Below, piece by piece: positions 1 through 35,448 of a DNA stretch of 35,448 bases; the first letter of the stretch is position 1; every line of letters begins with the position of its first letter. The position numbers and the translations under genes were made by a program. Under the pieces are notes generated by a model, which did no database searches, was not told where the DNA came from, and was given only the letters and a program-made list of their open reading frames with translations. Source of the stretch: a virus; the IMG/VR virus record IMGVR_UViG_3300029449_000010, positions 1 to 35,448 of that record; one strand, written 5' to 3'.

Positions 1-110
1 CATGTATTAACAGTTATAACCGACTAAAACAATTATATGATACGAATTGCAACAAAAAACAAATGGCACTTTATGCATGAGGATGGATTTGTAAAAAGCG
101 AACCAACTCA
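1..110. repeat. Terminal direct repeat, left copy (circular closure)
   Basis: Bases 1-110 are identical to 35339-35448. The repeat includes the last 27 bases of the PKD/LRR-like gene (stop at 25-27) and the first 74 bases of the small gene starting at 37. Because a gene runs intact across the junction, this is best read as an assembly overlap of a circular or circularly permuted genome rather than a functional terminal repeat. The unique length is then 35,338 bp. Confidence 0.93.
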
Positions 111-231
111 AGCAAATAAAATTAACATGCAAGATGCTGTAGGCAGAAATATACAAGTGTCTATTCATGATAGTGAAAAAGAAGCTCTTGCAGAAATTGA
201 ACTATTAAAACTGGAACGTCATGCATTGTAA
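37..231 (+). CDS. Small hypothetical protein, 64 aa
   Basis: I do not recognise this family. It starts 9 bases after the stop of the PKD/LRR-like gene (when the circle is closed), so it is probably a continuation of the late operon. The product is a small soluble, charged protein (start MIRIATKNKWHF) with no signal peptide or membrane segment. Its 3' end overlaps the next gene by 11 bases, which suggests coupled translation. Its position between a putative receptor-binding protein and the lysis genes would suit a fibre accessory or chaperone, but nothing in the sequence shows that. Confidence 0.6.
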   Translation: MIRIATKNKWHFMHEDGFVKSEPTQANKINMQDAVGRNIQVSIHDSEKEALAEIELLKLERHAL

Positions 232-457
232 CGAAACCAAACACACACCTTTGTGGTATTGCGTTTATAATGCAGTTTCTAAAGAGGTTGTTTTAAATGA
301 TAAGACAGAGCCGAGAGGGGCAAAATGCACTGATATTACGACGGAAAAAAATTTAGCCGCTGACCTCACGAAAGTTATATGTGATGACAGGACTAGGTTT
401 ATCAGCGAATTGAACGCAGATGATGTAATTTTTAACGAAGCAGATGTAAAATTATGA
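221..457 (+). CDS. Small hypothetical protein, 78 aa
   Basis: Not recognised. The ATG at 221 overlaps the previous gene by 11 bases, and the stop is in an ATGA overlap with the next gene, so three late genes are translationally chained. The protein is soluble, with three cysteines (two near the N-terminus, residues 3 and 14) and an acidic C-terminus. No domain can be named. It is kept as real because of its tight overlaps on both sides. Confidence 0.6.
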   Translation: MHCNETKHTPLWYCVYNAVSKEVVLNDKTEPRGAKCTDITTEKNLAADLTKVICDDRTRFISELNADDVIFNEADVKL

Positions 458-927
458 ACAAAGTTATAAGTGTAAATATGAAATTACATTATGTCGTAAT
501 ACGGCTAGACACTACCCCAAAGGAGGTAAGATATTACAATGCAGTTGAAGGAGTGACTGCGAACAGTAACCTCGATGCTGATTTTCCATGGTCAAAGCAC
601 AGTAAGGCATTGGATGACGTTCGATTAGCAGAAGAGTTTATTTGTCAAAATCAAGCTGTAATGGCAGGGCGTTACATTGAAGATTGGACACCATCAACTA
701 ATGTTGGAGATTACGTCAATTACACCAGCGATATGCTTGAATGTTTGCTAGGGATTTATTTGTCAGAGTTTCAAAAACCTGAAACAAATAGAGTTAATGC
801 CAATTATCATTTAGACATTTCCGACACCTCAAATGGCACTATTGATATTGCGAATAGTCCAAATGCGAATGCAATAAAGGATTTGTTCGTATCTGCTGGT
901 TTTGTCTTTTCGGTGAAAAGTTTGTAA
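454..927 (+). CDS. Hypothetical protein, 157 aa
   Basis: Not recognised. It begins in an ATGA overlap with the preceding gene. An aromatic and charged N-terminal stretch (LHYVVIRLDTTPKEVRYYN, residues 9-27) is followed by a mixed region ending in an AGFVFSV strand. There are no membrane segments. It belongs to the run of four small genes placed between the PKD/LRR-like protein and the lysis cassette. A fibre-assembly or accessory role is possible from position only. Confidence 0.6.
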   Translation: MNKVISVNMKLHYVVIRLDTTPKEVRYYNAVEGVTANSNLDADFPWSKHSKALDDVRLAEEFICQNQAVMAGRYIEDWTPSTNVGDYVNYTSDMLECLLGIYLSEFQKPETNRVNANYHLDISDTSNGTIDIANSPNANAIKDLFVSAGFVFSVKSL

Positions 928-960
928 ATTACAAGCATTATTAACCAAAAAAACGTAGAG

Positions 961-1263
961 ATGAACATCGAAAGCAAAGAGATTTACGACGAAGTAGCCA
1001 ATTATGTTAATAATATCAATGCATGGGAGGAAGCTGTTAAAGATTGGGAGAAGATACCAGCCGACATTTACCATGATAATGGCAATCTTTTCACGGGAGA
1101 ATTCCAATGCGATAAAGAAGAACCGAAAGAGTGGAGAGTAGATGATGGCAACATATCAGCGGCTAATTGGCCAGCCATTAATCACAAGAAAATAAACTTG
1201 TCCCTCTATGTAGTTGGAGCTTTAAAAAATCACATGGTAACGAACATAGATGAATTGAATTAA
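961..1263 (+). CDS. Hypothetical acidic protein, 100 aa
   Basis: Not recognised. It is an acidic, tryptophan-containing soluble protein (start MNIESKEIYDEV) without membrane segments. The 33-base gap before it is AT-rich, with no clear Shine-Dalgarno site, as is usual in Bacteroidota. It is followed after 6 bases by the membrane/coiled-coil gene that opens the lysis region. Confidence 0.6.
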   Translation: MNIESKEIYDEVANYVNNINAWEEAVKDWEKIPADIYHDNGNLFTGEFQCDKEEPKEWRVDDGNISAANWPAINHKKINLSLYVVGALKNHMVTNIDELN

Positions 1264-1269
1264 AACCGT

Positions 1270-1683
1270 ATGCTTAACAATTTTCTGAAATACGACACTG
1301 CAAAAAAAACGTTGGTAAACCTTGGAGCGACCAAACTTGCCGATATTATAATCCTATCGGTTGCCCTAGTTGTTGCTGCCCCATACGTTCGAGATTATCT
1401 AACGGCTGAAACAAGGCAAGATCTGAAAGAGGTTAAGAAGAACCAAGTGCAGATTGCTAAAAATCAGGCTACTTTGTTTATTACTCAGAAAAATCACAGC
1501 CGGAAGATTGATAGCACCAACCTCGAACTCGCTGAAACAAACCGCAAACAGGACGTTATAATTCAGGCAATTGTTGAGAGCAAAAGCAAAATTGAGCTAC
1601 TAAAGGAGTTGTATAAATCAGGTGTGCCAGGATGGACTTTTTACCCGGTAAAAAAAAAGCATACAATTCCCAGACACCTTTAG
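1270..1683 (+). CDS. Membrane-anchored coiled-coil protein, lysis-region
   Basis: A 137-aa protein with one predicted membrane segment at about residues 24-42 (ADIIILSVALVVAAPYV). A long hydrophilic, heptad-like region (residues 45-115) rich in K, E, Q and N follows, fitting a coiled coil. Its position directly before the endolysin, holin and spanin genes suggests a lysis or envelope function, but no family is recognised. The last residues (WTFYPVKKKHTIPRHL) look non-native. They pass through a nine-A run at 1650-1658, where a -1 slip would replace the tail with AYNSQTPLELARKTEDTK and stop at 1713-1715. That may be a programmed frameshift or a sequencing error. Confidence 0.6.
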   Translation: MLNNFLKYDTAKKTLVNLGATKLADIIILSVALVVAAPYVRDYLTAETRQDLKEVKKNQVQIAKNQATLFITQKNHSRKIDSTNLELAETNRKQDVIIQAIVESKSKIELLKELYKSGVPGWTFYPVKKKHTIPRHL

Positions 1684-1736
1684 AATTAGCCCGAAAGACC
1701 GAAGATACAAAATAGGAATTCGTAAATTAGAACCAA

Positions 1737-1961
1737 ATGATACGACGCAAAAAAGATAAACAAAAAGAGCTACTCAGGGAGTTGAGGCGCGGGCAAGATG
1801 CTATCCTTGAAAATTTAGCTGAAATTTTAGCCGGACAGAATAGGCTAATTTATGAGATTAAGGAGCGAGTAGAGGCACAGCAAAAGCGTTCGGAAAATCA
1901 CGAGGAACGCATTAAGAAGCTCGAAGAATGGAAAAAGGAAAAAGAAAGGAGGACAGCATGA
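1737..1961 (+). CDS. Small coiled-coil protein, 74 aa
   Basis: A highly charged, almost wholly helical protein (rich in K, R, E and Q), with heptad spacing of leucines and isoleucines at about residues 12-65. There is no signal or membrane segment. The stop overlaps the endolysin start as ATGA at 1958-1961, so the two are co-translated. It could form a coiled-coil complex with the membrane-anchored protein just upstream; this is inferred only from shared fold type and adjacency. Confidence 0.6.
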   Translation: MIRRKKDKQKELLRELRRGQDAILENLAEILAGQNRLIYEIKERVEAQQKRSENHEERIKKLEEWKKEKERRTA

Positions 1962-2374
1962 GTTTTCAATTCAGTGCATTAAGTAACCGACGACGTGAAG
2001 GGCTATCAGATAATATGATGCGCCTATCTGATTTAATGATACAACGAACACCCGTTGATTTCGGCATTGCTTGGATGGGTGGCAAGCGAACGGCAGATGA
2101 GCAAAATGAGCTATTTAAGTCAGGTGTTAGCCAACTTGACGGGTACTGTAAACGCAGCAAGCACCAAGATGGAAAGGCCTTTGACATTCTGCCATACATA
2201 AACGGACGCCCAGACCCTGATAACGAAAAACACATGCTTATAATCATTGGTGTAGCTTTTTCGTGTGCCGATGAGCTAGGCATAAAAATACGCTCCGGCA
2301 TCAACTGGGACATGGACGGAGAGTTTGTCACAGACCAAAATTTTGATGACTACCCCCACATCGAAGAAATTTAA
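1958..2374 (+). CDS. Endolysin, M15-family L-Ala-D-Glu/D-Ala-type peptidase
   Basis: A 138-aa zinc peptidase that would cut the peptide stems of peptidoglycan during lysis. The start at 1958 (MSFQFSAL) is chosen because a good Shine-Dalgarno site (aaaggagg at 1946-1953) sits just upstream; the longer in-frame start at 1928 is less likely. The M15 signature is visible: SKHQDGKAFDILP at residues 67-79 (first histidine H69 and aspartate D76 as zinc ligands) and DYPHIEE at 131-137 (final zinc ligand H134). The length matches single-domain phage M15 endolysins, and there is no signal peptide, so release should depend on the holin. It overlaps the previous gene by 4 bases and is followed by the holin and spanin genes, forming a lysis cassette. 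Confidence 0.9.
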   Translation: MSFQFSALSNRRREGLSDNMMRLSDLMIQRTPVDFGIAWMGGKRTADEQNELFKSGVSQLDGYCKRSKHQDGKAFDILPYINGRPDPDNEKHMLIIIGVAFSCADELGIKIRSGINWDMDGEFVTDQNFDDYPHIEEI

Positions 2375-2406
2375 CTAAATTAATTAACTTTTAAATTGAT
2401 ACAACT

Positions 2407-2724
2407 ATGATTACACTAATTTTAGGACTAATTTTAGGCGCAATTGTGTTTATCTTGCGCGAATACAACAAGGATTCAGCTGTGAAATTCCTACAATTTA
2501 TCGCAAAAAAGGAGAGCTATTTACCTGCATTGCTCAACTTGGCAACGGGGCTAATTTTGCTTTTCGCGTGGCACTCCGACCCCTCAGCATTGGCGGCAAT
2601 AGGTATAACAAAAGTTACATTTTTAACAGCGGCGATATTTGGATTTACGGCAAATGGTCTTTGGTCGGCACTTACGGAAGGTACGACAAAAAGAGTTAAG
2701 ACAAAAATCGGGCGCAATGCGTAA
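2407..2724 (+). CDS. Putative holin, 105 aa, about three membrane segments
   Basis: A short integral membrane protein, with hydrophobic stretches at about residues 2-17, 39-55 and 61-86 and a basic C-terminus (TKRVKTKIGRNA). Length, topology and position between endolysin and spanin fit a phage holin, which would open the inner membrane and let the endolysin reach the cell wall. No named holin family is recognised, so the call rests on topology and neighbourhood. It overlaps the spanin gene by 8 bases (ATG at 2717). Confidence 0.7.
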   Translation: MITLILGLILGAIVFILREYNKDSAVKFLQFIAKKESYLPALLNLATGLILLFAWHSDPSALAAIGITKVTFLTAAIFGFTANGLWSALTEGTTKRVKTKIGRNA

Positions 2725-3244
2725 GTTTTTTTTGATTGTTTTGGTTTTTTGTGGGTCTATGTCCGGTTGCTCGATGCAAGAGAGAGCGCAAATGCACATA
2801 AGGAGGGCGGAGCGTCTTGCGCCGGACATCTTTAAGACCAAGGTGGATAGTTTTGTAAGTACAGTTGTTGAATATAGAGATACAGCTTTGATTATAAACA
2901 AATTACAGGAGGTAACTATCCAGAGCGATACAGTTACAATTGTTAAAAAGGTAAATGTATTAAATGATATTGCCCAGGTTTACGCATCAAGTGATGATAG
3001 TATTTGTCACGCCACGGCGGAGGTTAAAAAAGGCAAGTTAATTGTGAGGGCATGGGCTGATAATCGCATAATAATTGAGCTGAACGATACCATAAAAGCA
3101 AAAAACAAGATAATAAAGCAACTTAAGCAAGTTAATAAGAGTGAGACAGTAACGATCACAAAAAAGGAAGTGCCTAAATGGTGGCTATTAATTATTGCGA
3201 TTTTTGCTATGCTGCTATTTGTATTTATGATACAAAAGACATAA
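2717..3244 (+). CDS. Unimolecular spanin-like lipoprotein (u-spanin)
   Basis: A 175-aa protein with both anchors expected of a unimolecular spanin. It has an N-terminal lipoprotein signal (MRKFFLIVLVFCGSMSGC, lipobox MSGC, lipidated C18) and a C-terminal membrane helix at about residues 155-171 (WWLLIIAIFAMLLFVFM). Between them is a periplasmic region with helical parts at both ends. Such proteins tie the outer membrane to the inner membrane and fuse them at the last step of lysis in Gram-negative hosts. The ATG at 2717 is preferred to an in-frame start at 2639 because it creates the signal peptide. The gene follows the holin and is followed by a strong terminator. Confidence 0.82.
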   Translation: MRKFFLIVLVFCGSMSGCSMQERAQMHIRRAERLAPDIFKTKVDSFVSTVVEYRDTALIINKLQEVTIQSDTVTIVKKVNVLNDIAQVYASSDDSICHATAEVKKGKLIVRAWADNRIIIELNDTIKAKNKIIKQLKQVNKSETVTITKKEVPKWWLLIIAIFAMLLFVFMIQKT

Positions 3245-3291
3245 TTTTACACAAGAGAGATTTCTTTTTTTTTAGGGTTTCTGTGGTTTTG

Positions 3292-3325
3292 GCCGAGGGC
3301 ATTATTTTGCCTTCGGCTTTTTTTT
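3292..3325 (+). terminator. Rho-independent terminator of the late operon
   Basis: A 10-bp stem (3292-3301 with 3308-3317, one G-T wobble) with a six-base loop is followed by eight Ts at 3318-3325. It lies 48 bases after the spanin stop and ends the late transcript. Confidence 0.88.
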
Positions 3326-3327
3326 AT

Positions 3328-3357
3328 TTGTATTTTCAAAAAAAATACGTAAATTGC
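3328..3357 (+). promoter_or_regulatory. Putative Bacteroidetes-type promoter
   Basis: TTG at 3328-3330, a 19-base spacer, then TAAATTGC at 3350-3357, one or two changes from TAnnTTTG. It begins directly after the late terminator and would start a transcript of about 200 bases ending at the second plus-strand terminator (3532-3568). It is weaker than the other promoters listed. Confidence 0.45.
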
Positions 3358-3482
3358 ATTATAATCACTGAAATTAACCTGGATAACGCAGACGTTTATA
3401 TACCTCTGCCAGCAAATTACAATGAAATTACAGGCACAAAAGACGTAATCCGGGGTAAAAAATTTAGTGTTGAAGAATTAAA

Positions 3483-3510
3483 GACGCACATCAGTTAACT
3501 AATGTGCGTC
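3483..3510 (-). terminator. Hairpin terminator of the early (minus) operon
   Basis: A perfect 9-bp stem, gacgcacat (3483-3491) with atgtgcgtc (3502-3510), with a 10-base loop. Read on the minus strand it is followed by TTTAATTCTT, so it can end the leftward early transcript. It covers the stop codon (3491-3493) of the last early gene. Confidence 0.6.
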
Positions 3511-3757
3511 CGACAACTTTATGAGCTATAAGGCGTATGCTTTTTATATGAGCGTACGCCTTTTTTTTGCACCAATTTTTAATAAATTTCTCGTTTTTAT
3601 TGTATTCGCAAAACACAAAATCATCGGTTAATTTTGTGTCATTTACATAGACATTGCAAAGGCATATATCTTTATTTTTTGCGTTTATTTTGTTGTCAAA
3701 AACAATGATTATTTTTTCATCATTTTTGACGATTTTTGTCATCCCTTTCCTTCTCAT
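3491..3757 (-). CDS. Hypothetical protein, 88 aa, last early gene
   Basis: Not recognised. It is a lysine-rich soluble protein with a central beta-like region (EKIIIVFDNKINAKNKDICL). It is the last gene of the leftward block. Its C-terminal codons are embedded in the DNA of the plus-strand terminator 3532-3568, and its stop lies in the minus-strand terminator, so the gene end and two transcription stops share the same bases. The end of the protein (from about residue 64) may therefore be shaped by hairpin constraints rather than by function. Confidence 0.55.
   Translation of the reverse strand: MRRKGMTKIVKNDEKIIIVFDNKINAKNKDICLCNVYVNDTKLTDDFVFCEYNKNEKFIKNWCKKKAYAHIKSIRLIAHKVVGRTLVN
3532..3568 (+). 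terminator. Second plus-strand intrinsic terminator
   Basis: A 10-bp stem, ggcgtatgct (3532-3541) with agcgtacgcc (3551-3560), one wobble pair, a nine-base loop, then eight Ts (3561-3568). It would stop the small transcript from 3.33 kb or read-through from the late operon before it enters the early genes. Confidence 0.8.
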
Positions 3758-3816
3758 AATTTAGACTTATTTCGCGCATTTAAACGGCGGTTGGGTTGGA
3801 GTTATGAACCAGGCTT

Positions 3817-4371
3817 TTAGTAACTCTTGCCGTGCATCCGCTCGCGGGTAGCGTTGTATTTCAATTTAAGGTTTATATGTCTTTCAATGTCTATCCCCCG
3901 CGCACCGCATAAGTCAAGTATGCGTATTACCGTGTCTGCAATCTCATCTTCAAAAGTGTCTTTAATATCCATTGTAAATAAACTCTCAAAGCTTAGAGGA
4001 GAGTTCTCTGGTGTGTAACCCTTCATATTTTCCTCATAATGTTCAAGCTTTGCAAACCTGTTTTCTCTATCAGCTTCTAAGGCTTCCGAAAGTTCACTCA
4101 CGCACAGCATTAATAAAGTTCCTGTCTCGCGCTCGCTATCCCAAAAGCCTTTGTTTCGAGCTGCTGCGTGTATTTGCTGGGCTGCATCGTTAAGCCCAGC
4201 GCATAACATCGCATCACGCAAGCCCCACCCACACGCTTCCATTTCAGCACACTTTTCTAATGCAACATCTCTCATAAAGTCTAATGTTTCATTTGGTATT
4301 GTCATTTCTGTTTTGCGTAAGTGTGTCCACGCTTTTATTATAAGTTCTTTGTTTATTAATGCGTTTGCCAT
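3817..4371 (-). CDS. MazG-like nucleoside triphosphate pyrophosphohydrolase
   Basis: A 184-aa all-alpha NTP pyrophosphatase of the MazG superfamily, which cleaves (d)NTPs to NMP and pyrophosphate with magnesium. The C-terminal half has the diagnostic metal-binding helices: SELSEALEADRENRF (residues 92-106, ExxE) and EDEIADTVIRILDLCG (141-156, ExxD). These are followed by KYNATRERMHGKSY, which matches the usual family ending. The N-terminal 75 residues are an extra helical region I cannot place. In phages such enzymes adjust nucleotide pools or remove non-canonical or alarmone nucleotides; which applies here is not visible. It lies downstream of SSB in the early block. Confidence 0.85.
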   Translation of the reverse strand: MANALINKELIIKAWTHLRKTEMTIPNETLDFMRDVALEKCAEMEACGWGLRDAMLCAGLNDAAQQIHAAARNKGFWDSERETGTLLMLCVSELSEALEADRENRFAKLEHYEENMKGYTPENSPLSFESLFTMDIKDTFEDEIADTVIRILDLCGARGIDIERHINLKLKYNATRERMHGKSY

Positions 4372-4444
4372 CTCTTCAAAATTTATTATTTATTACCAAC
4401 AATATTTTTGTTACTTACTGCAAATATCATTCGCAATAATACCT

Positions 4445-5257
4445 CTAAATACCGCAACCAAACGTAACCTCGAAGTACGCAAAGTTGTATGATTTTCTTT
4501 TTTTCTCGTAACAAACTATCCCAAAAGAATTATTACTATGTTGGTTTATGTGGTTATAGTATTTGCCAAATATAGACCCTATTAAAACTTTGTTATTGTC
4601 GGATGTCTCCAAGTCACAATGCGAATAGCAATAAGGGTATCCAATAACAAATTTTTGCGTTATTTTTTGCTTAATTATAACGCTGCCATTAGTCCACTTA
4701 TTTTTCCCAATCTCTCGAAACCCATGTTTAAATATTGAATTGAATACTATATCATTTCGGTATTCTCGTTTTCGTAAGTTTCTTTCTTTTCTCAATTCTA
4801 ATTCTTCAAAAGAGTGATAATAATTGTATATAACACCACCTCTTTTGTGGTATTCCGAAACCAAACTATCTAAAAGTTCTTTGCTTATATAATCCGAATG
4901 ATACACATAGCAATTCATTAGGTTCTCGTAAACATTTGCCGTCACTGTAATTGTATCATCAGATAATGCAGGAGGTAATTTTTTATTGAAAATGTAAGCT
5001 AGTCCTTTATTGAAAGGCACTATTCCAATAATAGCCAAATGATTTACAATTCTATATTTTGTTAAATATCCTCTTTTTTTAGTTTTTAATTTAGATTCAG
5101 CTTCATGTTTTGATAAAAATTTAGATGTCACATATCCTTCTGAGACATCATCAAACACGCTTTGGATGGCGTAATTATTGTGAATAATGGCAGCAGATAA
5201 CACTGCGTCATACGCCATTGGCTTAGTGGTTTCTTGTACTGTATTTACTTCACTCAT
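4445..5257 (-). CDS. Hypothetical protein, 270 aa
   Basis: Not recognised. It is a large soluble protein, rich in N, Y, K and S, with a basic central stretch (LRKERNLRKREYRNDIVF, about residues 154-171) and an aromatic, cysteine-containing C-terminus (FAYFEVTFGCGI). There is no membrane segment. It is markedly larger and more AT-rich in codon use than most unknown early genes, and it sits between SSB and the MazG-like gene with intergenic gaps on both sides, unlike the tightly packed neighbours. That pattern fits a separately acquired gene. A weak promoter-like site (TTG, about 18 bases, AAACTTTC) lies in the gap before it. The function is unknown. Confidence 0.6.
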   Translation of the reverse strand: MSEVNTVQETTKPMAYDAVLSAAIIHNNYAIQSVFDDVSEGYVTSKFLSKHEAESKLKTKKRGYLTKYRIVNHLAIIGIVPFNKGLAYIFNKKLPPALSDDTITVTANVYENLMNCYVYHSDYISKELLDSLVSEYHKRGGVIYNYYHSFEELELRKERNLRKREYRNDIVFNSIFKHGFREIGKNKWTNGSVIIKQKITQKFVIGYPYCYSHCDLETSDNNKVLIGSIFGKYYNHINQHSNNSFGIVCYEKKRKSYNFAYFEVTFGCGI

Positions 5258-5320
5258 CTTATGTCTGTTTTGAAAGTTTGTAATTCTAATTAAAACGCCA
5301 ACAGGCGCATACGCTAACCG

Positions 5321-5725
5321 TTAAAATGGCAAATCATTCCCCCACTCTGAATTTTGATCGTTGTTAAGGGGCGTTTCGCTTTTTGTATTACCTCCGTTAT
5401 TATGCCAGTTGACAACTTCCACCTTTTCGGCAATCACCTCAGTTTTATATCTTTTCCCCCCATTTTTGTCATTATAAGATGTAGTCCGTAATTTACCCTC
5501 AACATACAGCATCATGCCCTTTTTTATGTGCTTTTCGGCAAAATTAGCAATCCAGTTCCATGCTGTAATATTGTGCCATTCGGTGTTTGTTATCTTCTCA
5601 CCATTTTTATTAAATGTTTCGGACGTGGCCAGTGAAAAATTGGCCACTGACATGTTATCCCCTAAGTGTCTTACCTCGGGTTCTTTTCCTACGTTTCCTA
5701 CTAAAATAATCTTGTTGATTCCCAT
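5321..5725 (-). CDS. ssb: Single-stranded DNA-binding protein
   Basis: A 134-aa SSB that coats single-stranded DNA during phage replication and recombination. The start MGINKIILVGNVGKEPEVR is the classic beginning of the bacterial SSB OB fold. It continues with SVANFSLATSETF and TEWHNITAWNWIANFAEKHI, all family hallmarks, over residues 1-107. A short polar linker leads to the acidic tip WGNDLPF, which recruits partner proteins in this family. Length is normal for phage SSBs. It follows the RHH-like gene by 2 bases. A short GC-rich hairpin followed by TTTT lies in the gap after its stop (about 5296-5312) and may end transcription weakly. Confidence 0.95.
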   Translation of the reverse strand: MGINKIILVGNVGKEPEVRHLGDNMSVANFSLATSETFNKNGEKITNTEWHNITAWNWIANFAEKHIKKGMMLYVEGKLRTTSYNDKNGGKRYKTEVIAEKVEVVNWHNNGGNTKSETPLNNDQNSEWGNDLPF

Positions 5726-5727
5726 GA

Positions 5728-6015
5728 TTAATACTGTTTTATGAATGAGTTAAACAAACTGTTAATAATGCCCGACCGGCTTAACGCAGGATAGTCCTTT
5801 TCCAGCTGTGTGATTTTTTTCATCGTATACAGCTGATAATTGCCGTCGTCGGTGTAATCCAAGTCAAGTTCCAATTCTCCGGCGTAAAGCTTCTCAACGC
5901 AAAAGTTAATTAATGATTGACGGCGCATAATGCCATACTTTTTTTTCGCTTTGCTCATCGCCTCATCGGCAATTGTCATGTTAATTCGCGCCTGAGTGTA
6001 ACTGTTTTTCTCCAT
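5728..6015 (-). CDS. Small ribbon-helix-helix-like protein, possible regulator
   Basis: A 95-aa protein. The N-terminal part (ARINMTIADEAMSKAKKKYG, then IMRRQSLINFCVEKL, residues 9-43) has the pattern of a ribbon-helix-helix domain: a short strand with alternating hydrophobics followed by two helices around a turn. The C-terminal half is unrecognised. If correct it would be a dimeric DNA-binding regulator and could act on the phage promoters. The domain assignment is by eye and tentative. It is 2 bases upstream of SSB and co-transcribed with it. Confidence 0.5.
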   Translation of the reverse strand: MEKNSYTQARINMTIADEAMSKAKKKYGIMRRQSLINFCVEKLYAGELELDLDYTDDGNYQLYTMKKITQLEKDYPALSRSGIINSLFNSFIKQY

Positions 6016-6040
6016 ATTATTTTTTGTATTAAAAATTTAA

Positions 6041-6199
6041 TTATTCCCACAAAATTAATTGAACATGGGTTTTGATTTCTCCTTTTAATTCTTTAATAGC
6101 TCTATCACACCTAATTTTCTCCGCCGGAGTAGTTTCCGGATCGTTTATAGCTTTCATCAAAGTGGTAATACACCACGATTTTAATTCGGCGTATGTCAT
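6041..6199 (-). CDS. Small hypothetical protein, 52 aa
   Basis: A short gene between the 109-aa unknown and the RHH-like gene. It reads MTYAELKSWCITTLMKAIND and ends in QLILWE, with a continuous helical, amphipathic pattern and no low-complexity bias. It fills the only sizeable gap between two minus-strand genes and sits in the same direction, which supports it. It is unknown in function and could be a small helical partner or regulator. Confidence 0.55.
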   Translation of the reverse strand: MTYAELKSWCITTLMKAINDPETTPAEKIRCDRAIKELKGEIKTHVQLILWE

Positions 6200-6256
6200 T
6201 GGTGTTTCTTTATTATGTGCATTTAAAAAGCGATTGTTTCGGAGTTGTGTAAAAAT

Positions 6257-6586
6257 TTAAGATAATTTTTCAAGTATCCTTATTTCGTCATCGCTAAATA
6301 CAACATTACTGCTACATCCATCATTGCATTTGTTTACGAAAGTTATTCCTTCACATTGTCCTACGTGTTCAATGTACTTTTGCAATAAACTCTCATTAAC
6401 ATTTTGTATTGGTAATGCTGGCTCGTCACTCTTATCAGCACCGTTCGCTCGGTTCATATCTTCAAATATGCACAATACAGTACCCCAAAACATATCTTCA
6501 CCAGTATTTGCGTTATTTTCGTGTGATGGATTTCGGTTAGTCCAAAATTCCTTTAATTTTTCTATTTGCTGTTTTTCGTTTTTCAT
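6257..6586 (-). CDS. Hypothetical protein, 109 aa
   Basis: Not recognised. It is acidic and soluble, with four cysteines of which two lie close together (KCNDGCSS, about residues 86-93) and two more at about 39 and 78. Metal or disulfide use is possible but unproved. It has its own promoter-like site (6675-6704), unlike most early genes, with a leader of about 80 bases that contains an 18-codon open frame (6601-6657), so it starts a transcript that also covers the small gene, the RHH-like gene and SSB. Confidence 0.6.
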   Translation of the reverse strand: MKNEKQQIEKLKEFWTNRNPSHENNANTGEDMFWGTVLCIFEDMNRANGADKSDEPALPIQNVNESLLQKYIEHVGQCEGITFVNKCNDGCSSNVVFSDDEIRILEKLS

Positions 6587-6674
6587 AATCAGTTCACTAT
6601 TTATATTATTGTTACTTTATACACCGCATGAAGTGAACGGGTAATCGAAACACGCATTTTTGTTTAATTCTATG

Positions 6675-6704
6675 CAAATATAATATTTTATTCAATACAA
6701 ACAA
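6675..6704 (-). promoter_or_regulatory. Bacteroidetes-type promoter before the SSB gene group
   Basis: On the minus strand: TTG (6702-6704), 19-base spacer, TATATTTG (6675-6682), an exact match to TAnnTTTG. The transcript would begin near 6668 and first meet an 18-codon ORF (start 6657, stop 6601-6603, MRVSITRSLHAVYKVTII) before the gene at 6586, so a leader peptide is possible. Confidence 0.75.
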
Positions 6705-6714
6705 ATAAAAACAA

Positions 6715-7425
6715 CTATTTTTTGCGAATACTATTAATTCTCTTGCCGTTACATTCAGAAGGTAGTTCCACGAAATTAAACATCCGGTTAAACCGGTCTG
6801 ACAGCAAAGGACCGTATATTTCTTTCAGTGTCTTTTCTGACAGGTTTGCGTCGGCAAACGTAATTTGATTAGTTTCGTATCGCCTCATCAGCAGGTTTTC
6901 CAGTGGCTTTTCTTCTGTGCCGTAATCCTTTATTACCGCGGGATTTTTGCCAAACTCTTCGATAAACAAAACACCCTGCTCGTATTTTTGACGGTCATCA
7001 AGCTTATGGAACGTCCTCGCGTTTATGTGTCGATAGCCTTTAATCGCTCCAATTGTCCTTAGCATGTTCAAAAAAGATAATTGAAGTACTGTTTTACCTA
7101 AACCGGCGGCACCACTCAGACAAAACCCACTGTTTATAAAGTATTGTTTACCAGTAGTATATGAGTAGTATTGATTAATCGCATTTTTCAGGTGTGGAAA
7201 AATCTCAAAATTAAGGGGGTTATTTTGATTATCTAGTTCACCCCTATCTCTTAGTACCAGATCCCCCTCAAGTTTCAAAATATCGGCAAAATCTTGGGGA
7301 TTTATGGATATTATCCGTCTATGTTTAACCGGGTTTTTTTTCTTTTGCCTTAATCGCTCTTTAATTTGTTCCGGGGTGACGTAATTTTTAATCGTATTCA
7401 CTTTCCGGGGTCTGTTTTCTTCCAT
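6715..7425 (-). CDS. DnaC-like helicase-loader AAA+ ATPase
   Basis: A 236-aa AAA+ protein of the DnaC/IstB type, expected to load the replicative helicase at the phage origin. Visible motifs are Walker A GAAGLGKT (residues 105-112), Walker B GVLFIEEFG (151-159, with EE in place of the usual DE or DD), a sensor-1-like stretch ITFADANLS (188-196) and an arginine-finger-like SDRFNRMF (209-216). The N-terminal 75 residues are basic and probably bind helicase or DNA. No phage helicase is seen in the genome, so it presumably loads the host DnaB. It overlaps the initiator gene by 38 bases, indicating coupled expression. Confidence 0.85.
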   Translation of the reverse strand: MEENRPRKVNTIKNYVTPEQIKERLRQKKKNPVKHRRIISINPQDFADILKLEGDLVLRDRGELDNQNNPLNFEIFPHLKNAINQYYSYTTGKQYFINSGFCLSGAAGLGKTVLQLSFLNMLRTIGAIKGYRHINARTFHKLDDRQKYEQGVLFIEEFGKNPAVIKDYGTEEKPLENLLMRRYETNQITFADANLSEKTLKEIYGPLLSDRFNRMFNFVELPSECNGKRINSIRKK

Positions 7426-8104
7426 AGCTTTGGTTTGTTTTTTGTTTTTCTTTGCTCTGCCAAGTTGCTAATCGCTTTTTCGTATCGAATGCTCTTTTGG
7501 TGCGCTCTTTCTCAAATAACATTTTTCGTCCTCTGGGGTTTATCTGCGTCCAATACTGGTAAAATGCGTTTAGAACGTCGCGACTTTCAATATCGAGATC
7601 ATTAGCCGCCTTTTTTATCTCATGATAAAAATTATTTTTTCGTTCCTCTAGCGTGGGCGAATTTATTTCGCCCATAATATTCTTATCATTCTTTCCCTTC
7701 TTTACATTCTTGTTTGGTGTCGTTTGCGTTTCATCTGCGTTTCGTTCGCGTTTCATCTGCGTTTCATCTGCGTTTCGCTCATGTTGGTAACTATCATAAT
7801 TACAAACAGTTATCCGTGTCGTTTTTCGTTCGTTTTTTTGAATAATCATGCCGTCTTTTTCTAAGAGTCGAAAAAATCTTCTTACTTTTGATTTGTTCCA
7901 TTTCGAACCGAACAATATAGCCCAGGAATCAAGCGACTTTAATGACTCGCCCCTTCCGCATTTAAGTAATTCGTTACCGAAATTCGTTTTATCCGGTTTG
8001 TGGTTAACTTCCAAAAGAATGGTTAACCACGCTTTTAGTTTTTCAGGGTCGTCAAAAATCCAATGACGCAGAATGTCTCTATGTAATTTTATCCATCCGC
8101 TCAT
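7388..8104 (-). CDS. Phage replication initiator with winged-helix N-terminus
   Basis: A 238-aa protein resembling the initiators placed before DnaC-like loaders in many phages. The N-terminal domain (GWIKLHRDILRHWIFDDPEK..., residues 3-105) is winged-helix-like and ends with RITVCNYDSYQ. The C-terminal part (about 155-215, DVLNAFYQYWTQ... KRAFDTKKRLATW) is helical. Between them residues 109-127 form a repetitive linker (HERNADETQ, KRERNADETQ), encoded by five 11-bp iterons. That layout parallels lambda O, where the origin lies inside the initiator gene. The start at 8104 is chosen because it is 2 bases after the preceding stop; the upstream in-frame alternative at 8134 overlaps that gene. 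Confidence 0.78.
   Translation of the reverse strand: MSGWIKLHRDILRHWIFDDPEKLKAWLTILLEVNHKPDKTNFGNELLKCGRGESLKSLDSWAILFGSKWNKSKVRRFFRLLEKDGMIIQKNERKTTRITVCNYDSYQHERNADETQMKRERNADETQTTPNKNVKKGKNDKNIMGEINSPTLEERKNNFYHEIKKAANDLDIESRDVLNAFYQYWTQINPRGRKMLFEKERTKRAFDTKKRLATWQSKEKQKTNQSYGRKQTPESEYD
7726..7780. repeat. Five 11-bp iterons, probable replication origin
   Basis: Five contiguous units of 11 bp: 7726-7736, 7737-7747, 7748-7758, 7759-7769 and 7770-7780. All begin gcgtttc; three are gcgtttcatct, the others gcgtttcgttc and gcgtttcgctc. They lie inside the initiator gene between its two domains, next to an AT-rich stretch (about 7655-7720) that could unwind. By analogy with lambda O this is the best origin candidate. 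The repeats also encode a repetitive linker, so a coding-only origin cannot be excluded. Confidence 0.68.
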
Positions 8105-8106
8105 AG

Positions 8107-8733
8107 TTAAAATGGTTTGTTTTTTTGATGCCAAATTTTACGCATCTCATTTAATAGCTGAATGTAGCTTTTAATATAACCCATGTCAATTGAAAAGGCC
8201 AGCTTTTCTTCTAATTTGGTCAATTCTTCCAACTGCTCTTCTGTTGCTTGCTGCCTTAAGACTCCGCTTTCATGCTTGCCGAAAACAATGTAATTCAAAC
8301 CCTTCGCAATTTGGGGGTAATTTACACCTTTTAATTTCGCGGCTGCTTTTTGCAATTGGCCGTAATTGTCGCCGGCTTGGTGGCGGTATTTTATCAGCTG
8401 GTCGTAAACGAATTTAATAACAAAATATTCAAACTTAGGGTTTATCCACATTGCAAACTTTACAAACAAAATAGGATGCATCCATGTACCGCCATATTTC
8501 CCCCTTGTTTTTAAATACGCAGTTTCTTGCGTATTTAAATTTTCCTCCTGTTCAAGCACTTTAATAAATTCACTTGTTTGTTTTAATTCGAAAAACTTTG
8601 AAACTTCTTTTTTTACTCCAAGCTTTTCATTCCACTGCTTAAGCAAAATTGTCGCGTTAAACATTCCGTCTTTCGTGCGCTGGACAACTTCAAAATTACC
8701 CATCTTTCGCACCATGTTTTGATTAGTTTTCAT
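8107..8733 (-). CDS. KilA-N domain protein
   Basis: A 208-aa protein with an N-terminal KilA-N domain (residues 10-115), a DNA-binding fold common in phages and large DNA viruses. Typical features are DGMFNATILLKQWN, TSEFIKVLE, YLKTRGKYGGTWMHPILFVK and FAMWINPKFEYFVIKFVYDQL. The C-terminal half is helical, with a Glu/Gln-rich stretch, and is not recognised. It sits directly before the replication initiator (2-base gap), so it may regulate replication or early transcription, or act as an antirepressor-like regulator. Its exact role is unknown. Confidence 0.85.
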   Translation of the reverse strand: MKTNQNMVRKMGNFEVVQRTKDGMFNATILLKQWNEKLGVKKEVSKFFELKQTSEFIKVLEQEENLNTQETAYLKTRGKYGGTWMHPILFVKFAMWINPKFEYFVIKFVYDQLIKYRHQAGDNYGQLQKAAAKLKGVNYPQIAKGLNYIVFGKHESGVLRQQATEEQLEELTKLEEKLAFSIDMGYIKSYIQLLNEMRKIWHQKNKPF

Positions 8734-8765
8734 GGTTTAATTTGTTTACTTTTCGTTTAAAAAAA

Positions 8766-8921
8766 TTAATCAAGATAAATCAGTCTGCCGCCTGTTATCT
8801 CAATTACTTTTACCCTACCTTGGTTCATCATTTTAGTGACGGCCGCAGGTGTAACCCCTTTTAGTTTAGCGTAAGCGCTTGGTGTTATCAATTTAGTTCT
8901 GTCTATTTTTAAGTTTTTCAT
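8766..8921 (-). CDS. Small helix-turn-helix-like protein, 51 aa
   Basis: A short gene starting MKNLKIDRTKLITPSAYAKL and continuing KGVTPAAVTKMMNQGRVKVI, EITGGRLIYLD. The middle (SAYAKLKGVTPAAVTKMMNQ) has the helix-turn-helix pattern of small MerR- or excisionase-like DNA-binding proteins, and the ending, with a glycine turn and hydrophobic strand, fits a winged helix. It is in line with the minus-strand early genes between the methyltransferase and the KilA-N gene. It is a candidate regulator of phage transcription or replication. Confidence 0.65.
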   Translation of the reverse strand: MKNLKIDRTKLITPSAYAKLKGVTPAAVTKMMNQGRVKVIEITGGRLIYLD

Positions 8922-8962
8922 TCTGTAATTTAGTTAAATTAATTTACTTTCCGAAATATTTG

Positions 8963-9814
8963 TCAATAATTTTCAGCCATTTCGATAGCCTTGAATAATT
9001 CAAACGCCACTTGTGGCACAATAGCATTGCCGTATGCTTTTATTGATTCTTGCCTCCATTTAGGAAAGGTAATTCCGTCCAATTTGGAGGAAACCCCATC
9101 ATTTCCGCTACAAATCGGGGGTTGAGTCGGGAAGTCGTCCCAGGCTCGAAAATCCTGTCTAAACTGTCCTTTTGTATCTTTCCGTCTCGAATTCTCTCGT
9201 TCGAACCTGTCCCTTTCCAATCCCTCGTTGTTGGCGTTGGCAACAATCCAGATTCGCTCTCTTCGGTGTGGTGCCCCGACGGCTTCAGCTGGTATAATGA
9301 GCGGCGCGACGGTGTAGCCGATTGACTCAAAATCGTCGATAATTTGGTTAAGGACGAATCTTTCTCGGAGTTCATATAACGAGTCACCCTCTCCGTATAA
9401 ATTGGTTTGACTTCCCACTTTAATAGGTGAACTTGGGAGCGCCATCGTTGTAATTCCAGCAACGTTTTCAGGAACGATCCAATCTGGCCTAACTTCTTTG
9501 ATAATTCTAAACATTTCCGGCCAGAGGTAGCGGTCATCTTCTGTGCCGCGTCTGGATCCTGCAAGGCTAAAGGGTTGGCATGGGAATCCACCTGTGAGTA
9601 TTGTTTTTTCATTTGACTTCCATTTACTATTTGTTAATAAAGTGTTTTTTGTCAGGGTTTTAATGTCTTCATGGTGATAAGCATCTGGCCAATAATATTT
9701 AAGGACTCTCCTTGCGAATGGTTCAATTTCGCAAGTGCTTATAACATTCCATCTCATCCATTCTGCGGCTAATTCAAAGCCGCCTATTCCTGAAAATAAG
9801 CTAATTAGTTGCAT
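8963..9814 (-). CDS. DNA (cytosine-5) methyltransferase
   Basis: A 283-aa C5-cytosine DNA methyltransferase, which transfers a methyl group from S-adenosylmethionine to cytosine in a target sequence. All core motifs are present in order: motif I LFSGIGGFELA (residues 6-16), motif IV GGFPCQPFS (75-83, catalytic C79), motif VI PENVAG (115-120), motif VIII HRRERIW (183-189) and motif X YGNAIVPQV (261-269). The target-recognition region between VIII and X is very short (about 70 residues). No restriction partner is seen, so it probably protects phage DNA from host restriction. It starts in a TAATG overlap with the VRR-NUC gene. A second frame over its middle and 3' parts is also open (see 9040-9612). 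Confidence 0.93.
   Translation of the reverse strand: MQLISLFSGIGGFELAAEWMRWNVISTCEIEPFARRVLKYYWPDAYHHEDIKTLTKNTLLTNSKWKSNEKTILTGGFPCQPFSLAGSRRGTEDDRYLWPEMFRIIKEVRPDWIVPENVAGITTMALPSSPIKVGSQTNLYGEGDSLYELRERFVLNQIIDDFESIGYTVAPLIIPAEAVGAPHRRERIWIVANANNEGLERDRFERENSRRKDTKGQFRQDFRAWDDFPTQPPICSGNDGVSSKLDGITFPKWRQESIKAYGNAIVPQVAFELFKAIEMAENY
9040..9612 (-). CDS. Overprinted ORF within the methyltransferase gene, 190 aa
   Basis: A same-strand ORF in a different frame, lying wholly inside the methyltransferase gene, with an ATG at 9612. It is not an obvious shadow. Its second half (SGLLPTPTTRDWKG at residues 121-134 and LNPRFVAEMMGFPPNWTELPF at 163-183) resembles, from memory, a recurrent phage and prophage sequence annotated as part of, or next to, C5 methyltransferases. 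Its start (about residues 10-60) also follows that family's style. The end (PFLNGGKNQ) uses the same bases as PKWRQESI of the methyltransferase. It could be a genuine overlapping gene or the trace of an older frame; expression is unproved. Confidence 0.5.
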   Translation of the reverse strand: MKKQYSQVDSHANPLALQDPDAAQKMTATSGRKCLELSKKLGQIGSFLKTLLELQRWRSQVHLLKWEVKPIYTERVTRYMNSEKDSSLTKLSTILSQSATPSRRSLYQLKPSGHHTEESESGLLPTPTTRDWKGTGSNERIRDGKIQKDSLDRIFEPGTTSRLNPRFVAEMMGFPPNWTELPFLNGGKNQ

Positions 9815-10212
9815 TATTGTAGATATTTGTCAATAATTTTAACGGCCTCATCATAACCTTTGGCAAAATCGGCATAGTATCCCCGGCATCTTAGCGCCTG
9901 AATCATGTCGTATTGTTCGCGAATGTGTTTATTGCTAGTTAGCTCTCCATTAGCTTTCAAAATGCAGACATCTGTTCGCTTCATTTCGATGAACAAGCCA
10001 TGGTATTGGATGCCGTCGACAATCGAAGGTTGAAAAATTAGCAGGTCCGGAATCCCGGGCGAGCTTCTGAGCTTTGCGGCTTTTTTAGCCAAGCCCATGG
10101 GTAGTTTAATCCCGCTCATATCCGACGTAAAAATTACGTGCGGATACTTTAATTTAAGGTAGCACACCGTGCGTCGGTGCTCTACCTCTTCGGATGGTAC
10201 TATTTTAGCCAT
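9814..10212 (-). CDS. VRR-NUC domain nuclease
   Basis: A 132-aa protein matching the VRR-NUC family of PD-(D/E)xK nucleases. The central signature SSPGIPDLLIFQPSIVDG (residues 50-67) and HGLFIEMKR (71-79) gives the catalytic D56, E76 and K78. Family members cut branched DNA such as Holliday junctions or flaps. In a phage it may resolve replication or recombination intermediates before packaging. It overlaps the 158-aa unknown by 8 bases and the methyltransferase by 1 base (TAATG), so the three are translated together. Confidence 0.85.
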   Translation of the reverse strand: MAKIVPSEEVEHRRTVCYLKLKYPHVIFTSDMSGIKLPMGLAKKAAKLRSSPGIPDLLIFQPSIVDGIQYHGLFIEMKRTDVCILKANGELTSNKHIREQYDMIQALRCRGYYADFAKGYDEAVKIIDKYLQ

Positions 10213-10681
10213 TTAATTTAACAGTTAAGCTGTCTTTTTTGTAGGTAACTACCGGAGGGTGTATCTCGTAAACCTCACCAGTTTCTTCGTTAAATTTGTG
10301 TTTACTTTCGCGCAATGCCTTAAGCATTGTTTGGCGCGCTTTAATGCGCTCTTTCGTCTTGTTTTGGCTTTCGGTTAGTGTTTCAAGAACTTCATCTCCG
10401 CAATTTGAAAAGTCGTACATCCTGCCGCCTTTTTTGGCTGCAAAAATGAAACCTTTGTGTTCAAAAGTTGCTCTTGAATATTGTTCTGCCTCTTTTAATG
10501 CCTCATCCTTAATACTTTCGGCGACTTCTTGTATTGCTTTATGCAATTCAGTAAGACAAGCGAAAGCGGTTAGGTTGTCAGTAAACCCGTCGTCTACTGT
10601 GTCTTTTAACTCTGATTGGAATTGTTGCAGCCCTTTGCTTGTTTGCGGGATGTTGTTAAAAAGTTCTTTTGCGTTAATCAT
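10205..10681 (-). CDS. Hypothetical protein, 158 aa, recombination-region
   Basis: I cannot name a family. The protein is mainly helical and charged, with a recognisable core GGRMYDFSNCGDEVLETL (about residues 84-101), followed by a long basic helix and a proline-containing beta ending (IHPPVVTYKKDSLTVKL). It looks like a small phage protein that accompanies recombination ATPases and nucleases in Bacteroidota phages. It overlaps both neighbours by 8 bases (DnaA-domain gene upstream, VRR-NUC downstream), which suggests shared dosage with them. A DNA-end or nuclease-modulating role is a guess from context. Confidence 0.6.
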   Translation of the reverse strand: MINAKELFNNIPQTSKGLQQFQSELKDTVDDGFTDNLTAFACLTELHKAIQEVAESIKDEALKEAEQYSRATFEHKGFIFAAKKGGRMYDFSNCGDEVLETLTESQNKTKERIKARQTMLKALRESKHKFNEETGEVYEIHPPVVTYKKDSLTVKLNG

Positions 10682-11132
10682 TTTTTTTGATTTTTTTGTT
10701 AATAATTTTTGTTAAATCTTCATGCCATTCTCTGTACTTTTTGTCTGTTGCGACAATTTCAGGAATGTATAATTTATTTCTACTTATAGTTGAATGATCG
10801 ATATTTGCGTAATCGCCTATTTTGTAAACAGTTGCCTTGGTGTATATGCTAGAAAAGTAGGTAAAAAATTGCCGCGCCCTGGGAAGGTGACCTGCTCTTG
10901 ATTTGCTTAAAAAAGCAAATAGTGTAACACCAAAATAGTGACAAATAATTGTTCTAATTGCTTTTAATTTGCCGTCAATTTTGTTATTGTTTTGCGTATA
11001 AACGCACACCTCTGCATCGCTGGGGGGGTAAACAAACAATTTGCCGTTTTTCTCCCGCATTTTAAGACCAGCCTCATTAATTTGAAGCATAGCCTTGATA
11101 ATTTCGTCGCGTGTGCCACTAATTATTATCAT
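10674..11132 (-). CDS. Stand-alone DnaA domain IV (DNA-binding) protein
   Basis: A 152-aa protein carrying only the C-terminal DNA-binding domain of the chromosomal initiator DnaA. The helix-turn-helix is visible at residues 58-143: KAIRTIICHYFGV, LSKSRAGHLPRARQFFTYF (KSR and ARQ, DnaA-box contact helix) and YANIDHSTISRNK (DHSTI, equivalent to the DHTTV signature). The AAA+ ATPase domain is absent, and an N-terminal 55-residue region replaces it. It may bind DnaA boxes in host or phage DNA, acting as a regulator of replication or a competitor of host DnaA. The start at 11132 overlaps the Sak4-like gene by 14 bases; an upstream in-frame start at 11165 is possible but less likely. Confidence 0.8.
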   Translation of the reverse strand: MIIISGTRDEIIKAMLQINEAGLKMREKNGKLFVYPPSDAEVCVYTQNNNKIDGKLKAIRTIICHYFGVTLFAFLSKSRAGHLPRARQFFTYFSSIYTKATVYKIGDYANIDHSTISRNKLYIPEIVATDKKYREWHEDLTKIINKKIKKND

Positions 11133-11970
11133 TTTGTTTCTTTTTTGCCGGAAATTTTTCACCAAAATCTTTAAAAGCAGTAATTACATCCATGTCGTTT
11201 TGTAAAGAAGGGTTATTTTTCCACAATGTAATACCCTCAGCTCTGTTTGATGCATTGGATAGGCTTTCAATTAGCCATTTTTTGGGGTCAACGCCACTAT
11301 TCGCCCACTCAATTAGTTGTTTGCCAGTTTCAGAAGTGATAACAAATTCCGGTTTGTTCATGTAAAGGCCTGTTCTGTCTTTTGACGCCTTTGCCATATG
11401 GTTATCATTAACTAACTCAAAGTTAAGTGTTAATTCATACTCAAAACCTTCGCGTGTAATCTCCTTTGTTCCTGTCTTTTGAACAGTTGCCTTGCCTTTG
11501 TCATTTTTAACCATTTCATAATCTTGTTTGCGGCGAACGGTCGTAAAAATGTGCATAGGTGCTTGCAAAATTGCGTCTATAAATTTTTTGTGACGTGGCG
11601 TAACTTTTGCCCAGTCTTGGAAGCGTCCGCCAAGCTTGTCAACAATTTCTAAACATCCACCTTCGCCATCCCACTCGTGCGTTATGCTGTCAATAATTAC
11701 AAGCTCAATGCCAGCGTCTTGGCACGTTTTAATCGCTTCTATATAACGTTCAGGGCTGAAAGGCGGCGCCATGGTAATTGTGTTGTACTCTCCAAGGTCG
11801 CTGTAAAGGTCGGCCGAACCGTTTTCAGTGTCAATGACTGCTATTTTTGTCCAGTCACCTGTTACGCCGTAGGCCATTAGTAGGGCGCTGTAGGTTTTGC
11901 CAAATCCGCTGGCACCGCTGAAACCAACTTTTAATTTTACTTTTTTTCGTTGTGCTTTTTTTAATTTCAT
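11119..11970 (-). CDS. Sak4-like RecA-fold ATPase (AAA_24), phage recombination
   Basis: A 283-aa P-loop ATPase like the Sak4 group of phage recombination proteins. It has Walker A GASGFGKT (residues 19-26), a second-strand acidic motif AVIDTENGSADLY (44-56) and Walker B LVIIDSITHEW (90-100), with the family's core continuing to about 230. Such proteins support homologous recombination or annealing with SSB. The C-terminal 60 residues are helical and end in a Lys-rich tail. It is followed by the DnaA-domain gene (14-base overlap) and lies in the same run as VRR-NUC. Confidence 0.8.
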   Translation of the reverse strand: MKLKKAQRKKVKLKVGFSGASGFGKTYSALLMAYGVTGDWTKIAVIDTENGSADLYSDLGEYNTITMAPPFSPERYIEAIKTCQDAGIELVIIDSITHEWDGEGGCLEIVDKLGGRFQDWAKVTPRHKKFIDAILQAPMHIFTTVRRKQDYEMVKNDKGKATVQKTGTKEITREGFEYELTLNFELVNDNHMAKASKDRTGLYMNKPEFVITSETGKQLIEWANSGVDPKKWLIESLSNASNRAEGITLWKNNPSLQNDMDVITAFKDFGEKFPAKKKQNDNN

Positions 11971-11994
11971 GGCTGTTTGTTTTTTTAAAATTTG

Positions 11995-12174
11995 TTATAA
12001 TACATTACCACTTATGAATGGCACTCGATGAACTTCAAACCCATCGTATGTAAATGGTAACTGTTTCGATTTGTAAGTGTTATACTTCAAACCCTTAATT
12101 TTGCAAAATAGCTTAAGGTTACCATAACACTCAGGCGGATTTGCGCTATAAATAATGATTGATTTTCGTTTCAT
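11995..12174 (-). CDS. Small hypothetical protein, 59 aa
   Basis: A short gene reading MKRKSIIIYSANPPECYGNL, continuing KLFCKIKGLKYNTYKSKQLP and ending GNVL. The pattern CYGN..LFCK..GL.Y.T.K is familiar, from memory, from small proteins of Bacteroidota phages. It begins 2 bases after the previous stop and ends 25 bases before the Sak4-like start, filling that gap exactly. The fold looks like a strand followed by helix and strand; the function is unknown. Confidence 0.7.
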   Translation of the reverse strand: MKRKSIIIYSANPPECYGNLKLFCKIKGLKYNTYKSKQLPFTYDGFEVHRVPFISGNVL

Positions 12175-12175
12175 A

Positions 12176-12520
12176 TTAAAATCTGCTTAATTCTAGTTCT
12201 ACACCAAAATAGTTAGAAATCTCGTCTCTTACAGTGTTGAAGTAATCTTGTGAGATGCCAACTAATTTATAATAAGCTGTTTTTGTATAAAAATTACTTT
12301 TAATAAACATTTGAATGTAATTTTGTCCAACATAAAGACGATAAAACCCGGGGCGTGGAGACCAAATGTTAAATTTTGGCTCTACTAATTTTTTCTTTGC
12401 CCATGCCCATGCTTTTTTCAAAGCTTTTGACCAGTTAGTCATACTTTGCACTTTGTATTTGCGGTAGATAGTCCAAGCGGCTTTCATTACTTTACTTTTG
12501 ATGTTGGTTGTGGTTTTCAT
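12176..12520 (-). CDS. Hypothetical protein, 114 aa, promoter-proximal
   Basis: Not recognised. The basic, tryptophan-rich N-terminal half (MKAAWTIYRKYKVQSMTNWS, then KALKKAWAWAKKK) resembles the start of several small Bacteroidota phage proteins and could contact nucleic acid. The C-terminal half is mixed, with an aromatic strand (FYRLYVGQNYIQMFI). It is the first gene after the internal early promoter at 12543-12574, and the leader is only about 15 bases. It heads a transcript running into the 59-aa gene and the Sak4-like recombination cluster. Confidence 0.62.
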   Translation of the reverse strand: MKTTTNIKSKVMKAAWTIYRKYKVQSMTNWSKALKKAWAWAKKKLVEPKFNIWSPRPGFYRLYVGQNYIQMFIKSNFYTKTAYYKLVGISQDYFNTVRDEISNYFGVELELSRF

Positions 12521-12542
12521 ATCGCTTATTTTTAATTACACT

Positions 12543-12574
12543 GTAAATATACGACCTATTTTTACATCATGCAA
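12543..12574 (-). promoter_or_regulatory. Bacteroidetes-type promoter, internal early
   Basis: On the minus strand: TTG (12572-12574), 20-base spacer, TATATTTA (12544-12551), one change from TAnnTTTG. It lies in the 110-base gap between the genes ending at 12631 and starting at 12520 and would drive the recombination and replication genes. Spacing is the same 20 bases as in the divergent promoters at 16.1-16.2 kb. Confidence 0.75.
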
Positions 12575-12630
12575 GAAAATAGCGAATTATTTTTAATAAA
12601 ATTACATTAGATTATTTGTTTAGAATGATT

Positions 12631-12948
12631 CTAAGGAATGAACAATTTTAGGTTAGTGACATTATTGTCGAAAATTTCGTCTTCGTGTAATTTTAATAAT
12701 TCAGGAATGTCACTTTTGCCGGACTCTTCCCACACATTTGCAGGGACTACTTTTTGCAGCTCCTTCTCTGCGTTAATATCGTGGTAAAATAGTACATCTA
12801 TTTTTTCGGTTATAATCCAAACCTCCAGTGAATGGGTATTGTCGCCATCTTCCTCAGCGAGTGGGGTTATTTTTTCGGAAATATCGCACACTTTCGCGCC
12901 CAGGTAGTTCATGGCGTAGTCGTAAAGTTGTAGGAAGTTTTTAAACAT
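12631..12948 (-). CDS. Hypothetical acidic protein, 105 aa
   Basis: Not recognised. It is acidic, with beta-like stretches (HSLEVWIITEKIDVLFYH) and an acidic C-terminus. The ATG at 12948 is preferred over an upstream TTG because it gives an 8-base overlap with the preceding gene. It is the last gene before the internal early promoter. No domain or membrane segment is seen. Confidence 0.58.
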   Translation of the reverse strand: MFKNFLQLYDYAMNYLGAKVCDISEKITPLAEEDGDNTHSLEVWIITEKIDVLFYHDINAEKELQKVVPANVWEESGKSDIPELLKLHEDEIFDNNVTNLKLFIP

Positions 12949-13192
12949 GGTATTCAAGGTTTTTGATGTACGAAAATAAAACTGATTCAATCCCTTTTTT
13001 GTTTAATGTCCTTTTGATGTAGATGTCTTTTTTGCTGCTATTGATACTGCTAACGCTTTTTACCGATAACATACCGCACCATAACCGGACACGCCAATAT
13101 CCTGTGATATTTTGGTGATTTGCCATTGATGCAATTATTTGCTTATCTTTTAGTAACGTTTGACATACTCTTATTTTTATATCGTTTTTCAT
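12941..13192 (-). CDS. Small basic hypothetical protein, 83 aa
   Basis: Not recognised. It is a lysine- and serine-rich protein; the start (ATG at 13192) is 2 bases after the preceding stop, and an in-frame TTG at 13201 is a less likely alternative. The pattern resembles a small nucleic-acid-binding protein, but no helix-turn-helix is clear. It overlaps the next gene by 8 bases. Confidence 0.52.
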   Translation of the reverse strand: MKNDIKIRVCQTLLKDKQIIASMANHQNITGYWRVRLWCGMLSVKSVSSINSSKKDIYIKRTLNKKGIESVLFSYIKNLEYHV

Positions 13193-13193
13193 G

Positions 13194-13631
13194 TTATGCA
13201 AGTTTTATTGGTTCGTTAAACATGTTAGCGGTTGTACCTTCTTTGGCAATGTAAATATTACCTGTTTTCCGTCCGTTTATTTGTGATAAAATTTCGTCAA
13301 GTTCTGATCCTGTGTATAATACCATATTGCCGTAGTGTTTAAGTAGTTTGCACCAGTGCCCATGCAATGTAACAGTGTCAACTGGCAAGGTTGAAAGAAT
13401 TTGATAAAGGTTGTTTCCTAAACTATCAATTATGATACCTTCGTCATGGCACCAATAGAGGGCAATGTGCCCGGCGCCTTTTAAATCCACAGTACCTATT
13501 GGGGTGTGTTTGCGTTGTTTGGTATGGGTCCCGGTTATGCTGGTTGCGTTTAGGTTTAAGTCGAACGCCTCGACAGCTGCGTCAAGGGTGTTGAATTGCC
13601 AAGTTTGGCCTGTTAGTGTGTGTACTTTCAT
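13194..13631 (-). CDS. Hypothetical protein, 145 aa
   Basis: Not recognised. It has a mixed fold with several beta-like stretches (HIALYWCHDEGIIIDSL, VDTVTLHGHWCKLL) and two histidine-cysteine pairs (WCHDE and HGHWC, about residues 60 and 90). Metal binding is possible from those residues but unproved. It overlaps the 46-aa gene upstream by an ATGA and is followed by the 83-aa gene after a 1-base gap, so expression is coupled. Confidence 0.58.
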   Translation of the reverse strand: MKVHTLTGQTWQFNTLDAAVEAFDLNLNATSITGTHTKQRKHTPIGTVDLKGAGHIALYWCHDEGIIIDSLGNNLYQILSTLPVDTVTLHGHWCKLLKHYGNMVLYTGSELDEILSQINGRKTGNIYIAKEGTTANMFNEPIKLA

Positions 13632-13768
13632 GATAGCTTATTACGGTTTTCGGTTGCTAAATTATACAATGTTAGTCCTGTTTTTGAGTCGCCGCGCTGG
13701 TATGCCTCGGCGCTGCGTTTATAAAGATCAATTATCTGTAAGTAAAGTTGTTGTTTTGCTTTGGTCAT
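13628..13768 (-). CDS. Small helical protein, 46 aa
   Basis: A short gene reading MTKAKQQLYLQIIDLYKRSA and continuing EAYQRGDSKTGLTLYNLATE to a TGA that overlaps the next start as ATGA. It looks like two helices around a turn. It sits directly after a GC-rich hairpin in the leader and before the 145-aa gene. No function can be assigned. Confidence 0.6.
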   Translation of the reverse strand: MTKAKQQLYLQIIDLYKRSAEAYQRGDSKTGLTLYNLATENRNKLS

Positions 13769-13782
13769 GATTATGTAATTTT

Positions 13783-13805
13783 ACCCCCTCCGAAGAGGAG
13801 GGGGT
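13783..13805 (-). promoter_or_regulatory. GC-rich hairpin before a small early gene
   Basis: A perfect 9-bp stem, accccctcc (13783-13791) with ggagggggt (13797-13805), loop of five. It stands out in an AT-rich genome. On the minus strand it is not followed by a T-run, so it is unlikely to be a strong terminator. It lies between the stop of the SMC-like gene (13815) and the next start (13768), where it could slow read-through, protect an mRNA end or affect initiation. Confidence 0.5.
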
Positions 13806-13814
13806 TGGTAATGT

Positions 13815-15107
13815 TTAATTTTCTACTATTTCATAATTAATCTCACCTCCGTCATATGAAGGGCGTTCAATTAATAGCTGTAATTCCCTTTTGTTAGCCC
13901 ATGCCAATATTTCGTCGATGTTCTTTTTGTCAAGGCTGCTTGCATCAAAGTGCATTGTTTGTAACTCCCCTAGTGCCATTGAACCAAGCTTTAAAGCGGC
14001 AATATAAAGGGAGCTTGTTGCTTGCTGCTCTTTGGTGAGTGGAAGTTCATTGTATAAAATGCCATCATCTGTAAATTGGAATTCTTCTGGAATGTCGGCG
14101 CTGTTTATCATTTCTCGCTTTTTGCCTCTTAATTCTATTACTTTTCCTTCTAAATCATCTACCTTTTTACGTGCTTCCTTGCCAACTTCTAACCACTCAT
14201 TATACTTTTTAAGTTCTGTTTGATAGCTTTCGGCTTTGGCTTTTTGGTAGCTGGCTTCGTTAATTTGGCGTTCAATGTCTGTCGTGTCTATAAGTGTCGG
14301 GTTTGGAGGGGTTGGCTCTGCCTTTATGCCTGGCACTTCGTAAGCATCTATCTCTGAGTCGATTTCGTCAAAAAGTATGTATTTTGAGAAATAGTTGGCA
14401 TTTTTTAAATCAGCTCTCTCTTTTATCATTGCCTTTTTAGCTTCCCCTTTTTCGCGAACTACTTCATTCCACTTTCGAACTTTTGCAACATCTTCTTTGT
14501 AATTAATGTCCGCCAACTCTTTTACTTTCCTATTCTCTTCTCGATACTCCGCCAACTGCTTTTCCAGTGCCTTAGTGTCCGGCATGTCCACCGGCTCTGG
14601 CTTTTCAATTCGTTGGGCGATTAACATCTCCAACTCTTTTTTTGCATCTTTTCGCTGCTCTACAGCTGTCGCTATTTCATTATCTATTTCTGAAAAGTCA
14701 ATGCCAACTAATCGCTGTAACTCCTTGCTTTGCTTGGCTGGCTGCATGTACAAAAATTTGTCAATGTCAAAAGCAGCGCCAAAAATGCGTTCCCCTATTG
14801 ACTTGATAACTCCCGATGTTTGCTTAATACCTTCTTTTGTTATGTAGGTAATGCGTTCGCTCTTTTCTGTGAAATTCCATTCAATGCGGCTGCCGTCTGT
14901 TAATTCTGCGACGTAATCGCCTTTCCTGGCGCCTACATGAACTAGGATGTTTGGTTTTTGTCCCCGGATGCGGTCGATTAATGCGCGGAGCATTGTTGTT
15001 TTACCCATCCCGTTACCGGCAGTTACAATTGCATGACAACCATTAAAAGTTGCCTCTGCCGATTCAATTGCTTTTAGATTTGTAACTTGTACTTTGTTAA
15101 TTTTCAT
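13815..15107 (-). CDS. SMC/RecF/Rad50-like ATPase
   Basis: A 430-aa protein with the head and coiled-coil plan of the SMC, RecF and Rad50 families. The N-terminal strand pattern (MKINKVQVTNLKAIESAEA) and Walker A GNGMGKTT (residues 31-38) are clear. Two coiled-coil stretches (about 145-235 and 275-345) follow. The C-terminal head part (LTKEQQATSSLYIAALKLGS) keeps an LSGGQ-like position, but Walker B is degenerate (TMHFDASSLD). Length is short for SbcC, nearer RecF. It is the third gene of the early transcript and probably acts on DNA ends or forks in replication or in defence against host nucleases. It is not clear which. Confidence 0.78.
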   Translation of the reverse strand: MKINKVQVTNLKAIESAEATFNGCHAIVTAGNGMGKTTMLRALIDRIRGQKPNILVHVGARKGDYVAELTDGSRIEWNFTEKSERITYITKEGIKQTSGVIKSIGERIFGAAFDIDKFLYMQPAKQSKELQRLVGIDFSEIDNEIATAVEQRKDAKKELEMLIAQRIEKPEPVDMPDTKALEKQLAEYREENRKVKELADINYKEDVAKVRKWNEVVREKGEAKKAMIKERADLKNANYFSKYILFDEIDSEIDAYEVPGIKAEPTPPNPTLIDTTDIERQINEASYQKAKAESYQTELKKYNEWLEVGKEARKKVDDLEGKVIELRGKKREMINSADIPEEFQFTDDGILYNELPLTKEQQATSSLYIAALKLGSMALGELQTMHFDASSLDKKNIDEILAWANKRELQLLIERPSYDGGEINYEIVEN

Positions 15108-15121
15108 GATTTTGTGATTTG

Positions 15122-15568
15122 TTATTGTTTATTTAAAAAATTAAGCGCACATTCAGCGGCTTTTTGCTTCGCGTTTCTTTTGTTAGTCCCTGATGCTTCA
15201 AACACACGCCCGTCGGGGAGTTCTATTTCTATGTTTACAGTAGGCATGTGGTCTGCACCTGTTTTACCGGTCACCCTAGTTTCAATGTTTGCTCCGTATA
15301 AACGTTGCACTAATTCGGCTAACTCAACGATTGGATTTTGATTTCCCATTTTTGATACTTTTTTAGTTGTTAATAAATTATTTTCGATTAAATCAAATAT
15401 AGCGTTTACGGCATATTTAATACCTCCCTCTTTTACTCGCTTAGTTTTTACAGTTGCAAGTAAACGCTCTGTTAATTCTGGTTCGTTCTCGATATAAAAT
15501 GAAAACTTCTGGTCGTTCTCTTTTTTGAAGAAAACTAAAGTCAAATTGTTACGGATAAATTTTTTCAT
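15122..15568 (-). CDS. Double-stranded RNA-binding domain protein
   Basis: A 148-aa protein whose C-terminal half (residues 78-146) is a canonical double-stranded RNA-binding domain. Helix 1 is NPIVELAELVQRLYG; the loop-2 region, GADHMP (104-109), replaces the usual GPxH; strands follow in VNIEIELPDGRVFEASG; and the basic helix NKRNAKQKAAECALNFL (129-145) matches the KKxAK dsRNA phosphate contacts. The N-terminal 73 residues are unknown. An in-frame Met at residue 74 could give a domain-only product. It is the second gene of the early transcript, so it is made first in infection. It may sequester or protect dsRNA; whether this counters host RNase or an RNA-sensing defence is inference. Confidence 0.82.
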   Translation of the reverse strand: MKKFIRNNLTLVFFKKENDQKFSFYIENEPELTERLLATVKTKRVKEGGIKYAVNAIFDLIENNLLTTKKVSKMGNQNPIVELAELVQRLYGANIETRVTGKTGADHMPTVNIEIELPDGRVFEASGTNKRNAKQKAAECALNFLNKQ

Positions 15569-15579
15569 TTTTATGTTTT

Positions 15580-16089
15580 TTAGTATAAAAAATCGTTTAA
15601 TTCGTCAAAATCACCGCTTCTAATAGCGTCGCAAAATGTGTCAAAATCTTCCTCAACTTTGTCGGAATCAACGTCGATGTCTATTTTCCCGTTTGCGTTG
15701 TGGTCGGCAATGCGTACTTTGTTGTCGCCCATCTGAATGTAAATAGTGCCAGTTCCAGCTGTTTTGTGGCGAATACCTTCCTCGTTTAGTTTGTTGCTCA
15801 TCACCTCGTACCATTCTTCTGGGCATTCAACTAATTTCACTAAAATATAGCCCTCATCTGTTAGAAGGTGATAAATGCCGTGCAATGTTTCCTCTTCGAT
15901 GTAGTTGATAAGTTTTTCTGTGAATACAAAACCTTTCTCGTTGCCTGTCAATCCCAATTCTTCGTTTACCTCGTCCCATTCGATACTCAGGTTTTTGCTT
16001 TCGATAACCTCTTGAACGTTGATGGAAGTGTCATAGATGTCGAATGTAAGACCGTCTACTTCTTTTGATATGTGTAACTCTTTTTTCAT
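15580..16089 (-). CDS. Hypothetical protein, 169 aa, first early gene
   Basis: Not recognised. It is a strongly acidic soluble protein, with the core TGTIYIQMGDNKVRIADHNA (about residues 113-132) that resembles, from memory, a beta-rich module of small Bacteroidota phage proteins. The C-terminus (VDSDKVEEDFDTFCDAIRSG) is acidic. As the first gene after the strong early promoter it is probably among the first products made, ahead of the dsRBD protein. Its acidic character would fit a nucleic-acid mimic or an antirestriction-like protein, but that is a guess. Confidence 0.62.
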   Translation of the reverse strand: MKKELHISKEVDGLTFDIYDTSINVQEVIESKNLSIEWDEVNEELGLTGNEKGFVFTEKLINYIEEETLHGIYHLLTDEGYILVKLVECPEEWYEVMSNKLNEEGIRHKTAGTGTIYIQMGDNKVRIADHNANGKIDIDVDSDKVEEDFDTFCDAIRSGDFDELNDFLY

Positions 16090-16127
16090 CGGATTGGTTT
16101 GTTAGTGATTGATTAATTTTGATATAA

Positions 16128-16158
16128 CAAATATACAATAACAAGCAATGCGAAACAA
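16128..16158 (-). promoter_or_regulatory. Early promoter (leftward)
   Basis: On the minus strand: TTG (16156-16158), 20-base spacer, TATATTTG (16128-16135), an exact match to TTG-N20-TAnnTTTG. It starts the leftward early transcript about 30 bases before the first gene and is divergent from the promoter at 16194-16224, leaving a 35-base space between the two -33 elements where an operator could lie. Confidence 0.85.
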
Positions 16159-16193
16159 GTAATTACACAAAATAATGCAATTGTAATGCTTAT

Positions 16194-16224
16194 TTGTAAC
16201 AATTCTAAATAAATTGTAACTTTG
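16194..16224 (+). promoter_or_regulatory. Late promoter (rightward)
   Basis: TTG (16194-16196), 20-base spacer, TAACTTTG (16217-16224), an exact match. It drives the terminase genes, which begin at 16247. The same consensus serves early and late genes, so timing must come from other regulators. Confidence 0.85.
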
Positions 16225-16246
16225 AAGTAATAAAATAATGTGAATT

Positions 16247-16759
16247 ATGGCAGCACCAAAGGGAAACAAATTTGCGATAGGATGCACGACGTCTGGATTC
16301 CCGCCGTTTTACGACAAACCAGAAAAGATGCAGGCAAAGATCGACGAATATTTCGAAAGTTTGCGCGAAAAAAAACGCTTTGTTAAAGAAATGGATGGAA
16401 GCGACTACCTTCTGCCGAACACTCCTATATTTATAGGTGACATATATAAAGGTAGTATTGTTTGGGACAAGGTGGAAGAGGGGGCAACTATCACAGGGTT
16501 AACGCGTTATCTTGGATTCTCTCACCGGAGCAGTTTGTTGGACTATCAGAAAAAGGATGAATTTAGCAACATCATAAAAACAGCAAAGTTAAGAGTAGAA
16601 GAGAGTTACGAGAGGTTATTGCGCGAAAGGAATCCAACTGGCGCGATTTTCGCTTTAAAGCAATTCGGCTGGAATGACAAGCAAGAAATTGATCATACGT
16701 CTATGGGCGAAAAGATAAACATCCCACCTATTAATTGGGTGAAAGGTGACAATGAGTGA
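16247..16759 (+). CDS. Terminase small subunit
   Basis: A 170-aa protein with the layout of phage small terminases: an N-terminal region, a helix-turn-helix-like centre (ATITGLTRYLGFSHRSSLLDYQKK, about residues 80-103) and the common ending ERNPTGAIFALKQFGWNDKQ (127-146). It should recognise the packaging start on phage DNA and bring in the large subunit. It is the first late gene, followed by the terminase large subunit with an 8-base overlap. Its start is 23 bases from the promoter. Confidence 0.82.
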   Translation: MAAPKGNKFAIGCTTSGFPPFYDKPEKMQAKIDEYFESLREKKRFVKEMDGSDYLLPNTPIFIGDIYKGSIVWDKVEEGATITGLTRYLGFSHRSSLLDYQKKDEFSNIIKTAKLRVEESYERLLRERNPTGAIFALKQFGWNDKQEIDHTSMGEKINIPPINWVKGDNE

Positions 16760-18059
16760 CACCAGATACGACATAAACGAGGCATTTAAACCATTATACA
16801 CGTCAGACAAAAGGTACTATTTAATTACCGGCGGGCGTGGTTCTTTGAAATCTCATTCCGTCGAAGACTTTGTTGTCAGGCTTACGTATAGCAGGGGGGA
16901 GGGGGTTTTATTTAGTAGATACACCCTCGTTTCTGCTGAAATTTCGATCATCCCGGAATTTAAAGCAGCTATCGAGCGTTTGGGAGTGTCGGCAGATTTT
17001 GAGATAACAAAACAGGAAATTATAAACAAACGGACCGGCTCATATGTCTGGTTCCGAGGGCTAAAAAGCAATTCCGGGCATATTACAGCAAACTTAAAAT
17101 CATTGTCTGGCATAACTACCTGGGTAGTTGATGAGGCGGAAGACTTAAAAAATCCAGAGTTGTTTGACAAGGTAGACGACAGCATTCGAACGGCAGGTAA
17201 GCAAAACCGCGTGATATTAATAATGAACCCAACTACTCACGAACATTGGATTTACGAAAGGTGGTTCAAGCATAGCAATAAAAATATAATTATAGACGGT
17301 TTCCCGGTTGAGGTTAGCAACCACCCGAAAGTGCAACATATACACACTACTTATCACATCGGTGTTAATTATCTTTCCGCGGATTGGCTGGCCAAAGCCG
17401 AAATCTGGAGGCAAAAGGCAAAACAAGGCATTGATATTGTGACGGGGAGAAAGTTGACGAGGGAGGAGCAGGACAATGCAATAAAATATTATACAAACAA
17501 TTACCTGGGGGGCTGGAAGCAACGCGCCGAGGGTGTTATCATTGACTGGTGGGAAGAGGGGGAGTATGCACCCCAAGACGTCGAGGGTTTCGGAATGGAC
17601 TTCGGCTTTAAGGATCCTGATACAATGGTTCGCGTGTCTATTGACAGGCGCAACAAAATTATATATCTAAAAGAAGAACTGTATAAAACCAACCTTGGAA
17701 CTGATGAGCTGGTAGCTGAAATTAAAGCAGTAAAACCGGGGCGTCGGTTAATTGTCGCAGAGAGCGCAAACCCGCGTACAATTGTTGACATTCGCAGCAA
17801 AATTCCCGGGATAAACATAGTTAAGGCGATAAAAAATACTATTGCCTCGGATGTGAAGGAGCTTAAGAATTGGCGAATTATTGTCGACCCACTTAGTGTT
17901 AATCTTAAAAGGGAATTAAACAACTGGGTGTGGTTGGACAGACGTGGCGAAATTCCTATCGACGCATACAATCACCTTATAGATGCTGCACGATACTTCA
18001 TTATGCGAATTGTAAAACCTCGTGCCACAAGAGGGGGGCGTGTGATTAAACGGAAATGA
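16752..18059 (+). CDS. Terminase large subunit
   Basis: A 435-aa DNA-packaging motor with ATPase and nuclease domains. Visible motifs are Walker A GGRGSLKS (residues 27-34), Walker B TTWVVDEAED (122-131, catalytic glutamate) and RNase H-like nuclease acidic residues at MDFGFKDPD (282-290), AESANP (336-341) and DAARY (411-415). The length and motif spacing fit the PBSX-type Terminase_3 group. The ATG at 16752, preceded by aaagg and overlapping the small subunit, is chosen over a GTG at 16746. The overlap suggests matched production of both subunits. Confidence 0.93.
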   Translation: MSDTRYDINEAFKPLYTSDKRYYLITGGRGSLKSHSVEDFVVRLTYSRGEGVLFSRYTLVSAEISIIPEFKAAIERLGVSADFEITKQEIINKRTGSYVWFRGLKSNSGHITANLKSLSGITTWVVDEAEDLKNPELFDKVDDSIRTAGKQNRVILIMNPTTHEHWIYERWFKHSNKNIIIDGFPVEVSNHPKVQHIHTTYHIGVNYLSADWLAKAEIWRQKAKQGIDIVTGRKLTREEQDNAIKYYTNNYLGGWKQRAEGVIIDWWEEGEYAPQDVEGFGMDFGFKDPDTMVRVSIDRRNKIIYLKEELYKTNLGTDELVAEIKAVKPGRRLIVAESANPRTIVDIRSKIPGINIVKAIKNTIASDVKELKNWRIIVDPLSVNLKRELNNWVWLDRRGEIPIDAYNHLIDAARYFIMRIVKPRATRGGRVIKRK

Positions 18060-18066
18060 CAACAAT

Positions 18067-18624
18067 ATGATAGAGCTGGATAACATTACATTGCGAGAGT
18101 ACTTCGAACTAGAAGACCGAAGCGAATACGATTTTGCGATATTGTACGCTAAACCGTTCCAAGAAGTGTACGACACTTTCGGAATTGGTTCCCTGTTTAA
18201 CAAACCATTTGGTAAGGTTAAGGAGTTTCAGCAGGCACATGCCGAGGGGTTAACGTGGGAGCAGCTAACTGATTGGATCGCAGAGTTTTCAGGCAAAAAG
18301 CTATTCCGCATTTCAAGTACTGGAATACTTGAATTCATGAAGGGCAAAAATCATTTATTCAAAGAAATCGAAACAATCAATACAGTAGAAGCTGAAAAGT
18401 TGGGTTACACCCCCAAGGCAGAAGAGCGTGAGGCGGGGATTGACGACGCAAAAGAATTCGGTTTTTACCCCCAGCTTTTAAGCATTGCGAACGGAGACGG
18501 GTTAAGGGTTAAGGAGGCGGAGGAGCTTGAGTATAGTTATGCCTTTTTATACCTGTCGTATAGCAACTGGAAGAGCAACTACCAAACCCGGTTGATGGAA
18601 CTGCAAAACAAAAAGCTAAAATAA
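18067..18624 (+). CDS. Hypothetical late protein, 185 aa
   Basis: Not recognised by name. It is soluble, helix-rich and acidic, with two conserved-looking parts: TWEQLTDWIAEFSG and FGFYPQLLSIANGD (about residue 137 onward). It resembles, from memory, proteins next to terminase in Bacteroidota phages. It follows the terminase large subunit by 7 bases and is the last gene before the next promoter, so it is likely part of the packaging or tail-assembly set. A tail-assembly chaperone is one possibility. Confidence 0.62.
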   Translation: MIELDNITLREYFELEDRSEYDFAILYAKPFQEVYDTFGIGSLFNKPFGKVKEFQQAHAEGLTWEQLTDWIAEFSGKKLFRISSTGILEFMKGKNHLFKEIETINTVEAEKLGYTPKAEEREAGIDDAKEFGFYPQLLSIANGDGLRVKEAEELEYSYAFLYLSYSNWKSNYQTRLMELQNKKLK

Positions 18625-18636
18625 TTAAAAGTAATT

Positions 18637-18667
18637 TTGTGTAATTGCAGAAAAAACATTAACTTTG
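18637..18667 (+). promoter_or_regulatory. Bacteroidetes-type promoter before the accessory genes
   Basis: TTG (18637-18639), 20-base spacer, TAACTTTG (18660-18667), an exact match. It lies in an 84-base gap and drives the 171-aa gene at 18709. Confidence 0.82.
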
Positions 18668-18708
18668 ATGGATAACAAATTATGAAGCTAATTTAAAAAA
18701 TAAGTATT

Positions 18709-19224
18709 ATGAAAATCACAGCAACAAACATTCTGGAAGCAAAGGCGGTGCAAACGAAGCTGCACGAATTAGGTTACAAATGGGTTGATGGGAGTAGCCT
18801 ACTAAATTGGCATCCGTGGGATGATAGTTCAAATTTTAGGTCATATCCAATTTATTATAATTTAAGTACCAACAAATGCACAATATGGAATCATGGAGAA
18901 GGCGACATTTCGGCAACTGAATGGCTGTTGAATTTTGAAGAGATAACACTAGAAGAAAAGCTGAGGGAAATTGTAAAAAAGCATAAACATACATCTTGTT
19001 TCGATACGCTTCGTCTTTTAAAGGACATATGCGAACTAATTCAACCCAAACGCTCAATAATTAACCGTTTAAAGGCCGGTGAAAGTGCAACTTACAGGGG
19101 AATGAAAATTGAAGCAATTTTGGAAACAGAACCAATAACTTTGGATTGTGAAGATGAAGAGGGGGAACCTTGTCAGGTTATCTGCACTGAAAAATCTATA
19201 GAAAAAAACGTAAAATTTGTTTAA
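18709..19224 (+). CDS. Hypothetical accessory protein, 171 aa
   Basis: Not recognised. The N-terminal part (ATNILEAKAVQTKLHELGYK, then WVDGSSL) resembles small phage proteins of unknown role. The rest is mixed, with an acidic stretch (DCEDEEGEP, about residues 146-154). It has its own exact promoter and is followed by a weak hairpin, so it behaves as a separately controlled insertion (a moron-like unit) between packaging and tail genes. Confidence 0.6.
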   Translation: MKITATNILEAKAVQTKLHELGYKWVDGSSLLNWHPWDDSSNFRSYPIYYNLSTNKCTIWNHGEGDISATEWLLNFEEITLEEKLREIVKKHKHTSCFDTLRLLKDICELIQPKRSIINRLKAGESATYRGMKIEAILETEPITLDCEDEEGEPCQVICTEKSIEKNVKFV

Positions 19225-19277
19225 ACTATGAACACCCAACCATGACAAAATTTATTAATTAAACCTAACACCAAAAC

Positions 19278-19299
19278 AACCGCCGTTTTAATGGTGGTT
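19278..19299 (+). terminator. Weak hairpin after the 171-aa gene
   Basis: A 7-bp stem, aaccgcc (19278-19284) with ggtggtt (19293-19299), one wobble. Downstream is T-rich (about 19300-19320) but not an immediate run of Ts, so it may be a weak terminator. Two more small genes and promoters follow. Confidence 0.4.
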
Positions 19300-19341
19300 T
19301 ATTATAATTTTTATTTTTTATTAATCTAAATAAATACAGAC

Positions 19342-19590
19342 ATGTACACATTACGAATTATTTCAAAAAAGGACAAAACTGAGTCAAACCATGCCATTGG
19401 TAACAACTACTCAGTCCACATGAAAGGGCATAGCTTGCGGTATGATGAGCTGGCCGGAAAGGCGGTGGTCACTAATGAGACGTTTGCAATTATTTCAGCG
19501 GACAATGGGAAGATAATTTTCCCCCTTCATCGCGAAAATGATTACTACATCATGACCGAATCCGGGAAAATATTTGAACATTTGCAATAA
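19342..19590 (+). CDS. Small hypothetical protein, 82 aa
   Basis: Not recognised by name, though the sequence style (MYTLRIISKKDKTESNHAIG and FAIISADNGKIIFPLH) is familiar from Bacteroidota accessory genes. It looks like a small beta-rich domain. It lies between the weak hairpin and a clear terminator, so it may be transcribed on its own or from the promoter at 18.64 kb. No clear promoter is seen directly upstream. Confidence 0.58.
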   Translation: MYTLRIISKKDKTESNHAIGNNYSVHMKGHSLRYDELAGKAVVTNETFAIISADNGKIIFPLHRENDYYIMTESGKIFEHLQ

Positions 19591-19630
19591 GTTTCGTATA
19601 TTGCAAATCAATACTTTTCATAAACATTAT

Positions 19631-19660
19631 AAAGGGCTCTATTATTGGGAGCCCTTTTTT
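19631..19660 (+). terminator. Rho-independent terminator
   Basis: A 9-bp stem, aaagggctc (19631-19639) with gagcccttt (19649-19657), loop of nine, then a run of Ts to 19660. It ends the accessory-gene transcript before the tail promoter. Confidence 0.85.
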
Positions 19661-19692
19661 ATGGTCATGCTATAATTTTAGTACTTAATTAC

Positions 19693-19722
19693 TTGAATTA
19701 TCAATAAAGTGTTGTAACTTTG
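19693..19722 (+). promoter_or_regulatory. Promoter of the tail gene group, likely leaderless mRNA
   Basis: TTG (19693-19695), 19-base spacer, TAACTTTG (19715-19722), an exact match to the core element. The start codon of the next gene (19727) is only 4 bases downstream of the element, at or next to the expected transcription start, so the first message may be leaderless. Confidence 0.82.
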
Positions 19723-19726
19723 AATC

Positions 19727-20167
19727 ATGCAGAGATATGGAATTATAAACGTACTTAGAAATTATTGCGCAGACCACAACATCGCATTCCTTCCCGGACT
19801 CAATGCACCTATGGCATTGAGCGAAAACCTGCACACCTACGAGCGCGGACAATTAATACTTGTTTTTGATTATACAACTTCGGTAGCATTCAGTAACAGG
19901 GGCGGCATAGTGTCGCGCAGCTATAATTGCATCTTTGCGCTTGGTCGAAAGTATGACGACGGGATAACTGAGGCAAATTTGAACGAGGTGTATCTGCAGA
20001 AGTACGACAGGCGACTGCACGAAATCGAACAGATGTTGGAAGACATTGTCCGAAATATAGCTTGTGAGAATGAACTGATAATTAATAATTACAATGTCGA
20101 AGATCGTCTGAACGACATGGACACGGTGATAGATTTCAAATTTGCAAATGTAACAATATCACAATAA
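19727..20167 (+). CDS. Hypothetical tail or neck protein, 146 aa
   Basis: Not recognised by name. The second half is helical and charged (DRRLHEIEQMLEDIVRNIAC, about residues 91-110). It is followed by the HK97 gp10-like gene in a TAATG overlap, so it is probably a neck or tail-completion protein. The start codon lies almost at the transcription start (see promoter). Confidence 0.62.
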   Translation: MQRYGIINVLRNYCADHNIAFLPGLNAPMALSENLHTYERGQLILVFDYTTSVAFSNRGGIVSRSYNCIFALGRKYDDGITEANLNEVYLQKYDRRLHEIEQMLEDIVRNIACENELIINNYNVEDRLNDMDTVIDFKFANVTISQ

Positions 20168-20640
20168 TGCCTACTTTATCCGACATATTGAACGATTTTC
20201 GAAAAGAGGTAGAAAGCGACCTTGTAAAAGGCTATGAAGAAACAGGACGTAGAGCATCTGGTAATTGGGAGAAGGAGTTGGAAAGTTCGCAAACAATTTC
20301 GGCCGGTAGGGTAAAGGTTACGTTTAAAGGGGCGGATTATACGTATATGTTGGAAAATGGAAGGGGCCCAAATAAAAATCAAGACCCTTTCGCTATTAGA
20401 AAATTTGTATGCTATGCGGGTAGTACGTTTTTAGCCGAATGGGTGAGAGATAAGGGAATAGTTGTAAATCCATTTGCTGTAGCTTACAAAATAGCAAGAG
20501 AAGGATATAAGGGCAAACCATTTGTCGACAAGGTTATAAATGAAGACCTCGCTCAAAGATTGGCCATTAGAATAGGGGCGGTGTTTGTGAATGATATAAA
20601 GAGTGATGTGATTCAACGTTTTAAAGATAAAGCAAAATGA
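20167..20640 (+). CDS. HK97 gp10-like tail-completion protein
   Basis: A 157-aa protein with the pattern of the HK97 gp10 group, which joins tail to neck. The central YTYMLENGRGPNKNQDPFAI (about residues 58-77, glycine-rich near its middle) and an Arg/Lys-rich C-terminal helix fit the family only loosely. It starts in a TAATG overlap with the previous gene and ends in ATGA overlap with the next, in the tail module. The assignment is moderate; a neck protein is the main alternative. Confidence 0.55.
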   Translation: MPTLSDILNDFRKEVESDLVKGYEETGRRASGNWEKELESSQTISAGRVKVTFKGADYTYMLENGRGPNKNQDPFAIRKFVCYAGSTFLAEWVRDKGIVVNPFAVAYKIAREGYKGKPFVDKVINEDLAQRLAIRIGAVFVNDIKSDVIQRFKDKAK

Positions 20641-21263
20641 TAACTAATTTATACATAACGCAAAGCAACACAACCGAAGACAGCAACCTAGTGGCAATAC
20701 ATTCGCCTTTGGTGTTTATTGTTGACGCTACCTATACTGGCGCCCCGCCTGACATTGGAGAGGTGAGAGTGTCTATTTATGATGGTTGGGATTATGACAA
20801 TTTATTGGACGCTTTTATTTGCAATGTACTGGAAGACCCATACCCCGGGGTTCGTAGGTTTTATTTCAGGGCGGACAGCGTTTTGCGCGGTTGGATGGAT
20901 GGGTTTGACGACAATTTTCAGAGCGACGGCAGTTTTTTGTTTGTTGATGAAATTACAAAGCAATTTAGGATAGTGTTTTCAGCGGATGGTATTTCACCGC
21001 TTCCATTCGTAGACATAGACGCATGTCACGCAGCGCGGCAATACGGAGAGAGTGCAACAATGATAGACATTGCGACGAATGAGCAAAATGTATATACAGG
21101 GGTGCAAGGCGTGCCAGTTGATGTTTACTTTTACAACGATGATGCTTCGTTAGTTGTAAGCATTGGTGACACTTCATTCGAGGAGGTTATTGCTTTAGAT
21201 TATGATGACGAAGAATTTGAAGACTTTGACGGAGTACCGTTTACAATAGAAGTAATGAATTGA
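20637..21263 (+). CDS. Hypothetical tail-region protein, 208 aa
   Basis: Not recognised. It is a beta-rich, strongly acidic protein (for example DYDDEEFEDFDG near the C-terminus, about residues 189-200). It shows sequence similar in style to a tail or adhesin-associated domain (IGEVRVSIYDGWDYD). The 4-base overlap with the gp10-like gene places it in the same unit. The acidic C-terminus may bind cations or keep the protein soluble before assembly. The role is unknown. Confidence 0.6.
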   Translation: MITNLYITQSNTTEDSNLVAIHSPLVFIVDATYTGAPPDIGEVRVSIYDGWDYDNLLDAFICNVLEDPYPGVRRFYFRADSVLRGWMDGFDDNFQSDGSFLFVDEITKQFRIVFSADGISPLPFVDIDACHAARQYGESATMIDIATNEQNVYTGVQGVPVDVYFYNDDASLVVSIGDTSFEEVIALDYDDEEFEDFDGVPFTIEVMN

Positions 21264-21276
21264 TAATTATATAATT

Positions 21277-21960
21277 ATGGGACGTAAGATATTTGAGCAA
21301 CAGACAAACAATAATCCAGATGTCACCAAACGAATAGCCTTTGGTAAAGCAGATGCAATATCGGAAAACATGGAACTAGCTAATTTGTTAGTTTGGCTGA
21401 AAAACAACCTAGGGGCGTTAATTGCGTCAAACAATCTAAGCGACATCGGGAATCCAGTTGAAGTACGTGGTAATTTAGACGTACCAAGCAACGACGACTT
21501 AACCAATGCACTTTCCGGGTTGGCGGAACTGCTAGACCCCGGAAGTGGCAAAGTCTTAGGTATAAATAATACCGTTGATTTTACTATAAATTCCCCTTTT
21601 CAACCAGTTCATAAGAGCTATGCGGATAGTGTAAAAGAGCAAACCGAAAGTATTGCAGTTTCGTTAACTGGCAATGATACTGACTTTAATAACGAGGAAT
21701 TGACATGTAGAAAGCTTGGTAATGTATACCTACTTTCTGGAACTTGCAGGTGTCAAAACAGCAAAACTTCGCCTGTATTGCTGTGCACAATTTCAAACTA
21801 CACAAATGATATACAAGTACCTTTTATCGGTTCACCCTCAAATACATCACTCTCAGAGAGTGCTTATGGTTATATCGATACCAACGGGAAAGTGTATTTC
21901 CAGCCCGGAAAAGGAGATAATCAAAAATGGAACATTAACGCCCCAGCTATGAAATTATGA
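21277..21960 (+). CDS. Putative tail-fibre-like structural protein, 227 aa
   Basis: A 227-aa protein. The stretch NNLSDIGNPVEVRGNLDVPS (about residues 57-76) resembles the L-S-D-I-G-N repeat of phage tail fibres (of the form LsDl-xnxxxARxNLg). The C-terminal part is beta-rich and may form a tip domain. There is no signal peptide. It overlaps the next gene by 4 bases. Placement before the tape measure, rather than with the fibre genes downstream of portal, is odd. Confidence 0.58.
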   Translation: MGRKIFEQQTNNNPDVTKRIAFGKADAISENMELANLLVWLKNNLGALIASNNLSDIGNPVEVRGNLDVPSNDDLTNALSGLAELLDPGSGKVLGINNTVDFTINSPFQPVHKSYADSVKEQTESIAVSLTGNDTDFNNEELTCRKLGNVYLLSGTCRCQNSKTSPVLLCTISNYTNDIQVPFIGSPSNTSLSESAYGYIDTNGKVYFQPGKGDNQKWNINAPAMKL

Positions 21961-22490
21961 GCAAAGTAGGCTATTACAGATACCGCTATATTCCAGCGAA
22001 TCCCGGCACTTTTACAATTGCCTTTTTCCAAGGCGGGGCAAAAACGGCAGAGCATACGGTTATCGTTCGGCCAAAGTGCACTGGCGACAGGGTTGTAAAA
22101 TATTTGGACAAAAATGGCCAATATAGATACTTTAACTTCAACCGCTTTTGGACAAGTAGCGACAAAGCAAGCAAAATAGGGGCGAACAATGTAATTGTCC
22201 GCAATTTATTGTCAGGCAAAGGAGCTACGGAAAGTATCGGCAAGACAAACACACGCACATTATCATTGTATGCAGATGTCGACCAAGACGAGTTAACCCG
22301 CTTGAATGACATGTACTATTCGCCTAGATGCTACCTTTATGTTGGCGATGGGCTGACGTTTCAGGTTAAAGATTGGGTCGAGGTTGATGTCGAAGTAAAA
22401 GACGGAGCGAACAGAATTGCAAAAGGGCACTTAACCCCTATAGATGTAACTGTAACTTTGCCACAATATTACACTATAACAATGATGTAA
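21957..22490 (+). CDS. Hypothetical tail protein, 177 aa
   Basis: Not recognised by name. It is basic and beta-rich, with a repeated aromatic motif (YYRYRY and QYRYFNFNRF). Its place between a fibre-like gene and the large tail protein before the tape measure suggests a tail-tip or distal-tail role. Overlaps ATGA at the start, and the next gene begins 2 bases after its stop. Confidence 0.58.
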   Translation: MSKVGYYRYRYIPANPGTFTIAFFQGGAKTAEHTVIVRPKCTGDRVVKYLDKNGQYRYFNFNRFWTSSDKASKIGANNVIVRNLLSGKGATESIGKTNTRTLSLYADVDQDELTRLNDMYYSPRCYLYVGDGLTFQVKDWVEVDVEVKDGANRIAKGHLTPIDVTVTLPQYYTITMM

Positions 22491-22491
22491 G

Positions 22492-24162
22492 GTGAATAGG
22501 GAATTGTTTATAACATATGGAGTTAACAAGATTCGTCAAAAGTTAGACATTGACGATAAAACCGCTATTGGGATAGATTTGCAAGCAAGGGACTTTAAAG
22601 AGCCCGGTAAGCGCGTGTTATCATTTTCGAACGCTTTCACGGTTCCATATACAGCGAAAAATGCAAAAGCCTTTGGGTTTGCGTATGATATAGGCAGCAG
22701 GGAGGGGGAGATTTATTTTCCGTTAAAAATTGACTATTGGCTAGACGGCGAACTATTGATAAACGCGGCAACCGTGAGAGTTAACCAAATAGACGGGAAG
22801 CGTGTTAGCTTACAAATTTTCGAAAAGGATAAGGTGTGGGAAGAATTGAAAAAAGTTACGTGGCCGGAATTTGTTGCTGATTTTATCGAATGGATGCAGG
22901 ACGAGAAGGGTTTACCAAGTGCAGAAGCTCCGTTTACCGGCACCTTGTCGCAGTTCCTACTCCCTTACAGGGATGCAACTGAGGGAATTATTTTGCCTTT
23001 TTATTACGGCAACTTGTACCAGTACGAACCAGACGGCGAAGGAACAGGATACCTGGAAGACGAAAATAATATTTGGATAAAGTACAAGGAAAACGCAGGG
23101 GGCGGGCATTTTTGCGTGTATGTGAAAACAATTTTTGAATATATCGAACAAAAATACGGGGTTAATTTCTTGACCTCTGGCGGTGTGGTTGATTACAATA
23201 TATGGGACGATGCAATTGCCCCCACTGTTTTTGTGCCAATCCGGAACCTTCATGTATCTTTCATAATCGGAGGGAGTGGCGTTGAGTCGTTCTATTTCAG
23301 AAACAAACCAGAAAGCGTAAAATTTCAGCCTCATAAAGATACTGGCGACAAAAAGGATAAAACGCTTTCAACTTTGGTAAATAGCTACTTCCAACTATTT
23401 AACGCAATAATTGATGAAGTAAACGAAGGGTTTGCCGTTCGTAGGTTTGATGATTTAAAAAATGTCAACCCGGTTAATTTCGGGGCACTTGCCGAAGGGA
23501 CGAAGACGTTTAAACCATCTATAAGCGGCTATAAACAAAAGAATTATATCAAATTTGCGAAGGTGTTTGAAGGTGGGGCAAAATCTGAGGGGCAGAGAAC
23601 TATATTTTGTGAAAATAACAATATAGATATTGAGGGCGATTTGTTTGAAATCGACGCATTCATAAACAATTTTATTGCAAGGGGAGCGGATAACGCGCCC
23701 AATTTGTCAAAAGAAGAAAGTTTCGAAACGTTTAGTTTTTTTGTCCCATCCGGAACCATGGCAACCCCTATAAACATTAAAGTAAGCGACAACATAGGCA
23801 ATGAAGTGTCTGCTAATCTTGCATTACAAAAGGCAGCACTTTACAACATTGGGGGGGAATACACATTTTTGGAAGAAATACTAACCTACCCGGTTTTTTG
23901 GGAAGTTGAGAAGTGGCTAACTATGCGTGGGGTTCGGGCTTTAAAGTTCTTTCAACAATATTATATAAAAGAGCTTGGAGGTTCATTTTTCATAAATAAA
24001 ATTTCCGGTTTTAACCCTGATAAGTCAACCAAACCGACGAAACTAGAACTTATAAAAATTAGTAATAAAGTGCCCGTACCTGTTGATAACTACACCGAAA
24101 GCGTTTGGGCTGATGGGCTAGGCAATCCGTTTGTTGATGGGGACAATAATTTGTATACATAA
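22492..24162 (+). CDS. Large tail (tip or hub-like) protein, 556 aa
   Basis: A large soluble protein next to the tape measure gene, with a GTG start at 22492 two bases after the preceding stop. The start sequence (MNRELFITYGVNKIRQKLDI) and the run ARDFKEPGKRVLSFSNAFTV, then PYTAKNAKAFGF are, from memory, like large tail proteins of Bacteroidota phages. No enzymatic motif is seen. It likely forms part of the tail tip or baseplate. The tape measure start overlaps its stop as TAATG. Confidence 0.68.
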   Translation: MNRELFITYGVNKIRQKLDIDDKTAIGIDLQARDFKEPGKRVLSFSNAFTVPYTAKNAKAFGFAYDIGSREGEIYFPLKIDYWLDGELLINAATVRVNQIDGKRVSLQIFEKDKVWEELKKVTWPEFVADFIEWMQDEKGLPSAEAPFTGTLSQFLLPYRDATEGIILPFYYGNLYQYEPDGEGTGYLEDENNIWIKYKENAGGGHFCVYVKTIFEYIEQKYGVNFLTSGGVVDYNIWDDAIAPTVFVPIRNLHVSFIIGGSGVESFYFRNKPESVKFQPHKDTGDKKDKTLSTLVNSYFQLFNAIIDEVNEGFAVRRFDDLKNVNPVNFGALAEGTKTFKPSISGYKQKNYIKFAKVFEGGAKSEGQRTIFCENNNIDIEGDLFEIDAFINNFIARGADNAPNLSKEESFETFSFFVPSGTMATPINIKVSDNIGNEVSANLALQKAALYNIGGEYTFLEEILTYPVFWEVEKWLTMRGVRALKFFQQYYIKELGGSFFINKISGFNPDKSTKPTKLELIKISNKVPVPVDNYTESVWADGLGNPFVDGDNNLYT

Positions 24163-26411
24163 TGGCAGATAAAATTATAATTGGAGAATTAGAGCTTGAC
24201 ACTTCGAAGGTAATTGCCTCACAGCAAAAGCTTGCTTCCGAAATTGAGACAACAAAAAAGCAAATGAAAGAAGTTGCTGAAAGCTCCGGCAAAGCTTCGA
24301 AAGAGTATATAGAGCTTGAGGCTAACATGAAAGCGTTGAAGGGAGAGTATAATAGCAATAAAAATGCACTGGCCAAGGTTACACAAGCTCAAAACGCCAA
24401 TGAGGGGAGTTTGGCACAATTAAAAGCGCAATTGTCAGTTGTTACAAACGAATGGAACAATTTAACAGAGGAGGAGCGGCTAAATAGCGAGCGGGGAAAG
24501 CAGATAACAGCGCAAAAGACAAAGTTAACAGAGCAGTTAACAAAGGAGGAAAAAGCAACGGGAGATGCGAGGCGTTCCGTTGGACAATATGAAAATGCAA
24601 TGAATGCCCTTCCAAGTTCAATGAAAGGAGTAGTGCAGGGAGCTAAAGGAGCGGGACAGGCATTAAAAGCATTAGCTGGGATTCCTATTGTCCTAGTTAT
24701 AACTGGCATAGTTGCGGCAATTACAGGTCTTGTGAAATTATTTAAATCCACCGATGACGGCGGCACAAAGCTAGAAGCGACAATGAACGGGCTAAAGGCT
24801 GTTTTCCAAGTGCTAAAAGGCGTTGTACTTGATTTGGTTGAAGGGACAAAGGCAAAAATACAGCTGTTCGGAAAATCCTTCGAGCTGTTAAAGGCTAAAA
24901 TTGCCGGCAATGATGAGCAGGTGGCCAAAATAAAACAAGAAATGCAGGAGCTTTCAGACGTTATAAACAAAAATAAGCCGTTTGAAAACTTAGGCAAAAG
25001 AGCAAAAGACGCGTACACAGAGGTTTATAACCTAACATTTGCTATGGATGAGCTTAATGACAAAATGATATCGGCTATCTCTGAGCAAAAGGAGATGGAG
25101 TTTGAATTGGAAAATTATTTAAACCTTGCCGCAGACCAGACAAAATCGGAAAAAGAACGAATCCAATTATTGGAGGCCGCCAATGCATCGGCAAAAAAAT
25201 TATATGGACAGCGGAAAAAGTTTGCGGAAGACGAATTTAACAATTTAGTAAAACAAACAGCGGCAGAAAGAGAGGTTTCGGAAGAGTTGGTAAAGTGGTT
25301 AATTACAGCAGATGCCGAGACAGTGGCAAGTGCCAGAAAAACTAACGAAGATATTGCCGAGCTTTGGAACGAAGGAGGCGACGAGCGAATTAAGGAGCTT
25401 GAGGAATTGTATGTAAAGGCGCTGGATGCTGATATTCAATACACTACAAAAACTAAAAGAATCGTAAGTCAATTATCCAGTCTGCGTAAAAAATTAAACA
25501 AAGAAGACGCGGACAACGCGACAGAACAAGCAGCACGTGAAACCGACGAGGTTTTGGCTATTTTAACTAATCAGTTAGATGCAACAAGGGCACTACGCGA
25601 CCAAAATGCAGAGATAACAAAAGAAATTTTTAAAGAGCAAAACGATAGCATAGCCAAAACACAGCAAGAACTTTACGAAAACATGTTGCAAGCCAGGGCT
25701 CTTGACGCTGAGAACGAGTGGGAATTGGCACAGGGCAACATATTTAGCCAACTTGAATTAGACAGGCAATATTTAGAACAAAAAAGAGAGCAGGATATTG
25801 CTTATGCAAAAAAAATCGGTGCTGACATTGAAAAGGTCAACAAAAGATATGACAAGGCAGAATTGGAGCTGGAGCGAGCAAAAATAAACGCTAAAATGTC
25901 ATTGGCCGCCGGCTTCGCCCAAGACATTGCCACTATTTTTGGAAAGCAAACAGCTATCGGCAAAGCGGCAGCAGTAGCGCAAACAACTATAACAACCATT
26001 CAAAGTGGGGTGAACTCTTTTAATTCATTGGCACCAATACCAATAGTCGGCCCCGCTTTGGGAGCCGTGGCCGCAGCCGCAGCCGTGGCTAGTGGATATG
26101 CACAGATAAAAAAGATATTATCAGTGAAAAGCGGACTGCCGGGCGAAAATAAAGGAGCAAGCTCCGGAGGCGGATTAGCAGGCGGAGGAGGTGCGTCCCC
26201 AAACATCCCACAAGTTCCGCGCGAAACCGTTCAGGGGAGTGTTGGCAGTGGAATTGTCTCACGCGAAAGTGGCAACAACACGACACAGGCGGTTGCTACA
26301 GGGGTAGCGCAGGCATTGCAAGACAACCCACTACAACCGACACTTGTTACAGACAATGTAACGGTTAACCAAGATACAGCGAAAGCGGCAAACGAGACAG
26401 CGACGACATAA
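24162..26411 (+). CDS. Tail tape measure protein
   Basis: A 749-aa protein, the largest in the genome, with the features of siphovirus tape measures. It has long alpha-helical, coiled-coil regions (residues 15-140 and about 300-580), a central hydrophobic segment (LAGIPIVLVITGIVAAITGL, 171-190) and an Ala-Gly-rich second hydrophobic stretch near 625-655, followed by a Gly- and Ser-rich tail. At about 0.15 nm per residue it would set a tail of roughly 110 nm. It determines tail length and passes DNA into the cell. It begins in a TAATG overlap with the tail protein and is followed by a promoter. Confidence 0.9.
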   Translation: MADKIIIGELELDTSKVIASQQKLASEIETTKKQMKEVAESSGKASKEYIELEANMKALKGEYNSNKNALAKVTQAQNANEGSLAQLKAQLSVVTNEWNNLTEEERLNSERGKQITAQKTKLTEQLTKEEKATGDARRSVGQYENAMNALPSSMKGVVQGAKGAGQALKALAGIPIVLVITGIVAAITGLVKLFKSTDDGGTKLEATMNGLKAVFQVLKGVVLDLVEGTKAKIQLFGKSFELLKAKIAGNDEQVAKIKQEMQELSDVINKNKPFENLGKRAKDAYTEVYNLTFAMDELNDKMISAISEQKEMEFELENYLNLAADQTKSEKERIQLLEAANASAKKLYGQRKKFAEDEFNNLVKQTAAEREVSEELVKWLITADAETVASARKTNEDIAELWNEGGDERIKELEELYVKALDADIQYTTKTKRIVSQLSSLRKKLNKEDADNATEQAARETDEVLAILTNQLDATRALRDQNAEITKEIFKEQNDSIAKTQQELYENMLQARALDAENEWELAQGNIFSQLELDRQYLEQKREQDIAYAKKIGADIEKVNKRYDKAELELERAKINAKMSLAAGFAQDIATIFGKQTAIGKAAAVAQTTITTIQSGVNSFNSLAPIPIVGPALGAVAAAAAVASGYAQIKKILSVKSGLPGENKGASSGGGLAGGGGASPNIPQVPRETVQGSVGSGIVSRESGNNTTQAVATGVAQALQDNPLQPTLVTDNVTVNQDTAKAANETATT

Positions 26412-26427
26412 TTTTTTTAAATATAAT

Positions 26428-26458
26428 TTGTTATTAATCAAATTGTAAACTAAATTTA
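26428..26458 (+). promoter_or_regulatory. Promoter of the capsid gene group
   Basis: TTG (26428-26430), 20-base spacer, TAAATTTA (26451-26458), one change from TAnnTTTG. It lies between tape measure and protease genes and probably drives the capsid, portal, fibre and lysis genes up to 3.24 kb through the circle. Confidence 0.75.
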
Positions 26459-26486
26459 CGAAATAAAGTACACAATTACTTAAATT

Positions 26487-27569
26487 ATGAAAGTAGGACA
26501 TATATACATATACGGCGAAATTATACCTTGGCAAGATGACAACGCTGGGGCGTATGGAGGTGTTAACATGAAAGATGTAACCGCCCAAATTAACGCAAAC
26601 AAAGATGCTGATAGCTTAGTTCTGCACATTAACTCTCCGGGTGGTGATGTTTATGAGGGATTGGGAATTCTTGACGTTTTAAACGGTTCCGAAAAAAAAA
26701 TAGACGTTGTAATAGAGGGCTTGTGCGCTTCGATTGCAACAGCTATTTCGACGATAGGCGATACTGTTAAAATTACGGAAAATAGTACGTTTATGATACA
26801 TAACCCATGGACGTTCACCGGGGGGACAGCCGAAGACCTTGAAAAAAACAGCAAAGAATTACGCAGAATAGAGGCAGTTCTTACAAAAATATACAAAGAC
26901 AAAACCGGGTTGGATGAGGCTGAGATTATCTCGGCAATGAAAAATGAGACATTTATGTCAGCATCCGAGGCGAAAGAGAAAGGTTATGTGGACGAAGTTG
27001 TCACAAACATAAAGGCGGTAGCCAAATTAAACATTAATAACAAAAATAAGATGGAAAACAATGAAATTAAACAAGAATTAACGGGCATTAAGGCGATGTT
27101 TGCCGATTTTTTAGGCAAATTTAAAAGTCCCAAAGCTTTAATTGTTCAGGATGTCAACGGCAACGAGATTGATATGCCTGAGATTGAAACAGTCGAACAA
27201 ATTGCAATCGGCGTAACTGCCACTGTTGACGGTAGCCCAGCGGAAGGTAATTATGAAGTTGAAGGTGTTGGCACCATTTCTTTTGAAAACGGAGAAATAA
27301 CAGCTATTGAAGAGGGCGAACCCGAAGACGTGGAGGCCTTAAAGCAGGAAAACGCTGATTTAAAACAACAACTCTCTGAATTGTCGGCAAAAGTTGACAA
27401 GCAAAATAACGAAATCTTAGCAGCCAAAGCTTTAAAAGTTGAGGCGACAAAAATCAAAGCTAAACTGGAGGCCTTAGAGGGCAAATTTAGCGACGACACT
27501 ATTTCGCCGCAAAACAGAGCTGGCGAAGTAGGTGACAACAAAGTACGAACAGGTTATAAAAGCAAATAA
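26487..27569 (+). CDS. ClpP-type prohead protease with C-terminal scaffold-like region
   Basis: A 360-aa protein in two parts. The N-terminal 185 residues form a ClpP/S14-like serine protease, with LHINSPGGDVYEG (46-58), nucleophile S82 in GLCASIATAI and H105 in FMIHNPW; an acid residue near D138 fits the triad. The remainder (about 190-360) is acidic and ends in a coiled coil (EALKQENADLKQQLSEL, about 283-299), like capsid scaffolds. An in-frame ATG at 27051 (residue 189) would give the scaffold alone, as in lambda C/Nu3. It should guide capsid assembly and cut scaffold. The capsid gene follows after a 3-base gap. Confidence 0.85.
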   Translation: MKVGHIYIYGEIIPWQDDNAGAYGGVNMKDVTAQINANKDADSLVLHINSPGGDVYEGLGILDVLNGSEKKIDVVIEGLCASIATAISTIGDTVKITENSTFMIHNPWTFTGGTAEDLEKNSKELRRIEAVLTKIYKDKTGLDEAEIISAMKNETFMSASEAKEKGYVDEVVTNIKAVAKLNINNKNKMENNEIKQELTGIKAMFADFLGKFKSPKALIVQDVNGNEIDMPEIETVEQIAIGVTATVDGSPAEGNYEVEGVGTISFENGEITAIEEGEPEDVEALKQENADLKQQLSELSAKVDKQNNEILAAKALKVEATKIKAKLEALEGKFSDDTISPQNRAGEVGDNKVRTGYKSK

Positions 27570-27572
27570 AAA

Positions 27573-28646
27573 ATGGCAAACGAAAGCATTATTAAATTAG
27601 AAGATTTAACCGCCAACCCTCAGGAGGCGAAGGGGGCAAGCGAAGCGGTATTTGAGAAGTTATACACTCATCCCGAACTCAAGGCGGTGCACGACGTACA
27701 AACAGGCGTTGTAATGGATAGGTACATTCCCTTTTTCGGTCAATTCGGCTTACTTGGCAAAGTTGACCCGGGTAGTTGTGGCGTGAACAGCGAAACTTCG
27801 CGGATTCCTACGTCTCAAAAAATCTGGGAACCAAAATTAATATCTTACAGAATGGAGCATTGTCAAAAAGATGTTCCCCAAGAGTTTAAAATGTGGGCAC
27901 AAGCAAAAAAAGCAGCTAACACATGGGAAGAGGTAGACAACGAAATGATGGCATTTATCCAAGATCGCGCCGTAGCTGGAACATTGCGTAATATTATCCG
28001 AATTGCCGATTTTGCCGACGCCGACGCAGCGAATGTAAGTGCCGGCGGTGTTATCACAAACGGTATTGATACCAGCTATTTCTCACAGTTTAATGGCATG
28101 TGGAAGCAGATTTTTACAGACCAAGCTGGCGACGCAAAAGCATACCGTCACACTATTAGTCAAAATGGCGAGGCAACTTTGGCCGCTCAGATGGCACTTG
28201 ATGCAACAACTGCCTTAGATGCTATGCGTGACATGTATAACAACATTGACCCTCGTGCTTTTGAGGCGTCAGATCTTGTAATGCAAGTTACACGTTCCTT
28301 GTTCAATAACTGGGTTAACTTCTTAGAAGATAAGAGCTTAGTGTTCATGCTGGACAGAACCGAAAAGGGTGCTAGCAAATTTTCATATCGCGGCATTCCT
28401 ATCGAAGTTCGCAACGATTGGGATCGTGACCTGCGAATGTATTATTTCAACGGCACAACCATTGACAGACCACACCGAGCAATTTTGGCGAGCAAGTCCA
28501 ATATCCCCGTCGGCACTTCTGATGAGGAGTCGATGTCGGAATTTGATTCTTTCTACGACAAAAAGGACAAAAAGTGGTACATGGATGTAGCTTATAAGCT
28601 TGACATGAAAGTACTTGAGGAAGAACTGATTGCCGTGGCGTATTAA
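27573..28646 (+). CDS. Major capsid protein
   Basis: A 357-aa protein placed directly after the protease-scaffold gene. The sequence shows an N-terminal arm, a helical spine (ALDATTALDAMRDMYNNIDP) and a beta-rich C-terminal part (FSYRGIPIEVRNDWDRDLRM, YYFNGTTIDRPHRAILA) expected for a HK97-fold capsid protein. No fixed motif identifies the family, so the call rests on length, position and fold style. No signal peptide. It is followed by a signal-peptide protein and then the putative tail tube. Confidence 0.82.
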   Translation: MANESIIKLEDLTANPQEAKGASEAVFEKLYTHPELKAVHDVQTGVVMDRYIPFFGQFGLLGKVDPGSCGVNSETSRIPTSQKIWEPKLISYRMEHCQKDVPQEFKMWAQAKKAANTWEEVDNEMMAFIQDRAVAGTLRNIIRIADFADADAANVSAGGVITNGIDTSYFSQFNGMWKQIFTDQAGDAKAYRHTISQNGEATLAAQMALDATTALDAMRDMYNNIDPRAFEASDLVMQVTRSLFNNWVNFLEDKSLVFMLDRTEKGASKFSYRGIPIEVRNDWDRDLRMYYFNGTTIDRPHRAILASKSNIPVGTSDEESMSEFDSFYDKKDKKWYMDVAYKLDMKVLEEELIAVAY

Positions 28647-28657
28647 AAAATGGGAAA

Positions 28658-29080
28658 ATGAAAAATGTAATTTTATTAATATCAGCAATCCTGATGCTTG
28701 CGCTAAGCGCGCAAGCCCAGGAAGTTGTCAGAGATGACGACGTGATCAACGAAGGAGGCGCAGTTAGCGACACCTTAAACAAAGACGACGCGGTAACTTA
28801 CAGCTATTACGTGAAAGATTTCGCAGAAACTATCGACGGCTATTTCCATTTAGACTCACTTTCGGGAAGCCCGAAGGTAATTATAAAATTGGAAGGTAGT
28901 TATAATTATACGAAATGGTACGAAATAGGTAACGATACTGTAACAATGACAGGAGCGACGTTTGACTTGCGCGTAACAGAGAGGAGTTACAAATACGCGT
29001 ATATAAGAGCAACTCTTTCCGCCATTGACAATGTGCAAAATTCACGTTATAACTTTAATTTAGTAATTGACAAAAATTAG
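28658..29080 (+). CDS. Secreted-type beta-rich protein beside the capsid gene, 140 aa
   Basis: A 140-aa protein with a clear Sec signal peptide (MKNVILLISAILMLALSAQA, predicted cleavage A20|Q21; no lipobox cysteine). The rest is beta-rich and aromatic (VTYSYYVKDFAETIDGYFHL, VIIKLEGSYNYTKWYEI). It follows the capsid gene by 11 bases, with the putative tail-tube gene 6 bases after it. A signal on a protein in the capsid cluster is unexpected, since capsids assemble in the cytoplasm. It may be a surface-displayed or host-envelope protein, or a decoration protein with an unusual N-terminus. Confidence 0.66.
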   Translation: MKNVILLISAILMLALSAQAQEVVRDDDVINEGGAVSDTLNKDDAVTYSYYVKDFAETIDGYFHLDSLSGSPKVIIKLEGSYNYTKWYEIGNDTVTMTGATFDLRVTERSYKYAYIRATLSAIDNVQNSRYNFNLVIDKN

Positions 29081-29086
29081 GGGAAT

Positions 29087-29659
29087 ATGGGATGTACAGA
29101 CGGGATAATTAAAGGAATGATAAGCAACTGCACCACAACCCCAGCAGGAGGTGCAGAGGTTAAAGCGTGGATGGTAAATAGGAGTGAAATTACCTTCACA
29201 TACGACGGAACAACACCGAACAAAATAACGGCAGCGGTTATGGCTACCGGAAAACAGGCTTGGCCAATTTTAGGCGTTAAAGATTTGCACAATGGAGGGT
29301 TTGACGGGGTGATGTCCAACAACCGCCCCGACAGATACACGCACATGTTTGCAACTGAGGGGTTTGAGATCGATGCGGAGTCGTTATTAAACATGGATAA
29401 CGCGAATGACGTTGTTGTAATTGTTGAGCGCAAAAATAAAGGCGTTGACGGTGGTGGTGCGTTCATTGTTTTAGGGGCAAAAAACGGCTTGTATAAATCG
29501 GCCGACAGCTCTAAATTATTGGACGCCGACGGAGCGCGCCCGATGGAGTGGACTAGCATGGAGACAGCTCCGGAACCCTATAGTTTTTACGTTTTTGACG
29601 CAGGAAGTTATGCGGACACCTTGGCAGCAATTGAAGCACTTGAAACTCCTGCAACATAA
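29087..29659 (+). CDS. Putative major tail (tube) protein, 190 aa
   Basis: A 190-aa beta-rich protein at the position expected for a tail tube or major tail protein. It is mainly beta-strand, with the stretch GFEIDAESLLNMDNANDVVVIVERKN typical of such proteins only in style. No sharp motif identifies the family. It ends in a TAATG overlap with the next gene. A head-tail joining protein is the alternative. Confidence 0.58.
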   Translation: MGCTDGIIKGMISNCTTTPAGGAEVKAWMVNRSEITFTYDGTTPNKITAAVMATGKQAWPILGVKDLHNGGFDGVMSNNRPDRYTHMFATEGFEIDAESLLNMDNANDVVVIVERKNKGVDGGGAFIVLGAKNGLYKSADSSKLLDADGARPMEWTSMETAPEPYSFYVFDAGSYADTLAAIEALETPAT

Positions 29660-30108
29660 TGATAAAAGCTGTTAAACTTCTTATATCTAAGGATTTCGCG
29701 GAGATTAAAAGCACTCCGCTTTCCTTGGAATTATTAAAAGTATATAGTATTTTGTATTTAAACGGCCGGCAGCCGAGCAGTTGTGAGGCTAGTTTGTACA
29801 GATACTATCAGCAATTGATTAGAAATGGAACTGAAAAAGCGCAAAACATGCAAGAAAAAACAAATAAATGCAACAAAAAGGGGTTGATTTACGTAGGGCG
29901 CCCTTTGTTTAAAGATTTCGATTTACAAAATTTGAGCGATAAAGATGCCAATTCGCTTATAAAATTGGGGATTCTTAAAAAATCAGATTTTAAAGTCATG
30001 CCAGCCGAAGTGAAAGATAAGCAGCCCAAAGAGGATGCACCTAAAGAGCAGCCCAAACCCAAAACAGCAACCCCAAAAGTTAAGGTGAACACGCCAAAAG
30101 GTAAATAA
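29659..30108 (+). CDS. Hypothetical structural-region protein, 149 aa
   Basis: Not recognised by name. The core (SSCEASLYRYYQQLIRNGTE, residues 40-59) resembles small proteins found between tail and portal genes in Bacteroidota phages, from memory. The C-terminal 40 residues are a Lys- and Pro-rich tail (KDKQPKEDAPKEQPKPKTAT), low in complexity and probably disordered. It has TAATG overlaps at both ends, with the tail-tube and portal genes. Confidence 0.62.
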   Translation: MIKAVKLLISKDFAEIKSTPLSLELLKVYSILYLNGRQPSSCEASLYRYYQQLIRNGTEKAQNMQEKTNKCNKKGLIYVGRPLFKDFDLQNLSDKDANSLIKLGILKKSDFKVMPAEVKDKQPKEDAPKEQPKPKTATPKVKVNTPKGK

Positions 30109-31334
30109 TGGCAAAAGTTTTAAAATATAAAGAGGTAGCCAGTAGGTTAGTGGCTAAAATTAACAAAACAATCAAAGGCGATGGTGTTAATGGTATTGTA
30201 TATTTTGGCGAAAATAATGACTATCCGCAATTGCTTGAGAAGATAATTTCGGGAAGTGTTACCGCTACCGCTGTGGCAGACAGGTATGCCAGTTTCTTGG
30301 TGGGCGGGGGGTTTAACGCAGAAATAAACAATATCATTGTTGGGCGGGATTCGAGAGGGAAAGAGGTTAAAGTTATAGACTTGTTAACCCATGCCGCTTA
30401 TAGCTGTTCTCGATTTAATGGGTTTTACATCCACGCAAATTTAAACGCCAAGGGTGAAGTGCGGAACCCCAGCCCAAGATTGTTCAAAAATTGCCGATTT
30501 GCAAAACCTGACGACCGCGGTTATACGGCAAAAATCGGCTACCATGAAAATTGGGCAGCAGATCCAGACGTGTATCCAAAATTCAAAAAAACAGACATCA
30601 AATGGTATAACATTTGGGACAACAATCCCAAGGCCATTGAAAGCCAAATTAAAGCAGCCGGGGGGATTGATAAATACAAAGGGCAGATTTTCTTTCACTT
30701 CTTGGACAACAACTACATATACCCACTTTCACCATTTGAGCAGGTGTACACAGACGCAGACAGCGAGGCGCAAATATCACTTTACGTAAACAACGAAGTT
30801 CGCAACGGGTTTAGCGATAAGACACTAATACAGATACCGGAGGAGCATTCACCTGGCATTAGTTATGACGAAGATGGCAATGAAGTAAGGGGCGAGACAA
30901 AAGCCGAGTCTGTTTCAGATGATATTTATAACTGGATGGGAGCCAGAGGTGACAAGTCAATTGTTGTTGAGGCAGCTACTAATGATGCCGGCGAAATGGA
31001 GGCGTTTAAGATAGACACTATTTCGTCAAACATTAATTTCAAAATGTTTGAAGGCATTGAGAAGGTTAATACAAACAGAATAAGAAAAGCGGCTAAAGCT
31101 ATTCCTGATATTTTAATTGAATATGACAGCAGCAACCTTGGTACAACTTCCGGGGAGGCGATCATTCAGGCCACTAACTTCTACAACCAAATGACGGCTA
31201 AAGACAGAGCGTCTATTGGCAATGCGCTTGGAGAGGTATTGAGCAAAACGAAAATCCCTGAATTGGAGAACAATACAGATTGGTCAATAAAACCAATTAA
31301 CTTATACAACAATGGCAACGATAGTAACAATTGA
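30108..31334 (+). CDS. Portal protein
   Basis: A 408-aa protein that would form the ring at the capsid vertex through which DNA enters and the tail attaches. Typical portal features are the start region with YFGENNDYPQLLEKIISGS (about residues 32-50), the second conserved stretch FLVGGGFNAEI (64-74) and the C-terminal half with LGTTSGEAIIQATNFYNQMT (about 345-364). Length is within the normal range for this type of portal. The gene begins in a TAATG overlap and overlaps the connector gene by 23 bases. Confidence 0.82.
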   Translation: MAKVLKYKEVASRLVAKINKTIKGDGVNGIVYFGENNDYPQLLEKIISGSVTATAVADRYASFLVGGGFNAEINNIIVGRDSRGKEVKVIDLLTHAAYSCSRFNGFYIHANLNAKGEVRNPSPRLFKNCRFAKPDDRGYTAKIGYHENWAADPDVYPKFKKTDIKWYNIWDNNPKAIESQIKAAGGIDKYKGQIFFHFLDNNYIYPLSPFEQVYTDADSEAQISLYVNNEVRNGFSDKTLIQIPEEHSPGISYDEDGNEVRGETKAESVSDDIYNWMGARGDKSIVVEAATNDAGEMEAFKIDTISSNINFKMFEGIEKVNTNRIRKAAKAIPDILIEYDSSNLGTTSGEAIIQATNFYNQMTAKDRASIGNALGEVLSKTKIPELENNTDWSIKPINLYNNGNDSNN

Positions 31335-31839
31335 GCAACAGCAGACAATTAAACCGATTTCTACAAACCAGCGGAATGGTTTTTTTACGCAAATAGCTAC
31401 CGAAGTTGAAGAAAATGATTTCCGCGATTTGGTGGGAGAATCTCTTAAACAAGATTTGCAGACAAACCCGAATACAGAATCTAATGAGAAATTATTAAAC
31501 GGCGACACGTTGGAAGATTGCCAAGGTAACACCATAAAGCACAAGGGTTTACGGTTTGTGTTAGCGTATTTTAATTATGCTTTGTACGTGGGGCGCAGTG
31601 CATACAATGACACGTACAGCGGCATGACCATAAAATCGCGCGACGACAGTAGAGACGTAAGCGAAGGAGCTATTAAACGCCTGCAGAACGAAGCGCGCCA
31701 AATTGCCGAAAAGGAATGGTTACTAATAAAAAGCTACCTGGAGCAAAATGCCGACAAATACCCGCTTTATAATGTTGGCAGGGTTCGCCCGAAGACGCAT
31801 CTTCCTAAATTTAGAGGCATGAGGAGGACATCGCGATGA
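31312..31839 (+). CDS. Putative head-tail connector protein, 175 aa
   Basis: A helix-rich, charged 175-aa protein placed directly after portal with a 23-base overlap, which is the normal place of a gp6-like or adaptor head-tail connector in siphoviruses. There is no strong motif. The stretch GLRFVLAYFNYALYVGRSAY (about residues 79-98) and the basic C-terminus (RVRPKTHLPKFRGMRRTSR) may help contact portal or DNA. Overlaps the next gene by 4 bases. Confidence 0.6.
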   Translation: MATIVTIEQQQTIKPISTNQRNGFFTQIATEVEENDFRDLVGESLKQDLQTNPNTESNEKLLNGDTLEDCQGNTIKHKGLRFVLAYFNYALYVGRSAYNDTYSGMTIKSRDDSRDVSEGAIKRLQNEARQIAEKEWLLIKSYLEQNADKYPLYNVGRVRPKTHLPKFRGMRRTSR

Positions 31840-32165
31840 GTGGATTAAAAGAGTTGTTCAATCAAGGGCAAATTCCCAAAATATCACGCAATCAAAGAAT
31901 TGCCGCTGGCGTTCCGAGGCAGGAGGGGTGCGACAACTTAACCGCGCTTAATTTCATAAAATCATTTTTTTATGTAAAAACACAGAGTTTGGCGTCAGGG
32001 ACTACGACCGTTAATTTTGTTGGATTCGAGGCGAATAATATAAATTATTTAATATTAACGAACTACGGAGGAGGTTATCAAATTACAAACAAAACAATCA
32101 ACGGTTTTGACATTGAGCTAATGGAAAGCGCAGAAATTACCTTTTTTGTTGTTGATATTTCGTAA
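31836..32165 (+). CDS. Hypothetical structural-region protein, 109 aa
   Basis: Not recognised. The second half is beta-rich (TTTVNFVGFEANNINYLILT, then NYGGGYQITNKTI), with the style of a small virion protein. There is no signal peptide. ATGA overlap with the connector gene, followed by the fibre gene after 10 bases. Confidence 0.58.
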   Translation: MSGLKELFNQGQIPKISRNQRIAAGVPRQEGCDNLTALNFIKSFFYVKTQSLASGTTTVNFVGFEANNINYLILTNYGGGYQITNKTINGFDIELMESAEITFFVVDIS

Positions 32166-32175
32166 ATTTACAACT

Positions 32176-33690
32176 ATGAAGAAATTAAGTACTACAATAC
32201 TGATATTGATAATTGCCATTTCTGCAAAAGCACAGGTATTTGGTAGTTTTGACAGAACATTCAGACAAGTTACGCTTGACAGCGTTGCTGCATACAATGA
32301 CAGCATTTACATGCTTGATCCCGTAACGTTCAGGGAAGAACCATTTATAATGGGCGAATTATTAAGCGATTTTGTCGGGGGCGGCGGTAGTGTTGATTAC
32401 GGCTATCAAGGACAAGTTCCTTATATGAATGCCGCTGGGGATGGATTTTCGTATACTTCTGATTTTTCATTCACCAACGACCAAACAATTATAAATAATT
32501 TTGTTTTGTTCGAACAAAGCTATTTAATACAAACGCCCGACGAGATAGAGCATTCCATTGTTAAATATGAACCCGGGTTCTCTGTCAAAATGGGAAGCGA
32601 AATGATAATGGATAGCTCTAGAATGGTCTTAAGCTCTTACGAGGGGGGCAACCGATCAACAGTAGAGTTGACAAGTGATAGCGCTATATTAACAGGCGAT
32701 TTCTATTTAAATGGGGAATTACTGGGTGTTGACACTTGTGCATGGACATTAACAGGCAATACGCTTCACCCTGACAATTTGGGTTATAATGTAGGTATCG
32801 GCACTAACACATCCGGTTCAAAGTTGGGTGTTAATGGGACATGTTTTGCCAGTAGATTTTTAGGTGATTTATGGGAATCAAATGCTACTGATAATTTTAT
32901 AGATTTTGATTACAGCGGAACGATTACCGGTATTCCCCTTGGTAATACTACTTTAATAGGTAATAGTACTTACGCAGCTTTAAGTTTAAACCCTTTTATA
33001 AGTGTCAATTCAACCGATGACAATTTAGTATTATTTGCAAATAGTACTAATTCTGCTGGGAAGTGGGGAGCATTAATTTGTGAAGGGGATACATTTAGCC
33101 TAAAAACTAATAATGACGCATTTGTAGGACTAGTTTACGATAATGTAAAAGATACAAGCCTAGTTGATAGCTCACTTGTCCCCAAACGCTACGTAGATGT
33201 TGAGATGGCGCAATATGAAGTTGACGGCACACAAACCGCCAGCGTTGCAGACACTTGGTATAGTGTTATGGGTAGCACCGTAACAGGCAACCAGTCGGCA
33301 GGGTTTTCACTAATTGACGACGCTGGTTATGTAAAGGTAGTTGTTGATTTTGACGGTTATTTGCAACTTTCCGGCAAGGCGACGGTTGAATACGTCGGAA
33401 CCGCTAGCGTTGCAGAATCCATTGAGTTAAGGCCGACAATTAACGGGAGTGCAAGTGACATTTTTTATACATCGATCGATCGCTCGTTTGATGCTAATAC
33501 TTTTTACGAGATTGTAAGCTGGGTAGGTGAGACAGAGGTATCAGTTGGTGACACTTTGAATGTGAAATGGCGAACGTCAACAACTAATTTACGTTTAAAC
33601 GGGCGCAATGGAGATCCCGCTTTTGCACTATATTTGAAGGAACTAAAAGTAAAGGAACAAACAGCAGTTAATTTTACACCATTAAATTAA
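32176..33690 (+). CDS. Putative tail fibre or spike with signal peptide, 504 aa
   Basis: A long beta-rich protein with a Sec signal peptide at its start (MKKLSTTILILIIAISAKAQ, predicted cleavage A19|Q20). The start at 32176 is chosen over an in-frame TTG at 32146 because it gives the signal peptide and fits the gap after the previous gene. The middle is rich in N, S, G and T, and the last 150 residues (from about QTASVADTWYSVMG) look like a compact, jelly-roll-like C-terminal domain such as those of phage fibres. A host-binding role is likely. The signal peptide is unusual for a virion part. Confidence 0.65.
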   Translation: MKKLSTTILILIIAISAKAQVFGSFDRTFRQVTLDSVAAYNDSIYMLDPVTFREEPFIMGELLSDFVGGGGSVDYGYQGQVPYMNAAGDGFSYTSDFSFTNDQTIINNFVLFEQSYLIQTPDEIEHSIVKYEPGFSVKMGSEMIMDSSRMVLSSYEGGNRSTVELTSDSAILTGDFYLNGELLGVDTCAWTLTGNTLHPDNLGYNVGIGTNTSGSKLGVNGTCFASRFLGDLWESNATDNFIDFDYSGTITGIPLGNTTLIGNSTYAALSLNPFISVNSTDDNLVLFANSTNSAGKWGALICEGDTFSLKTNNDAFVGLVYDNVKDTSLVDSSLVPKRYVDVEMAQYEVDGTQTASVADTWYSVMGSTVTGNQSAGFSLIDDAGYVKVVVDFDGYLQLSGKATVEYVGTASVAESIELRPTINGSASDIFYTSIDRSFDANTFYEIVSWVGETEVSVGDTLNVKWRTSTTNLRLNGRNGDPAFALYLKELKVKEQTAVNFTPLN

Positions 33691-33695
33691 AAGAT

Positions 33696-34001
33696 ATGCC
33701 AGAAATAACAGGGAACTCAGAGGTAATAAGCCAAGGCACTACTTTATTAGTAGGCGAGGGCATTTACACCGCCAAAGGGCAGGATATAAGGAACTTAACC
33801 ACGTTAAACAAACAACAAAAAAAGGCAGCTTTGTTTGTGCTTAACCCGTCGGCAACAGGCGACGAAACAGTAACGGCTATAATGGCCGACAAAAAAGAGT
33901 GGTCAGGCACCGCCGGGATGCTTGAAAAGTGTTTTGGCAGAGTTTACGCAATTAAAGATGAAGGTACTATAACAATTGACCAGTTTGAATTATGTCTTTA
34001 G
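33696..34001 (+). CDS. Hypothetical protein, 101 aa, fibre-region
   Basis: Not recognised. It is a small mixed alpha/beta protein (KKAALFVLNPSATGDETVTA) between the fibre gene and the PKD/LRR-like gene, with a 10-base overlap to the latter. It may be an accessory or chaperone for either, but this is only from position. Confidence 0.55.
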   Translation: MPEITGNSEVISQGTTLLVGEGIYTAKGQDIRNLTTLNKQQKKAALFVLNPSATGDETVTAIMADKKEWSGTAGMLEKCFGRVYAIKDEGTITIDQFELCL

Positions 34002-35365
34002 CCGTCGCAAAAGCATGTTTATACACCCGTCGTAATGGCGTTAAAATTCCAAACCCCGACGTCGGCAGATACACTACCGAAACAACAACCGTCGGGAGTG
34101 ACACGTTCCTTATTGACCAAAGTGACAATGGGAATGACCTCCTAATTGTCGCTGGAGGAGTAGTTGATGGAAAGCTAACACCTGATACAGTGCTGCGAAT
34201 GCCGTCAGCCTATTGGGACAAAAGCGATACTGGCACTTGGGTAACTGGCAATTTCTTTTACTACGATTCTGGCAACCCCAGAGATTGGCGAGTAGACGAG
34301 TTACACTACCGCCTAATAGATGAGGTGTTTGGCGTTAATCCTACACATCGAACCTTTGGTCGACAGATGTGGGCGGATGAAGTGTTTGAAGGGTTGACGG
34401 AATTGGTGTTGTATAGCACTAAACAAACACAATTACGCACGTTACGCAATTACATCGGCATTAAAGACTTCCAAAATCAAGGTAACTACTATTACAATGG
34501 TGAGTGGACAATTAGGCCATATTTGCAATTCATAGTCGAGGGCACTACTTTTGATATGGAATTGGGAAGTTCCAGTTCCGATACAGCCTATTGGGGAGAT
34601 GGCACGAGCGATACTGTTACCGCAAGGGCTGATTACGCACATACTTGGACGTATGGAGGTAAGCACATAGTTAGTGTAACTGATAGGTTAGTTAGGTTCA
34701 ATATATCGGCATGCGGATTAATTGGAAATATTGAATATTGGCGACCTTCACTCGATAATTGGACTAATATTGTGATTTTCCAAATTTACAGCAACCAATT
34801 CACTGGAGACCTTTCAAGTTGGGCTAGTGCTTTAGTTAATTTGACTAACATTACACATTTCTACATTAACAACAACAACTTCACTGGGGACCTGTCAGTA
34901 TGGGCTAGTGCCTTGGTTAATTGGAATGACATTATCTACTTCTACATTAACAACAACCAATTTACTGGGGACCTGTCAGTATGGGCTAGTGCCTTGGTTA
35001 ATTGGAATGACATTATCTACTTCTACATTAACAACAACCAATTTACTGGGGACCTTTCGGGATGGGCTATTGTTTTGGCGAATTGGACTAAGATTGTAAA
35101 TTTCCTCATTTACAGCAACCAATTCAGTTACATAGTTGCCCCTGAGCAATCGAGGGGAGCTGGTTACCTATTGCAAAACAACTTAGCACTGGTTGACAAT
35201 ATCAACGCACTACTTGAAGGACAGTACAATTACTATCTGGCGAACACTCCTGAACGTGATTTAACAATCAACATCTCAGGAATGCCCGTGCCGACGTACG
35301 ATTATGCTCCTTTATCTACTCTGTTTACAAACGCAGGGCATGTATTAACAGTTATAACCGACTAA
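33992..35365 (+). CDS. PKD- and leucine-rich-repeat-like protein, probable receptor binder
   Basis: A 457-aa protein with a unique N-terminal half (likely the virion anchor), a PKD-like domain at about residues 195-232 (TAYWGDGTSDTV, then HTWTYGGKHIVSV) and then tandem 27-residue leucine-rich-repeat-like units from residue 256. These are 34757-34837, 34838-34918, 34919-34999, 35000-35080 and a partial fifth to about 35135. The unit is N-W-x-x-I-x-x-F-x-I-x-x-N-x-F-T-G-D-L-S-x-W-A. The end (about 400-457) is unique. Repeats of this kind usually bind ligands, so it is a good receptor-binding candidate. Its stop, at 35363-35365, recurs at 25-27 in the circular overlap. Confidence 0.7.
   Translation: MSLAVAKACLYTRRNGVKIPNPDVGRYTTETTTVGSDTFLIDQSDNGNDLLIVAGGVVDGKLTPDTVLRMPSAYWDKSDTGTWVTGNFFYYDSGNPRDWRVDELHYRLIDEVFGVNPTHRTFGRQMWADEVFEGLTELVLYSTKQTQLRTLRNYIGIKDFQNQGNYYYNGEWTIRPYLQFIVEGTTFDMELGSSSSDTAYWGDGTSDTVTARADYAHTWTYGGKHIVSVTDRLVRFNISACGLIGNIEYWRPSLDNWTNIVIFQIYSNQFTGDLSSWASALVNLTNITHFYINNNNFTGDLSVWASALVNWNDIIYFYINNNQFTGDLSVWASALVNWNDIIYFYINNNQFTGDLSGWAIVLANWTKIVNFLIYSNQFSYIVAPEQSRGAGYLLQNNLALVDNINALLEGQYNYYLANTPERDLTINISGMPVPTYDYAPLSTLFTNAGHVLTVITD
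34757..35135 (+). repeat. 81-bp tandem repeats inside the LRR-like gene
   Basis: Four full units of 81 bp (27 codons) and a partial fifth. Units 3 (34919-34999) and 4 (35000-35080) are nearly identical through about their first 60 bases. Units 2 and 3 share the last part exactly, from ctgtcagtatgggc onward. Such mosaic identity points to recent duplication or recombination between units, which can change repeat number. Confidence 0.9.
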
Positions 35366-35448
35366 AACAATTATATGATACGAATTGCAACAAAAAACAA
35401 ATGGCACTTTATGCATGAGGATGGATTTGTAAAAAGCGAACCAACTCA
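35339..35448. repeat. Terminal direct repeat, right copy
   Basis: Exact copy of bases 1-110. It contains the end of the PKD/LRR-like gene and the start of the small gene seen whole at 37-231; the copy of that gene here (35375 onward) is cut by the window end and should not be counted twice. Confidence 0.93.

Follow-up and report, generated by a model that had tools for sequence, protein, structure and literature searches.

The window, that is, the whole stretch of 35,448 nucleotides that was analysed, is a tailed-phage record in which terminase large subunit, tape measure and portal families were matched. Its minus strand carries a gene for a C5 cytosine methyltransferase (frame f0). Nested entirely within this 283-codon ORF, on the same strand and in the +1 frame relative to f0, is a second ORF (f1), the coordinates and sequence of which had been given correctly in an earlier, sequence-only reading of the locus. 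The open f1 stretch is 197 codons long and the ORF from its ATG is 190 codons long. The features of the locus are as follows.

8963..9814, minus strand: f0, catalytic body of a C5 cytosine methyltransferase, 283 aa, the proposed alpha chain, carrying motifs I-VIII and X, without motif IX.
9040..9612, minus strand: f1, 190 aa from the ATG at 9612, the proposed beta chain (evidence from the ORF, permutation nulls, dual-frame rates and motif IX).
9535..9537, minus strand: alternative internal f1 start ATG at f1 residue 26 ('QKMTAT'), over f0 'EDD' (from the start-codon column count).
9247..9537, minus strand: N-terminal part of f1, opposite f0 motifs IV-VIII, with both frames constrained (f1 dN/dS 0.21 and f0 dN/dS 0.05 over 63 independent pairs).
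9211..9246, minus strand: recognition-like f1 module 'LLPTPTTRDWKG', present in 1-4 copies in relatives (f1 z = 45 in the main module window, where f1 is more conserved than f0).
9070..9126, minus strand: f1 motif IX 'LNPRFVAEMMGFPPNWTEL' (f1 z = 92; HHalign P 0.0048; HMM of the canonical motif IX).
9065..9235, minus strand: f0 residues 194-250, opposite the f1 recognition region, loosely constrained and predicted to be unstructured (pLDDT about 46-52; f0 dN/dS 0.44, 0.21-0.75).
9014..9031, minus strand: f0 motif X 'GNAIVP', with G262 and P267 invariant in alignment A2 (f0 z = 50 in its window).

The neighbour upstream of the methyltransferase (9814-10212, minus strand) is similar to a phage family of Holliday-junction resolvases or endonucleases, and in loci L002 and L003 genes like it, annotated VRR-NUC, are found close to the methyltransferase. 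Elsewhere in the window, a 209-codon ORF with a GTG start (24389-25018, minus strand) runs antisense to the tape-measure gene.

When a gene is conserved in one frame, its other frames show a shadow of that conservation, and similarity alone therefore proves little. The E-value of a match to the f1 family is partly such a shadow of the conserved f0, which leaves comparison with recoded genes as the only decisive test. As the null for the window gene we used 2000 synonymous recodings in which the f0 protein and its codon usage were fixed. The openness of f1 was matched by none of them (0/2000), the real stretch of 197 codons standing against a null mean of 78 and a maximum of 170. Against a profile of the f1 family from which the window was left out, the real f1 scored 195.1 bits, while the recodings averaged 73.9 and reached at most 124.3 (n=2000). 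The window f1 also matched the PHROG_1008 profile (E 2.7e-19), as did 86/86 f1 sequences tested, a match to be taken with caution because recoded shadows score well too with another f1 profile. f1 belongs to this family, whose label, 'DNA methyltransferase', is silent on any overlap with the methyltransferase frame and on any role as a subunit. Scans of f1 against Pfam and NCBIfam gave nothing relevant, and sequence searches of the PDB with f1 alone or with the f1 profile gave nothing credible.

Relatives were collected by tblastn with f1, which yielded 85 phage records, 491 confirmed viral-contig stretches (80 kept) and 295 bacterial genome stretches (80 kept). In the inspected phage and plasmid records, as well as in the 80 bacterial genome loci, f1 was always in the +1 frame to the methyltransferase; two loci (L205 and L239) contain extra f0 fragments in other frames. 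The idea that LPTP modules, the recognition-like modules of f1, occur in frame in other methyltransferases was dropped, as every inspected phage match was in the +1 frame. Among about 300 Bacteroidota genomes there were 3 with a match and among about 300 Bacillota genomes 7, of which 3 were weak and fell on other methyltransferases; the matched Bacteroidota and Bacillota loci that were examined overlapped an f0-type gene in 8/8 cases. No f1 homologue outside an overlap with f0 was found in the 80 bacterial genome loci or in these 8. Such confinement had been put forward, together with the dual-coding proposal, as an argument against it, and taken literally it is what we observed. It does not refute the proposal, because a subunit born and kept inside the gene of its partner would look the same. 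The first set of relatives had been picked by f1 similarity and is thus biased; a second set was picked by f0 similarity alone. In 97% of these f0-picked loci f1 was longer than in 95% of the recodings, compared with 7% for the f2 control, and in the same test a long open f1 was found in 8% of ordinary one-chain methyltransferases.

Selection was analysed with a codon-permutation null in 212 complete relatives, compared at <50% f0 identity; the set accidentally includes three one-chain enzymes (L264, L265 and L267), which works against the result. Within alignment columns 60-258, about 49 f1 stops were observed and roughly 1050 were expected, and just beyond these columns 239 were observed against 130 expected. 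Conservation of f1 lay 10 to 92 SD above the null in most windows of the ORF and only 2-8 SD above it in a few hypervariable ones. The sequence-only reading had proposed true dual coding, to be given up if f1 stops were frequent in relatives or if synonymous variation was not reduced. Its proposal is supported: f1 is open in nearly all relatives, with stops almost absent inside the ORF among the 212, and substitutions there that alter f1 without changing the f0 protein are suppressed. In the reverse null, with f1 fixed, f0 was strongly conserved at motifs I-VIII and X, and the f0 block 'DDGLPTELD' was mostly explained by f1 (2.15 observed, 1.78 under the null). Dual-frame substitution counts over 63 independent pairs gave an f1 dN/dS of 0.04 in the recognition region and 0.03 in motif IX, against 0.67 before the ORF and 1.08 after it. 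The f0 dN/dS was 0.44 (0.21-0.75) opposite the f1 recognition region and 0.31 (0.11-0.81) opposite f1 motif IX, and 0.03-0.05 elsewhere. This pattern indicates that, along the gene, f0 hands the coding task over to f1 and later takes it back. f1 is a real, protein-coding gene under purifying selection. Its segment at 9247..9537 may be the site at which alpha docks.

It can be seen from the motif content of the two frames how they might share one enzyme. f0 scored 140.7 bits against PF00145 (cut-off 22) and 122.9 bits against TIGR00675. Its AlphaFold model has a mean pLDDT of 80, with 90-98 in the core and about 47 in residues 194-250, and the best structural match of the model is M.HhaI (Z 23.8 over 208 of 283 residues). 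As modelled, f0 is the large domain without the small domain, and it does not unite motifs I-X and a recognition domain as one-chain C5 methyltransferases do. All core motifs from I to X had initially been assigned to f0, and this assignment was wrong, motif IX being absent from f0 and carried by f1. The most conserved block of f1, LNPRFVAEMMGFPPNWTEL, resembles C5 motif IX (LTPRECARLQGFPDSF in one-chain enzymes). When f1 was compared by HHalign with 57 methyltransferases, 17 of which were later recognised as f0-type, this block aligned to the motif IX columns (P 0.0048 over 23 columns). We then used a motif IX HMM built from 40 one-chain enzymes, an earlier one from 7 enzymes having been too weak. 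For f1, its best match lay 0-26 aa ahead of f0 motif X in 184/212 relatives; the controls at the same position gave 5 for f0, 22 for f2, 6 for recoded f1 and 7 for permuted f1 (of 212). The score of the window's own f1 motif IX is weak (-0.2 bits), the evidence being the position of the motif across the family. The HMM had no match in the window f0, and the three f0 entries with >4 bits were the one-chain enzymes included by accident (L264, L265 and L267). Whole-length HHalign of spliced f0/f1/f0 composites against one-chain enzymes was not better than that of f0 alone (585 vs 601) and gave no separation between the frames. f1 modelled alone by AlphaFold was poor (pLDDT 60, pTM 0.31), with no match to solved structures; f1 could fold only together with f0, or the alignment could be too shallow.

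Several relatives depart from the layout of the window. In L002, L003, L007 and L008, f1 has 2-4 LPTP-type modules, compared with one in the window, and f0 mirrors them with repeated 'ADSEGL'-like blocks; the number of modules may be related to specificity. In five loci from Bacteroides elements and a gut phage contig (L006, L007, L008, L184 and L187), f0 has in-frame stops before motif X while f1 is open. These stops are all TGA and mostly at conserved Trp positions (AAE[TGA]MGW, FSR[TGA]RQ), as would be seen with readthrough or recoding, or with decay of TGG to TGA. In L008 (1255-2380), a long in-frame insertion interrupts f0 just before the catalytic PCQ and ends intein-like in VVHN|CQPF.

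The start of f1 was also followed through the relatives. A start codon is present at the internal M column in 133/212 relatives, against 87.6 expected from f0 codon usage, and somewhere between the upstream f1 stop and this column in 99.5% of them. The start site is not strictly conserved among the 212, and Shine-Dalgarno-like sites before the internal ATG were not enriched (133 seen, 142 expected). Beta is presumably translated from a start of its own.

The locus very probably encodes a two-chain C5 methyltransferase of the M.EcoHK31I kind, alpha (f0) and beta (f1), in overlapping frames, and f1 is most probably the missing DNA-recognition half of the methyltransferase. Alpha would contribute motifs I-VIII, which serve AdoMet binding and catalysis, and the final motif X. 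Beta, from an independent start inside the alpha gene and in the +1 frame, would contribute motif IX as well as the target-recognition region with its LPTP modules. A single active enzyme would form when both chains come together, the recognition region and motif IX being supplied in trans, and f0 residues 194-250 might be an unfolded linker where beta docks. We infer that alpha and beta bind each other and that beta sets the specificity. Partner, inhibitor and target-recognition part had all been suggested for the f1 product from the sequence; the first and the last fit best, and an inhibitor has no support.

A different possibility is that f1 encodes a separate protein, such as a regulator, a methyltransferase inhibitor or an anti-defence factor, overprinted by happenstance. 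Accessory factors are often encoded by overprinted viral genes, and no fold was recognised for f1 alone, both of which would suit such a protein. However, f1 carries motif IX, which f0 lacks, and has it at the canonical spacing from f0 motif X; nor did any of the loci examined have f1 without f0. In addition, the recognition region of f0 is loosely constrained and predicted to be unstructured, and f0 therefore needs a partner. It seems improbable, then, that f1 has a job apart from the methyltransferase. Even less probable is that a single chain arises by programmed frameshifting, with ribosomes leaving f0 for f1 after motif VIII and perhaps returning before motif X. The order of motifs I-VIII (f0), recognition region and motif IX (f1) and motif X (f0) is collinear with a one-chain enzyme, as frameshifting would have it, but a complete enzyme would need two shifts. 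Moreover, conservation of f1 reaches well upstream of motif VIII, where a shift after that motif would not call for it, and nearly every relative offers f1 a start codon in the interval described above. That f1 is only a shadow ORF, held open by f0 conservation and codon bias and giving no product, is the least credible reading: the considerable profile scores of recoded window genes and the lack of f1 homologues outside the overlap agree with it, but it is refuted statistically by the real f1 exceeding all 2000 recodings in both length and score, and stops are absent and f0-silent, f1-altering changes suppressed only inside the ORF, an effect missing from canonical methyltransferases.

The two-chain layout preferred here is already known, from one or two laboratory enzymes. 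M.EaeI consists of two chains, and in M.EcoHK31I the gene for the large chain contains that for the small one in a different frame, as f0 contains f1 in the +1 frame. The two loci are alike also in their motifs, as the larger chain of M.EcoHK31I (YGGCCR), originally reported by Lee, Kam and Shaw (1995, cited in PMC3404938), is described as having motifs I-VIII and X without IX, and the smaller chain motif IX (PMC3404938). They differ in that the predicted target-recognition domain of M.EcoHK31I was placed in the larger chain (PMC3404938), whereas here the recognition region seems to lie in the small chain (f1), and in that f0/f1 is an orphan-looking phage enzyme. M.AquI, a natural two-chain C5 methyltransferase, likewise has motif IX in its second chain, but both motifs IX and X are in that small chain (PMC3404938), whereas motif X (GNAIVP) here stays in f0. 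In Paenibacillus phage Lily, LILY_63 ('g62 internal gene') is likewise a +1-frame ORF inside a phage C5 methyltransferase, and its annotation is hypothetical, without a function or a link to other phages. A prophage orphan C5 methyltransferase has been predicted to share the specificity of M.EaeI or M.EagI (PMC4722110), and this prediction hints, indirectly, that the f0/f1 family and the M.EaeI/M.EcoHK31I group are one. PMC11855218 is a study of insertions in related mycobacteriophage methylases, in which we found no mention of f1. A literature search for the family-wide overlap found no description of it. As far as we have searched, what is new is the breadth of the arrangement, over many phyla and in one clan of the tree, and the evidence that the recognition region is in beta and not in alpha.

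A tree built on motifs I-VIII placed 50 f0 sequences, drawn from phages, Bacteroidota, Bacillota and Pseudomonadota, apart from 30 one-chain enzymes, across a branch with 100/100 support. The simplest reading is a single origin of the overlapping arrangement, which proves to be of ancient date and widely distributed among phages. A plausible origin is a pair of compensating frameshifts in an ancestor, because f1 motif IX sits at the position of motif IX in one-chain enzymes. In a one-chain ancestor, two such frameshifts may have moved the recognition domain and motif IX out of frame and so left two interlocked subunits, of which beta alone would set the specificity while the old recognition region of alpha would be kept only as an open linker. 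After this single origin, phages and prophages of many bacterial phyla would have retained the arrangement. This history fits the collinear position of f1 motif IX between VIII and X and the single 100/100 clan, and we regard it as a tentative proposal, with chances slightly below even.

Few long same-strand gene overlaps known from prokaryotes and phages would be as widespread as this arrangement, which belongs to an enzyme family with an easily assayed function. With it, the annotation of many phage 'cytosine methyltransferases' covers only half of the enzyme, and cloning of the annotated ORF alone could give a false negative. The loci would also represent a natural split methyltransferase family, the recognition half of which is open to swapping, and a good system for the study of selection acting on two frames at once.
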